Of a stretch of 49,418 bases of DNA, positions 1 to 49,418 are shown in pieces. Source of the stretch: Fructobacillus ficulneus (GTDB taxonomy: Bacteria; Bacillota; Bacilli; Lactobacillales; Lactobacillaceae); contig NZ_DF967986.1 of assembly GCF_001047075.2 (NCBI RefSeq), forward strand, positions 49,976 through 99,393, read 5' to 3'. How positions within the stretch are numbered: position 1 is the stretch's first letter; every line of letters begins with the position of its first letter. A model generated the notes under the pieces. That model was not told the DNA's origin and made no database searches. It saw only the letters and a program-made list of their open reading frames with translations. The position numbers and the translations under genes are program-made.

Positions 1-2
1 AT

Positions 3-926
3 TTAGTTGACAGGTTCAAAAAGCACTTTGCGAACATTGTTTAATTCAGCAGGAATCATTTCACAACACCCGCTAATCCAACTTGCCCCATGCGCATGCC
101 AGCTAGCAGCTTTTTCTGAGAAGATTTTTTCATTGGGTTCACCCCAAGTCTTGGTGATTGGGTCGTAGTCAGCACCGGCATTAGGAGCAACTGCCAAGGC
201 CTTATCAGACTTAGCGTTAGCTGAAACGTAATCAAGGGCATCTTCCGTTAATTCGGGTTTAAAACAGTTAAAGCCATAAGCAATTACGTTTTTTTGTGCT
301 TCTAAGACTGCTTGAACTTCGCGTAAATCAGTACCATCACTGATGTGATGGCTGTCTCGCAAAGAACAGGTGAAGAGAACATCAATATCAGGATAATCAT
401 TTAAGAGATCACAGAGGACTTTAATTTCCATAAAACTTGGTACAGTTTGAATGGCCAATAAGTCGGAACCAGCCTCAACCAACCACCGCAATCGGTCAGT
501 ATGAAAGTCACGGAGCTGGTCGGCATTAATATCGTAATCCCCAGTATATTCCGCTCCGTTGGCCAAATAAGCTCCATATGGGCCGATATTACCAGCTACC
601 CATTTTTCTTGGCTCCCCTGACTATCTTTGGCTGCTTGTTGAGCCAAAGCGACCGAGGACTTAATTAACCGTTCAGCCTCGGCCTTATCATAGCCTTGGT
701 TGGCAAAGCCAGCCGAGCTGGCCTGGTAACTGTCGGTCGTGGTAACGTTCGAACCAGCATCAAAGAAGTCACGATGAACTTGATAAACCTTATCTGGGTC
801 GGTAATCAAGGCTTTGGCTGTCCAAAGAGCATTATTAGTATCAAAGCCTTGATTATTTAAGCCAAGGCCCATTGAAGAATCAAATAAAATAATTGATTGT
901 TGCGTTGCCCATTCGTGAAATATCAT
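3..926 (-). CDS. mmuM: homocysteine S-methyltransferase
   Basis: Predicted cytoplasmic Zn-dependent enzyme that transfers a methyl group from S-methylmethionine (or SAM) to homocysteine, giving methionine. The 307 aa length is normal for the family. The three zinc-ligand cysteines are visible: Cys221 in GFNCF and Cys287-Cys288 in ISGCCEM, where the usual text is GGCC, so the first Gly is Ser. Its ATG overlaps the stop of the upstream permease gene (ATGA), so the two are translationally coupled; this permease-enzyme pair is the mmuP-mmuM arrangement. It is the last visible gene of the Met T-box operon. Family call is firm; the natural methyl donor is inferred from the partner permease. Confidence 0.9.
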   Translation of the reverse strand: MIFHEWATQQSIILFDSSMGLGLNNQGFDTNNALWTAKALITDPDKVYQVHRDFFDAGSNVTTTDSYQASSAGFANQGYDKAEAERLIKSSVALAQQAAKDSQGSQEKWVAGNIGPYGAYLANGAEYTGDYDINADQLRDFHTDRLRWLVEAGSDLLAIQTVPSFMEIKVLCDLLNDYPDIDVLFTCSLRDSHHISDGTDLREVQAVLEAQKNVIAYGFNCFKPELTEDALDYVSANAKSDKALAVAPNAGADYDPITKTWGEPNEKIFSEKAASWHAHGASWISGCCEMIPAELNNVRKVLFEPVN

Positions 927-2275
927 GTGTTCGCAGTCCTTTTTTGATAGTTTGGTTTAAAAATAGCATAGAAACAGTAGAGGAGCAATGAAAATGGAAC
1001 GCCAATAATTAGGGCAATCCGTTGGTTAGGGTCAAAGCCGATTCCGATAATTGAAGCGAGACAAATTACAATGACAAGGATTGGTGTGAGTGGGTAAAGG
1101 GGTGCCTTATACTTTAAGCTGGCCAATGAATTTTCTTTCAAGTATTGACGACGGAAATTAAGCTGGGCCCAAGCAATGATAATCCAGACTGCAACAACCG
1201 CAAAGGCTGATAAGGCATTCAGAGCGAGGTAAACAGTTTGCGCAGCGTAAATACTTGAGAGTAGTGATAATGCCCCACCAGCCATGGTCAACAAGAGTCC
1301 GTAGACTGGTAATCCATGTTTGGAAAGCTTACCCAACTTTGGCGATATCTCACCCTTATCAGCAAGGGACCAAATCATTCGTGAGGCGGCATAAACTCCG
1401 GCATTGGAAGCCGAGAAGAGGGTAATGATTAAGACGGCATTCATGATATCAGCCGCACCTGGTATTCCAGCTTGGTTGAGAATTGCCACAAAGGGACTAG
1501 TTGCTAATGACTTATCACTTGGAGCTAAGAGTGCTCCCATAACCAGAATAGCACCAATAAAGAGGGTAATCAAAATGAAGAGAGTTCTTCGTGTCGCAAC
1601 AGGAATGGTCTTAGCTGGATTCTTAGTTTCGCCAGCAGCTACGCCAATCATTTCTGCACCAGAATAGGCAAAGTTTGCTGTTAAAACGGTTGCTAGGATT
1701 GGGCCAATTCCATGAGGAAACCAACCGCGAGAGGTTAACTCACCAAAACCTGCGGGTAAGTGGTGCGCATGGACTGGAATAATTCGGAAAATAATTAATA
1801 GACCAATCACAACAAAGGCTAAGAGAGCGATAGTTTTAATCCATGATGTTAAGGATTCACTTTTGTTAAACCATGAGAGTTGACCAAGGTTTAAGAAGAA
1901 AATGATGGCACCGAATAGTAGGCACCAGATCCAAATTGGCTGGTTGGGGAACCAGCGCTGCATCAGGAGTCCGATTGTTAAGAGGTTTGATCCAAGTGCA
2001 ATGGTCCAAGTGAGCCAATAGAGCCAGGCAACAACAAAACCAACCCCCGGGTTGATAAACTTGTTGGCATAGTCGTGGAAAGACCCGGTTGTTGGCATGT
2101 ATACTGATAATTCACTTAAACATTGCATCACTAGACAAACTAAGATTGCGCCAATTAAGTAGGCGATAATCGTACCAATGGCTCCAGCACTTTGAATAAA
2201 GTAGCCCGGACTCATGAAAATTCCGGTTCCAATCACACCGCCTAAAGATAAAGCGATTAACTGGTTGGTGCTCAT
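923..2275 (-). CDS. mmuP: APC-superfamily amino-acid permease, probably S-methylmethionine permease
   Basis: Twelve-helix amino-acid/polyamine/organocation permease, 450 aa from the first ATG. The TM1 substrate motif GGVIGTGIF lies near residues 12-20 and SGAEMIG, typical of TM6, near residue 205. Overlap with the homocysteine methyltransferase gene suggests it imports S-methylmethionine or a related methylated amino acid. The start is odd: the ATG has no Shine-Dalgarno, while a good AGGAG (2314-2310) stands 4-7 nt before two in-frame ATC codons (2305-2300), which would add 10 residues before the first helix. No ATG, GTG or TTG exists in frame between the AGGAG and 2275. Substrate is inferred from context only. 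Confidence 0.85.
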   Translation of the reverse strand: MSTNQLIALSLGGVIGTGIFMSPGYFIQSAGAIGTIIAYLIGAILVCLVMQCLSELSVYMPTTGSFHDYANKFINPGVGFVVAWLYWLTWTIALGSNLLTIGLLMQRWFPNQPIWIWCLLFGAIIFFLNLGQLSWFNKSESLTSWIKTIALLAFVVIGLLIIFRIIPVHAHHLPAGFGELTSRGWFPHGIGPILATVLTANFAYSGAEMIGVAAGETKNPAKTIPVATRRTLFILITLFIGAILVMGALLAPSDKSLATSPFVAILNQAGIPGAADIMNAVLIITLFSASNAGVYAASRMIWSLADKGEISPKLGKLSKHGLPVYGLLLTMAGGALSLLSSIYAAQTVYLALNALSAFAVVAVWIIIAWAQLNFRRQYLKENSLASLKYKAPLYPLTPILVIVICLASIIGIGFDPNQRIALIIGVPFSLLLYCFYAIFKPNYQKRTANT

Positions 2276-2329
2276 GGCTTGGTTTTGTTCTGCAGTTTTG
2301 ATGATGTTTCTCCTAAAAATTATTTGATA

Positions 2330-3193
2330 TTATCCCTTGGTGTTTTTAAAGTTACTTTCAGCATTAGGTAGGCTGAAAGTGTCTTCCCCTAACCATTTCT
2401 TAGAAAGGGAATCGAGGTAACCGCTAGCCTTAAGCTTTTTCAATTCAGCATTGATTGCCTTAACAAGGGCCTTATTCTTAGTATTACGACTAGCAATCAT
2501 GTAATCATTCTTAACACCAATTGAGTCAGAGACGGTTAAGCCTTTGGCACCACCAGCATTTTTAACACCGATATATGCTTGATAAGGATAGAAGACAGTG
2601 TCAAATTGCTTTTGCTGCAATTGCTTAAGGGCATCGCCGGATGAAACGTCGCCGATAGCTTCCAAATTCAGCTTTTGGTTTGGATGGTTTTTATTATAAT
2701 CTTGAATAAAGTTATAACGAGCATCATCACTAGAAATTGGGGCTAATTTGAGGCCACTCTTGGCTAAGTCATCCAAATTACTTAGCTTTTGTTCGCCTTG
2801 GCGATAAACCAAACGTAAGTCAGCAATAGCAGTGGGGTCAGTGTAAAGATACTTGCTTGCCCGTTGATCAGAATACCAGAATCCTGATGAAGCCAAGTCG
2901 TACTTGCCTGAAGAAAGACCTACAAATACAGAGTTTTGAGAAGTTGTTGTGTATTTGAATTTATATTGTGGCAGTTCTTCATCTAATTTTTTGAAGAGCT
3001 CACCGTCGTAGCCACTAATACTGTTACCATCAGCATATGTATAGGGACGGTTGTCGGCAACACCAGCAACATTAATTGTTTGGACATGACTTTTTGATGC
3101 AGCCTGGGAATTGTTAGTTAAAGAGTGGGCAACGCCGACTCCAATTAGGACTGCAGCAACTAGTCCAGTATAGATATATCCTTTTTTAACCAT
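2330..3193 (-). CDS. amino-acid ABC transporter substrate-binding protein (family 3)
   Basis: Extracellular solute receptor for the ABC importer encoded by the next three genes upstream. 287 aa with one N-terminal hydrophobic segment (about residues 6-24) followed by a bilobed SBP_bac_3 fold; it contains NRPYTYAD and GYDGELFKKL near the start and a C-terminal SGYLDSLSKKWLG. There is no lipobox cysteine, so it is either membrane-anchored by the uncleaved segment or released, unlike most Gram-positive receptors. SD AGGAT precedes the ATG. Methionine or a methylated relative is the likely ligand because of the Met T-box, but polar-amino-acid receptors of this family vary widely. Confidence 0.85.
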   Translation of the reverse strand: MVKKGYIYTGLVAAVLIGVGVAHSLTNNSQAASKSHVQTINVAGVADNRPYTYADGNSISGYDGELFKKLDEELPQYKFKYTTTSQNSVFVGLSSGKYDLASSGFWYSDQRASKYLYTDPTAIADLRLVYRQGEQKLSNLDDLAKSGLKLAPISSDDARYNFIQDYNKNHPNQKLNLEAIGDVSSGDALKQLQQKQFDTVFYPYQAYIGVKNAGGAKGLTVSDSIGVKNDYMIASRNTKNKALVKAINAELKKLKASGYLDSLSKKWLGEDTFSLPNAESNFKNTKG

Positions 3194-3229
3194 GTATATA
3201 TAATCCTTTCGATTCGACCCATGAATAAA

Positions 3230-3922
3230 CTATGAAAATACTTTTTTTCTAACATCTTTTTCAATAAAGCGAAAAAGATTTGAGAAAAGATAACAAACGA
3301 CTAGGTAAATTACTAGTGCATCTAAGTAAGCCTCAAGGTAATTAAACCCGAATGAAGCTAAAATATTAGCTTTTCCCATGATTTCAACAATCCCAATGTT
3401 ATAAACTAATGCAGTGTCTTTTAACAAATCTAGAAAGATATTGGAAAAATTAGGAATCAAATTTGGTAAAAGCTGAGGGATTATCACACGTTTGATGGTC
3501 GTGAAAGGGGATAACCCGGTGGCTATGGCTGCTTCGTATTGAGTGCTGTCAACTGAGTGGTAGGCGGATTTAATTGCTTCAGATAAATTGGCAGAAGCAT
3601 TTAATGCAAAGGCAATGATTCCAATTAAAAACCCTGAGAGAGTGATTGCTTTTGCATGTGCACCATGTTGTGTTAACGAGTACAATAATCGAGGAAGTCC
3701 GTAGTAAACAATGTAAATTTGAACAATAATGGGAATCCCTCTAAAAAAGGAAACATAAAAATTAAAAAATGTTGTTAGAAACGGAATATGTTTTTCCCTA
3801 ATTATTGTGATGACAATCGCTAAAATCAAACCAAAGGCAATACCCAAAAAAGACAGATAAAGAGTAATAGGTAAAACAGAAAGAAGTTTTGGGAATGATT
3901 GCGACATGAAGTTTATGTCCAT
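3230..3922 (-). CDS. amino-acid ABC transporter permease (HisM type)
   Basis: Integral membrane subunit, 230 aa with about five helices. The EAA loop that docks on the ATPase is visible as EAAIATGLSPFTTIKRVIIP (residues about 131-150). SD AGGAGG lies 5 nt before the ATG. It differs in sequence from the neighbouring permease, so the importer probably uses a heterodimer. Part of the Met T-box operon, between the receptor and the second permease. Confidence 0.88.
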   Translation of the reverse strand: MDINFMSQSFPKLLSVLPITLYLSFLGIAFGLILAIVITIIREKHIPFLTTFFNFYVSFFRGIPIIVQIYIVYYGLPRLLYSLTQHGAHAKAITLSGFLIGIIAFALNASANLSEAIKSAYHSVDSTQYEAAIATGLSPFTTIKRVIIPQLLPNLIPNFSNIFLDLLKDTALVYNIGIVEIMGKANILASFGFNYLEAYLDALVIYLVVCYLFSNLFRFIEKDVRKKVFS

Positions 3923-3931
3923 TAGAGCCTC

Positions 3932-4597
3932 CTATACACGGTATTTTCCAAAATGTAAATGAGAAAATAGGTAACTAAAGAGTATTGTGATTAGCCAATA
4001 CATTACAGCCAGGACAATGAAAATTTGTAATTGAAAAACTCCCTGACTGGCGTTGGCAAGAATTGTTGCTTTACGGTACATATCGTCAATTCCAATTACA
4101 TATACAAGAGAACTAGCTTTCAAAAATCCAAGAAACATGTTTTCGATATTTGGTAATGATAAGTGAAACATTTGTGGAAATATAATTTCTCGTAATATTT
4201 GTTTTTTCTGCATCCCAACAGAATAGGCAGCATCAAATTGACTTTGGTCCACAGACTGGTAGCCTGATCGGAATATTTCACCCATGTAGCCTCCAAAGCC
4301 GAAAGCAAGACCAAAAATTGCAAAAATATACTTATTCCAGTCATTAGCATTGATTCCAATTAATTGGAGTAGCTTTGGAAGCTCATAATACGATAGCAGG
4401 AGCATTAGCAGAGGAGGGGTGCCTCGTGAAAAAGCAGTATAGATGTGTACAAGTCGGTTCGCAATTTTATCGTCCTGGATAGTCAACCATAGAATGAAAA
4501 GACCAATTAAAGTGGATAATAAGAAAGATGTGATTAAAATAAAGATGGTGCTGGGTAATCCTTCAACCAGGACTTGAATAATAGCAGAAATATTCAT
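3932..4597 (-). CDS. amino-acid ABC transporter permease, second subunit
   Basis: Second His/Glu/Gln/Met-type membrane subunit, 221 aa, with an EAA-like loop in AAYSVGMQKKQILREIIFPQ (residues about 124-143). SD GGAGA precedes the ATG. It lies 9 bases from the next permease gene and 14 bases after the ATPase stop, so the set is one operon. Base use is more AT-rich than in the flanking methyl-transfer genes, as in its two neighbours, which may mean the importer module was acquired separately. Confidence 0.87.
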   Translation of the reverse strand: MNISAIIQVLVEGLPSTIFILITSFLLSTLIGLFILWLTIQDDKIANRLVHIYTAFSRGTPPLLMLLLSYYELPKLLQLIGINANDWNKYIFAIFGLAFGFGGYMGEIFRSGYQSVDQSQFDAAYSVGMQKKQILREIIFPQMFHLSLPNIENMFLGFLKASSLVYVIGIDDMYRKATILANASQGVFQLQIFIVLAVMYWLITILFSYLFSHLHFGKYRV

Positions 4598-4611
4598 AGG
4601 ATTTTTTCTCC

Positions 4612-5358
4612 TTATTGATCTCTAGCTACAGCCGACAAAAATTGATTGATTCGCTGGTTATTGGAATTATAAAAAATTTCATCGGGCGTACCTGATGCTA
4701 ATATTTCACCACCGTCAAAGAAAATAACTTTGTTAGCCACTTGCTGAGCAAAAGACATCAGATGTGTTACAACGACCATTGTTTGCTTTTGGTCAGCTAA
4801 GCGTTTCATGTCGTCAATAACGGTACCGACTAATTCGGGGTCTAAGGCTGAAGTTGGCTCATCAAAAAGAATGATTTCGGGATTTAAAGCAGTTGCTCGA
4901 GCAATCCCAATTCTTTGTTGCTGTCCACCAGAAAGTTCATGGGGGTATGAATCTTTCTTTTCTAAAAGATTTACGGATTGAAGTTCTTTAATGGCAACAG
5001 TGTGGGCAGTTTTTTCATCAACACCCCGACCGTAAATTAACCCTTCTGTGATATTTTCCAAAGCAGTTTTATTTTTAAATAAGGCATAGTTCTGGAAAAC
5101 CATGGCAATCTGTCGTCGTAACCACAATTTGTCTTTTGAGTTCAGGCTATTTAAATTTAATTCCCTATCTTTTAAGGTTAAAGAACCGGAATCGGAACTC
5201 TCAAGTTGGATAATATTTTTCAAGAAAGTAGTTTTACCAGAGCCACTAGGCCCGATGATAGCAATAACATCGCCTTCGTTTATTTCGAAATTAATATTGT
5301 TTAAAATTGTGTGGTCGTTAATTTTTTTGGTTAAATTTTTGATATTAAGGAGTGTCAT
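4612..5358 (-). CDS. amino-acid ABC transporter ATP-binding protein (GlnQ type)
   Basis: Cytoplasmic motor ATPase of the importer, 248 aa. Walker A GPSGSGKTT (residues about 36-44), Q-loop MVFQNYALF, signature LSGGQQQR, Walker B ILFDEPTSALDPE and the switch His in VVVTH are all intact. The ATG overlaps the stop of the URO-D-like gene (ATGA), which ties the transporter to the methyltransferase genes translationally. Full length for the family. Confidence 0.93.
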   Translation of the reverse strand: MTLLNIKNLTKKINDHTILNNINFEINEGDVIAIIGPSGSGKTTFLKNIIQLESSDSGSLTLKDRELNLNSLNSKDKLWLRRQIAMVFQNYALFKNKTALENITEGLIYGRGVDEKTAHTVAIKELQSVNLLEKKDSYPHELSGGQQQRIGIARATALNPEIILFDEPTSALDPELVGTVIDDMKRLADQKQTMVVVTHLMSFAQQVANKVIFFDGGEILASGTPDEIFYNSNNQRINQFLSAVARDQ

Positions 5359-6383
5359 GCACGTTTTTCCTTTCGAGATAGATAGGAATGTGCCGCATCA
5401 CGAGCCCAAAGAATGTGCTCAACTGGAGTATCCCGAGGGACCGTGCAATCCGCGCCAATTAATACATTTTCTGTTCCAACTTCATCTAAAATTCGGTCAA
5501 TTTCTGTTTCAATTTCGATTTGGCTGCCGTTATATAGAATGTCATTTGTCGTGTTACCTAGTCCGCCAAAAATTGTCTTATCTTTGAACAACTTTTGTCC
5601 TTCTCGGAATGATAAGCCATCAAATTTAGTGGCCCAATTAATAATCGGCAGATTATAATCAGTGAACCAAGTGAGGCGGTTTTTTGCTCCGGCAAAACCA
5701 CAGATATGAAGAATTCCAGTCTTGAAATTTTCGTTAATGTCTTCGATTAACTCACTATCTAAACGTTTTTGGACATTTAGAAAGAATTCTTTATCAAGTC
5801 GGCTATCTTGGATTTCTTGTGTACTGAAAAAGATACCATCAACTCCAGCGTCGGAACTGATTTTAATTTGTTTCTTGATATCTTGATTAATAATTTCGAG
5901 GGCATGGGTTACTACTGCCGGGTTTTCTAAATACAAATCAGTAAAGATTTTATCGCCAAGTGGGAGGCTTTCTGCCCCAAGATCAGAAACGAGGGCCCAC
6001 TTAAATAAGGTTATGGCTGAAAAGACGTTTGAGAAGATTGTTTTTTCAGAATTTATACCATCTAATTGCCCTTGAATTAACTTCCTTTGATTAACTAGCC
6101 AGGGATCGTCTTGATTTAATTCTTGGATATTTTTTAAATCATTGATGTTTTTAGGGTTTGAAACATTGTTGAACTTATAAGTGAAAAATCCGTCGTTCAT
6201 CAGTTTGATAAAATCTGAGTCAACTTCTTGAACGTAAAGTGGCTCTTCACGAATATCAGTAGCAAGAATTGTTTCGTCGTTTTCCGCAACAATGTGCTCA
6301 TTAGGGATAAAATGGTGCCAAACTGAAAAAGGAGTAAAATCTTGGAAAGTATGAGCGCTCTTTTGTAATAAGTTATTCGACAT
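5355..6383 (-). CDS. URO-D-fold methyltransferase-like protein
   Basis: 342 aa protein of the uroporphyrinogen decarboxylase superfamily, which also holds the MtaA/MtbA/CmuA methyltransferases. Visible features are HICGFAG in the middle and the C-terminal GGLGNTTNDIL and IGADCTVPRDTPVEHI, a His/Cys pattern recalling the zinc site of the methyltransferase branch rather than true HemE. Start at 6383 is preferred because GGAG (6393-6390) is well placed; a longer in-frame ATG at 6395 overlaps that SD. No haem genes are present, and the gene sits between a MetE-like gene and an amino-acid importer under a Met T-box, so methyl transfer is more likely than porphyrin work. Substrate unknown. Confidence 0.75.
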   Translation of the reverse strand: MSNNLLQKSAHTFQDFTPFSVWHHFIPNEHIVAENDETILATDIREEPLYVQEVDSDFIKLMNDGFFTYKFNNVSNPKNINDLKNIQELNQDDPWLVNQRKLIQGQLDGINSEKTIFSNVFSAITLFKWALVSDLGAESLPLGDKIFTDLYLENPAVVTHALEIINQDIKKQIKISSDAGVDGIFFSTQEIQDSRLDKEFFLNVQKRLDSELIEDINENFKTGILHICGFAGAKNRLTWFTDYNLPIINWATKFDGLSFREGQKLFKDKTIFGGLGNTTNDILYNGSQIEIETEIDRILDEVGTENVLIGADCTVPRDTPVEHILWARDAAHSYLSRKEKRA

Positions 6384-6428
6384 AATAATCTCCATTCTTA
6401 AACATGAGTCACGGCTTTAATTATTAAA

Positions 6429-7568
6429 TTAATGCCAAATTTTTTCGGCTGTATCAACAACAAGCTTAATCTTGGCCCATTGTTCGTCTTCAGTTAAGTT
6501 ATTTCCTTCTTCGGTGGAAGCAAAACCACATTGAGTGCTCAAGGCTAAGTGATCCAATGGGACGTATTGGCTGGCTTCCTTAACTCGGTTAATCAAGACC
6601 TGAGGGTCTTCTAGTTCGGCCTTTTTTGAAGTTACGAGACCTAGAACGACGTTCTTTCCTGCTGGAACCTTGGCCAATGGGCTAAAGTCGCCTGAACGAT
6701 CGTCATCAAATTCTAAGTAGAATGATTCAACATCTTCCTCACCAAACAATTTATCGGCAACAGGAGCATATCCACCGGTTGCGGCCCAAGTTGAAGCATA
6801 GTTTCCGCGGCAGATATGGGTTGTGATGTGAAGATCTTCAGGTAAGTCTTGAATGGCAAGGTTATTTAATTCAAGGTATTCAGCTTGTAGTTCATCCGTA
6901 CCTTTTTGGTCGATGTTTTGGTCTTTCCAGAAATCAACATCTGAAAGCATTCCCCAAGTACAATCATCTAGTTTGATATCGCGACAACCAGCTTCGTAGA
7001 GTGCTAAGAACAAATCATGGTAGGCCGTTGTCAAATCTTTAATCAAGTCGTCGTGGTTAGGATAGAACTTATTTAAGGCAGCAATGTTTGCTTCACCTCG
7101 GACAAGTTCTGAATAACATTGAGCAGGGGATGGGACACTTTGTCGACCCTGAACATCACGATCTTTAATCAGGCTTTGCAGGTACTTAAAGGCAGCTAAG
7201 TCGGGGTTGTCATCAGTAAAGTGAATCTTACCATCGACTTGGGCAGAATCTTTTCGAGTTTCAATATCGTGGAAGAGGTAACCGTGTTCCCCAAATGTTT
7301 TTTTGATACCGCCAAAACCCCAGAAGGTATCAAGGTGCCACCAGTTCCGACGGAATTCTCCGTCACTGACATAACGAAGACCGGCATCAATTTCACGGTC
7401 GACTAGTTTTTTGATTTCATCGTTTTGAATGTTAGTTAATTCGGCTTGGGTGATTTCACCGTTATCGAATTCGGCTTGGGCTTTTTTCAAGCGGTCAGGT
7501 CGTAAAAATGAACCAACGATATCAAAGTGAACGGGAATCTGTGTCTTTGCTGCAGTTGCTGTTGTCAT
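6429..7568 (-). CDS. MetE C-terminal-domain-like methionine synthase (COG0620, YxjG/YxjH type)
   Basis: 379 aa protein equal to the catalytic half of cobalamin-independent methionine synthase, without the N-terminal half. It has FDIVGSFLRP near the N-terminus, DGEFRRNWWH, LDDCTWGM, HICRGNY (candidate zinc His and Cys) and a late LSTQCGFAS (candidate zinc Cys). The start at 7568 is chosen because AGGAG lies 6 nt upstream; a 17-codon extension would run back into the T-box terminator. First gene of the Met T-box operon. Family members are linked to methionine synthesis, but the methyl donor of these short forms is unsettled. Confidence 0.85.
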   Translation of the reverse strand: MTTATAAKTQIPVHFDIVGSFLRPDRLKKAQAEFDNGEITQAELTNIQNDEIKKLVDREIDAGLRYVSDGEFRRNWWHLDTFWGFGGIKKTFGEHGYLFHDIETRKDSAQVDGKIHFTDDNPDLAAFKYLQSLIKDRDVQGRQSVPSPAQCYSELVRGEANIAALNKFYPNHDDLIKDLTTAYHDLFLALYEAGCRDIKLDDCTWGMLSDVDFWKDQNIDQKGTDELQAEYLELNNLAIQDLPEDLHITTHICRGNYASTWAATGGYAPVADKLFGEEDVESFYLEFDDDRSGDFSPLAKVPAGKNVVLGLVTSKKAELEDPQVLINRVKEASQYVPLDHLALSTQCGFASTEEGNNLTEDEQWAKIKLVVDTAEKIWH

Positions 7569-7594
7569 AATTTTCTCCTTCTTCTCCAAAACAC

Positions 7595-7897
7595 TAAAAA
7601 ACGCCCCCAGGCCAGACAAATGTCTGAACCTAGAGGCGCTCTGTATGTAAGCACGGTACCACTCTAATTCACTGGCCTAATGGCCAGCCTTAATCGATAC
7701 ACCAAATGGGGGCTATATCGTAACGGGATAACGGTCGTTTGCCGTAGTTGGCTAATCAAAAGTGACTCACCAGACTAAGAACTACTCCTGGACCATTTTC
7801 GTTAGTAGCCAATGTCCTGCTTCTCATCGTTCGCAGTTTTCTGTAGCATTGCTTGCTAACTACTCATCCAATCTTCGTAGTTGTTTCGTTGGTTATG
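7595..7897 (-). promoter_or_regulatory. methionine T-box riboswitch with terminator
   Basis: Leader of the 7568-to-3 operon. The tRNA-acceptor-binding T-box core lies at 7665-7648 and contains GGTACC. Stem I can be drawn by hand: AACTAC pairs with GTAGTT, TTGGA with TCCA, and GTTAG with CTAAC, leaving a specifier loop with AGTA on one side and GAA-A-ATG-G on the other. The specifier is therefore ATG (7796-7794), meaning Met. The terminator hairpin (7640-7601) is followed by TTTTTT. Uncharged tRNA-Met should let transcription continue. Confidence 0.9.
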
Positions 7898-7925
7898 AGT
7901 ATAGCATTAAAATAGAATGAGTCAA
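7898..7925 (-). promoter_or_regulatory. promoter of the Met T-box operon
   Basis: TTGACT (7925-7920), 16 nt spacer, TATACT (7903-7898), just upstream of the T-box leader. Confidence 0.8.
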
Positions 7926-7954
7926 TACCTAATTTTATTTTTTCTCGAAAAGTT

Positions 7955-7998
7955 TATAATTGAGTTTAGTTAGAAAACCACGAGAGTTCTTCTAAACT
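7955..7998 (+). promoter_or_regulatory. probable -10 and inverted-repeat operator before the FMN reductase
   Basis: A TATAAT (7955-7960) without a good -35 is followed by a perfect 7-bp inverted repeat, AGTTTAG (7963-7969) and CTAAACT (7992-7998), at the expected transcription start. It could bind a repressor or form a 5' hairpin. The sequence is clear; the function is a guess. Confidence 0.4.
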
Positions 7999-8044
7999 AG
8001 GCCTGTAGATCTCGTTTAGTGGGTTTAAACCTATAGGAAAAATC

Positions 8045-8581
8045 ATGAAAAAAATTGGAATTATTGTTGGTAGTAATCGAACTAAGAGTGTCACGAAGCG
8101 ATTGGCTGAATGGGTAAGTTCACAACTTTCTCGTGGGGATGTCCAGGCTGAGATAGTTGATTTAGTTGAAGTTGACTTACCTTGGTTAGATGAACCAGAA
8201 TTACCATCTGCTAGAAACTATCAGTATGAAAGCACCAAGCAATGGTCACAACAAATTCAAGGTTATGATGGGATTGTTTTTATTTCTCCACAATATAACT
8301 GGGGTTATCCGGCAGTATTAAAAAATGCGGTTGATACCTTATATGAAGAATGGCAGAATAAGCCGGTTGCAACAATCTTTTTTGGTGGCCACGGAGGATT
8401 TCAAGCCGAATTGGCCTTTAGCCTCGTTTTGCAGGGGTTGAAAGTAAAACGGTTGCCAACAAATTTGTCCTGGCAATTACCACTTGGTCAAATTGATGCA
8501 GAAATGACTGATAAACAAGTCGCGATAATTATGGCGAAATTTCAATCAGAGGTTGACCTCCTATGGTCTACTTTGTCGTAA
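8045..8581 (+). CDS. NADPH-dependent FMN reductase family protein
   Basis: Flavodoxin-fold reductase of 178 aa. The N-terminal GIIVGSNR phosphate loop binds FMN, SPQYNWGYPAVLKNAVD (near residues 80-96) is the family signature, and FFGGHGG contacts the flavin. Such enzymes reduce quinones, azo dyes or free FMN with NAD(P)H. It is monocistronic, transcribed divergently from the Met operon and followed by its own terminator. SD AGGAAA precedes the ATG. Natural substrate not predictable. Confidence 0.85.
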   Translation: MKKIGIIVGSNRTKSVTKRLAEWVSSQLSRGDVQAEIVDLVEVDLPWLDEPELPSARNYQYESTKQWSQQIQGYDGIVFISPQYNWGYPAVLKNAVDTLYEEWQNKPVATIFFGGHGGFQAELAFSLVLQGLKVKRLPTNLSWQLPLGQIDAEMTDKQVAIIMAKFQSEVDLLWSTLS

Positions 8582-8635
8582 ATTTTGAGATAACTTAAGA
8601 AATCTGGTTACACCCTGTAAACCGAGACGTTGAAG

Positions 8636-8670
8636 CCCTTAGTTGTTATTTTAGAACTAAGTGGTTTTTT
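8636..8670 (+). terminator. intrinsic terminator after the FMN reductase
   Basis: CTTAGTT pairs with AACTAAG, extended by GC pairs at the base, then TTTTTT. Confidence 0.85.
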
Positions 8671-8775
8671 CTTTTTGTCTTGATAAAAGCTAGATAGTTA
8701 GGACTATTCTTAAATGGTACAGCTGATAAAGTTTGATTTTGATGAATTTAAGGTTAAATTTATCTAATAAATCCG

Positions 8776-8804
8776 TTGACAGTAACTGCCAAGTTCAGTA
8801 TGAT
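8776..8804 (+). promoter_or_regulatory. tRNA-Asn promoter
   Basis: Consensus TTGACA (8776-8781), 17 nt spacer, TATGAT (8799-8804), 20 nt before the tRNA 5' end. Confidence 0.88.
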
Positions 8805-8824
8805 AATTGCATTGGTAATTTACT

Positions 8825-8896
8825 TGTTCCGTAGTTCAGTGGTAGAACACCGCACTGTTAATGCGTAGGTCGTTGGTTCGAATCCAACCGAGACAG
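8825..8896 (+). tRNA. tRNA-Asn (GTT)
   Basis: 72-nt cloverleaf without encoded CCA. D stem GTTC/GAAC, anticodon loop CTGTTAA giving GTT, T arm GTTGG-TTCGAAT-CCAAC. Two stem mismatches are visible: a C-A pair at position 5 of the acceptor stem and C-T at the base of the anticodon stem. It has a consensus promoter and a strong terminator, so it is probably expressed despite the mismatches. Confidence 0.88.
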
Positions 8897-8903
8897 TAAA
8901 AAA

Positions 8904-8931
8904 GCTTTAGATGCAAATCTAAGGCTTTTTT
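8904..8931 (+). terminator. terminator of tRNA-Asn
   Basis: GCTTTAGAT, GCAA loop, ATCTAAGGC, then TTTTTT. Confidence 0.9.
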
Positions 8932-8982
8932 GTTTGTTTAATAACATAATGATTAAAAACATTAAAATTAATTAATAAAAGT

Positions 8983-9011
8983 TTGACCATTTGCCATTGA
9001 ATCGGTATGAT
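8983..9011 (+). promoter_or_regulatory. promoter of the hydroxyacid dehydrogenase gene
   Basis: TTGACC, 17 nt spacer, TATGAT (9006-9011), 27 nt before the start codon. Confidence 0.82.
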
Positions 9012-9037
9012 TATAAAAAAGCTCAAGGAGAAGATCT

Positions 9038-9973
9038 ATGCGTAAAATTGGAATTATTGGTCTCGGACATGTTGGTTCAACGGTGGCGCACGGTCTAATT
9101 GTAGAGGGCGTTGCTGATGAATATGTTTTTATTGATTTGAATGAAAAGAAAGTCAATTCGGATGCTCTAGATTTTGAAGATGCTAAGACAAATTTGACGA
9201 ATAGTTTTAAAATTACCGTTAACGATTATTCAGCTTTAGATGATGCTGATGTTGTCATTTCTGCCTTGGGTAAAATTGAGTTGCAGTATAACAATACGAC
9301 CCATGACCGATTTGTTGAATTAGCACACAATGTTGACCAGGTTAAGAGCGTTTCTGCCAAATTAAGGGCAACTGATTTTTCAGGAGTTTTGGTGGTTATT
9401 ACCAATCCTTGTGATGCAATTGCAGCCCTTTATCAGGCTGAAACCGGCTATCCACAAGAAAAGGTCTTGGGAACAGGAACCTTGTTGGATACAGCTCGGA
9501 TGCACCGTGCTGTTGGAGCGGCCTTTGATATTGATCCACGGTCAGTTGAAGGGTACAACCTCGGGGAGCATGGTAATTCTCAGTTTACAGCTTGGTCGAC
9601 AGTTCGTGTCATGAGCCGACCAATCGTTGAATTGGCAGAAGAACAGGGCGTTGATTTGGCAGCAATTGAAAAAGATTCAATTGTTGGTGGCTACACTGTT
9701 TTTGATGGTAAGGGCTATACGGCTTATGGAATTGCTACTTCGGCCATTCGTTTGGCTAAGACGGTTGTCCAAGATGCTCGAACTGAAATGCCGGTGTCTC
9801 ACAAGCGTCCTGAATATGCATCATACCTGTCTTACCCAGCAGTTGTCGGGCGCGAGGGTGTTGTTGCATATACGCAGCTTGATTTGACAGAAGAAGAGTT
9901 AGTTAAATTACAGGCTTCGGCTGATTCCATTCAAAGCCATTTTGAGGCCGTTGTTGGTAAAAACGTTCGTTGA
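9038..9973 (+). CDS. L-2-hydroxyisocaproate / L-lactate dehydrogenase family protein
   Basis: NAD-dependent dehydrogenase, 311 aa, reducing branched 2-oxo acids or pyruvate to L-2-hydroxy acids. Rossmann motif GLGHVGS (residues about 8-14), ITNPCDA around residue 124 and the catalytic His motif GEHGNSQ near residue 180 are intact. From memory, stretches such as [11 protein letters not shown] and [15 protein letters not shown] closely follow L-HicDH of Weissella confusa, and the remainder aligns well, so hydroxyisocaproate activity is favoured over plain lactate dehydrogenase. SD AGGAG. Monocistronic between two tRNA-Asn-type genes. Confidence 0.87.
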
Positions 9974-10059
9974 TCAGATTTTTTAAGTATTTATAAGTAA
10001 TTAAATGAAGTATATTTTTCAAAATGTCATACGCCATATTCTTTAAATCGTATGGCACT

Positions 10060-10134
10060 TGCTTTGTAGTTTAGTTGGTAAAACACCGCACTGTTAGTGT
10101 GCGTAAATCACTGGTTCGAATCCAGTCAGGGCAG
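10060..10134 (+). tRNA. tRNA-Asn-like gene, aberrant and possibly degenerate
   Basis: 75-nt cloverleaf-like sequence with acceptor TGCTTTG/CAGGGCA, D stem GTTT/AAAC and T arm ACTGG-TTCGAAT-CCAGT. The anticodon arm carries two extra bases after CTGTTA compared with the tRNA at 8825. Read canonically (U33, GTT) it is Asn with a weak stem and a 7-nt variable region. A perfect 5-bp stem CGCAC/GTGCG instead gives loop TGTTAGT with TTA in the anticodon position but no U33. No convincing promoter precedes it. Shared runs such as AACACCGCACTGTTA suggest a duplicate of the upstream gene. A pseudogene is the simplest reading. Confidence 0.6.
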
Positions 10135-10153
10135 TAAAAAATATTTTAAACTA

Positions 10154-10190
10154 TTATCGTTCTGATTTACAGATAAGACGATAATGTTTT
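10154..10190 (+). terminator. possible weak terminator after the aberrant tRNA
   Basis: TTATCGT (10154-10160) pairs with ACGATAA (10178-10184), followed by TGTTTT; the U-tract is poor. Confidence 0.4.
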
Positions 10191-10200
10191 AGTGTGATTT

Positions 10201-10235
10201 CCGAACGTTTTTATAAAAATCAATACCTCGTTCGG
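10201..10235. repeat. inverted repeat upstream of the nucleoside transporter gene
   Basis: CCGAACG (10201-10207) and CGTTCGG (10229-10235) are perfect 7-bp arms around an AT-rich loop that contains TTTTTATAAAAA. It lies about 50 nt before the nupC promoter, so it may be an operator; no regulator can be named. Confidence 0.5.
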
Positions 10236-10285
10236 GTTAAATCAATATTAAATTGTCTTTACCCCTGCCCTGAAATTATTGCACA

Positions 10286-10294
10286 TGCTATAAT
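10286..10294 (+). promoter_or_regulatory. extended -10 promoter of nupC
   Basis: TG at 10286-10287 followed by C and TATAAT (10289-10294); no good -35 box, as is usual for extended -10 promoters. Confidence 0.7.
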
Positions 10295-10347
10295 TAGATT
10301 GTTTAATTTCATAGCGAATAGCGCTAACAAAAGGGAGTAACGACGTC

Positions 10348-11619
10348 ATGTATTTGATCATTAACATCTTTGGTCTATTGGTCTTTATGGCCTTGGCCGT
10401 CTTGTTTTCTAAGGATCGTTCCGCCATTAAATGGCGTTCGGTTGCAGTTATGTCAGTCTTCAACTTGGTTTTGGCCTGGTTCTTGACTGACTTCTCGGTT
10501 GGTCGATCAGTTGTTAAGGGAGCCTCAAACGGCTTTAACGAATTGATTTCGGTTGCTAACCAAGGAATTGGTTTTGCATTGAACCCGCAAGATTCTTCAG
10601 CATTCCACCCAACCTTTATCACATCAGTGCTTTTGCCAATTTTGTTGGTTGTGCCATTGTTTGATATCTTGACATACATCGGCGTTTTGCCTTTTGTTAT
10701 CAAGTGGATTGGTCGTGGATTGGCTAAGTTGTCAGGACAACCTAAGTTTGAATCATTCTTCTCAGTTGAAATGATGTTCTTGGGTAACACTGAAGCCTTG
10801 GCTGTTTCTGGTCTTCAATTGAAGACTATGAATGCACAGCGAAACTTGACTTTGGCCATGATGTCAATGTCTTGTGTGACTGCTTCAATTATCGGATCAT
10901 ATACACAAATGATGCCAGGTCAATACATTTTGACTGCCGTGCCAATCAACGTTGTTAATGCCTTGATTGTGACAGCAATTTTGAACCCAGTAGATGTAAC
11001 ACCTGAAGAAGATGTTATCGCTACTGTCGGTGGTGAAGGTGTTCCAGCTGCTGAAAATGCTGAATCAGGATCACAAGAATTGGCAGAAGGAGAAGTTGCT
11101 AAGGCTGCTAAGCCTGAACGCGAACCATTCTTCTCATTCTTGGGTGATTCAATCCTTGGTTCTGGAAAGTTGATTTTGATCATCGCGGCGAACGTAATTG
11201 CCTTCGTTGCTTTGGCCGCAATGGCCGATAAGATTTTGGGCTGGGTTAACCCTTGGCTCTCACTTGAACATATCTTAGGAATTATTATGTTCCCATTCGC
11301 CTGGTTAATGGGTGTCGGTGGTCATTCCTTCGATTTGGCTCAATTCATGGGTACGAAGTTGATTACTAACGAATTCGTGGTCATGGGTGAAGTTACTCAC
11401 AAAATTAAGCACTTTAACGAACATTATGCTGCGGTTTTGACAGTCTTCTTGACTTCATTCGCTAACTTCTCAACAATTGGTATGATTATCGGTTGTTTCA
11501 AGGGCTTGGTTGATGATCAAAAGAGCAAGTTGATTGCTAAGAACGTCGGTTACCTATTGTTGTCAGGAATTTTGGTATCATTATTCTCAGCTGCAATGGT
11601 TGGATTGTTTGTTTGGTAA
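10348..11619 (+). CDS. nupC: concentrative nucleoside transporter (CNT/NupC family)
   Basis: Membrane symporter for nucleosides with H+ or Na+, 423 aa. CNT landmarks are FFSVEMMFLGNTEAL (residues about 139-153, core helical hairpin), GVGGHSFDLAQFMG and TNEFVVMGEV in the second half, and TSFANFSTIGM near the C-terminus. An Ala/Glu-rich cytoplasmic loop (about residues 218-255) separates the two halves. It has its own promoter and terminator. Codon use is strongly biased to TTG and GCT, as in highly expressed genes of this window. Confidence 0.92.
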   Translation: MYLIINIFGLLVFMALAVLFSKDRSAIKWRSVAVMSVFNLVLAWFLTDFSVGRSVVKGASNGFNELISVANQGIGFALNPQDSSAFHPTFITSVLLPILLVVPLFDILTYIGVLPFVIKWIGRGLAKLSGQPKFESFFSVEMMFLGNTEALAVSGLQLKTMNAQRNLTLAMMSMSCVTASIIGSYTQMMPGQYILTAVPINVVNALIVTAILNPVDVTPEEDVIATVGGEGVPAAENAESGSQELAEGEVAKAAKPEREPFFSFLGDSILGSGKLILIIAANVIAFVALAAMADKILGWVNPWLSLEHILGIIMFPFAWLMGVGGHSFDLAQFMGTKLITNEFVVMGEVTHKIKHFNEHYAAVLTVFLTSFANFSTIGMIIGCFKGLVDDQKSKLIAKNVGYLLLSGILVSLFSAAMVGLFVW

Positions 11620-11632
11620 TAAAACTTCAGTG

Positions 11633-11659
11633 AAGTGACCGAAAGGTCACTTTTTTTGT
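11633..11659 (+). terminator. terminator of nupC
   Basis: AAGTGACC, GAAA loop, GGTCACTT and a T run. Confidence 0.92.
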
Positions 11660-11849
11660 TAGCTCTAACAAATTGGCTCTTTGATAAAAAGACTGCTAAA
11701 ATGAAGAGATAGGAAACAAAAGGCAATAAGTCTGTTAATCATATTTATTACAAAGATGATTTATATGCTGATTTAATCGCCGTATGTTTTGATAAGTATT
11801 GTCTGTATAGTTTAAATAAAAAGTTTATAAAACAAAGGAAGGTAATTTT

Positions 11850-12350
11850 ATGCTATCACGTTCACAGCGTCGAAAAGATAAAGGTGGAAAACTTTCATTT
11901 TTGAAAAAATGGTGGTTTTGGCTAATCGTGGTTTTGGTCGTTGCTGGTTTTTCATTGTATTTGATTGGATCAGCTTCATCAAAGTCATCGAATGATGATT
12001 CTTCAATACCTGATATCTCATATTCTTCATCAAAACATAAGAAGACATATGACTCTGATTCAACTGATTCAGAGTCAACAAGTTCAGCAACTCAAGAAAA
12101 CGATACAGCGTCTGCCAATGCCCAGGCTGCATCTGCAGCAGCGGCTTCAGCATCCGCCGCTTCTGCTGCCAGTGCAAAGGCTGCTGCGGATTCCGCTTCT
12201 CGCTATGCTTACTCACAATCAGTGATTAAGGCTCAACAAGATGCAGCCAACAAGGCCGCATCTTCTCAAGAATCATCAGCACCTACAACACCATCTGCTT
12301 CGTCAAGTTCAGCACAAAATTCTAGTTCAGCAGCAAGTCAACACTCATAA
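11850..12350 (+). CDS. Ser/Ala-rich membrane-anchored protein of unknown function
   Basis: 166 aa; no family recognised. A basic N-terminus (RSQRRKDKGGK) precedes one hydrophobic helix (about residues 22-44), then a low-complexity outside tail rich in Ser, Ala, Asp and Gln with long Ala/Ser runs. This topology suggests a single-pass protein with a disordered tail in the cell wall. SD AAGGAAGG lies 7 nt upstream, and a possible promoter TTGATA-17-TTAAAT starts near 11790. It is followed by the independent valS T-box, so it is not part of that operon. Confidence 0.75.
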   Translation: MLSRSQRRKDKGGKLSFLKKWWFWLIVVLVVAGFSLYLIGSASSKSSNDDSSIPDISYSSSKHKKTYDSDSTDSESTSSATQENDTASANAQAASAAAASASAASAASAKAAADSASRYAYSQSVIKAQQDAANKAASSQESSAPTTPSASSSSAQNSSSAASQHS

Positions 12351-12374
12351 TTAATGATTTATTTTAGAAAGAGC

Positions 12375-12403
12375 TTGACTAATACCGTGGTCCTTTGTAA
12401 ACT
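12375..12403 (+). promoter_or_regulatory. promoter of valS leader
   Basis: TTGACT, 17 nt spacer, TAAACT (12398-12403). Confidence 0.82.
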
Positions 12404-12596
12404 AAGAAAAGTTAATGGGGATTAGGCAAAAGCGCTTTGAGAGACCTGACGGGTGGTGCGAGTCAGGAGCAGTTAATGCTGAAGGTTACGTTAACTTTTT
12501 AAAAATTTAATTCAGAGTGGCTATCAAAATTGTGATAGCAATTTAGGTGGTACCACGTGTAAGCGTCCTAATCGAAAGATTAGGACGCTTTTTTTC
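12404..12596 (+). promoter_or_regulatory. valine T-box riboswitch with terminator
   Basis: Leader with the T-box core AGGTGGTACCACGTG (12545-12559) and a terminator of 13-bp arms (12561-12573 and 12578-12590, GAAA loop) followed by a T run. In the specifier loop the pattern GAA-G-GTT-A gives specifier GTT (12485-12487), a Val codon, matching the downstream gene. The geometry is the same as in the Met T-box at 7595-7897. Confidence 0.93.
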
Positions 12597-12626
12597 TATC
12601 TAAATGGAGAAAAGAGGAGATTTGCC

Positions 12627-15308
12627 ATGCGTGAAGTTGAAATGTCAACGAAGTATGATCCAACAGCCGTTGAGGCTGGTCGTTATCAGGAATGGCTTGA
12701 TGATAACTTGTTTGCTCCTGAAGCAAACAAAGCAATTCAAGGTCAAGAACCTGAACCATATTCAATTGTTATTCCACCACCAAACGTTACTGGTAAGTTG
12801 CACTTAGGCCATGCTTGGGATACGACATTACAAGATATGCTAATCCGCCAAAAGCGGATGCAGGGCTTTGATACCCTTTGGTTACCAGGAATGGACCACG
12901 CGGGAATTGCGACACAAGCTAAGGTTGAACAACGACTCCGTGAACAAGGTATTTCTCGCTATGACTTAGGCCGGGAAAAGTTTGTCGAACAGGTCTGGGA
13001 TTGGAAAAACGAATACGCTTCTACCATTAAAGAACAATGGGGGAAGATGGGACTGGCATTGGATTACAGCCGTGAACGTTTTACCTTGGATGAAGGTTTG
13101 AACCAAGCAGTTAACAAGGTCTTTATTGATTTGTACAACAAGGGCTTGATTTACCGCGGTGAATACATCATCAACTGGGATCCTCAGGCACGGACAGCGC
13201 TTTCAGATATCGAAGTTATTTACCAAGATGATGAAGGGGCTTTCTACCACGTTAAGTATCCATTTACTGATGGCACAACTTATGAAGGTAAGGACTATAT
13301 TGAAATTGCAACGACTCGTCCAGAAACCATGTTTGGTGACGTTGCCGTTGCCGTTCACCCAAGCGATGAACGTTACAAGGATTTGATTGGGAAGAAGATT
13401 CGAGTGCCGTTGGTCGACCGCGAGATTCCAATTATTGCCGATGAATACGTTACTCAGGACTTCGGAACTGGAATGGTGAAGATTACGCCAGCCCACGACC
13501 CTAACGATTTCCAAGTTGGGAACCGTCATGATTTGGAACGCATCAACACGATGACTGAAGATGCGCATTTGAATGAAAATGCTGGTAAGTACGAAGGCTT
13601 GGACCGCTTTGAAGGTCGTAAGGCCATGGTTGCTGACTTGCAAGACCAGGGTTATATGTTGCAAATCGATCCATTGACTCACTCGGTTGGTCATTCAGAA
13701 CGAACTGGTGTTCAAATTGAATCACGCCTTTCAACGCAGTGGTTCGTTAAAATGGAACCATTGGCAGAACAAATTTTGGCCATGCAACAAAACGAAGATG
13801 AAAAGGTTAACTTTGTTCCTGGTCGTTTCGAAGACACCTTTACCCACTGGATGGAAAACATCCGTGACTGGGTTATCTCACGTCAACTTTGGTGGGGACA
13901 CCAAATTCCAGCTTGGTACAAGAACAAGGGAACCGACCAAGAAGAAATCTTTGTTGGTGAAACGGCTCCTGGTGATGATTGGGAACGTGACCAAGATGTC
14001 TTGGATACTTGGTTCTCATCAGCTTTGTGGCCATTTTCAACAATGGGTTGGCCAAATGATCTTGAAGGTGATTTTGCCCGCTACTACCCAACGGATACAT
14101 TGGTTACCGGCTACGACATCATCTTCTTCTGGGTTGCCCGGATGATGTTCCAAGGAAAAGAGTTCACTGATGAACGACCATTTAAGAATGTTTTGATTCA
14201 CGGTTTGATTCGTGACGGTGAAGGTCGCAAGATGTCAAAGTCATTGGGTAACGGTGTTGACCCAATGGATGTCATCGAAAAGTATGGTGCCGATGCCTTG
14301 CGTTGGTTCTTGGCTACTGGTTCAACTCCCGGTCAAGATGTCCGCTTTACTTATGAAAAGATGGATGCTGCTTGGAACTTTATCAACAAGATTTGGAACG
14401 CGTCTCGCTACGTTATCATGAACCTTGCTGATGATACCAAGGCTCAAGTTCCGGCCAAGGAAAAGCAAAGCTTGGCCGACCAGTGGATTTTGGACCGTTT
14501 GAATCAAACTGTCCAAGAAGTTACAGAAAACTTTGAAAAGTTTGAATTCGGTGAAGCTGGTCGTGACCTTTACAACTTTATCTGGTCCGACTTTGCTGAC
14601 TGGTATATTGAAATGACTAAGGAATCATTGAACGGTGATGGCGACAAGACTGCCGTTCAAGAAACTTTGGCCTATGTCTTGGACCAAACATTGCGTCTCT
14701 TGCAACCAATCATGCCGTTCATGACGGAAGCTATTTGGCAAGAAATGCCAGAACAAAAGGGTAAGGATGAACATTTAAGTGTTCAAGAATATCCAGTGTA
14801 TCGTGAAGACTTGGCCAATAAGGAAGCAGCAACCGCCTTTAAGTCTTTGCAAGACTTGATTGTGGCTGTTCGAAACATTCGTGCCGAAGCCAAGGCACCG
14901 ATGTCAAAGCCAATTACAGTGATAATTAAGGTTACGGATCCAAAGCTGAAGGCAGTCTTTGCGGACAATGCCGATTACATCGACCGTTTTGTAAAGCCAG
15001 AATCTTTGACAATCGACACTGATGTTAATTTGCCAAAGTTGTCAATGTCGCAAGTTATTACTGGTGCTGAAGTTTATGTGCCATTAGCTGGCTTGATTGA
15101 TATTGAAGAAGAAGTCGCTCGTTTGCAAGGTGAAGCTGATAAATTCCAAAAGGAAGTTGCTCGTGCCAACGGTAAGTTATCAAATGAAAAGTTTGTTAAC
15201 TCCGCTCCTGAACAGGTTGTTGCCAGTGAACGCGAAAAGCTTGCCGATTGGGAAGAAAAGCTCCAATCAACTAATAAGCGGATTGCCGACTTGCAAGCGC
15301 AAGGTTAA
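12627..15308 (+). CDS. valS: valyl-tRNA synthetase
   Basis: Charges tRNA-Val with valine and hydrolyses mischarged Thr-tRNA in its CP1 domain. 893 aa, full length. Class I signatures [15 protein letters not shown] (residues about 50-64) and [11 protein letters not shown] (near 530) are intact, and the C-terminal coiled-coil arm is visible from [14 protein letters not shown] to the end. The start at 12627 follows AGGAG by 7 nt; MSTKYDP five codons later is an alternative. Controlled by the Val T-box directly upstream. Confidence 0.98.
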
Positions 15309-15326
15309 AAAAAGATATTTGTAATA

Positions 15327-15352
15327 AAAGCCTCGCCATTGGTGGGGTTTTT
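15327..15352 (+). terminator. terminator of valS
   Basis: CCTCGCC and GGTGGGG pair around ATT with two G-T pairs, followed by TTTTT. Confidence 0.75.
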
Positions 15353-15461
15353 ATGTTAGGTTAATATGAACTGATTAAAATCAATAAATTGTTTAAGAAT
15401 TATTTGTTAAAATGGTTGAGCTAGCTTAACTTTGTTTAATAATTTAAATAGGTAATAAGAC

Positions 15462-16430
15462 ATGATTGGAAGCAAAATATTAGCCAGTGGACACTATGTG
15501 CCCGCTGACGTAGTTACAAATAATGATTTGGCACAAGTCATTGATACATCTGATGAATGGATTGTTAGTCATACCGGGATTCAGGAACGCCGAGTGTCTT
15601 TACAAGGTGAAAACACATCGGATTTAGCGACACAAGCTGCCCAGAAGGCATTGGATGATGCCAAACTTTCGGCAACTGATTTAGACTTTATCATTGTGAC
15701 GACGTTTACTCCAGATGGATTGGCCCCATCAACGGCTGCACTAGTGCAGCGAAACTTGGGTGCTCGAAACGCATTTGCTTTTGATCTGTCAACAGCCTGT
15801 GCCGGCTTTGTCTTTGGGCTAACAACGGCCGATAACTTTATCAAAACTGGTCAGTATCGTTATGGTTTAGTCGTTGCGGCAGAAGTTAATTCAAAGATGA
15901 TGGACTTTTCGGACCGAACTAGTACAGTTTTCTTTGGTGATGGAGCTGGAGCGGTAATCTTGGCCCCAAGTGATCAAGGTCAAATCGTGGCAACAGATTT
16001 GCATACTCGGGGGGATGCAGAAGTTGTCCACTCTGGTCAAATTAAGCCACTTTCAAGCTTAGATGCGAACTACTATCCTAAGATGGATGCCTTCTTTCAA
16101 GAAGGGCGGATGGTCTACCAAGAAGTGACAACCCTAATCCCCAACCATATTAATGATTTTTTGGCTGGTAAAGATCTAACGATTGATCAAGTAGATTACG
16201 TTATTCTTCATCAAGCCAATTTGAGAATTATTGAGGCAGTGGCACAATCTTTGAACCAGCCGATGGAAAAATTCGTGACCAACGTTGAGCACTATGGTAA
16301 TTCATCTTCAGCAGGAATCGCGATGGCATTTGATCAACTTAATCAAGAAGTTGACCTGACTGGTAAAAAGGTTTTGTTAACTGGATTTGGGGCAGGATTC
16401 ACTTATGGATCAATGTTGCTAAATTTTTAA
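15462..16430 (+). CDS. fabH: beta-ketoacyl-ACP synthase III, stand-alone paralogue
   Basis: Condenses acyl-CoA with malonyl-ACP to start fatty-acid or related acyl chains. 322 aa with the Cys-His-Asn triad: STACAGFV (Cys near residue 112), LHQANLRI (His near 249) and HYGNSSSA (Asn near 279). It is distinct from the fabH inside the main fab operon at 43909, has no FabT-like box that I can see and no fab neighbours. It may supply a different primer, for example branched or longer acyl groups, or act as a backup. Residue-level triad is seen; the role is inferred. Confidence 0.9.
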   Translation: MIGSKILASGHYVPADVVTNNDLAQVIDTSDEWIVSHTGIQERRVSLQGENTSDLATQAAQKALDDAKLSATDLDFIIVTTFTPDGLAPSTAALVQRNLGARNAFAFDLSTACAGFVFGLTTADNFIKTGQYRYGLVVAAEVNSKMMDFSDRTSTVFFGDGAGAVILAPSDQGQIVATDLHTRGDAEVVHSGQIKPLSSLDANYYPKMDAFFQEGRMVYQEVTTLIPNHINDFLAGKDLTIDQVDYVILHQANLRIIEAVAQSLNQPMEKFVTNVEHYGNSSSAGIAMAFDQLNQEVDLTGKKVLLTGFGAGFTYGSMLLNF

Positions 16431-16525
16431 AGCGAAATTAAAAAGTTTTAATTGTAATATTCAAGTAACATAACGGCAAGAACCTGGAAATAACCATTGT
16501 CTAAAATGAATAATATAGATTATGC

Positions 16526-16541
16526 GTAAGTGAGCACTTAC
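16526..16541. repeat. inverted repeat in the leader of the LysM-CAP gene
   Basis: GTAAGTG-AG-CACTTAC, perfect 7-bp arms, 35 nt before the start codon. Further upstream TGTAAT-N5-AGTAAC (near 16453) is one base off a WalR-type box. Both are candidate regulatory sites. Confidence 0.45.
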
Positions 16542-16576
16542 TGAATCAAAAAAAGCAGAAAAATGGAGAGTCTCTC

Positions 16577-17278
16577 ATGAAGAATAATATTACCAAAACT
16601 ATCTTAGCGACGGTGGCTGGTGCAGCTACTTTTGCAGGTGCTAACGCTGTTGCATCAGCCAATGATATCACTGTTAAAGCTGGTGATACATTGTCACAAC
16701 TTGCTCAAAACAACAACACAACTGTTGATGATTTGGCAGCCAAGAACAACATCACTGATGTTAACTTGATCTTTGTTGGTGATGTTATCAAGACTGATGG
16801 TACTGCAACTACTACCACAGCTACTACACCTGCAGCTACTACTACACAAGAAACTGCACAACCTGCAGCTACTACTACTGCTAACACACAAGCAGCAGCA
16901 GCTACAACTACTACTGACACATCTTCATACTCAGCTGGTGCAACTGGCTCAGTTCAAACAATCGTTAACGCAATGAACGCTAAGCGTGCAGCTGCTGGAT
17001 TAGCACCTGTATCATACGATGCTAACTTGGCCGCAACTGCTGTTGCCCGTGCACAAAACGCCGTTGCTAACGGTGGATTGCCAACTGGTCACTTCCAACA
17101 AGTTGCTGGACCTGAAGTTGTTGCTATCGACTGGTCACCAAGCCAAGTTGTTGATGCATGGTACAACGAAACTGGTATGGTTGCAGCACCTGCACACCGT
17201 AACTGGTTGATGAATGCTAGCTTTACTCGCGTTGGTTTCGGTATTGTTAACGGAACTATCGTTGGTATCGCCGGTTAA
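16577..17278 (+). CDS. secreted LysM and CAP (SCP/PR-1-like) domain protein
   Basis: 233 aa exported cell-wall protein. Signal peptide with cleavage probably after ANAVASA (residues about 22-28), one LysM peptidoglycan-binding domain (about 31-74: ITVKAGDTLSQLA and NLIFVGDVIK), a Thr/Ala-rich linker, then a CAP domain (about 125-233) with AMNAKRAAAGLAPVSYD, the His in TGHFQQV and PAHRNWLMN. This LysM-linker-CAP layout is common for abundant secreted LAB proteins. Biochemical role of bacterial CAP domains is unclear. Codon bias suggests high expression. Confidence 0.9.
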   Translation: MKNNITKTILATVAGAATFAGANAVASANDITVKAGDTLSQLAQNNNTTVDDLAAKNNITDVNLIFVGDVIKTDGTATTTTATTPAATTTQETAQPAATTTANTQAAAATTTTDTSSYSAGATGSVQTIVNAMNAKRAAAGLAPVSYDANLAATAVARAQNAVANGGLPTGHFQQVAGPEVVAIDWSPSQVVDAWYNETGMVAAPAHRNWLMNASFTRVGFGIVNGTIVGIAG

Positions 17279-17307
17279 TTTTAATTATTAATCTTAATTT
17301 AACGTAA

Positions 17308-17336
17308 AACACCTACAATATTTGTAGGTGTTTTTT
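17308..17336 (+). terminator. terminator of the LysM-CAP gene
   Basis: ACACCTACA pairs with TGTAGGTGT, followed by TTTTT. Confidence 0.9.
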
Positions 17337-17474
17337 ATTAAGAAATAATTAAGGTTAGTCCGCTTTATTGAACAAATGCTCTGAATTAATTTTTTTGTGA
17401 TACCATAAGAAAATATAAGAGTTTCAGTGAATCGTGCTAATATTCAGTTGGAAAGTGGAGTGTCGAAGGTTCTT

Positions 17475-18638
17475 ATGGCAGATCAAAATAATAACGAATT
17501 TTCAAGGCGGGAACGTTTTGATGAGGTTCGCCAAATTAAGCATAAAAAAAATCGTGTGAAGCGGTGGATTTTATATATTCTTCTAGCAGTTGTCCTAGGA
17601 GTTGTCGGTTGGGGAACGTACCTATATACAGAATATAAGTCGTCCATTGATTCATTGCAGCAATCAGCTAAAATCACCAAGGTTCGTGATGTTTCAAGCC
17701 TGATTGCGCAAGGTAAACCATTCTCAATCTTGATTTTGGGAACTGATACTGGTGAGTTAGACCGTGACCGAACTGGTTTGAGTGATTCAATGATGGTTGC
17801 TACCATTAACCCAAAGTCGAATAAGGTCACGATGGTTTCAATCCCACGTGATATTATGACTGCCATTCCAGGTGATGAAGGTACATTCCCACAAAAGCTG
17901 AATGCTGCTTATAGTTTGGATGGGGTTGGTGCATCAATGAAGGCTGTTCAAAATTATTTGAACGTGCCAATTGATTCATATGCCTTGGTTAATATGAAGG
18001 GGCTTGAAACCCTCGTTAAGAAGGTTGGTGGCGTTTCAGTCAAGTCACCATTATCCTTCCAGTATAGTCAAGCAACCGCCCATGATTATGGACCTGACTT
18101 GTATCGTTTCCACAAGGGTTCAACGTCTTATGAGTATTCATCAGATAACGGTGCCACTTGGTCTTCAAGTAAGACAGTAATGGATGGCGATGCTGCCCTG
18201 GCCTTTAGTCGGATGCGATATGATGATCCGCAGGGAGACTATGGTCGTCAGCAGCGACAACGTCTCGTTTTGGAGGCGATGTTGAAGAAGGCTGTTAATA
18301 TTAAGACGCTAGTTGATCCTAGCTTTATTAAAGCCATTTCAAAGAATGCTAAAACTGATTTGGACTTTAACGATATTGTTAAAATTGCCCAGAAGTACCG
18401 TGGTTCAGTTAATAATCAAGTTTCTGATCACCTTCAGGGACAAGGAATCATGTATGATGGCGTTTCATACCAGATGGTACCAACGACTGAAAAGCAACGG
18501 GTTACGAACCTTCTAAGGTCGCAATTAGGCTTGAAGCAAAGGGAGACAGGTTCCCAGTTTGCTAGTGATGTGCCGACAAGTGAGATTTCAACGGCTTCAT
18601 ATATTCTTTCTCAAATTGATGAAAAGTTTGTTCAATAA
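17475..18638 (+). CDS. LytR-CpsA-Psr (LCP) family cell-wall glycopolymer ligase
   Basis: Membrane-anchored phosphotransferase that attaches teichoic acid or polysaccharide to peptidoglycan outside the cell. From ATG 17475 it has 387 aa: a short basic cytoplasmic N-terminus, one helix (WILYILLAVVLGVVGWG), then the LCP domain with ILILGTDTGE, the Arg/Asp pair in RTGLSDSMM, SIPRD, KLNAAYSLDG and AFSRMRYDDPQGDYGRQQRQ. The ATG has a weak GAAGG 5 nt upstream; an in-frame GTG at 17427 would add 16 residues but lacks a clear SD. Confidence 0.9.
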   Translation: MADQNNNEFSRRERFDEVRQIKHKKNRVKRWILYILLAVVLGVVGWGTYLYTEYKSSIDSLQQSAKITKVRDVSSLIAQGKPFSILILGTDTGELDRDRTGLSDSMMVATINPKSNKVTMVSIPRDIMTAIPGDEGTFPQKLNAAYSLDGVGASMKAVQNYLNVPIDSYALVNMKGLETLVKKVGGVSVKSPLSFQYSQATAHDYGPDLYRFHKGSTSYEYSSDNGATWSSSKTVMDGDAALAFSRMRYDDPQGDYGRQQRQRLVLEAMLKKAVNIKTLVDPSFIKAISKNAKTDLDFNDIVKIAQKYRGSVNNQVSDHLQGQGIMYDGVSYQMVPTTEKQRVTNLLRSQLGLKQRETGSQFASDVPTSEISTASYILSQIDEKFVQ

Positions 18639-18646
18639 GTTTTCGA

Positions 18647-18674
18647 AAAGTCAGTCTTCGACTGGCTTTTTTCA
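18647..18674 (+). terminator. terminator of the LCP gene
   Basis: AAGTCAGTC, TTC loop, GACTGGCTT, T run. Confidence 0.85.
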
Positions 18675-18725
18675 TTGCCTGTGGTTGTGTTATACTGATA
18701 TTTAATTAAGACAATCGAGGCTAAT

Positions 18726-19670
18726 ATGGACGCTAAAAAAATTGCGATTATTGATTTGGGCAGTAACTCAACTCGTTTAGTGATTGAAGAATTACATTCT
18801 GATCGGAAATATCAGGAAGTTTACCGTGTTAAAGAAGACACGCGCTTATCGCAAAATATGGGCACAGACTTGTTGCTACGACCAGAACCAATCCGCCGAA
18901 CGATTGCAGTTTTGAAAGATTATCAAAAAATCATCTCTGGTTTTACGGTTGATCAGACTTTTGCTATAACCACGGCAGCTGTTCGAACGGCTAAAAATCA
19001 AAAAGAATTTTTAGACCAAGTGCTAGATGAAACGGGGATTCAGTTTAGAGTTTTAACAGGACAAGAAGAAGCACATTATGATTTTTTGGGTGTTCAAGCT
19101 GCCCTGCCAGATGTTAAGGCGGGGATTATTCTTGATACTGGTGGTGCCTCAGTTGAAGTGATTCCCTTTGAAAACGGTAAGTCAGCGGCTGAGGTATCGC
19201 TTCCGTTTGGTGCGGTTAATCTTTCAGAAAAATACTCCTTGGCTAGTGATATTGATCTGCAAGATGTTCAAAAAGCCAGTCTAGCAATTCAGGCAGATTT
19301 TTCAAAACTAGACTTTGTTCAAAACTTTCAAAACCATCCGATTATATTATTGGGTGGTGCCAATCGGTCTTTGGCGAAAATGGCAGAAAAACAAGCACTC
19401 GTCCAAAAATCAAAAAAATTGCACGGATTTATGATGCCGGCAAATCAAGTAACGGAAATTTTTAATAAAATCTCAGGAATGTCACGGTCTGACCGTGAAC
19501 ATTTAGCCGGCTTAGAAAAGAGTCGAGCAGACATTATTGTTTCTGGTCTTTTACCAGTTTTGAACCTTATCAAAGTTTTTACAGCCCCACAAGTTATTTT
19601 CTCTGAATCTGGTGTTCGGGAAGGCTTGATTGAAAGCTTTTTTGAAACAGAAGAAAAAAAGGAATTATGA
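18726..19670 (+). CDS. ppx: Ppx/GppA family exopolyphosphatase
   Basis: Cytoplasmic phosphatase of the ASKHA fold that cleaves terminal phosphates from polyphosphate or pppGpp. 314 aa, the short two-domain form. Phosphate 1 loop IDLGSNSTRLVI (residues about 9-20), TAAVRTAKN, GQEEAHYDF and phosphate 2 loop LDTGGASVEVI (near 138-148) are present. An extended -10 promoter (TGTTATACT, TATACT at 18691-18696) lies upstream. It starts a four-gene operon and overlaps mvaA by 4 bases. No polyphosphate kinase gene is nearby. Confidence 0.88.
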   Translation: MDAKKIAIIDLGSNSTRLVIEELHSDRKYQEVYRVKEDTRLSQNMGTDLLLRPEPIRRTIAVLKDYQKIISGFTVDQTFAITTAAVRTAKNQKEFLDQVLDETGIQFRVLTGQEEAHYDFLGVQAALPDVKAGIILDTGGASVEVIPFENGKSAAEVSLPFGAVNLSEKYSLASDIDLQDVQKASLAIQADFSKLDFVQNFQNHPIILLGGANRSLAKMAEKQALVQKSKKLHGFMMPANQVTEIFNKISGMSRSDREHLAGLEKSRADIIVSGLLPVLNLIKVFTAPQVIFSESGVREGLIESFFETEEKKEL

Positions 19671-20902
19671 CGAAAAAATTTTACGAATTAAGTCCGGCCG
19701 ACCGGGTTAAAGCGTTGTCTCTAAGTCCAGTCTTGGAACAGCGCTTTTTAGACCAGCAAAATCTGTACCACCAAGATTTAGTTGAAAATTATTTGACTGA
19801 TTTTTCCTTACCAGAAGGAATGGTAAAGGATGCTGTAGTTGACGGTCAAAAATACCAGGTTCCACTAGTGACTGAGGAACCCTCTGTTATTGCGGCTGCG
19901 AACAATGGAATGCGGTTGTTCAGGATGAAGGGTGGAGTGAAGAGTGGTGAACCGAGCCACGCTCTTTTAGGCGGGCAAATTATCTTTAATCAAATTAAGT
20001 GGGATGAACTTTCTGAATTCGTGGAAAATCATCGTGGTGAAATTGAAGAACAGGCTCAGTTAGCTAAACCTAGTTTGTATGCTAGAGGCGGTGGAATTCG
20101 CTCTATTAATTTAAGAAAAGTTCCTGGAAACCGTGCCAGCCTAGATTTGACAGTAGAAACTGGGCTAGCGATGGGGGCGAACGCAGTTAATACAATTTTA
20201 GAAGCCGTTAAAACAATTTTTGTTCCATACGCTGAACAGATTTTAGCGGCGATCCTAACAAATGCAGGGCATGATAGCGTTGTAACCGTTAGGGGACAGG
20301 TTCCCGTTGACTCACTAGGCGGACTAGATATTGCCAAAAAAATCGTGGCCCTATCAGATTTTGCTAAAGTAGATACTGACCGGGCAGTGACCGAAAACAA
20401 AGGCATTTTCAATGGATTGTCCGCTGTTGTTTTAGCACTAGGAAATGACTGGCGAGCAGTTGAAGCTGCTGGTCATGCGTACGCGGCACGACAAGGATTG
20501 TACCAATCGCTATCGACCTGGCAGTTATCAGCTGATGAAAAAACGTTACTCGGAGAATTATCTTTACCACTAAATATTGGTTTAGTCGGTGGCGGGTTAG
20601 CTGGGTTACAACAGGCCCAAGATAACTTTAAGTTACTGGGACAGCCAACTGTCGACGAGGTTAAAAAAGTTATTTTAGCTATTGGTTTGAGTTCAAATTT
20701 GGCGGCTCTTAAAGCAATTACTAGCCAAGGGATTCAGGCCGGACACATGCGAATGCAAGCACGAACTTTAGCTATCCAAGTTGGGGCACGACCGGACGAA
20801 GTGCAATGGGTTGCAGAACGACTTGTTGCAGCGGTTCGAATTGATGAACAAACCGCAAAGGAAATATTAGGAGACTTACGTAACCATGAACCAAAAGCTT
20901 AA
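19667..20902 (+). CDS. mvaA: hydroxymethylglutaryl-CoA reductase (class II)
   Basis: Makes mevalonate from HMG-CoA with NAD(P)H, the committed step of the Gram-positive mevalonate route to isoprenoids. 411 aa matches the bacterial class II form. Catalytic Glu in TEEPSVIAAANNG (near residue 66-78), ETGLAMGANAVNTI (near 165) and the C-terminal His in GHMRMQAR (near 362) are visible. ATGA overlap with ppx, and its end overlaps the next gene by 17 bases, so the operon is tightly coupled. Confidence 0.95.
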   Translation: MTKKFYELSPADRVKALSLSPVLEQRFLDQQNLYHQDLVENYLTDFSLPEGMVKDAVVDGQKYQVPLVTEEPSVIAAANNGMRLFRMKGGVKSGEPSHALLGGQIIFNQIKWDELSEFVENHRGEIEEQAQLAKPSLYARGGGIRSINLRKVPGNRASLDLTVETGLAMGANAVNTILEAVKTIFVPYAEQILAAILTNAGHDSVVTVRGQVPVDSLGGLDIAKKIVALSDFAKVDTDRAVTENKGIFNGLSAVVLALGNDWRAVEAAGHAYAARQGLYQSLSTWQLSADEKTLLGELSLPLNIGLVGGGLAGLQQAQDNFKLLGQPTVDEVKKVILAIGLSSNLAALKAITSQGIQAGHMRMQARTLAIQVGARPDEVQWVAERLVAAVRIDEQTAKEILGDLRNHEPKA

Positions 20903-21857
20903 CGAGCTGTTAGCACAAGCTAACCAAATTTATCCAGGGACAATCATGACTCGAGTTGGAACTGAAAAGGATGGTCAACTGCGTGTTGATCGAGTTGAAC
21001 AGTCCGTCTTAGCCGATCGCCTGTTAATTGAAGTTCCTGATCAAACTGAAGCAGATTTTGTATTAGGTAACGAGTTATTAAAGTTGCTCCTATCATTGAA
21101 TGGGATTGTGCCACAAATCTATTTTGCTCTAACTTTTGAAAAAGAAGAGTTAGACCAACAACTAATTTCGATTGCTACACGAATGCACCGAGTAGTTGTT
21201 CATGCCATCGCATACCGTGAACTGGCTAAGCAGGGGCTATTAACTGCTGATACTGCTCAGGCCTATCTAGCTGGTGTCCGAGATGAATTGAGCGACGAAG
21301 GGGCTGAGCTAGATGGGGAATTTTTGTGGCGACTGCTCACATTAATGGATGCCCAAATTTTCTTGGCAACGATGAGAGATTATAATCTTAGTGATCAAGC
21401 GACTACGATGAAAAAACAGCTTGACCAACTTTATCCTCAGGCTAACCAGGCAGCCACTGATTTAGTGGAACCAGTTTTGACGGCGAACTTGAAGGATTCA
21501 CGACAAATCCGTAAGCAAATGGTCCGTCTTTTTGCTGGTGTGGATAAGGCCCTTGAATCACGAGACTTACCCACTGTTAATGCAACGCAGTATGTAACGT
21601 TGACACCAGTTTTGTCACAACGCCAGCTGGATGGTCCGGTTTCAAACTTCTATGAGATTTTCCATTCGGAAATGGTTGATTTTCAAACACATGAAAAGGC
21701 CTATGTTGGTTTGGGAAAGCAAGACCAACAAAATACTTTTGTAGTGACGCCACCAAGTGATGAAGCTGAACGGCCAAAGTTCTTTACTGAGCTGTACCAA
21801 ACGTCAGTCAAAGAACTATTAACTAAGTTAGCCTTACCTTATATTTTGCGTCAGTAA
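20886..21857 (+). CDS. unknown conserved protein, possibly the IpaB/EvcA family of lactobacilli
   Basis: 323 aa, soluble by eye, rich in Gln, Leu and charged residues, with helical heptad-like stretches between about residues 90 and 230; no signal peptide or membrane span. I recall a lactobacillar family annotated IpaB/EvcA beside HMG-CoA reductase and place it there tentatively; the name implies no proven function. Overlap with mvaA by 17 bases and only 18 bases to sir2 argue for a role joined to those enzymes. No catalytic motif recognised. Confidence 0.6.
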   Translation: MNQKLNELLAQANQIYPGTIMTRVGTEKDGQLRVDRVEQSVLADRLLIEVPDQTEADFVLGNELLKLLLSLNGIVPQIYFALTFEKEELDQQLISIATRMHRVVVHAIAYRELAKQGLLTADTAQAYLAGVRDELSDEGAELDGEFLWRLLTLMDAQIFLATMRDYNLSDQATTMKKQLDQLYPQANQAATDLVEPVLTANLKDSRQIRKQMVRLFAGVDKALESRDLPTVNATQYVTLTPVLSQRQLDGPVSNFYEIFHSEMVDFQTHEKAYVGLGKQDQQNTFVVTPPSDEAERPKFFTELYQTSVKELLTKLALPYILRQ

Positions 21858-21875
21858 TACTAAGGAGGAATTGGG

Positions 21876-22583
21876 ATGCTAGTGACGAATGACATTCAAC
21901 AATTATTTGATGATAGTCATCAAATCCTATTTCTAACTGGCGCTGGAGTTTCGACATTGTCTGGAATTCCTGACTACCGGTCGAAACAGGGTGTTTATCA
22001 AGGATTAGATTTAGCACCCGAGTATTTATTGTCAATTCAGGCCTTTGATGAAATTCCGGAAATCCAATACCAATTTATGCAGGATAACCTGTATTTTCCA
22101 AAAGCCAAGCCTAATATTATCCACCAGAAAATGGCTAACCTTGCTCAAGCAGGGCGGGCCAAAGTCGTGACACAAAATATTGATGATCTGGATGTAAAAG
22201 CAGGGTTGTCGGATAATCATTTAATTCGCTTTCATGGATCTTTGTATCATCTTTATACTCCGGTTGATGGTCAAGCAATTTCTTTAGCAGCTTATCAAAA
22301 GTCTTTATACCGAGCGAATGATCAAGCTAAAATTCGCCCAGCAATTACTTTTTATGGTGAAGAGCCTTACCGAGTCAGTGAAGCGATTGACTGGGTCCGG
22401 CAGGCAGATTTGATTGTCGTTGTTGGCACCTCTTTGCAAGTTTATCCTTTTGCTGGACTATTAGAATATGCCAATAACCAGGCCAAGATTCTAGCTGTTA
22501 ATTTGACAGCCTTACCAGTGCCGGCTAGAGTTCACCAAGTTGTTGGTGATGCCAGGCAATTTTTTGAAGAATTACAAATTTAG
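21876..22583 (+). CDS. Sir2-family NAD-dependent deacylase/ADP-ribosyltransferase lacking the zinc ribbon
   Basis: 235 aa sirtuin. NAD-binding GAGVSTLSGIPDYRS (residues about 23-37), TQNIDDLD (near 99-106), catalytic His in RFHGS (near 119) and VVGTSLQVYPFA are present. There is no cysteine in the whole protein, so the four-Cys zinc ribbon of normal sirtuins is absent; a short segment with several Ala and Tyr stands in its place. NIDxLH reads NIDDLD. It may be a deacylase with a zinc-free lid or a sirtuin-type ADP-ribosyltransferase. SD AAGGAGG. Last gene of the ppx operon. Confidence 0.85.
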   Translation: MLVTNDIQQLFDDSHQILFLTGAGVSTLSGIPDYRSKQGVYQGLDLAPEYLLSIQAFDEIPEIQYQFMQDNLYFPKAKPNIIHQKMANLAQAGRAKVVTQNIDDLDVKAGLSDNHLIRFHGSLYHLYTPVDGQAISLAAYQKSLYRANDQAKIRPAITFYGEEPYRVSEAIDWVRQADLIVVVGTSLQVYPFAGLLEYANNQAKILAVNLTALPVPARVHQVVGDARQFFEELQI

Positions 22584-22604
22584 TCCCGCTGGGGCTATTT
22601 TTTT
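22584..22604 (+). terminator. terminator of the ppx-sir2 operon
   Basis: AGTCCC and GGGGCT pair around a short loop, followed by a T run; the 5' arm overlaps the sir2 stop. Confidence 0.75.
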
Positions 22605-22643
22605 ATATGAAAAAAGAATAATATATGGGCAGGAGGAAGATAT

Positions 22644-23651
22644 ATGACGAATAATCAAGGAGCAGTTCAGCCGAGTGCTGAACATCAGGCACCAAGACCA
22701 AGGAGTCAAACCGAAAAACATGCTCATCTGCACCAAGCAACAGGACAATTATCACAGAAACCCTACTTAATTGGTATTTTTGTGAATTTGATTTTTGTCT
22801 TATCTGAGTTGGTTTTTGCTAAGATTGCTCATTCGACCGCTCTTTTTGCAGATGCCTTTCACAATTTATCAGATGTCTTGGCACTCGTGATTGCCTGGTT
22901 AGCAGTCCTAGTATTTGCAATCCAGGCTACTAAGAAAAAAACTTATGGCTGGCATAATGCCTCGATTTTAGCTTCGATTTTTAATATGGTGCTATTAGTC
23001 TTTGCAGTCGTTACGATTTTTTACGAGGCTGTTCGAGATTTAATTAATCCTGGTACAGTCCATACGAATGGCACCATCATCACTGTTGTCGCTGCAGTTG
23101 GGATTGTGGTTAACCTGTCGACCGCTTTGCTATTTAAAGTTTCGGGAACACCTGATGAACATGGACACCACCATGGACAGGATTTGAACGCCAAAACCGC
23201 TTACTTGCATTTACTTTCGGATGCTGCCGTTTCGATTGGCGTAATTGTTGCTGGTTGGCTAATTTCGATTACGGGTTGGCAAATAATTGATCCAATCGTT
23301 TCGTTAGTTATTGGCCTTGTGATTTTAGTATCGGCCTGGCCGGTTATGAAAGAGACAGTCAACTTGGCGATTAATGCTGTTCCGGAAACAGTCGATGAGG
23401 AAGCGATTAGCCAATATTTGATAGCCGCTGTTGGCGTGACGGGGCTCCATGATTTGCACATTTGGCCGATTTCAACGACGGAAACGGCTTTAACTGTACA
23501 CTTGTCAGTGAATGATATGGTCTTTGAAGATGGCCATGGGCAAACTTTTTTAAATCAAATTGAAAGCGATTTAAAAAATAATTATGGTATCCAGCACGTG
23601 ACGATTCAGTTAGAGAGTGCCGGTAGTCAAGATAACTGTAACGTAATTTAA
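22644..23651 (+). CDS. cation diffusion facilitator, Zn/Co/Cd-type exporter (CzcD-like)
   Basis: 335 aa membrane antiporter expelling divalent metal. The two intramembrane metal sites read ADAFHNLSD (TM2) and HLLSD (TM5), the His/Asp pattern linked to Zn and related metals. A His-rich cytoplasmic loop (HGHHHGQD, near residue 173) and a long N-terminal cytoplasmic stretch with HAHLH are typical of CzcD. The C-terminal cytoplasmic domain (about 250-335) contains DLHIWPIS. SD AGGAGG. It heads a block of metal genes reaching to 28.8 kb. Confidence 0.92.
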   Translation: MTNNQGAVQPSAEHQAPRPRSQTEKHAHLHQATGQLSQKPYLIGIFVNLIFVLSELVFAKIAHSTALFADAFHNLSDVLALVIAWLAVLVFAIQATKKKTYGWHNASILASIFNMVLLVFAVVTIFYEAVRDLINPGTVHTNGTIITVVAAVGIVVNLSTALLFKVSGTPDEHGHHHGQDLNAKTAYLHLLSDAAVSIGVIVAGWLISITGWQIIDPIVSLVIGLVILVSAWPVMKETVNLAINAVPETVDEEAISQYLIAAVGVTGLHDLHIWPISTTETALTVHLSVNDMVFEDGHGQTFLNQIESDLKNNYGIQHVTIQLESAGSQDNCNVI

Positions 23652-23664
23652 TTTTTAGAAAAGA

Positions 23665-23694
23665 AAGTTTTGAATGAAAATTCAAAGCTTTTTA
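23665..23694 (+). terminator. terminator of the CDF gene
   Basis: 11-bp stem AAGTTTTGAAT/ATTCAAAGCTT with GAAA loop, then TTTA. Confidence 0.85.
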
Positions 23695-23737
23695 TTTTTA
23701 AAAATCAACAAATTGTTTTTAATTTTAAATAAAAGGG

Positions 23738-23765
23738 TTGACCCATACTCTAAATAGGGTATGAT
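23738..23765 (+). promoter_or_regulatory. promoter and operator-like repeat of mntH copy 1
   Basis: TTGACC (23738-23743), 16 nt spacer, TATGAT (23760-23765). An imperfect inverted repeat CATACTC-N6-GGGTATG (23744-23763) fills the spacer and enters the -10, a typical repressor position; MntR is a natural candidate but the site does not match any box I know well. Confidence 0.7.
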
Positions 23766-23774
23766 AAATAAGAA

Positions 23775-23972
23775 CTTAGGAAGATAAAACGGGTTAACTA
23801 GCTTTCATAAGACTTCAATCGGGAACGATTGGCGGACGTTATGAAAATTATTTAACGCTTATAAACAAGTAGGACGGCTGTCTGCTTTTTTATAGTGTTT
23901 GAACTTAGTAGGTTAAATGGGACAATGCTGCCCAAAATCTAATAAAATTTAATTCGTTGAACTTTTCCTAAG
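23775..23972 (+). promoter_or_regulatory. candidate attenuator/riboswitch leader of mntH copy 1
   Basis: Structured leader shared with the second mntH (25591-25781). Nested stems: CTTAGGAA (23775-23782) with TTCCTAAG (23965-23972); GTTAA (23793-23797) with TTAAC (23852-23856); TTTCATAA (23803-23810) with TTATGAAA (23839-23846); inner CAATCG-GGAA-CGATTG (23816-23831). A terminator hairpin GTAGGAC/GTCTGC with TTTTTT follows at 23869-23890. GCGGAC (23832-23837) could pair with GTCTGC as antiterminator. The outer 3' strand sits 15 nt before the SD. I do not recognise it as yybP-ykoY. Confidence 0.75.
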
Positions 23973-24003
23973 AAATTTAGTATTTCAAAGGAGAATTATT
24001 ATC

Positions 24004-25398
24004 ATGATGGCATACACATACAATGATAATCAGCCACACGGCACATTGCTCACAAAGGGCGGCACTAAAAGCTTAGCGGAGGTGAACGGCAGTATTGCCG
24101 TTCCTAAAACTAATTCCTTTTGGCGCCGCCTCCTCGCATTTTTTGGTCCGGGGGCGTTAATCGCCGTCGGTTATATGGATCCGGGTAATTGGGTGACCTC
24201 CGTTCAAGGAGGGGCATCTTACCATTACCTCTTAATGTCGGTCGTCTTAATCTCGGCTGTTATTGGAATGCTCTTGCAGTACTTAGCCGGTAAGCTTGGC
24301 ATTGTGACCCAACAAGATCTCGCTCAAGCGACAGCACAACGAACTAATCGAGTAACCCGGTATTTTCTCTGGTTTATTACGGAACTAGCTTTAATTGCTA
24401 CTGACATTGCCGAAGTAGTTGGCGGCGCGATTGCCTTGAACCTGCTCTTCGGTTGGCCGTTAATTTTAACGGTGATGATGACAGCCTTTGATGTGATTTT
24501 GCTCTTAGGGTTAATGAAATTTGGCTTTCGAAAAATTGAAGCTTTGGTTATGACGTTGATTTTGACCATTCTCTTTGTCTGTCTGTACTTGGTTATTTTA
24601 TCTAAGCCGGATTTAGCTGGGGTTTTTGCTGGTAGTATCCCTCAACCAGAAATTTTATCACCACAAGCCTATCACGGCTTGGCTAGTCCACTCTTCTTAA
24701 CGGCAGGAATTATCGGAGCAACAGTTACCCCCCACAATTTATATTTGCATTCATCAATTGTTCAAACTCGGCAAGTTGACCATTCAAATCGAGCTGAGGT
24801 TCGAAGTGCTATTAAGTGTATGGCCTGGGATTCGAATCTGCAATTAAGCTTGGCTTTTGTCGTCAATGCCCTATTATTGATTGTTGGTGCAGCACTCTTT
24901 TATGGCCACGCTGATGAGTTGGCATCATTTAAAGCCATGTACCTGGCCTTACAAAATAATAATTTGGCCGGGGCGATTGCTTCACCATTCTTGTCGACTA
25001 TTTTTGCGGTTGCCTTGCTAGCATCCGGACAAAATTCAACAATTACTGGAACCTTAGCTGGTGAAATCATCATGGAAGGGTTCTTGCACTTTAAAATGCC
25101 AATGTGGGTGCGCCGGATTTTGACTCGTGGTCTGGCTTTGGTACCGGTAATTTTGATTACTATGGCCTATGGTGGTCAAGAACACCAGCTTGACCAGCTG
25201 ATTACTGGAACTCAGGTCTTTCTCTCGGTCGTCTTGCCGTTTTCAATGGCACCGTTGATCTACTTCACGTCATCCAAAAAAATCATGGGTCCCTTTGTTA
25301 ATCGGAAGGGAATCACGATTGTGGCTTGGATCTGCTTCGTCATTTTGAGTATTTTGAATCTGTGGCTTGTTTGGCAACAGTGCACGCAAGGATTTTAA
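24004..25398 (+). CDS. mntH: Nramp-family divalent metal transporter, copy 1 (MPH motif altered)
   Basis: Proton-coupled importer normally for Mn2+ (also Fe2+, Cd2+), 464 aa with 11 helices expected. TM1 metal motif DPGNWVTS is intact (near residue 60). In TM6 the metal-binding Met is replaced: the codon is ACC, giving ATVTPHNLYLHSS (near 239-251) where the second copy and nearly all Nramps have VMPH. In studied Nramps that Met disfavours Ca and Mg, so selectivity may be relaxed or shifted. AAAGGAG lies 10 nt before ATG 24004. It has its own promoter and structured leader. Confidence 0.93.
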   Translation: MMAYTYNDNQPHGTLLTKGGTKSLAEVNGSIAVPKTNSFWRRLLAFFGPGALIAVGYMDPGNWVTSVQGGASYHYLLMSVVLISAVIGMLLQYLAGKLGIVTQQDLAQATAQRTNRVTRYFLWFITELALIATDIAEVVGGAIALNLLFGWPLILTVMMTAFDVILLLGLMKFGFRKIEALVMTLILTILFVCLYLVILSKPDLAGVFAGSIPQPEILSPQAYHGLASPLFLTAGIIGATVTPHNLYLHSSIVQTRQVDHSNRAEVRSAIKCMAWDSNLQLSLAFVVNALLLIVGAALFYGHADELASFKAMYLALQNNNLAGAIASPFLSTIFAVALLASGQNSTITGTLAGEIIMEGFLHFKMPMWVRRILTRGLALVPVILITMAYGGQEHQLDQLITGTQVFLSVVLPFSMAPLIYFTSSKKIMGPFVNRKGITIVAWICFVILSILNLWLVWQQCTQGF

Positions 25399-25488
25399 AA
25401 TTAATAAAATATCTTCAAAATCCGAATGATGTCCGATAAAATAAAATGAAAATTAAATTAGTTTTAAATCATGAATCTTTTATAAATG

Positions 25489-25505
25489 CTGGTATACCAG
25501 TTTTT
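25489..25505 (+). terminator. palindrome CTGGTATACCAG with T run
   Basis: 12-bp perfect palindrome followed by TTTTT, after mntH copy 1. It could be a weak terminator (4-bp stem, TATA loop) or an operator. Confidence 0.4.
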
Positions 25506-25529
25506 AATATTTATAATTATGATTAGTTA

Positions 25530-25580
25530 AAGTGATGTTACAAAAATATCACTTGACCTATAAAATGTACCATGTAATAG
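25530..25580 (+). promoter_or_regulatory. promoter and operator-like repeat of mntH copy 2
   Basis: TTGACC (25553-25558), 16 nt spacer, TAATAG (25575-25580), aligned with the promoter of copy 1. A perfect inverted repeat AAGTGAT (25530-25536) / ATCACTT (25548-25554) overlaps the -35; it differs from the repeat at copy 1. Confidence 0.6.
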
Positions 25581-25590
25581 TTAACATAGA

Positions 25591-25781
25591 CTTAGGAAAA
25601 GTAATTGAGTTAAGTAGCTTTCATAAGCTTTCAACAACCAAGTTGAATGAAATCCTTTATGAAAATTATTTAGCGCTTGAAGATAAATTGAATCATCGCA
25701 AGGCCCTTCATTTGTTGGACCTTAACGATAGTTTTTTTGATTTTGTTTATTTTTAAGTCATAATTCAGTTCGAGTCCCTGA
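25591..25781 (+). promoter_or_regulatory. candidate attenuator/riboswitch leader of mntH copy 2
   Basis: Counterpart of 23775-23972. Identical blocks TAGCTTTCATAAG (25615-25627) and TTATGAAAATTATTTA (25657-25672). Stems: GTTAA (25609-25613) with TTAGC (25670-25674); TTTCATAA with TTATGAAA; the inner hairpin is TTCAAC/GTTGAA (25630-25647), a different sequence that keeps pairing; CTTAGG (25591-25596) with CCTGAG (about 25776-25781), one G-T pair. A terminator ATCG-AAGG/CCTT-CGAT with a T run lies at 25695-25738. Confidence 0.75.
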
Positions 25782-25807
25782 GGATAACCCCCAAAGGAGA
25801 AACAATA

Positions 25808-27199
25808 ATGGATAATTCTGAAAAGAAGTCAAGACACTCATTGATTGAGCATACTGGCGAAAAAAGTTTATCTGAAGTAAACGGGTCAATTGAAGTGCCC
25901 AAGGGAGCACCATTTTGGCGTAGATTGATGGCTTTTTCTGGGCCTGGAGCCTTAGTGGCAGTTGGTTATATGGATCCCGGTAACTGGGTAACCTCGGTTG
26001 CTGGTGGGGCTTCATACCACTATCTTTTGCTATCAGTTATTTTGATTTCCTCATTAATCGCCATGCTCTTGCAGTATATGGCAGGGAAGTTGGGAATTGT
26101 TAAGCAAGAAGACTTGGCCCAAGCCACGGGAAACCGGACGAATAAGTTTGGCCGATATTCACTCTGGATTATGACCGAATTAGCCTTGGTTGCCACGGAT
26201 ATTGCCGAAGTTGTTGGTGGAGCGATTGCCTTGAGCTTGCTCTTCGGTTGGCCACTTTTGGTCACGGTCTTTATGACGGCCTTCGATGTGGTCTTGTTGC
26301 TTGGTTTGATGAAGTTTGGTTTCCGGAAGATTGAAGCGATTGTCATGACTTTAATTTTGACAATCTTGTTCGTCTTCCTCTACTTAACAATCTTGTCAAA
26401 GCCAGATATGGGGGCTTTGTTCGGGGGTTACTTGCCTCGACCAAAGACCCTATCACCATCCGGTTTGCATGGCTTGCAAAGTCCTTTGTTCCTAACTGCT
26501 GGGATCATTGGGGCAACGGTTATGCCTCATAACTTGTACCTCCATTCATCAATCTCACAAACTCGTAAGATTGACCATGATAACCCCGAAGAAGTGCGTG
26601 ATGCCGTTAAGTTAATGACTTGGGATTCTAACATTCAATTGACTTTGGCCTTCGTCGTTAACACGTTGCTTTTGGTTGTTGGAGCCGCTTTGTTCTTTGG
26701 GCATGCTAGCGAATTGGATTCATTTAAGGCCATGTATAATGCCTTGGGTGACAGCCATATTGCTGGAGCAATTGCTTCACCATTCTTATCAACACTTTTT
26801 GCCTTGGCTTTGTTGGCTTCAGGTCAAAATTCAACCATCACTGGAACATTAACTGGTGAAATCATCATGGAAGGGTTCTTGCACTTGCGCGTGCCAATGT
26901 GGCTTCGTCGTGTAATTACCCGTGGAATTGCCTTGGCTCCTGTTTTGGCAATTACCATCATTTACGGTGGTAATGAGTATCAATTGGATAACTTAATTAC
27001 TGCTACCCAGGTCTTCTTGTCAGTGGCCTTGCCATTCTCAATGGCACCATTGATTTACTTCACCTCTTCAAAGAAGATTATGGGCGAATACGCTAACAGT
27101 AAGTGGATTACTTGGACTGGTTGGATTTGTTTTGCTGTTTTGTCAGTGATTAACGTCTGGTTGGTTCTTGACCAATTCTTCCCACAGTACTTCGGCTAA
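25808..27199 (+). CDS. mntH: Nramp-family manganese transporter, copy 2
   Basis: 463 aa, clearly homologous to copy 1 along its length. Both metal motifs are canonical: DPGNWVTS in TM1 and ATVMPHNLYLHSS in TM6, so Mn2+ import is expected. Codon use is more biased (TTG, GCC, AAG) than in copy 1, suggesting this is the main, highly expressed importer. SD AAAGGAG. The usp gene follows after 58 bases without a terminator, so the two are probably co-transcribed. Confidence 0.95.
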   Translation: MDNSEKKSRHSLIEHTGEKSLSEVNGSIEVPKGAPFWRRLMAFSGPGALVAVGYMDPGNWVTSVAGGASYHYLLLSVILISSLIAMLLQYMAGKLGIVKQEDLAQATGNRTNKFGRYSLWIMTELALVATDIAEVVGGAIALSLLFGWPLLVTVFMTAFDVVLLLGLMKFGFRKIEAIVMTLILTILFVFLYLTILSKPDMGALFGGYLPRPKTLSPSGLHGLQSPLFLTAGIIGATVMPHNLYLHSSISQTRKIDHDNPEEVRDAVKLMTWDSNIQLTLAFVVNTLLLVVGAALFFGHASELDSFKAMYNALGDSHIAGAIASPFLSTLFALALLASGQNSTITGTLTGEIIMEGFLHLRVPMWLRRVITRGIALAPVLAITIIYGGNEYQLDNLITATQVFLSVALPFSMAPLIYFTSSKKIMGEYANSKWITWTGWICFAVLSVINVWLVLDQFFPQYFG

Positions 27200-27257
27200 A
27201 AAATAAATAAAGACAATTTAGATTTTTAAGATGTTCGAAAGCTAAAAGGAGGCAGTA

Positions 27258-27719
27258 ATGGCTGAATTGAAATTAGAAGTAGAACCAAAACAATTTAAAA
27301 CTATTTTGGTTGGTGTTGATGAATCGGAGCAGGGCTATAATGCCTTGGCTAATGGCATTCACCAAGCTCGTGAAGACGATGCTAAGTTGGTGATTGCTAC
27401 CGTTTTGGAAATGGGAGACCTATCTACCATTTCGGCGTTGCACCTGGATTTTATTAAAGAGAAGCGCCAAGAACTGGAAAAAAACTTAGAAAAGTATCGT
27501 CAATTTGCCAATGATCGTGGATTGACTAATGTTGAAGTTGTTTTCGATGATGGAATTAAAGCTGGTGAAATCCTAAATGATGAAATTGCTCCCCGTGTTG
27601 GGGCTGATTTAATTGTTGTCGGTGCCCATTCACATGAAGGATTCTGGGACTCAATTGGATCACAGGCGGCATATATTGCTCGTAACGCCAAGGTTTCTAC
27701 TTTAATTGTCAAAGACTAA
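27258..27719 (+). CDS. universal stress protein (UspA family)
   Basis: 153 aa single-domain Usp. N-terminal ILVGVDESEQG and C-terminal VVGAHSHEGFWDSIGSQAAYIARNA give the nucleotide-binding fold; the glycine loop is imperfect compared with the classical G-x2-G-x9-G-S/T, so ATP binding is not certain. AGGAGG SD. Co-transcribed with mntH copy 2, a pairing that suggests a role under metal or oxidative stress. Confidence 0.9.
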   Translation: MAELKLEVEPKQFKTILVGVDESEQGYNALANGIHQAREDDAKLVIATVLEMGDLSTISALHLDFIKEKRQELEKNLEKYRQFANDRGLTNVEVVFDDGIKAGEILNDEIAPRVGADLIVVGAHSHEGFWDSIGSQAAYIARNAKVSTLIVKD

Positions 27720-27762
27720 GTTAATAAAAGTGTAGTTCACTTGTTTGTGAAACAGCTGGAAA

Positions 27763-27802
27763 AGTCTGGTATTGATATAAAATCAAAACCAGGCTTTTTT
27801 TT
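27763..27802 (+). terminator. terminator of mntH copy 2 - usp
   Basis: AGTCTGGT and ACCAGGCT, continued inward by TTGAT/ATCAA, then a run of T. Confidence 0.95.
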
Positions 27803-27806
27803 GCTC

Positions 27807-27862
27807 TATACATGAAAAAATATTCATGTTATACTAAATGCAATATATGAAAAATAATTCAT
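27807..27862 (+). promoter_or_regulatory. promoter with two ArsR/SmtB-type operators
   Basis: TATACA (27807-27812), 17 nt, TATACT (27830-27835). Two repeats of the same geometry: CATGAA-N6-TTCATG (27811-27828) inside the promoter spacer and ATGAA-N6-TTCAT (27847-27862) just before the SD. TGAA-N6-TTCA is the core of SmtB/CzrA-type sites, and an ArsR gene ends the operon. Confidence 0.82.
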
Positions 27863-27877
27863 TTTAAGAGGAAGAAA

Positions 27878-28492
27878 ATGGGAACGCTAATAACAGGACT
27901 GGTATCGTATTTAGGTACTTCATCGGATTACTTCATTATTTTGGTATTAATTTTCGCGACCTTCCGTCAAAAAAATCAGGTTCGACCAATTATAATAGGT
28001 GCTTATTTAGGTAATGCTTTGCTAGTGCTGATTGCCTTTTTAGTTGGTTTGACCCTTAAGCAAGTACCAGCTGAGTGGTTGCTAGGATTATTAGGATTAA
28101 TCCCAATTATTTTAGGGGTTAAGAACTTTTTAACTGAGGAAGAAGAGGAAGAGGGGGAAGTCTTTGTTGAAAAGCTGAGTCAGACAGCCAGTCATAAAAT
28201 TGTGATGACGGTAGTTGTGATGACCATCGCATCATGTGGAGCCGATAATTTAGCTTTGTATATTCCGTATTTTTCATTAGCTGGATTAGATTTGTTGCCA
28301 ATTATCTTTGCGATGTTTTTCTTGATTTTGACACTTAGTATGGTTGCTGCCTATCACTTAGCCCAGGTTAAGCAGATTCAAGAGGTGTTTGAAAAGTTTG
28401 GTGATGGAATTCAATCATTGGTGTATTTAATCTTAGGAATTTATATTTTATTTGAAGCTGGGACCGTGACACATTTAATTTCCTTGCTATAA
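27878..28492 (+). CDS. cadD: CadD-family heavy-metal resistance transporter
   Basis: 204 aa membrane protein with about five to six helices of the CadD cadmium-resistance family (LysE superfamily fold): SYLGTSSDYFIILVLIFA at the N-terminus, GAYLGNALLV, an acidic loop EEEEEEGE (near residue 87-94) and ASCGADNLALYIPYF. Proposed to export Cd2+ or Zn2+. It is followed 7 bases later by its ArsR repressor gene and preceded by two operator sites. Substrate is inferred from family and the type of sensor. Confidence 0.88.
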   Translation: MGTLITGLVSYLGTSSDYFIILVLIFATFRQKNQVRPIIIGAYLGNALLVLIAFLVGLTLKQVPAEWLLGLLGLIPIILGVKNFLTEEEEEEGEVFVEKLSQTASHKIVMTVVVMTIASCGADNLALYIPYFSLAGLDLLPIIFAMFFLILTLSMVAAYHLAQVKQIQEVFEKFGDGIQSLVYLILGIYILFEAGTVTHLISLL

Positions 28493-28499
28493 TGAGGAT

Positions 28500-28835
28500 A
28501 TGAAAAAAGACGTGCAAAAAGAATTGAGTTTGATTTTTAAGCTGTTAGGGTCAGAAAAGCGGTTAGCTATTTTGACGTTATTGCGTGAAAAGCCATATTC
28601 AGTATCAGAATTGGTGGATCAGCTTCAAATGGAACAGTCTGCCGTTTCACACCAGTTGCAAATGCTCCGAGACGCTCAGGTTGTAACTGTTGAAAAACGC
28701 GGCCGTTTAGCTTATTATCAATTAAACGACTCCCACATTTTAACTTTACTAAATAATGCCGAGGGTCATGTTCAGCATGTCTTGAATCACCAAACGCACG
28801 CTGAAGCTGAACAGGATAAAAATAATCAAAATTAA
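28500..28835 (+). CDS. ArsR/SmtB-family metal-sensing repressor, CzrA-like
   Basis: 111 aa winged-helix repressor released from DNA by metal. The helix-turn-helix is in SVSELVDQLQMEQSAVSHQL (residues about 34-53). No N-terminal Cys pair is present, so the Cd/Pb site of CadC is missing. The C-terminal helix carries D-x-H-x10-H-x2-H (Asp and His of NDSHIL, His of EGHVQH), exactly the spacing of the alpha5 Zn/Co site of CzrA and SmtB. Predicted to sense Zn or Co and to repress its own operon through the two sites upstream of cadD. Confidence 0.92.
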   Translation: MKKDVQKELSLIFKLLGSEKRLAILTLLREKPYSVSELVDQLQMEQSAVSHQLQMLRDAQVVTVEKRGRLAYYQLNDSHILTLLNNAEGHVQHVLNHQTHAEAEQDKNNQN

Positions 28836-28847
28836 TTTTTATTTTCG

Positions 28848-28876
28848 TTGACAAGTTATGGCCAAGTTGATATACT
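28848..28876 (+). promoter_or_regulatory. tRNA-Leu promoter
   Basis: Consensus TTGACA, 17 nt spacer, TATACT (28871-28876), starting 13 bases after the ArsR stop. Confidence 0.9.
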
Positions 28877-28900
28877 AATATAGTTGTGAAATACAGCAAT

Positions 28901-28984
28901 GCCGTTGTGGCGGAATTGGCAGACGCGCTGGACTCAAAATCCAGTGGTGGCAACACCGTGTGGGTTCGACTCCCACCAACGGCA
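28901..28984 (+). tRNA. tRNA-Leu (CAA)
   Basis: 84-nt class II tRNA with long variable arm. Acceptor GCCGTTG/CAACGGC, anticodon loop CTCAAAA with CAA, T arm GTGGG-TTCGACT-CCCAC. It reads TTG, the dominant Leu codon of the highly expressed genes here. CCA is not encoded. Confidence 0.96.
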
Positions 28985-28996
28985 TTCATGAGAGAG

Positions 28997-29024
28997 AACA
29001 GCTAACTTCGGTTGGCTGTTTTTT
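28997..29024 (+). terminator. terminator of tRNA-Leu
   Basis: AACAGCTAAC, TTCG loop, GTTGGCTGTT, T run. Confidence 0.92.
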
Positions 29025-29040
29025 ATTGCAGTGAAACACA

Positions 29041-29078
29041 AAAAGGCCTCCTACTCATAATCGGGTAGGAGGCCTTTT
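29041..29078 (-). terminator. terminator of the nuclease gene (bidirectional)
   Basis: AAAAGGCCTCCTAC and GTAGGAGGCCTTTT around a short loop; T runs on both strands. Confidence 0.93.
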
Positions 29079-29082
29079 GATG

Positions 29083-29991
29083 TTAATTAATTTGGCTGGC
29101 ACCGGTTTGATAATTAATAGTAATGCCAGGTTGAACGTTGAAAATCCAGTAGTTCAAATTAAGACTCTGACCATTGTCCTCAACGGACTTAGCCATGTAA
29201 TGGACGCCCCGAGGAATACGTTCGGTTCCAATATAAAGTGGAGTTACTTGTCCGCGAATTGCAATGTTAGGGTGGGCTTTTAAAGCTGCTCGGATATCAT
29301 CTTCGGGCACCAGCTGACCGGGATAAGCGTTTTCCACCCGTGTTCCAGTGGTCATGTTTTCAGTCATCATGGTTGCCATTCCAAAGAATTGGTAACCAAC
29401 GATGTGAGACTTATTCCAAAGGGATTGGGTTGAACCACCGAGTTTAACTTTTGGATTATAGTGGTAGCCACCAACCCAGGCAGTACCATTGAATTGATCA
29501 TTAATGTACCAGCCGGATGGTCGGACGGAATCAGGAATTCGAGCTGGTCGTTTGGTAACGTTATCCATACTAGCCATTGTCGCGACGAAGTTAGCTTGTC
29601 CAGACCGTCCAAGGGAATCAAGGGCTGAAAGGGATAACCCATCGATTGGACGGAGCTTATCCCCAAGAACTCCTGGAAACTTCTGGTTAAGTTCTTGGCT
29701 GGTAAAGCTAGCTTGGTTGTTGTTGATGTGGACGATATCACCGTCTAAGGTGCCATCCCACTGGATTTTTAATAGGTCAGCATTGGTCGCTGCTTGGGCG
29801 TGACCAGGGTTGGTATCTTTTTTGACCCCGCCATTGATTTGTTTGCTAGTAGTCGTGCCAAAATTATGTTTTGTTTGCTTGGTATCGGTTGGCCAGAGAG
29901 AAAAAGCCGCCACAACCAAAACGAGGGCTGTGACGGCTGTTTTAAAGTATTTTGGCCGACCAAGCTGTTGCTTTGATCGTTTTTTTGCCAT
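29083..29991 (-). CDS. membrane-anchored DNA/RNA non-specific endonuclease
   Basis: 302 aa protein with a basic N-terminus and one helix (about residues 17-30) followed by an extracellular nuclease domain of the EndA/NucA type. The family's DRGH motif appears as NKSH (in LWNKSHIVGYQFFG, near residue 192), keeping the general-base His but not the Arg-Gly. Downstream, GTRVENAYPGQ should supply the metal-ligand Asn. The Asp-to-Asn form is known in relatives; the Lys-Ser change may lower activity. It overlaps the ATPase gene upstream by one base, yet its role in nutrient scavenging or DNA uptake is not shown. Confidence 0.8.
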   Translation of the reverse strand: MAKKRSKQQLGRPKYFKTAVTALVLVVAAFSLWPTDTKQTKHNFGTTTSKQINGGVKKDTNPGHAQAATNADLLKIQWDGTLDGDIVHINNNQASFTSQELNQKFPGVLGDKLRPIDGLSLSALDSLGRSGQANFVATMASMDNVTKRPARIPDSVRPSGWYINDQFNGTAWVGGYHYNPKVKLGGSTQSLWNKSHIVGYQFFGMATMMTENMTTGTRVENAYPGQLVPEDDIRAALKAHPNIAIRGQVTPLYIGTERIPRGVHYMAKSVEDNGQSLNLNYWIFNVQPGITINYQTGASQIN

Positions 29992-30725
29992 TAGAAAGAC
30001 ATCGCTCCTAAGAATTGCTTGATTCGTGAATCAGTTGAGTGGAAGAATCCATCAGTTGGTCCATCATAGCCAACGGCTCCGTTATCGATAAAGACAATCT
30101 TATCGGCCACTTGCTCGGCAAAGGCCATGTTGTGGGTAACGATAATCATTGATGTATCTTTTTGAGCCAGTTCCTTCAAAACTCGTAGAACTTGAGCTTC
30201 TAGTTCAGGATCGAGTGCAGAAGTGGGTTCATCCAATAATAGGTACTTGGGTTCCATCGCTAGGGCTCGTAAGATGGCGACACGTTGCTGTTGTCCACCT
30301 GATAATTGATAGGGGTAGCGGTCAGCTAGCTCCTCCATCTTAAATTGAGCTAGGAGGCGGTGAGCCCGGTTGAGGGCTTCCTCCTTGCTAACCTTTTTAA
30401 CCTTGATAGGACCTTCGGTTAGGTTCTTCAAAACCGTTAGATGGGTAAAGAGGGCTTTTTCTTGAAAGACCATCCCGAACTGCTTTCTGACCTCCAAAAC
30501 CTCTGACTTGGCTAAGCTATGGTTCAAATCAAGGCTTAAGCCATCGATTGTTAGTTGACCACCAGTTGGGCGTTCCAACAAATTCAATGAATGTAAGAGG
30601 GTTGATTTTCCAGAACCAGAAGGGCCGACAATTGCGGTGGTCTCTTCGGCAGGGAAAGTAACAGAAATATCGTCGAGGGCGACCTTATCGGGGTACTTTT
30701 TGCTTAATTTTTCAACTTTAATCAT
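29991..30725 (-). CDS. amino-acid ABC transporter ATP-binding protein
   Basis: 244 aa GlnQ-type ATPase. Walker A GPSGSGKST (residues about 34-42), Q-loop MVFQEKALF, signature LSGGQQQR, Walker B LLLDEPTSALDPE and switch IVTH are intact. Its start overlaps the permease stop by 4 bases. Serves the receptor and permease just upstream. Confidence 0.94.
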   Translation of the reverse strand: MIKVEKLSKKYPDKVALDDISVTFPAEETTAIVGPSGSGKSTLLHSLNLLERPTGGQLTIDGLSLDLNHSLAKSEVLEVRKQFGMVFQEKALFTHLTVLKNLTEGPIKVKKVSKEEALNRAHRLLAQFKMEELADRYPYQLSGGQQQRVAILRALAMEPKYLLLDEPTSALDPELEAQVLRVLKELAQKDTSMIIVTHNMAFAEQVADKIVFIDNGAVGYDGPTDGFFHSTDSRIKQFLGAMSF

Positions 30726-31420
30726 TGGGCAAACCTCGATGTGTACTTTTCTAGATAGTGCTGACCAATTGATAAGATGGAAGTGAAGAAGGCGTATACC
30801 ATGGCGACCAGGATATACATCGAAAGCACCTTATAGTTGGTGGCAGCGATTTGTTGGGATAGGTAGAACATTTCGACGATGGTAATCACAGATGCCAAAG
30901 AAGTATCCTTTAACAAACTAATCAGCGAATTCGAAAGTGGTGGAATCGAAATTCGGGCCGCTTGGGGTAAGACCACGTAAAGGTAAACTTGCGTAGTTGT
31001 CATACCTAATGATTCAGCAGCTTGCTTCTGTGCTTCAGAAACGGAAGAGATGGAAGCGCGGATTGATTCGGAGGCATAGGCTCCGGTGTTTAATGAAAAG
31101 ACGGTGATGGCTGAAACCCAGGCCGATTGAAACAAGGCGATATGGGCGTTTGGCAAGCCGTAGAAAACAATGAAGAGTTGGACCAACATTGGTGTTGATC
31201 GGAAAAACCAAACATAGGTGGCAGCGACACCCTTGAGAATCTTTAAGGCGGCGTCAGCCCATTCATTTTGGGGCGCCTTAGCGACGCGGATAATGGCCGT
31301 TGTGACGGCGAAAATCAAGCCAAAGAAGAATGAGAGAATCGTCAATGGTAATGTATAGTGGAACGCGGCGGAAAAGAGCCGTGGTAGGTACTTGACCGCT
31401 AGGTCAATAAAATCGCTCAT
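30722..31420 (-). CDS. amino-acid ABC transporter permease
   Basis: 232 aa HisM-type membrane subunit. EAA-like loop QAAESLGMTTTQVYLYVVLP (near residues 137-156). Only one permease gene is present here, so a homodimer is expected, unlike the importer at 3-5 kb. AGGAGG SD. 17 bases follow the receptor stop. Confidence 0.92.
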   Translation of the reverse strand: MSDFIDLAVKYLPRLFSAAFHYTLPLTILSFFFGLIFAVTTAIIRVAKAPQNEWADAALKILKGVAATYVWFFRSTPMLVQLFIVFYGLPNAHIALFQSAWVSAITVFSLNTGAYASESIRASISSVSEAQKQAAESLGMTTTQVYLYVVLPQAARISIPPLSNSLISLLKDTSLASVITIVEMFYLSQQIAATNYKVLSMYILVAMVYAFFTSILSIGQHYLEKYTSRFAQ

Positions 31421-31437
31421 TCGTCCATTCCTCCTGC

Positions 31438-32238
31438 TTACTGTTCGTGGCTCAAATCAACACCAAAGTACTTCTTTGAAAGCTTTGTTAATGTGCCGTC
31501 TTTCTTCAATTCCTTGATAGCCTTATTAACATCCTTTTGGAGTTGTTCGTCCTTCTTATTCATCAAAACACCAGTTGGGACTGACTTAATGTCCTTTGAA
31601 ATGTTAACTGTGGTTACGTCAGCGTTTGGATTAGCTTTCTTCCAAGCAGCGAAGGCACCTTGATCGTTTAGTGACCCATCAGCTCGGTTAGTTGTAATCA
31701 AGTTCATGGCTTCGACAATTCCGGCAACAGCCTTAATGTCAGCACCCTTTTGTTGAGCAACTTGACCATAGTTTGAAGTTAATGACTGGGCCATTGTCTT
31801 ACCCTTGATGTCGTCCAAACTCTTCAAATCAGTTTCGTCAGTTCGCTTGATCAAAACAGAGTTTGAATAGAGGTAAGGAGTAGACATGCGGTAGTTCTTT
31901 TCACGATCAGGGCGGATACCGATGTTGTTAATAACGGCGTCATAACGGTTAGAGTTAATACCAGCAATCAAAGAGTCCCACTTCGTCTGGACGAACTTAA
32001 CTTTTAGTCCTAACTTATCGGCAATATCTTTCGCCATGTCAACTTCGTAACCAACCAATTTACCAGAGTCATCATGGTAAGAAAATGGGGCATAGGTTCC
32101 TTCCAAACCGACGGTAAAGGTTCCCTTGGTAATGGTTTCATCCTTGGATTGGTGGTTGCCTGTGAGTTGGGTTACACCAACGACACCAGCAATCACAACA
32201 ATGATACCGGCGAGTAAAATCAAAACTTTTTTATTCAT
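31438..32238 (-). CDS. amino-acid ABC transporter substrate-binding protein
   Basis: 266 aa family 3 receptor from ATG 32238, chosen because AGGAG lies 10 nt upstream; a longer frame to 32271 has no SD. N-terminal hydrophobic segment (about residues 4-22) without a lipobox Cys, then TFTVGLEGTYAPFSYHD and GYEVDMAKDIADKLG, the usual lobe-1 start. Ligand not certain: the family covers Cys/cystine, Gln, Arg and others. Transcribed divergently from metG, with a leader that carries two terminators. Confidence 0.9.
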   Translation of the reverse strand: MNKKVLILLAGIIVVIAGVVGVTQLTGNHQSKDETITKGTFTVGLEGTYAPFSYHDDSGKLVGYEVDMAKDIADKLGLKVKFVQTKWDSLIAGINSNRYDAVINNIGIRPDREKNYRMSTPYLYSNSVLIKRTDETDLKSLDDIKGKTMAQSLTSNYGQVAQQKGADIKAVAGIVEAMNLITTNRADGSLNDQGAFAAWKKANPNADVTTVNISKDIKSVPTGVLMNKKDEQLQKDVNKAIKELKKDGTLTKLSKKYFGVDLSHEQ

Positions 32239-32272
32239 GAAACTTTTTCTCCTACTACTTACTCTCTGCAAT

Positions 32273-32425
32273 AAAAAACCGCCCTAACAAAGAAAGGGCG
32301 GTTTTTGGTCGACGATTAGAAACCCTGCCCTAAAAAAACGGTAATGTACACATTACCGACACCATCATTGGGTTGTTAAAACAATTTCTTGCTAACATTA
32401 GGATTCTCCAAATTTTCTTGTTTTC
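32273..32425 (-). promoter_or_regulatory. double-attenuator leader of the amino-acid ABC operon
   Basis: Minus-strand leader with two successive intrinsic terminators. The first is CGGTAATG-TGTA-CATTACCG plus TTTTTTT (32358-32332); the second is AAAACCGCCCT/AGGGCGGTTTT with T run (32305-32273). Between them AGGGCAGGGTTT (32331-32320) can pair with the 5' arm of the second terminator and act as antiterminator. No T-box core, SAM or lysine motif is visible, so the signal read is unknown. Confidence 0.7.
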
Positions 32426-32454
32426 AGTTTAACGGCCACTTTTGTTTTTGTCAA
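32426..32454 (-). promoter_or_regulatory. promoter of the amino-acid ABC operon
   Basis: TTGACA (32454-32449), 17 nt spacer, TAAACT (32431-32426). Confidence 0.87.
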
Positions 32455-32617
32455 CTAAATTTGACCGATTCTTCCTCCGAATTTTGAAATTGGTTTAGGA
32501 AAGAGTATTCGGTATTAAGGCCAAGCGACTGGCGTTTGTTGGTTTTAGTGGGAAAATGGTTTATTGCAAAGTCGCGGCTGGGTTCTTTGATTTGGCCTGG
32601 TTTGAACTTAGTGCGTT

Positions 32618-32626
32618 TGCTATAAT
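32618..32626 (+). promoter_or_regulatory. extended -10 promoter of metG
   Basis: TGC followed by TATAAT (32621-32626), 44 bases before the metG start; the -35 is poor. The roughly 160 bases between here and the divergent promoter show no other feature I can support. Confidence 0.65.
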
Positions 32627-32669
32627 AAAAAACGAGGTTAAGGCCACCATTGGGCCGGAAAGGACTCAT

Positions 32670-34718
32670 ATGTCAGAGCAAAACACATTTTATATCACAA
32701 CCCCAATTTACTATCCATCAGGGAAGCTTCAATTGGGAAATACTTATACAACGGTGCTGGCCGATGCAGCTGCTCGTTACCACCGCTTGTTGGGGGATGA
32801 TGTCTTCTTTTTGACTGGAACCGACGAACACGGGGAAAAGATTCAAAAGAAGGCCCAAGCCGCAGGCACAACAGAAATTGCCTACTTGGACGGCATGGCC
32901 AAAGAAATCAAGGACTTGTGGTCTTTGATGGGCATTTCTTATGATAAGTTTATTCGAACGACCGAAGAGGGTCACGAAAAGGCTGTTCAAAAGATCTTCC
33001 AAAAGTTGTTGGACCAAGGTGACATTTATAAGGGTCAATATGAAGGCTGGTATTCTGTTTCCGATGAAGAATACTTTACTGAATCACAATTGGCTGAAGT
33101 TTACCGCGATGCCGATGGCAACATGATCGGTGGAAAGGCTCCTTCTGGCCATGAAGTTGAAAAGATTCAAGAAGAATCATACTTCTTCAAGATGTCAAAG
33201 TACGCCGACTGGTTGGTTGCTTACTACAAGGACCATCCTGAATTTGTTCAACCCCACGCCCGGATGAACGAAATGTTGCAAAACTTCATCTTGCCAGGTT
33301 TGGAAGATTTAGCCGTGACGCGAACTTCTTCAAACTGGGGAGTCCCCGTTCCCGGTGACGAAAAGCACGTCATCTATGTTTGGATTGACGCCTTGGCCAA
33401 CTATATTACGGCCTTGGGTTATGGATCAGACGACGAATCTTTGCTAGAAAAGTTCTGGCCAGCCAATGTGCAATTGGTCGGTAAGGAAATCGTTCGTTTC
33501 CATATTATTTATTGGCCAATTATGCTCCATGCTTTGGGCTTGGACATGCCAAAAGAAATCATCGGTCATGGCTGGTTGGTCATGAAGGATGGTAAGATGT
33601 CAAAGTCAAAGGGAAACGTTGTTTACCCTGAAGACTTGACGAGTCGTTATGGCTTGGATGCTGTTCGTTACTACTTGTTGCGCTCAATGCCATTTGGTAA
33701 CGATGGGGTCTTCTCACCGGAAGACTTCGTTGACCGCGTGAATTTTGATTTGGCTAATGATTTGGGGAACTTGTTGAACCGGACTGTTGCCATGATTAAC
33801 AAGTACGAAGGTGGGGTAATTCCAGCCTTTACTGCTGGTAAGACTGAATTCGACACGGACATGGAAGCCACAGTGGCCCAACAGGTTGCTGAATTCCATG
33901 GAAACTTGTCAGCTATTCATACGGCCGATGCCCTTGAATCTGTTTGGGGTGTTGTTCGTCGTGCTAACAAGTATATTGATGAAACAGAACCATGGGTTTT
34001 GGCTAAAAAAGCCGGCGAAGATGCTCAAGCTAAGGAAAACTTGCAGTCAGTCATGGCTCATTTGGCTGGTGCTTTGCGTGCCGTTGCCGTGATGCTCCAA
34101 CCAGTGATGACCCAAGCGCCAAAGCAAATCTTTGAGCAATTAGGTTTGTCTTATCCAGAAGGCGGCGTTTCGTTGGCCGATTTGACGATTGACCAAGTGC
34201 CAGCTGGTACTCAGGTTGTTGCCAAGGGAGAACCAATCTTCCCACGTTTGGATACGGAACAAGAAGTTGGATATATTGCCTCATTGGTTTCTAAGGACAC
34301 CAAGGGTAAGGGCCGGGCGGTTAAAGAAGCTGCCAAGAATGCTGGTAAGGAAGCTGAAGCTGTAGAAGAAAGTGCAGAGCCTGCTAAGCCCTTGATTAAG
34401 TATGATGACTTTGACAAGGTTGAAATTTTGGCTGCTAAGATTACTGGAGCTGAATTGGTTGAAAAATCAAAGAAGCTTATCAAGTTTACCTTGGATGATG
34501 GCTCAGCTAAGCCACGTCAAATCTTATCTGGTATCCGTCAGTGGTATCCAGAACCCGAAGTCTTGCTTGGTAAGACGGTCGCCATCGTGGCTAACATGGC
34601 CCCTCGTAAGATGGCCGGTGAAATGTCAGAAGGAATGATTCTTTCAGCTGAAAAGCATGACATCGTTACGGTCACAATCTTGCCGGATTCAATCGAACCT
34701 GGTTCAGGAATCGAATAA
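32670..34718 (+). CDS. metG: methionyl-tRNA synthetase
   Basis: Charges initiator and elongator tRNA-Met. 682 aa from ATG 32670, chosen for homology (SEQNTFYITTPIYYPSG) and GGAAAGG upstream; an in-frame ATG at 32556 lies ahead of the promoter. KMSKS is intact in DGKMSKSKGN (near residue 310). The class I HIGH motif reads QLGN in SGKLQLGNTYTT, a marked deviation although the second position often varies in Lactobacillales. No zinc-knuckle cysteines, as in the B. subtilis type. The C-terminal EMAP/Trbp111-like tRNA-binding domain (about 575-682) is present. Confidence 0.97.
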   Translation: MSEQNTFYITTPIYYPSGKLQLGNTYTTVLADAAARYHRLLGDDVFFLTGTDEHGEKIQKKAQAAGTTEIAYLDGMAKEIKDLWSLMGISYDKFIRTTEEGHEKAVQKIFQKLLDQGDIYKGQYEGWYSVSDEEYFTESQLAEVYRDADGNMIGGKAPSGHEVEKIQEESYFFKMSKYADWLVAYYKDHPEFVQPHARMNEMLQNFILPGLEDLAVTRTSSNWGVPVPGDEKHVIYVWIDALANYITALGYGSDDESLLEKFWPANVQLVGKEIVRFHIIYWPIMLHALGLDMPKEIIGHGWLVMKDGKMSKSKGNVVYPEDLTSRYGLDAVRYYLLRSMPFGNDGVFSPEDFVDRVNFDLANDLGNLLNRTVAMINKYEGGVIPAFTAGKTEFDTDMEATVAQQVAEFHGNLSAIHTADALESVWGVVRRANKYIDETEPWVLAKKAGEDAQAKENLQSVMAHLAGALRAVAVMLQPVMTQAPKQIFEQLGLSYPEGGVSLADLTIDQVPAGTQVVAKGEPIFPRLDTEQEVGYIASLVSKDTKGKGRAVKEAAKNAGKEAEAVEESAEPAKPLIKYDDFDKVEILAAKITGAELVEKSKKLIKFTLDDGSAKPRQILSGIRQWYPEPEVLLGKTVAIVANMAPRKMAGEMSEGMILSAEKHDIVTVTILPDSIEPGSGIE

Positions 34719-34752
34719 TTTTCAAATAGCATTTCTGGTATTAAGACCAAAA

Positions 34753-34787
34753 GGAAGCCCCATCAATGTGATGGGGCTTCCATTTTT
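34753..34787 (+). terminator. bidirectional terminator between metG and pyrE
   Basis: 13-bp stem GGAAGCCCCATCA/TGATGGGGCTTCC with ATTTTT after it on plus and TTTT on minus; it can serve both converging units. Confidence 0.95.
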
Positions 34788-34803
34788 GTTGATGAATTTT
34801 AAT

Positions 34804-35439
34804 TTATTGAACAGGCCAAGCCCATGGGTCTTGGTGCCACTTTGATAGGCGGTCGTGTTCGTCGGCGCTAACGACCTTTTGGTCGGCCAAACGGTTAATT
34901 AAAGCAGAATAAGTTAAGAGTGGTGCAAAGGCGAAACCAGCTTCTGCAAAGTTCTTGTCGGCATCTGGGAACCCGTAAGAGAAAATTGAAACGACCCCAG
35001 CAACCTGGTGGCCTTCACGGACAACAGCCTTGGCGGTGTCGATGACTGACCCCCCGGTTGAAATCAAGTCATCAATCAAGACAACTTGGTCATTGTCTTG
35101 GATAACCCCTTCAACTTGGCGACCAGTTCCGTGGTCCTTGGGCTTTGAACGGACATAGACCATTGGTAGGTTCAATTCAGCAGCAACCAAAGCCGCTTGG
35201 GGAATCCCGGCGGTAGCGACCCCGGCAATGACAGTTGCTTGAGGATACTTTTCTTGAATCAAGGCTGCCAAGGCTAAAGTGATGGCCTTACGAGTCTTAG
35301 GGTAAGAAATTGTTTGGCGCAAGTCAGTATAGATGGGTGACTTGATTCCAGAAGCAAAAGTAAAGGTGTCTTCAACCTTTAATTGCACAATCTTGTGGTC
35401 GATAAGGTCTTGGAGAATCGTGTCAGTTAAAGCAGTCAT
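34804..35439 (-). CDS. pyrE: orotate phosphoribosyltransferase
   Basis: Joins orotate and PRPP to give OMP in pyrimidine synthesis. 211 aa. PRPP-binding motif VVLIDDLISTGGSV (residues about 119-132) and the Lys-rich loop RSKPKDHGTGRQ (near 97-108) are intact. It follows pyrF after 60 bases in the same direction, so OMP is made and decarboxylated by products of one transcript. Other pyr genes are not in the window. Confidence 0.97.
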   Translation of the reverse strand: MTALTDTILQDLIDHKIVQLKVEDTFTFASGIKSPIYTDLRQTISYPKTRKAITLALAALIQEKYPQATVIAGVATAGIPQAALVAAELNLPMVYVRSKPKDHGTGRQVEGVIQDNDQVVLIDDLISTGGSVIDTAKAVVREGHQVAGVVSIFSYGFPDADKNFAEAGFAFAPLLTYSALINRLADQKVVSADEHDRLSKWHQDPWAWPVQ

Positions 35440-35499
35440 GAAAAAATTCCTTTCAAATAGAGGGGGATTAGTAGGGTGAGCAATTGATTGATGGCAATA

Positions 35500-36216
35500 T
35501 CAACTTTGCCAAGCAGTCTGGTAACGATTCCAGGCAGCCACCGGGTCAGTGGCCTTGGTAATTGGTCGACCAACAACGATGGCTGAGGCGCCGTCGGTTG
35601 CTGCCTTATCAGGCGTTGCCACGCGGACCTGGTCACCACTTTGGTCTTGGGCCATCCGGATACCGGGAACGACACAGAGAAAGTCAGGGCTGATATCAGA
35701 GGACCGTAGAACTGGCAACTCCAAGGCAGAACAGATAACGCCGTCGCAGCCAGACTTTTCAGCCATTTGCGCCAGGGCCAAGACTTGGTCGGCCATTGGC
35801 AAAGCAGCGTGTTGTTCATTTTTCAAAACGTCATCAGAGATTGATGTTAGCTCGGTCACGGCCAGCAATTTGGGAGCTGATACTTGAGCTAAAGCCGCCC
35901 CGGCATTCAGACCTTCCTTGGCGGCCTTGAGCATTGCTGATCCGCCGAGGGAGTGAACGGTCACGTAGTCGACGCCGAGTCGTCCGATTTGAACCATGGC
36001 CTGTTTGACGGTGTTGGGGATGTCAAAGAGTTTGAGGTCCAAAAAAATTTGGCAACCGCGGTTCTTTAAATCAGCGACGATAGCGGGGCCGGCTTGGTAG
36101 AAGAGTTCCATGCCGACTTTGACAGTTAGCCGGCTGGGATCGGGGAAGGCAGCTAAAAAGTTGGTGACCGTCTCGAGGTCATCAAAGTCTAAGGCAATCA
36201 TCAGTGGTTTTTCCAT
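35500..36216 (-). CDS. pyrF: orotidine 5'-phosphate decarboxylase
   Basis: Decarboxylates OMP to UMP. 238 aa TIM barrel. Catalytic Asp-Lys-Asp array in FLDLKLFDIPNTV (residues about 58-70), ALDFDD at the N-terminus and VVGRPIT near the C-terminus (phosphate site) are all present. First gene after the PyrR-type attenuator; SD AAGGAG. Confidence 0.97.
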   Translation of the reverse strand: MEKPLMIALDFDDLETVTNFLAAFPDPSRLTVKVGMELFYQAGPAIVADLKNRGCQIFLDLKLFDIPNTVKQAMVQIGRLGVDYVTVHSLGGSAMLKAAKEGLNAGAALAQVSAPKLLAVTELTSISDDVLKNEQHAALPMADQVLALAQMAEKSGCDGVICSALELPVLRSSDISPDFLCVVPGIRMAQDQSGDQVRVATPDKAATDGASAIVVGRPITKATDPVAAWNRYQTAWQS

Positions 36217-36239
36217 GGTTTAGCTCCTTAATGGCAAAT

Positions 36240-36330
36240 AAAAAAGACTATTCTCCTAAAAAAGTCCAGAGAATAGTCTTGTTGCGTTTAAAATTAATCG
36301 TTAGGTGATCATCTGGCTTCTCTGAACCAA
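36240..36330 (-). promoter_or_regulatory. PyrR-type attenuator of pyrF-pyrE
   Basis: Minus-strand leader with GGTTCAGAGAAGCC (36328-36315), close to the PyrR-binding loop consensus with paired changes at the ends, then a terminator of 12-bp arms AAGACTATTCTC/GAGAATAGTCTT (36280-36244) and T run. UMP-bound PyrR should favour termination. Confidence 0.72.
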
Positions 36331-36345
36331 TTAATGATTACTAAG

Positions 36346-36374
36346 AGTATAAACCAAAATGGTCAATCCGACAA
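36346..36374 (-). promoter_or_regulatory. promoter of pyrF-pyrE
   Basis: TTGTCG (36374-36369), 17 nt spacer, TATACT (36351-36346). Confidence 0.72.
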
Positions 36375-36420
36375 ATTTGTTTTTGAACTTGGTCCAAGCT
36401 GGGGTCAAATGACCGTCAAA

Positions 36421-37755
36421 TTAAAGCAAGTCACCAATAGCTGAATAGCCGATTGTTGGGAAGACAGTTACAAGTCGAGCCAATTGGGCCGGAGTGTAGC
36501 CAAATTCGATAGCAGGCAACAAAGAGTTGATGATGTCTTCGGCATGATCAGATAATTCGATAGCACCAACCAAACGATGGTCCTTGTCATAAATCAATGA
36601 CAATTGGCCTTCCGTTTCATAATCAACCAAACGGTACCAGTCATCCATGACCTTCTTTTCGACAACGTCGAATTGGTCGGGATGAGCAGCAGCTTCATCA
36701 AGGGTCACACCAGCTTGTGCCAAGCGAGGACTAGTGAAGACATTAGTTGCGATGGCTGGGTAGTTAACTGGCTTAGTATCATTTCCTAGGAGGTAGTTGG
36801 CCACATACTGTGATTCAAAGGTTGCCGTGGGTGTTAATTTGGGCTGAGTCTTTGAAACCACGTCACCAGTGGCGTAGACGTTTGGCAAGGCTGTTTGCAA
36901 GTATTCGTTGACCTTAATGCCGGTCTGGTCGAAGTCGATACCGACTTTTTCAAGGCCAAGACCAGCAGTATTAGGAACCCGACCAGTGGCGTCAAGAATG
37001 TAATCAGCATCGTAAGTACCAGTACTGGTTTTGACAGCAAAGCCATGACTGAGTTTTTCAACTTCGGTCGTTTCGCTGTTGCGAACAAAGGTCAACCCTT
37101 GCTTTTCAAGAGAGGCCAAGAGGGCATCAGTATAGGTCTTGTTGAATCCGTTCAGAGCCTTGTCGGAGTGCATAATCACTGTGACATCGACTCCGGCAGC
37201 GTTCATCATGGCTGCCGATTCCAGACCGATGTAACCGGCTCCGATGACAACCATCTTTTCAGGGGCTTCATCTAATGAAAGGAAGTCCTTTGAATCATGA
37301 AGGTATTCAGCGCCAGGAATATCCAAGCGGTGAGAGTGCATTCCGGTGGCAATCACGATGTTTTCGGCAGTAACCTGGCGGTCGCCAACTTGAATCGTGT
37401 GGGCATCCAAGAATTCGCCATTACCAAAGATAAAGTCGATTCCCAGACCTTCCATGCCGGATTGAATTGCGTTAGGGAAGATTGAAATGATTTCCTTTTT
37501 ACGAGCCATGTTCTTGGTCCAGTCAATCTTACCAGATCCCTCAACAATTCCATCTGAAGCGACTAATTGTCGTTGCAAAGCAGCGGCGTTTTCCAAAATC
37601 ACCTTGGCGTTACAACCCCAGTTTGGGCAAGTTCCACCAACTTTTTCGCGTTCAACAAAGGCGACTTTCTTACCGGCACTGGCCAGCAAGGGGGCACCAT
37701 CAAAGGCACCGTGGCCGGCACCGAGGTACAAAACGTCATAATCATAAGCTGTCAT
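36421..37755 (-). CDS. FAD-dependent pyridine nucleotide-disulfide oxidoreductase
   Basis: 444 aa class I flavoprotein of the glutathione reductase / lipoamide dehydrogenase / mercuric reductase group. FAD motif YLGAGHGAFDGA (residues about 10-21), redox disulfide GGTCPNWGCNAK (near 42-53), NAD(P) motif VIGAGYIGLESA (near 171-182) and the second FAD motif YATGDV are intact. The C-terminal His-Glu pair (HPTxSE) needed by classical members is absent; the corresponding text is VFPTIGYSA. Substrate therefore open. SD TAGGAGG. A short inverted repeat ATTGT-N5-ACAAT (about 37791-37805) lies upstream. Confidence 0.87.
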   Translation of the reverse strand: MTAYDYDVLYLGAGHGAFDGAPLLASAGKKVAFVEREKVGGTCPNWGCNAKVILENAAALQRQLVASDGIVEGSGKIDWTKNMARKKEIISIFPNAIQSGMEGLGIDFIFGNGEFLDAHTIQVGDRQVTAENIVIATGMHSHRLDIPGAEYLHDSKDFLSLDEAPEKMVVIGAGYIGLESAAMMNAAGVDVTVIMHSDKALNGFNKTYTDALLASLEKQGLTFVRNSETTEVEKLSHGFAVKTSTGTYDADYILDATGRVPNTAGLGLEKVGIDFDQTGIKVNEYLQTALPNVYATGDVVSKTQPKLTPTATFESQYVANYLLGNDTKPVNYPAIATNVFTSPRLAQAGVTLDEAAAHPDQFDVVEKKVMDDWYRLVDYETEGQLSLIYDKDHRLVGAIELSDHAEDIINSLLPAIEFGYTPAQLARLVTVFPTIGYSAIGDLL

Positions 37756-37850
37756 CGATTCAATTCCTCCTAATAGTTAAATTCGAGATAATTGTCTCAC
37801 ACAATGGCAGCAAATAAAATACCAACTATACCAAATTAATTTATTGGATT

Positions 37851-37880
37851 AAAAAAAGTCCGACCGTAGTCGGACTGATT
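37851..37880 (-). terminator. terminator of the ECF S-component gene
   Basis: AGTCCGAC and GTCGGACT around TACG, followed by TTTTTTT on the minus strand. Confidence 0.93.
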
Positions 37881-37886
37881 AGAAAA

Positions 37887-38378
37887 TTAGTTGAGTGTCA
37901 CGCGGTTGGCCAAAGCTGGACGAACAACCAAGGCAATGATCAAACCAAAGACACATTGGGCGATGTTCCCAATGATTGAGGCCCAACCGGTTGCCCAACT
38001 CTTTGACAAGAGGGCTGTCGCAAAGAAATAGCCAACGACCATGACGAGTGAAGCCAGGATAACGGCCACGGTTTGAGCGGCAACAGATTTTTTTGCACCA
38101 ATCAAGCCGGCAATGTAGCCTTCCAAGCCATGGATGATTAGGGAGAAAGGCGCCCAGGCGGCGTAGCCAGCTAAGAGGTCAAGTAACATACCGGAAAGTC
38201 CACCGACAATCATTCCTGACCGGGCACTACCCAAAAGAGCGACCAAGAAAATACCGGCTTCCACCAGGTTGACGTAGCCACCCGGTGTAGGGATGTGAAC
38301 AACGTAAGACAAGGCTAAGTTCAAAGCAGTAATGACTGCTAAGGTTGTGATGGTTTTGGTTGTAAAATACTTATTCAT
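37887..38378 (-). CDS. ECF transporter substrate-binding (S) component
   Basis: 163 aa membrane protein with about five to six helices, start at 38378 where GGAGA stands 5 nt upstream (a 17-codon longer frame lacks SD). TTLAVITALNLALSYVV at the N-terminus and VNLVEAGIFLVALLGS, GGLSGMLLDLLAGYAAWAP, HGLEGYIAGLIG follow the YpaA/HmpT-like S-component pattern. It would work with shared EcfA1/A2/T encoded elsewhere to import a vitamin. No TPP or FMN riboswitch seen upstream, so the vitamin cannot be named. Confidence 0.82.
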   Translation of the reverse strand: MNKYFTTKTITTLAVITALNLALSYVVHIPTPGGYVNLVEAGIFLVALLGSARSGMIVGGLSGMLLDLLAGYAAWAPFSLIIHGLEGYIAGLIGAKKSVAAQTVAVILASLVMVVGYFFATALLSKSWATGWASIIGNIAQCVFGLIIALVVRPALANRVTLN

Positions 38379-38544
38379 AAAACTCTCCAATATTAATGTA
38401 GGGATACTAACAATTCTTATTATAATCATTTTTGATGACTTAGAAAGGGCAGATTTTATTTCAATTATCCAACAAATTTAAAAAATGGTATGGTTAACTT
38501 TGTTAACAAAATAGCTGGAGGAGGACGCCAGTTTTTAGGCTTTG

Positions 38545-38553
38545 TGTTATAAT
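38545..38553 (+). promoter_or_regulatory. extended -10 promoter of gap
   Basis: TG then T and TATAAT (38548-38553). Upstream, two GTTAAC palindromes (within 38491-38506) sit where an activator or repressor could bind. Confidence 0.65.
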
Positions 38554-38598
38554 ATCAATGTTGACTTAAGTCAAAAAATTTATTGGAGGTCTACACAC

Positions 38599-39612
38599 AT
38601 GACTGTGAAGATTGGTATTAATGGATTCGGTCGGATTGGTCGTTTGGCATTCCGTCGTATTTTGGAATTGGGCGACTCAGCAGCTGATGTTGAAGTTGTT
38701 GCTATTAACGACTTGACTAGTCCATCAATGTTGGCATACTTGTTGAAGTATGACTCAACACATGGAACTTTGAAGGCTGAAGTTACAGCTGACGAAACAG
38801 GTATCTTCGTTGATGGTAAGCACTACCCTGTTTACGCTGAACGCGATGCCCGCGATATTCCTTGGGTAAAGAACGACGGTGTTGAATATGTTTTGGAAGC
38901 CACTGGTTTCTACACTTCAGCCGAAAAGTCACAAGCTCACTTGGATGCAGGTGTTAAGAAGGTTTTGATTTCTGCTCCAGCCGGTGACGTGCCTACAGTT
39001 GTTTATGGTGTTAACCAAGACATCTTGTCACATGATGACAAGATCGTTTCAGCTGGTTCATGTACTACACAGTCATTGGCTCCAATGGCTCGTGTATTGC
39101 AAGACCAATACGGTGTTGAACTTGCCACTATGACAACTATTCACGCCTTTACATCAACTCAAATGATTTTGGACGGACCTAAGTCAAAGAAGTTCCGTTC
39201 AAACCGTACTGCTTCAGTTAACACAATTCCTCATTCAACTGGTGCCGCTAAGGCTATCGGTTTGGTTGTCCCTGAATTGAAGGGTAAGGTTGATGGTCAC
39301 GCCCAACGTGTTGGTGTTGTTGACGGTTCAGTTACTGAATTGACTTCAGTTTTGTCAAAGAAGGTTACTGCAGACGAAATCAACGCAGCAATGAAGGCAG
39401 CCTCATCTGAATCATTCGGTTACAACGAAGACGAAATCGTTTCATCTGACATCATTGGTGACACTCACGGTGCTACTTTCGATGCCACTCAAACACAAAT
39501 CGTTGAAGTTGGCGACAAGCAATTGGTTAAGACTGTTTCATGGTACGACAACGAATACGGTTTCACTTCAAACATGATCCGTACATTGTTGCACTTTGCT
39601 AACTTGAAGTAA
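38599..39612 (+). CDS. gap: glyceraldehyde-3-phosphate dehydrogenase (type I)
   Basis: Glycolytic enzyme oxidising glyceraldehyde-3-phosphate with NAD and phosphate. 337 aa from ATG 38599 with TGGAGG 9 nt upstream. Rossmann start [10 protein letters not shown], catalytic Cys in [13 protein letters not shown] (near residue 155), HAFTSTQ and WYDNEYG near the C-terminus are intact. Codons are strongly biased (TTG, GCT, TCA), as expected for one of the most expressed genes. Monocistronic. Confidence 0.98.
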
Positions 39613-39623
39613 AACAAATTTGG

Positions 39624-39651
39624 AAGAACACTTCGGTGTTCTTTTTTTTTG
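39624..39651 (+). terminator. terminator of gap
   Basis: AAGAACAC, TTCG loop, GTGTTCTT, long T run. Confidence 0.96.
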
Positions 39652-39761
39652 CCTTTTTTCAAATGTAATTGTTTTGTTTTGATTTGGAATCATTTGTATT
39701 CTAAATGAAACAGTGATACAATCGACGATAGTTATCAATTTGATGAGCAAGGGAGGGTAAA

Positions 39762-41831
39762 ATGAACAAAAATAATTTAAGCTTCAATCAGATTAAAGTA
39801 CATAAGGCCTTGAAAAAGGTTAAGAAGAATTGGGTTGTTGTCTCATTGTCGACAGTGGCCCTATTTGGTGGCGGCCTAGCAATGGCTTCAACGACGGCTC
39901 AACCAGCATTTGCCGCCGACAAAGTACAAACCCAAGGAACATCATATAATTACGGAGACTTAGTAAAAAATGGAGCCGTAACCACAAATAGTATTTCATG
40001 GTCGGCCCCCGATAATGCTCAGTTGCCAACGGGTACTTTTGATTTGTTGCGGGGCAACGGGGGCAATACTTCCTCTGTTTCATTCACGATTAATGCGAAT
40101 TCGAACCTGAAAAAAGGGGATACAATTGTCATCCCACTCTCGACTAATATTCAAAACCAGCCGGGAGCCCAAACTTTTTTGGTTAGCAACTTCAACACGA
40201 AAGTTGTTGAAAATACAACGGGTGCAGTGATTTCGAACAGTGTTAGCTATAACGAGGCTAGCCAAACAATTAATATGCCGCTTGATGGTGATGACTTTGA
40301 TGCAAGTCGGGCTCACCAAATCACCTTGAACTTTCAAACTAATGGTGGGAATATTTTCCCGAAGTCTGCTAGTAATGGGAGTGATTTGAGTATTTCGGAA
40401 ACTGTTGCTGATCAAACCCATACCTATAGTTGGGCACCAAAGCCAACGGAACCAGACTACAAAGATAATAATAATGTTAATCCAATGACGGATACCGTCT
40501 CTGACGTTAACCCGGGCGGGGTTTCTGTTCGAACCAAAGTCACGAATACAGATGGCTTGGCCTTTACTCAACCGGTCCAGTTAAATAATGGCCAAGACTA
40601 TATTCAAACAATTGATATTACGGCCACTGGTTCTAATAATGGGAAAGTAACTCCCATTTACATCCAAGATGGTGGCTATTTCTGGAACTATATTTCGGTC
40701 GCCAGTGCCTATGGACCAGCAACTCAGGCTGTCGGTTGGACAGACCAAGCGGCTAATAACCAAGGCGGAATGTCCAATGCCACTGGTAAAAAGATCACAC
40801 CATTCCTCTCAGAAGAAACGGACAGTACTACGCCAGGTTAAGACCAATACACGGTTATCCGTTTAGCAGATAATAAACTGCGAATTGTCATGAACCTCGG
40901 TAAGAGCCAATATCTCAAATTTACGAAAGCCGATTTTGAGACAGTGATTAAGTCACAGTATGCTACAGTTTCTGATGCCGTTATTCAAGGGATGGAGTCA
41001 ACCTATGGTGATGGTCAGGGCAATGTTAATATTCCCTTTACGGTTTTGGCAAACTTTAAAGTCACAAATCCAAATAATTTGAACCAACAGGTCCGTTATG
41101 ATATTACTTTCTCGGACAACAAAGGGTTCTATGACCAGAAGACACCAGTCTACACAGATAGCATCTTGCACAACGTTGCTAACGGACAAACGATGGTTAC
41201 GACAAAGTATGTTGATGAAAATGGTGATCAAATTGCCCCTGAAGATTCACAATTGGGTTTTGCTGACAAGGATTCATTTTCTTCAGATAGTTTAAGTTTA
41301 GATGGTTACACATTAGATGATAGTAAGCTTCCAAGTGGTGCCGCGGAAAGTAGTACCGGTACCTACAGTGTAAGTGGTAAATATCCAACGCAAGATACTG
41401 TCTATACCTACGTCTATAAGGTAGCTAATACCCCGGCCAAGACGCCAAGCGATAACACGACGCCAAGTACACCGGCTAAGACACCAAGCGACAACACGAC
41501 ACCAAGTACACCGGAAAAGACACCAAGCGACAACACGACGCCAAGTACACCGGAAAAGACGCCAAGTGATAACACAACGCCAAGTACACCGGCTAAGACA
41601 CCAAGCGATACTACAACATCTAACACACCGACAAAGGAACAAACTCCTGTCACGACACCGACTGAAACAACAAATGCACCAGCAGTAGTTGTTAATGATG
41701 GAACACGGACAGAAAAGTATGCTTTGCCAAATACAGCAAAGACGGTCGTTAGTTATACTGGTGCTCTAGTGGCAGCTGTTCTAGGAATAGTAGCTTTGTT
41801 ATCTTCATTGGTAACTAAGCAAAAGAAGTAA
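39762..41831 (+). pseudogene. sortase-anchored surface adhesin interrupted by an in-frame TAA
   Basis: A 690-codon frame broken only by TAA at 40839-40841; the same frame continues at once (GAC CAA TAC) to the true stop. CAA to TAA is the simplest cause. N-terminal signal peptide cleaved after about residue 50 (PAFA-AD), an Ig-like adhesin region (about 60-500), a MucBP-like region (TKYVDENGDQI to TYVYKV), five Pro/Thr repeats, an LPNTA sorting signal, a helix and KQKK tail. The upstream part (39762-40841, 359 aa) would be secreted unanchored; the downstream part (from ATG 40890) has no signal peptide or SD. Confidence 0.85.
41433..41626 (+). repeat. 39-bp tandem repeats encoding PAKTPSDNTTPST
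   Basis: Five units of 13 codons (the last degenerate) starting at 41433, 41472, 41511, 41550 and 41589, with Ala/Glu alternating at position 2. They form the wall-spanning stalk before the sorting signal and are prone to length change. Confidence 0.93.
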
Positions 41832-41843
41832 TGATTAATATGA

Positions 41844-41879
41844 GAAGGAACGTTATATAGAATGACGGTCCTTTTTCAT
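41844..41879 (+). terminator. probable terminator of the adhesin gene
   Basis: AAGGA and TCCTT arms with extra pairing inside, then TTTTT. Confidence 0.6.
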
Positions 41880-41960
41880 TTGAAAGAATTGTCTGAGGTA
41901 GCACGTGGTAAACTAAGAATAATAGTATTCGTTTCAGATATATAGAAAGTAGTAACCGCT

Positions 41961-42773
41961 ATGAAAGTTGCCATCTCCTCAGATAACCATTTAGATTTAA
42001 ATAAAGTTGATTGGCAATGGGCCTTGGAACAACAAGGAGAGTACTTGTTGGACAACAAAATTTCCGTTTACATCATTGCCGGTGATTTGTTTAATCGCTT
42101 TGATAAAACTCTAGAATTTTCCCGCCAACTACAAGAGTTTGTCGATGAAAAGGTCCAAATTCGATTTTTGGCCGGTAACCATGAGATGGGAACTGCCGTA
42201 ACTTATGACGAGTTGGAGTCATCAGTCGATGACCTTTATTTCCATAATAAGGTTTTGGACGTTGGTGGAACACGACTAGTTGGAAATAACGGCTGGTATG
42301 ATTATTCATTTGACCAAGGCCGACATACAATCAAGGAAACGCAACGGTTTAAACGAGAGTTCTGGTATGACCGGCGGATTCAACAGCCTTTAACCGACCC
42401 TGAACGGCTGGCTGTCAATTTAGAGCAAATGAAAGCCGCAGTTGAGGCTGGCCACCAAGCTGGTCAAAAAGTTATTTTGGTTAACCATTTTAGTCCAGAA
42501 GAAACCTTTATCAATCAGATACCCTTTAAGGAACCGCGCTTAGACATTTTAAAGTCCTTTTTGGGTAGTCAGGCAGTTAGCGATATGATTGTTGGCGAAA
42601 AAGTGCAGGCGTCAGTTTCTGGACACCTGCACCTCCATGTGCCACCCTATCAAAAAAATGAAACGACCTTTTATAATGCCTCGGTTGGATATCGGACCCG
42701 GCGGGTCAAGGAATGGTTTAGTCATGACTTTATGACGGAGTGGAAGAGCCGCCTGGTTGTCTTTGATGTATAA
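41961..42773 (+). CDS. calcineurin-like metallophosphoesterase
   Basis: 270 aa cytoplasmic dinuclear-metal phosphoesterase. The metal ligands are visible in order: SSDNHLDL (residues about 6-13, Asp and His), AGDLFNRF (near 40), LAGNHEMG (near 71), NHFSPEE (near 174) and SGHLHLH (near 219). The first motif reads DNH where many have DxH. Substrate not predictable: members cleave nucleotides, phosphodiesters or phosphoproteins. Monocistronic, ahead of the fab promoter. Confidence 0.85.
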   Translation: MKVAISSDNHLDLNKVDWQWALEQQGEYLLDNKISVYIIAGDLFNRFDKTLEFSRQLQEFVDEKVQIRFLAGNHEMGTAVTYDELESSVDDLYFHNKVLDVGGTRLVGNNGWYDYSFDQGRHTIKETQRFKREFWYDRRIQQPLTDPERLAVNLEQMKAAVEAGHQAGQKVILVNHFSPEETFINQIPFKEPRLDILKSFLGSQAVSDMIVGEKVQASVSGHLHLHVPPYQKNETTFYNASVGYRTRRVKEWFSHDFMTEWKSRLVVFDV

Positions 42774-42888
42774 GGTATGATTGCGTTAAAAAATATAAGT
42801 AAATTTTCTTTGTCCAAATTGACATTATATAGGAAGAAAGTTTAAAAAATAAACGATAGAAACGATTAAAAATAGTTTTAACGAGGGA

Positions 42889-42921
42889 TAGTTTGACTAT
42901 CGAAGTATTTCCTGCTAAACT
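42889..42921 (+). promoter_or_regulatory. fab operon promoter with FabT-like operator
   Basis: TTGACT (42893-42898), 17 nt spacer, TAAACT (42916-42921). The imperfect palindrome TTTGA-CTA-TCGAA (42892-42904), inside ATAGTTTGACTATCGAAGTAT, overlaps the -35 and resembles FabT boxes of streptococci and lactococci. FabT is encoded second in the operon, so autoregulation is likely. Confidence 0.75.
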
Positions 42922-42984
42922 ATTTTTATTGTGAATTAGATTAGTTAAGGTCGGTTTTTCCGGCCAGTTAAGAAAGGAAACCTA

Positions 42985-43428
42985 ATGCCAGTACTTACAA
43001 CGACTGAAATTATGGACCTCATCCCAAACCGTTATCCAATCCTCTATATGGATTACGTTGAAGAAATGGTTCCAGACGAATCAATTGTTGCGGTTAAAAA
43101 CGTGACAATCAACGAACAGTTTTTCCAAGGACACTTTCCTGGTAACCCTGTGATGCCTGGAGTTTTGATTATTGAATCATTGGCCCAAGCAGCTTCAATC
43201 TTGATTTTGTCTTCACCACAGTTCAAGGGTAAGACAGCCTACATGACTGGGATTAACGACGCTAAGTTCAAGAAGATGGTCGTACCCGGTGACGTTTTGA
43301 AGCTCCACGTTACCTTTGGTAAAGTACGAGAAAACATGGGGACCGTTGAGGTCACGGCTAAGGTCAATGATAAGGTCGCAACCAGCGCGGAATTAATGTT
43401 CGTGGTGGCACCTGATGAGCACAAATAA
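42985..43428 (+). CDS. fabZ: 3-hydroxyacyl-ACP dehydratase
   Basis: Removes water from 3-hydroxyacyl-ACP in fatty-acid elongation. 147 aa hotdog fold with catalytic His in QGHFPGNPVMPGVL (residues about 48-61) and Glu in IIESLAQA (near 64). The operon has no fabM or fabA, so this copy or a second FabZ downstream of the window may also make the cis double bond as FabN-type enzymes do; sequence alone does not decide. SD AAAGGAAA. Confidence 0.95.
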   Translation: MPVLTTTEIMDLIPNRYPILYMDYVEEMVPDESIVAVKNVTINEQFFQGHFPGNPVMPGVLIIESLAQAASILILSSPQFKGKTAYMTGINDAKFKKMVVPGDVLKLHVTFGKVRENMGTVEVTAKVNDKVATSAELMFVVAPDEHK

Positions 43429-43885
43429 GCTGGGTAGCCAGCTGGTGGACATGAAACAAGTCAACCAAGACTTGATGGATTTGTTCACCAACGTTGTTTG
43501 GGTCGAAGAATATGAACTCAAGCAAAGCCCCTTTCATGCCTTAACGGTTAAAGAGGTGCACACGATTTACGTTATTTCGATGTACGAGGAAAAAACAGCC
43601 TCGCAGGTCGCCAAGGCCGTCCATCTCAGTCCGAGTGCGATGACTACGGCTATCGACCGGTTGGTCGATAAAGGTTATGTAGAACGGCGTCGGTCCAAAG
43701 AAGATCGCCGAGTGGTTAAACTCGGTTTGACACACCAGGGTCGGGTCTTATACCGGGCGCACCAGCAGTTTCATTATAAGGTTGCTAAAGCTTTGATTGA
43801 CGATATGTCGGGAGAAGAAGCCTTAGCCATGGAACGTGCGGTGCATAACTTACAAACTTATTTAAAAGCCTTGATTGAAAGTTAA
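43415..43885 (+). CDS. fabT: MarR-family repressor of fatty-acid synthesis
   Basis: 156 aa winged-helix regulator. HTH in KTASQVAKAVHLSPSAMTTAIDRLV (residues about 52-76), wing ERRRSKEDRRVVKLGLT. Its place between fabZ and fabH is the conserved position of FabT, which binds acyl-ACP and shuts the operon. It overlaps the fabZ end by 14 bases; an internal ATG at 43451 would give 144 aa, closer to streptococcal FabT length, so the start is unsure. Confidence 0.92.
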   Translation: MSTNKLGSQLVDMKQVNQDLMDLFTNVVWVEEYELKQSPFHALTVKEVHTIYVISMYEEKTASQVAKAVHLSPSAMTTAIDRLVDKGYVERRRSKEDRRVVKLGLTHQGRVLYRAHQQFHYKVAKALIDDMSGEEALAMERAVHNLQTYLKALIES

Positions 43886-43908
43886 GGCCTGAAGGATTGT
43901 GAGAAATT

Positions 43909-44883
43909 ATGGAAAACATTAAGATTGTCACGTCGGCCATGCACGTGCCAGACAAGGTCGTTACCAATGATGACCTAGCTGAAATCATGGAAACGAGTGA
44001 TGAATGGATTTATCCACGGACTGGGATTCACCAACGCCACGTGGTAACCGATGAGAATACGTCTGACCTAGCCACGGCAGTGGCGAAAAAGTTGTTGGAC
44101 CAGGCCGGTTGGTCTGCTAATGACTTGGACTTCATCATTGTTGGGACGATGTCACCGGATGCCTTGTCACCGCATACTGCAGCGATTGTCCAAGGTAACA
44201 TCGAGGCGCAAAATGCTTTTGCCTTTGATTTGAATGCTGCTTGTTCTGGTTTTGTTTACGGAATGTCAGTTGCTTCATCTTTCTTGTCTGCTGGGCGGTA
44301 CAAGAAGGGAATGTTCATCGGGGCAGAAGTTTTGTCGAAGTTGGTCGATTGGAAAGATCGAACAGTTTCAGTTTTGTTCGGTGACGGTGCCGGTGGGGTC
44401 TTGTTAGAAAAGACAGACGCCCAAGTTGGTTTGATTGCAGAAGAATTGCAGTCATTCGGTGACCGTGGTGATGCCATCATCACAGGTCGCTTTGCTAACA
44501 AGAACGCCTTTACCGGAGAAATTTCAGAACTGGACCCATACTTCCACCAAGACGGTCGCAGCGTTTATGGCTTTGCCACTCGCGAAGTGCCTAAGGTCTT
44601 GGATAAGGCTTTGAAGAAGGCTGGTCTTGAGGCTGACGATGTTGATTTTTATTTAGCCCACCAGGCAAATAAACGGATTGTTGAATCAATGGCCAAGAAC
44701 TTTGGCCAACCAATGGATAAGTTCCCAACCAACATGGAATTTTATGGTAATACTTCAGCCGGATCAACGGCGATTTTGCTTGCTGAGCTCCAAGCCAGCG
44801 GACAAATCAAGCCCGGTATGAAAATTGCCTTTGTCGGCTTTGGCGGTGGCTTGGCCATCGGTGTTCAAATCTGGCAAGTTTAA
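43909..44883 (+). CDS. fabH: beta-ketoacyl-ACP synthase III
   Basis: Starts fatty-acid chains from acetyl-CoA and malonyl-ACP. 324 aa; Cys in NAACSGFVYG (near residue 113), His in LAHQANKRI (near 250) and Asn in FYGNTSAGS (near 281). It is the operonic copy; the second FabH at 15462 differs across its length. No clear terminator follows, but two hairpins stand before acpP. Confidence 0.96.
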   Translation: MENIKIVTSAMHVPDKVVTNDDLAEIMETSDEWIYPRTGIHQRHVVTDENTSDLATAVAKKLLDQAGWSANDLDFIIVGTMSPDALSPHTAAIVQGNIEAQNAFAFDLNAACSGFVYGMSVASSFLSAGRYKKGMFIGAEVLSKLVDWKDRTVSVLFGDGAGGVLLEKTDAQVGLIAEELQSFGDRGDAIITGRFANKNAFTGEISELDPYFHQDGRSVYGFATREVPKVLDKALKKAGLEADDVDFYLAHQANKRIVESMAKNFGQPMDKFPTNMEFYGNTSAGSTAILLAELQASGQIKPGMKIAFVGFGGGLAIGVQIWQV

Positions 44884-44898
44884 ATTAAATAGTAATTG

Positions 44899-44943
44899 CG
44901 GTGTAGTAGACTGCACCGTAAAAATCAAACGTATTGCAATACG
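44899..44943 (+). repeat. two inverted repeats between fabH and acpP
   Basis: CGGTGTAG-TAGA-CTGCACCG (44899-44918, 8 bp with one G-T) and the perfect 14-bp palindrome CGTATTGCAATACG (44930-44943). Neither has a U tract. They may be RNA processing or stability elements that raise acpP expression over its neighbours. Confidence 0.7.
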
Positions 44944-44968
44944 ATATACCCTATAGGAGAGCATGCTC

Positions 44969-45211
44969 ATGACTAACGAAGAAATTTTTGACAAGGTTAA
45001 GGAAATTTTGATCGACCAATTCGATTTGGAAGATTCAGAAGTTTCATTGACTACTAACATGACTGATGACATCGATGCCGATTCATTGGACTTGTTCGAA
45101 GTTTTGAACCGTGTCGAAGACGACTTTGACATCAAGTTGGAAGAAACTGAAGAAGTTAAGACTGTCCAAGACTTGGTTAACAAGATCAAGGATCAACTTG
45201 ACAAGAAGTAA
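44969..45211 (+). CDS. acpP: acyl carrier protein
   Basis: 80 aa acidic four-helix carrier. The phosphopantetheine Ser is Ser39 in DADSLDLFEVL. The second ATG (44969) is chosen, as AGGAG is 9 nt upstream; the first ATG (44963) is only 3 nt from it. Carries all intermediates handled by the surrounding Fab enzymes. Confidence 0.96.
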   Translation: MTNEEIFDKVKEILIDQFDLEDSEVSLTTNMTDDIDADSLDLFEVLNRVEDDFDIKLEETEEVKTVQDLVNKIKDQLDKK

Positions 45212-45271
45212 GCATCAAGCGGTTTTTTAACCGCATACATACTGGAAAACAAAATTAAGAGGCGGAATAAG

Positions 45272-46237
45272 ATGACAGTTAGAATTGAAAATCCTATTTT
45301 TGACAAACTAGGAATGAAGTACCCCATTGTTGAAGGTGGGATGACATGGGCCGGAACCGGAGCCTTGGCTGCCGCTGTTTCTGAAGCTGGTGGACTTGGT
45401 TTTATCGGAACTGGGTACTGGCATGGTGATGAAGTTCGTCGCGAAGTTCGTCGGGCCAAGGAATTAACTGACAAGCCTTTCGGGGTTAACGTGATGTTGA
45501 TGAGTCGTCACATCCGTGAAGTCTTCGACGTCATCTTGGAAGAAGGCGTGAAGGTTGTGGCCACTGGTGCCGGTGACCCCTCACCTTTCTTGGATGAATT
45601 ACACGCCGCTGGTGTAACTGTTATGCCGGTTGTTCCTTCTCTCTCAATGGCTAAGATGATGCAACGTAAGGGTGTTGACGCAGTTGTTGCTGAAGGAATG
45701 GAATCAGGGGGCCACATCGGTCAAATGACAACCATGGCCTTGGTACCACAAGTTGTTGATGCCGTTTCAATTCCGGTGATTGCCGCCGGTGGAATTGCTG
45801 ATGGCCGTGGTGTTGCCGCTGCCTTCGCCCTCGGTGCATCTGGGGTCCAAATGGGTACTCGTTTCTTGACTGCCCTTGAATCAGAAGTTCATCCAAACTA
45901 CAAGGCCAAGGTCTTAAAGGCTCGCGATATCGATACCATTATTACTGGTAACATCGTTGGTTCACGTGTCCGGGTCTTGAAGAATAAGATGGCCAAGGAA
46001 TACGTTAAGCGCGAAGTTGAAGAAATTGGTAAGCCAGAACCTGATTACGAAACAGTTGAAAAATTGGAATCAGGAACATTGCGTGCCGCCGTTATCGACG
46101 GAGACAAGAATGGTGGAGCCTTCATGGCCGGTCAAGTTTCAGGGATGGTGAACGACGAAAAGCCAGTTGCTGAAATTTTGGCTGAAATCTGGGCCCAAGC
46201 AACTGATATCATGGGCATCGAAAATACGACTAAATAA
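45272..46237 (+). CDS. fabK: enoyl-ACP reductase II (FMN-dependent)
   Basis: Final reduction step of each elongation cycle, NAD(P)H and FMN dependent. 321 aa TIM barrel of the nitronate monooxygenase superfamily: PIVEGGMTWAGTG (residues about 18-30), AEGMESGGHIG (near 145, catalytic His region), PVIAAGGIADG and LGASGVQMGTRFL (FMN phosphate). Its place between acpP and fabD is the streptococcal order. FabK types are resistant to triclosan. Confidence 0.96.
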   Translation: MTVRIENPIFDKLGMKYPIVEGGMTWAGTGALAAAVSEAGGLGFIGTGYWHGDEVRREVRRAKELTDKPFGVNVMLMSRHIREVFDVILEEGVKVVATGAGDPSPFLDELHAAGVTVMPVVPSLSMAKMMQRKGVDAVVAEGMESGGHIGQMTTMALVPQVVDAVSIPVIAAGGIADGRGVAAAFALGASGVQMGTRFLTALESEVHPNYKAKVLKARDIDTIITGNIVGSRVRVLKNKMAKEYVKREVEEIGKPEPDYETVEKLESGTLRAAVIDGDKNGGAFMAGQVSGMVNDEKPVAEILAEIWAQATDIMGIENTTK

Positions 46238-46250
46238 TTGAGGTTTTCAA

Positions 46251-47192
46251 ATGAAAGTTGGACTATTATTTAATGGCCAGGGTTCACAACAAGCTGGCAT
46301 GGGGACTGATCTCTATGACAACTTACCTGGCTACCGCGCTTACATCGACCGCGCTTCTGAAATCTTGGGTTATGACTTAAACCAAGTCGACCAAGACGAA
46401 GAAAAAATTTGGCAAACGCAATACGCACAACCAGCCATTGTTGCCATGGACGCTGCTTTGGCAGCCGTCTTGAAGGATGCTGGACTAACAGACATCGTTG
46501 CCGGTTTGGGACTATCGTTGGGGGAATACCCAGCCCTAGTTGCCAATGGAATTTTGACTTTTGACCAGGCGATTGCCTTGGTCAAAGACCGCGGTGCTTA
46601 TATGCAGGCCGTTGGTGATCAAAACCCTGGTAAGATGGTTGCGGTTTTGGATGACAACCAGGAAATGATTGTCTCTGTCGTGACTGACTTGCAAAAGCAA
46701 GGCTTAAAGGTCTATCCGGCCAACTTCAACACCTTTTCACAACTAGTGATTGGTGGGGTTGAAGCGGATGTTGACCAAGCTGTTGCCGCTTTGACTGATG
46801 CTGGTGTTAAGCGTCAGGTTGAATTGCCAGTCGCTGGGGCTTTCCATACGCCACTCTTGCAAGATGCCGCTGACCAAATGGCTGACCGCTTAGCTGGTGA
46901 AGACTTCGGTCAACCAGCCTTCCCGGTTTATTCCAACACAACCAAGACGGCCTTTGAGCCAGCAATGGTTGAGCAAACGTTGACGGACCAAATCGTTTCG
47001 CCAACTTACTTTGCCGATTGCTTGCAACAAATGGTCGATGCTGGTGTCGATACCCTCGTGGAAATCGGCCCAGCCGCAACATTAGTTAAATTTGCTAAGA
47101 AAATTGCTCCTAAGGAAGTTGCCCGTTATACGGTCACTGACTTAGCCTCTTATCAAAAAGTCGTTGAGGCACTCAACGAAGAGAAAGGATAA
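46251..47192 (+). CDS. fabD: malonyl-CoA:ACP transacylase
   Basis: Loads malonyl groups on ACP. 313 aa. FNGQGSQQAGMG at the N-terminus, nucleophile Ser in GLGLSLGEYPAL (near residue 92; the usual His of GHSLGE is Leu here), Arg and His of GAFHTPLL near 200 as partner. 13 bases after fabK, 6 before fabG. Confidence 0.95.
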   Translation: MKVGLLFNGQGSQQAGMGTDLYDNLPGYRAYIDRASEILGYDLNQVDQDEEKIWQTQYAQPAIVAMDAALAAVLKDAGLTDIVAGLGLSLGEYPALVANGILTFDQAIALVKDRGAYMQAVGDQNPGKMVAVLDDNQEMIVSVVTDLQKQGLKVYPANFNTFSQLVIGGVEADVDQAVAALTDAGVKRQVELPVAGAFHTPLLQDAADQMADRLAGEDFGQPAFPVYSNTTKTAFEPAMVEQTLTDQIVSPTYFADCLQQMVDAGVDTLVEIGPAATLVKFAKKIAPKEVARYTVTDLASYQKVVEALNEEKG

Positions 47193-47198
47193 GGACTC

Positions 47199-47927
47199 AT
47201 GGATTTTTCAAATCAAACAGTGTTCGTCACTGGATCATCACGGGGAATCGGCCTAGCCGTTGCCCACGCCTTCGATGACGCGGGCGCTCAATTAATTTTG
47301 CATGGTCGTTCACCAATCAGGGAAGAAGTTTTGAACTCTTTCAAGCAAAAGCCAATCGTCGTTCAATTCGACATTGCTGATGCTGAAACTGTTGAAGAAA
47401 CTTTGAAGGACTTATACAAGCAGGAAGGTTTTGCCGGGATTGATATCTTGGTGAACAACGCCGGAATTACCAAGGACCAATTGGTAATGGGAATGACTGC
47501 TGCTGATTTTGCTCAAGTCGTTAATACGAACTTGAACGGAACCTTCAACGTTACTCAACCAGTCTTCAAGAAGATGATTCGTCAAAAGCACGGTGTTATC
47601 ATCAACATGGCCTCAGTTGTTGGCCAAATGGGTAACATGGGTCAAGCCAACTATGCTGCTTCAAAGGCAGGAATGATTGGCTTGACAAAGACTTTGGCTA
47701 AAGAAGGGGCGCGTCGTAACATTCGCGTCAACGCCATCGCCCCAGGAATGATTGTTTCAGACATGACTGATGAACTTTCAGATAAGGCGCGCGAAGCGAT
47801 CTTAAATGAAATTCCATTGTCTCGTTTTGGAACTGTTGATGACGTTGCCGATGTTGCCTTGTTCTTGGCAGGTAACGATTACATGACTGGACAAACCATC
47901 ACCGTTGATGGCGGTTTACACATTTAA
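47199..47927 (+). CDS. fabG: 3-oxoacyl-ACP reductase
   Basis: NADPH-dependent short-chain dehydrogenase reducing 3-oxoacyl-ACP. 242 aa. Cofactor loop TGSSRGIG (residues about 11-18), NNAGIT (near 87), catalytic Ser in NMASVVGQMG (near 137) and YAASKAG (near 151-157). C-terminus TGQTITVDGGLHI is typical. Confidence 0.97.
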   Translation: MDFSNQTVFVTGSSRGIGLAVAHAFDDAGAQLILHGRSPIREEVLNSFKQKPIVVQFDIADAETVEETLKDLYKQEGFAGIDILVNNAGITKDQLVMGMTAADFAQVVNTNLNGTFNVTQPVFKKMIRQKHGVIINMASVVGQMGNMGQANYAASKAGMIGLTKTLAKEGARRNIRVNAIAPGMIVSDMTDELSDKAREAILNEIPLSRFGTVDDVADVALFLAGNDYMTGQTITVDGGLHI

Positions 47928-47958
47928 TTAATTTGAGTACCACAGAAAGGAAACAGCA

Positions 47959-49209
47959 ATGACACGAGTAGTAATTACAGGAATGGGTGCTGTGACCCCA
48001 TTAGGAAACGATACAAATGCTTTCTTGGACGGCCTTTTCGCCGGGAAATTGGGAATTAAGCCAATTACCAAGTTTGATGCTTCAGAAACAGGAATCTCTG
48101 TTGCCGGACAAGTTGATGGATTTGATCCAGCAGCGCGTGTTGGTAAGCGTGATGCCCGTAAGTTGGACTTGTTCTCACAATATGCAATTGATGCAGCTTA
48201 CCAAGCCTTGGACCAAGCTGATTTGTTGCCTGAAGAAGGTTCAGAAGAAAAGTCAAAGGTTGCTAACCCAGAACGCTTTGGTGTTATCTTGGGAAACGGT
48301 ATTGGTGGTTTGACGACTATCCAAGAACAAGTTATCAAGATGCATGAAAAGGGACCACAACGAGTTTCACCATTGTTCGTTCCTGAATCAATTCCGAACA
48401 TGGTTTCTGGAAACGTTTCATTGCGCTTCGGTGCCCGTGGTGTCAACTTCACTGTTGTCACTGCCTGTGCCTCAGCTACTAACGCCGTTGGTGAAGCCTT
48501 CTGGCGCATCCAATCAGGTCGTGAAGACGTGATGTTGACTGGTGGTTCAGAAGCAACTGTTAACGAAATTGGAATTGCTGGTTTCGCCGCTTTGACTGCT
48601 TTGTCAAAGGAAGAAGACCCTAAGCAAGCTTCAAAGCCTTTCGATAAGAACCGTCATGGTTTCGTCTTGGGTGAAGGTTCTGGTGTCTTAGTGATGGAAT
48701 CATTGGAACACGCTGAAGCACGTGGTGCTAAGATTTTGGCCGAAGTTGTTGGTTACGGTGCTTCTTCTGATGCCTACCACATGACTTCACCAGCCCCTGA
48801 TGGGGAAGGTGCAGCTCGTGCCATGAAGGCTGCCTTGGCTGATGCCGGCATCAAGCCTGAAGATGTTACTTACATCAACGCCCACGGTACTGCTACTGGT
48901 GCCAACGATTCAGGTGAAGCCGAAGCAATTGCTTCTGTCTTCGGTCCTAACTCTGTCTTGGTTTCATCAACTAAGGGAATGACTGGCCACCTCTTGGGTG
49001 CTGCTGGTGCCATTGAAGCCGTTGCTTCTGTTGGTGCTATTGACCGCGGTCAATTGCCAGTTAACGTTGGTTTCGACGAACCTGACGAACACACAAAGTT
49101 GGTTAACTTGGTTAACGACTCAAGCAAGAACACAGCCCCTGAATATGTTTTGTCAGCCAACTACGGTTTCGGTGGACATAACGCCGCTGTTGTCTTTAAG
49201 AAGTGGTAA
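47959..49209 (+). CDS. fabF: beta-ketoacyl-ACP synthase II
   Basis: Elongating condensing enzyme. 416 aa with Cys-His-His: VTACASATNAVG (Cys near residue 170), NAHGTATGAND (His near 309) and GMTGHLLGAAG (His near 345). SD AAAGGAAA. Highly biased codons. Only 14 bases before accB, so acetyl-CoA carboxylase genes probably continue the operon. Confidence 0.98.
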   Translation: MTRVVITGMGAVTPLGNDTNAFLDGLFAGKLGIKPITKFDASETGISVAGQVDGFDPAARVGKRDARKLDLFSQYAIDAAYQALDQADLLPEEGSEEKSKVANPERFGVILGNGIGGLTTIQEQVIKMHEKGPQRVSPLFVPESIPNMVSGNVSLRFGARGVNFTVVTACASATNAVGEAFWRIQSGREDVMLTGGSEATVNEIGIAGFAALTALSKEEDPKQASKPFDKNRHGFVLGEGSGVLVMESLEHAEARGAKILAEVVGYGASSDAYHMTSPAPDGEGAARAMKAALADAGIKPEDVTYINAHGTATGANDSGEAEAIASVFGPNSVLVSSTKGMTGHLLGAAGAIEAVASVGAIDRGQLPVNVGFDEPDEHTKLVNLVNDSSKNTAPEYVLSANYGFGGHNAAVVFKKW

Positions 49210-49223
49210 GGGGAAGACCAACC

Positions 49224-49418
49224 ATGAACTTAAATGTAAAAGAAATTCGCGAATTGATGGCGGACTTGGAAAAGTCTACTTTGCGTGATGTTTTGATCCA
49301 AGACGGTGACTTTTCATTGCACTTGTCAAAGAATGAAGAAGTACAAGCACCGGTTGCCCCAGTGGCTCAGGCGCCTGTTGCGGCTTCAACACCGGCGGTT
49401 GCTCCAGTTGCTCCAGCC
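49224..49418 (+). CDS. accB: biotin carboxyl carrier protein of acetyl-CoA carboxylase, N-terminal part
   Basis: First 65 codons only; the window ends inside the gene. MNLNVKEIRELMADLEKS and DVLIQDGDFSLHLSK match the AccB N-terminus, followed by the Ala/Pro/Val-rich linker. The biotinyl Lys domain lies beyond the edge. SD AAGGGGAAG is present 7 or more nt upstream. Confidence 0.93.
   Translation, partial: MNLNVKEIRELMADLEKSTLRDVLIQDGDFSLHLSKNEEVQAPVAPVAQAPVAASTPAVAPVAPA

Follow-up and report, generated by a model that had tools for sequence, protein, structure and literature searches.

The Nramp-type genes mntH1 and mntH2 of Fructobacillus ficulneus, 73% identical and each preceded by a long leader, carry in these leaders a structured RNA that we assign, with a probability of about 0.55, to an unrecorded class of cis-regulatory RNAs controlling the translation of one group of mntH genes. 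Control would be exerted through a switch between a helix, P0, and an anti-Shine-Dalgarno (anti-SD) pairing, with the P1-P2-P3 arm acting as aptamer for the imported metal, most likely Mn2+. The class looks like a new one within a known kind, the riboswitch-like leader RNAs. The arm, P0 and the predicted shared anti-SD strand are supported by comparison and folding; Mn2+ is our leading guess for the sensed ligand.

Both genes lie in a stretch of 49,418 nucleotides, the window, whose relevant features are compiled in Table 1. They belong to a metal island at 22644-28835 in which a cation-efflux gene, mntH1, mntH2, a universal stress protein (usp) gene and the genes of a cadmium-resistance-type transporter and an ArsR-type regulator are consecutive. 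The usp gene is possibly co-transcribed with mntH2. Promoter-like sites are present before both leaders where aligned TTGACC promoters had been proposed, but the scan yielded 10 such sites in the region versus 6.4 expected, so that by themselves these sites are weak evidence.

Table 1. Features of the mntH1-mntH2 locus (window positions).
Feature	Position	Strand	Basis
Promoter-like site 1, TTGACC-16-TATGAT	23738..23765	+	consensus scan
Copy 1 P0 5' strand (CTTAGGAAG...CGGG)	23775..23793	+	MFE fold; duplex with 23954-23972
Copy 1 P1-P2-P3 conserved element, GCGGAC-loop variant	23790..23860	+	model R1, 66.1 bits, E 6.3e-12
Copy 1 P3 hairpin (TCAATCG...CGATTGG)	23815..23832	+	fold tests on core and P3 regions
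Copy 1 P0 3' strand	23954..23972	+	predicted SD partners once the 5' strand is masked; anti-SD TTTCCT at 23964-23969
Copy 1 Shine-Dalgarno AAAGGAG	23987..23993	+	sequence; predicted openness of AGGAG 0.70, falling to 0.01 once the 5' strand is masked
mntH1 (Nramp)	24004..25398	+	Pfam Nramp E 1.8e-100; metal-site Met replaced by Thr (GATVTPH)
Promoter-like site 2, TTGACC-17-AATAGT	25553..25581	+	consensus scan
Copy 2 P0 5' strand	25591..25609	+	fold and duplex prediction
Copy 2 P1-P2-P3 conserved element, common GAAA-loop form	25606..25678	+	model R1, 101.1 bits, E 5.9e-20 (copy 2 is among the sequences from which R1 was built)
Copy 2 P0 3' strand	25764..25783	+	predicted SD partners; anti-SD TCCCT at 25775-25779
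Copy 2 Shine-Dalgarno AAAGGAG	25793..25799	+	sequence; predicted openness of AGGAG 0.54, falling to 0.24 once the 5' strand is masked
mntH2 (Nramp)	25808..27199	+	Pfam Nramp E 2.4e-103; usual GATVMPH site
Universal stress protein gene	27258..27719	+	Pfam Usp E 3.6e-21; 58 bases downstream of mntH2

The two leaders share the strings TAGCTTTCATAAG (23799-23811 and 25615-25627) and TTATGAAAATTATTTA (23839-23854 and 25657-25672) described in the original prediction. Neither string has a further match in the window, with up to one mismatch allowed in the first and two in the second (shuffles average 0.10 and 0.18). The single arm is composed of P1 (GTTAA.TA/TATTTAGC), P2 (TCATAAG/CTTTATGA and neighbours) and the hairpin P3, and is closed in both window leaders by P0, a long helix between 5' and 3' strands. 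The anatomy proposed beforehand is recovered: the inner hairpin retains its pairing between the copies despite a changed sequence, and the GTTAA stem and the outer CTTAGG stem are present in the predicted folds. Whole leaders are predicted to be more stable than shuffled sequences (z of -4.5 for copy 1 and -3.4 for copy 2), and so are their cores (z of -5.1 and -3.9). The arm has an asymmetric internal loop (GAAA..C on the 3' side), whose conservation reaches at least 90% among the distinct alignment rows without GCGGAC (44 of 48).

Covariance model R1, built from 17 sequences with 73 positions and 23 pairs, detected the element in 57 of the 397 Lactobacillaceae genomes and 7 of the 40 genera searched. 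The two window places are the only sense-strand R1 matches in their own genome, which is 89% complete. DNA searches gave strong matches (E 3e-15 or better) in all 12 same-genus genomes and in four other genera; at E up to 1, 59 of 60 matched, most matches beyond the strong set being due to chance. A model R2 used with strict filters, at which weak matches may be lost, detected carriers at two wider ranks, 8 among 395 genomes of the order and 1 among 299 of the class, and all of them are Lactobacillaceae. The named carriers are Fructobacillus, Leuconostoc, Convivina, Weissella and Paucilactobacillus. A pattern search of the named collection gave 54 stretches, of which R2 confirmed 51 but not the three outside Lactobacillaceae (Maribacter, Alkalinema and Synechococcales).

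The 69 aligned rows correspond to 66 distinct places, 64 of them upstream of mntH as judged by blastp to the window MntH proteins, which supports the expectation of a structured cis-regulatory RNA before this gene. Conserved secondary structure is found in the 5' leaders of functionally related genes, a property of riboswitches. The other two places, in two Weissella genomes that each have two element-bearing mntH copies as well, precede a DyP-type peroxidase gene, assigned by Pfam in one of these genomes. This third Weissella element (L086:561-1640 and L083) has yet another internal loop, CCGATTATT. Association is restricted to one mntH group: in an MntH2 search of 35 genomes, covering 33 of the 57 carriers plus two non-carriers, all 41 mntH matches with at least 67% identity to MntH2 have the element upstream, and none of the 10 with 64% identity or less. 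The element-free second type (at most 64% identity) stands beside an element-bearing mntH in genomes G404, G418, G246, G379, G388 and G143. Outside Fructobacillus, 31 of 43 leaders (2.0 expected) have a second conserved motif, AGTRAATA-like, downstream of P1 and ahead of the start codon; it was left out of the model because only 1 of 18 Fructobacillus leaders has it (0.8 expected).

The covariation check suggested with the original prediction gave strong results in permutation tests on whole helices but was negative in the tree-aware test of single pairs. Across the 48 distinct rows of the arm alignment, pairing holds in 96.6% of cells, and changes on both sides are seen in 24 cells, versus 5.1 in shuffles. 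When the partner is slid by +1, 25 cells are changed on both sides but only 42% of cells pair. Seven of the 17 P1/P2 pairs are invariant. The tree-aware covariation test on the 48 rows returned no base pair at E 0.05 or better; it has little power because conservation is high, and its null result counts against a strong claim of covariation. Each of the 39 distinct P3 regions folds into a hairpin that begins within the region's first 2-4 bases. In permutation tests that ignore relatedness, random re-pairing of P3 halves never reached the real mean (0 of 20000, likewise 0 of 20000 for the 21 diverged types), and over 61 leaders none of 20000 swaps of P0 strands paired as well as the native combinations. 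Swaps as good within groups, out of 20000, numbered 579 in Fructobacillus, 55 in the Leuconostoc group, 341 in Weissella-2 and 4 in Weissella/Paucilactobacillus. Single P0 duplexes are unremarkable against shuffled 3' regions, the mean share of shuffles at least as good being 0.08, 0.29, 0.06 and 0.19 in the same groups.

P0 is predicted to link the arm to the region of the ribosome binding site. When the P0 5' strand is masked, the P0 3' strand is predicted to supply most SD partners in 47 of 61 leaders, the strand being taken from the duplex in 13 of the 61 where P0 is too weak in the ensemble (its span in L039 amounts to 43% of the RNA). By group, these partners are found in 17 of 18 Fructobacillus, 20 of 23 Leuconostoc group, 10 of 15 Weissella/Paucilactobacillus and none of 5 Weissella-2 leaders. 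The anti-SD is often TTCCT, about 30 bases upstream of the start codon. Masking lowers the mean predicted openness of the SD in all four groups (0.40 to 0.13, 0.54 to 0.24, 0.67 to 0.41 and 0.51 to 0.37), with little or opposite effect in several Weissella and Paucilactobacillus leaders. Since the P0 3' strand is the predicted anti-SD strand in these 47 leaders, a translational switch is suggested; by prediction they fit an expression platform of mutually exclusive helices, and the Weissella-2 leaders do not. The latter (L025, L087, L093, L095 and L096) share by eye a different 3' domain, AAAGAC...GACAGGTTAG...CCGG..GAACTCGC-like, which suggests a rebuilt expression platform. Translational riboswitches in which the 3' strand of the closing helix doubles as anti-SD are known, the add adenine riboswitch being one example, and the predicted platform of the mntH leaders works alike. 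The mntH leaders differ from them in having no Rfam match, in the genes served and presumably in the ligand.

In the mechanism that we privilege, P0 would join the 5' end of the transcript to the strand just upstream of the ribosome site, closing the P1-P2-P3 arm. The SD would be free while P0 is closed (ON); on opening of P0 its freed 3' strand would pair with AGGAG/GGAGG and hide the SD (OFF). Metal bound to the arm would favour the full P1 over P0, GTT being common to both helices, and translation would be OFF at high Mn. In 54 of 61 leaders no more than one base separates the end of P0 from GTTAA, and in 36 of 61 the helix could continue through the GTT of P1; in window copy 1 the run-on of P0 displaces P1 entirely (predicted P1 probability 0.00). 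The OFF direction has little thermodynamic support because forcing P1 hardly shifts the predicted openness of the SD, which at 37 C is 0.40 free, 0.39 with P1 forced and 0.43 with P1 blocked in Fructobacillus. Openness is lower with P1 than without it in 31 of 61 leaders and higher in 5 (37 C). P1 was therefore not retained as the SD-closing part, its predicted effect being only small. By anatomy alone the sign could be the opposite, a ligand that stabilises P0 turning translation ON.

Comparison with known RNA families supports the novelty of the class. In cmscan no Rfam 15 family reached its gathering score in the two leaders, nor in 12 homologous loci; at E up to 10 there were three weak matches far below the cut-offs, to two microRNA families and one Staphylococcus sRNA. 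The initial view that the leaders are not yybP-ykoY agrees with the lack of any cmscan match to this family even at E 10. No yybP-ykoY RNA was found in 37 family genomes, including that of the window, under strict filters with which the same search matched in 4 of 14 control genomes. The yybP-ykoY Mn2+ riboswitch (RF00080) is, like the mntH leader, a leader RNA tied to Mn homeostasis genes and built of several helices meeting at a junction. It mainly serves other genes, such as exporters, whereas importer genes lie behind the mntH-leader RNA. Identity with Lacto-usp (RF01710), which had been considered, is countered by the lack of a cmscan match in the window leaders; a search of the same genome was also empty, as were its controls. 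The resemblance is that Lacto-usp is a Lactobacillales RNA named for usp genes and that a usp gene follows mntH2. The article listing Lacto-usp mentions neither mntH nor manganese in the accessible portion of its main text (PMC2864571). No description of an mntH leader RNA was found in the literature covered, which includes the accessible parts of PMC9495176, PMC3616900, PMC8826399, PMC2864571 and PMC8414754; most subscription papers and bioRxiv lie outside this coverage, and an earlier description is possible.

A hint on the sensed metal comes from the five copy-1 leaders, which combine a loop variant with a change in the transporter. All five GCGGAC-loop leaders are copy-1 leaders and precede an mntH with GATVTPH, and all 62 rows without this loop that have a readable mntH (59 distinct places) show GATVMPH. 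At residue 242 of MntH1 the metal-coordinating Met of the Nramp motif is a Thr, as in the four other copy-1 MntH proteins. Alignment to the solved MntH structure 5m87, which we take to be EcoDMT, places this Thr opposite the metal-site Met. The Met of EcoDMT is a soft metal ligand whose exchange for Ala keeps Mn transport and admits Ca, according to PMC8806188. Judged from its sequence, MntH1 may have a changed substrate or activity. The copy-1 genes are probably one lineage, and for this reason the coupling of loop and Met-to-Thr change is probably a single event. The copy-1 MntH encoded on the reverse strand of L039 (mntH1 of genome G012), the fifth of the set, has GPGN where the others have DPGN and so has lost a conserved metal-site Asp too. 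Relaxed constraint on the duplicate, with decay of the metal site, is therefore a fair alternative to a changed metal preference.

Other readings of the leaders were weighed. Termination of transcription inside them, as originally proposed, fits the predictions less well than hiding of the SD and we consider it improbable. U-runs are present in Fructobacillus leaders and the hairpins first described fold weakly, to -5.4 kcal/mol (23866-23890) and to -8.7 to -9.8 kcal/mol (25695/25690-25738). However, a consensus scan of 23650-25815 found no terminator inside either leader. Its sole terminator-like site (shuffles average 2.2) lies at 25488-25501, upstream of promoter-like site 2; it is a palindromic hairpin, GCTGGTATACCAGT, followed by TTTT, and is possibly the mntH1 terminator. 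A hairpin of -6 kcal/mol or below directly before a U-run occurs in only 6 of 61 leaders and in none of 20 in Weissella/Paucilactobacillus, by a script strict on stem ends, in which window copy 1 came out as 'none' and copy 2 at -2.4. Half of these six hairpins, found in three other Fructobacillus genomes, are fairly strong (-9.2, -9.2 and -14.7). The conserved stable hairpin with U-run that would characterise an intrinsic-terminator attenuator was thus not found in the leaders. The GCGGAC antiterminator put forward for copy 1 is rejected because its partner is not conserved: GCGGAC is present in 5 of 5 copy-1 leaders and GTCTGC, by eye, only in the window copy. A double-stranded DNA operator seems highly improbable. 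In its favour, the core forms an imperfect inverted repeat close downstream of the promoter, and R1 gives weak opposite-strand matches at many elements (E 0.003 to 0.1), but an operator needs neither the P3 pairing kept while arms and length change nor a P0 joining strands far apart. Hardly credible is a translated leader peptide (SFHKLSTTKLNEILYENYLAL in copy 2) in place of a structured RNA. Of 48 distinct rows, 31 have the frame open across the element but 17 contain a stop, and 14 of these 17 have a length other than 73 nt. Its third codon position is barely more variable than the others (0.110 versus 0.094 and 0.106; 31 rows) and an in-frame start preceded by an SD-like stretch is found in 1 of 61 leaders, so that a conserved translatable frame with start and ribosome site, as in a leader-peptide attenuator, is not seen.

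Two readings that keep the structured RNA deserve more attention. Rather unlikely, in our view, is that the leader serves to bind a protein or small RNA instead of sensing a ligand directly. Helices hold much of the conserved sequence, a pattern possible for a protein-binding leader, and all confirmed matches fall within one family, but the unpaired internal loop is conserved too; we know of no candidate binder. Unlikely as well, though to be taken seriously, is the same translational switch responding to another signal (oxidative stress, haem, a nucleotide signal or pH) as an ON switch whose ligand stabilises P0. This reading agrees with the anatomy, since P0 closes the domain and its closure would free the SD. 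The two places before a DyP-type peroxidase, which is not an importer, would fit oxidative stress or haem and speak, like the 13 of 57 carriers with a DtxR/MntR-type domain, against the main reading. A review reports that acidic conditions activate MntH transporters (PMC8826399). The ON switch for another signal is opposed by the predominance of places at a metal importer and by the loop variant that tracks the metal-site change, although the latter may be one event. We retain the metal-responsive translational switch as the main reading.

The element also bears on how mntH is regulated in the family. In other lactic acid bacteria mntH is also a target of MntR, a DtxR-family protein repressor and not a leader RNA, according to PMC8826399 and PMC3616900. 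The DtxR/MntR C-terminal domain PF02742 is found in none of 13 Fructobacillus and 13 of 44 other carriers, all of them Weissella, Paucilactobacillus or L. fallax, and in 16 of 20 family genomes without the element; a match is not proof of MntR and the groups compared are related, hence these counts are context only. No DtxR/MntR-type domain was found in the tested genomes of Fructobacillus (13), Convivina (2) and the main Leuconostoc genus (19), and L. fallax, a separate genus there, has one. Simple replacement of MntR by the leader RNA is weakened by the carriers with PF02742. A bolder proposal, which we consider doubtful, is that the leaders are a second class of Mn2+ riboswitch with no relation to yybP-ykoY, acting on importer translation and taking the place of MntR in Leuconostoc and Fructobacillus. 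The GCGGAC loop would then be a natural specificity variant evolved together with the Met-to-Thr change, sensor and transporter shifting metal preference jointly.

According to a review (PMC8826399), MntH ranks among the main manganese importers of lactic acid bacteria, and deleting it in one Lacticaseibacillus abolished the protection of dairy products against spoilage. Because the genomes tested of Fructobacillus, Convivina and the main Leuconostoc genus yielded no DtxR/MntR-type domain, regulation of mntH in these bacteria is in need of an answer, and the leader RNA offers a concrete and testable one. If Mn2+ sensing is true, the element would add a new fold to the metal-sensing RNAs, and its pair of natural variants could serve to work out metal specificity.
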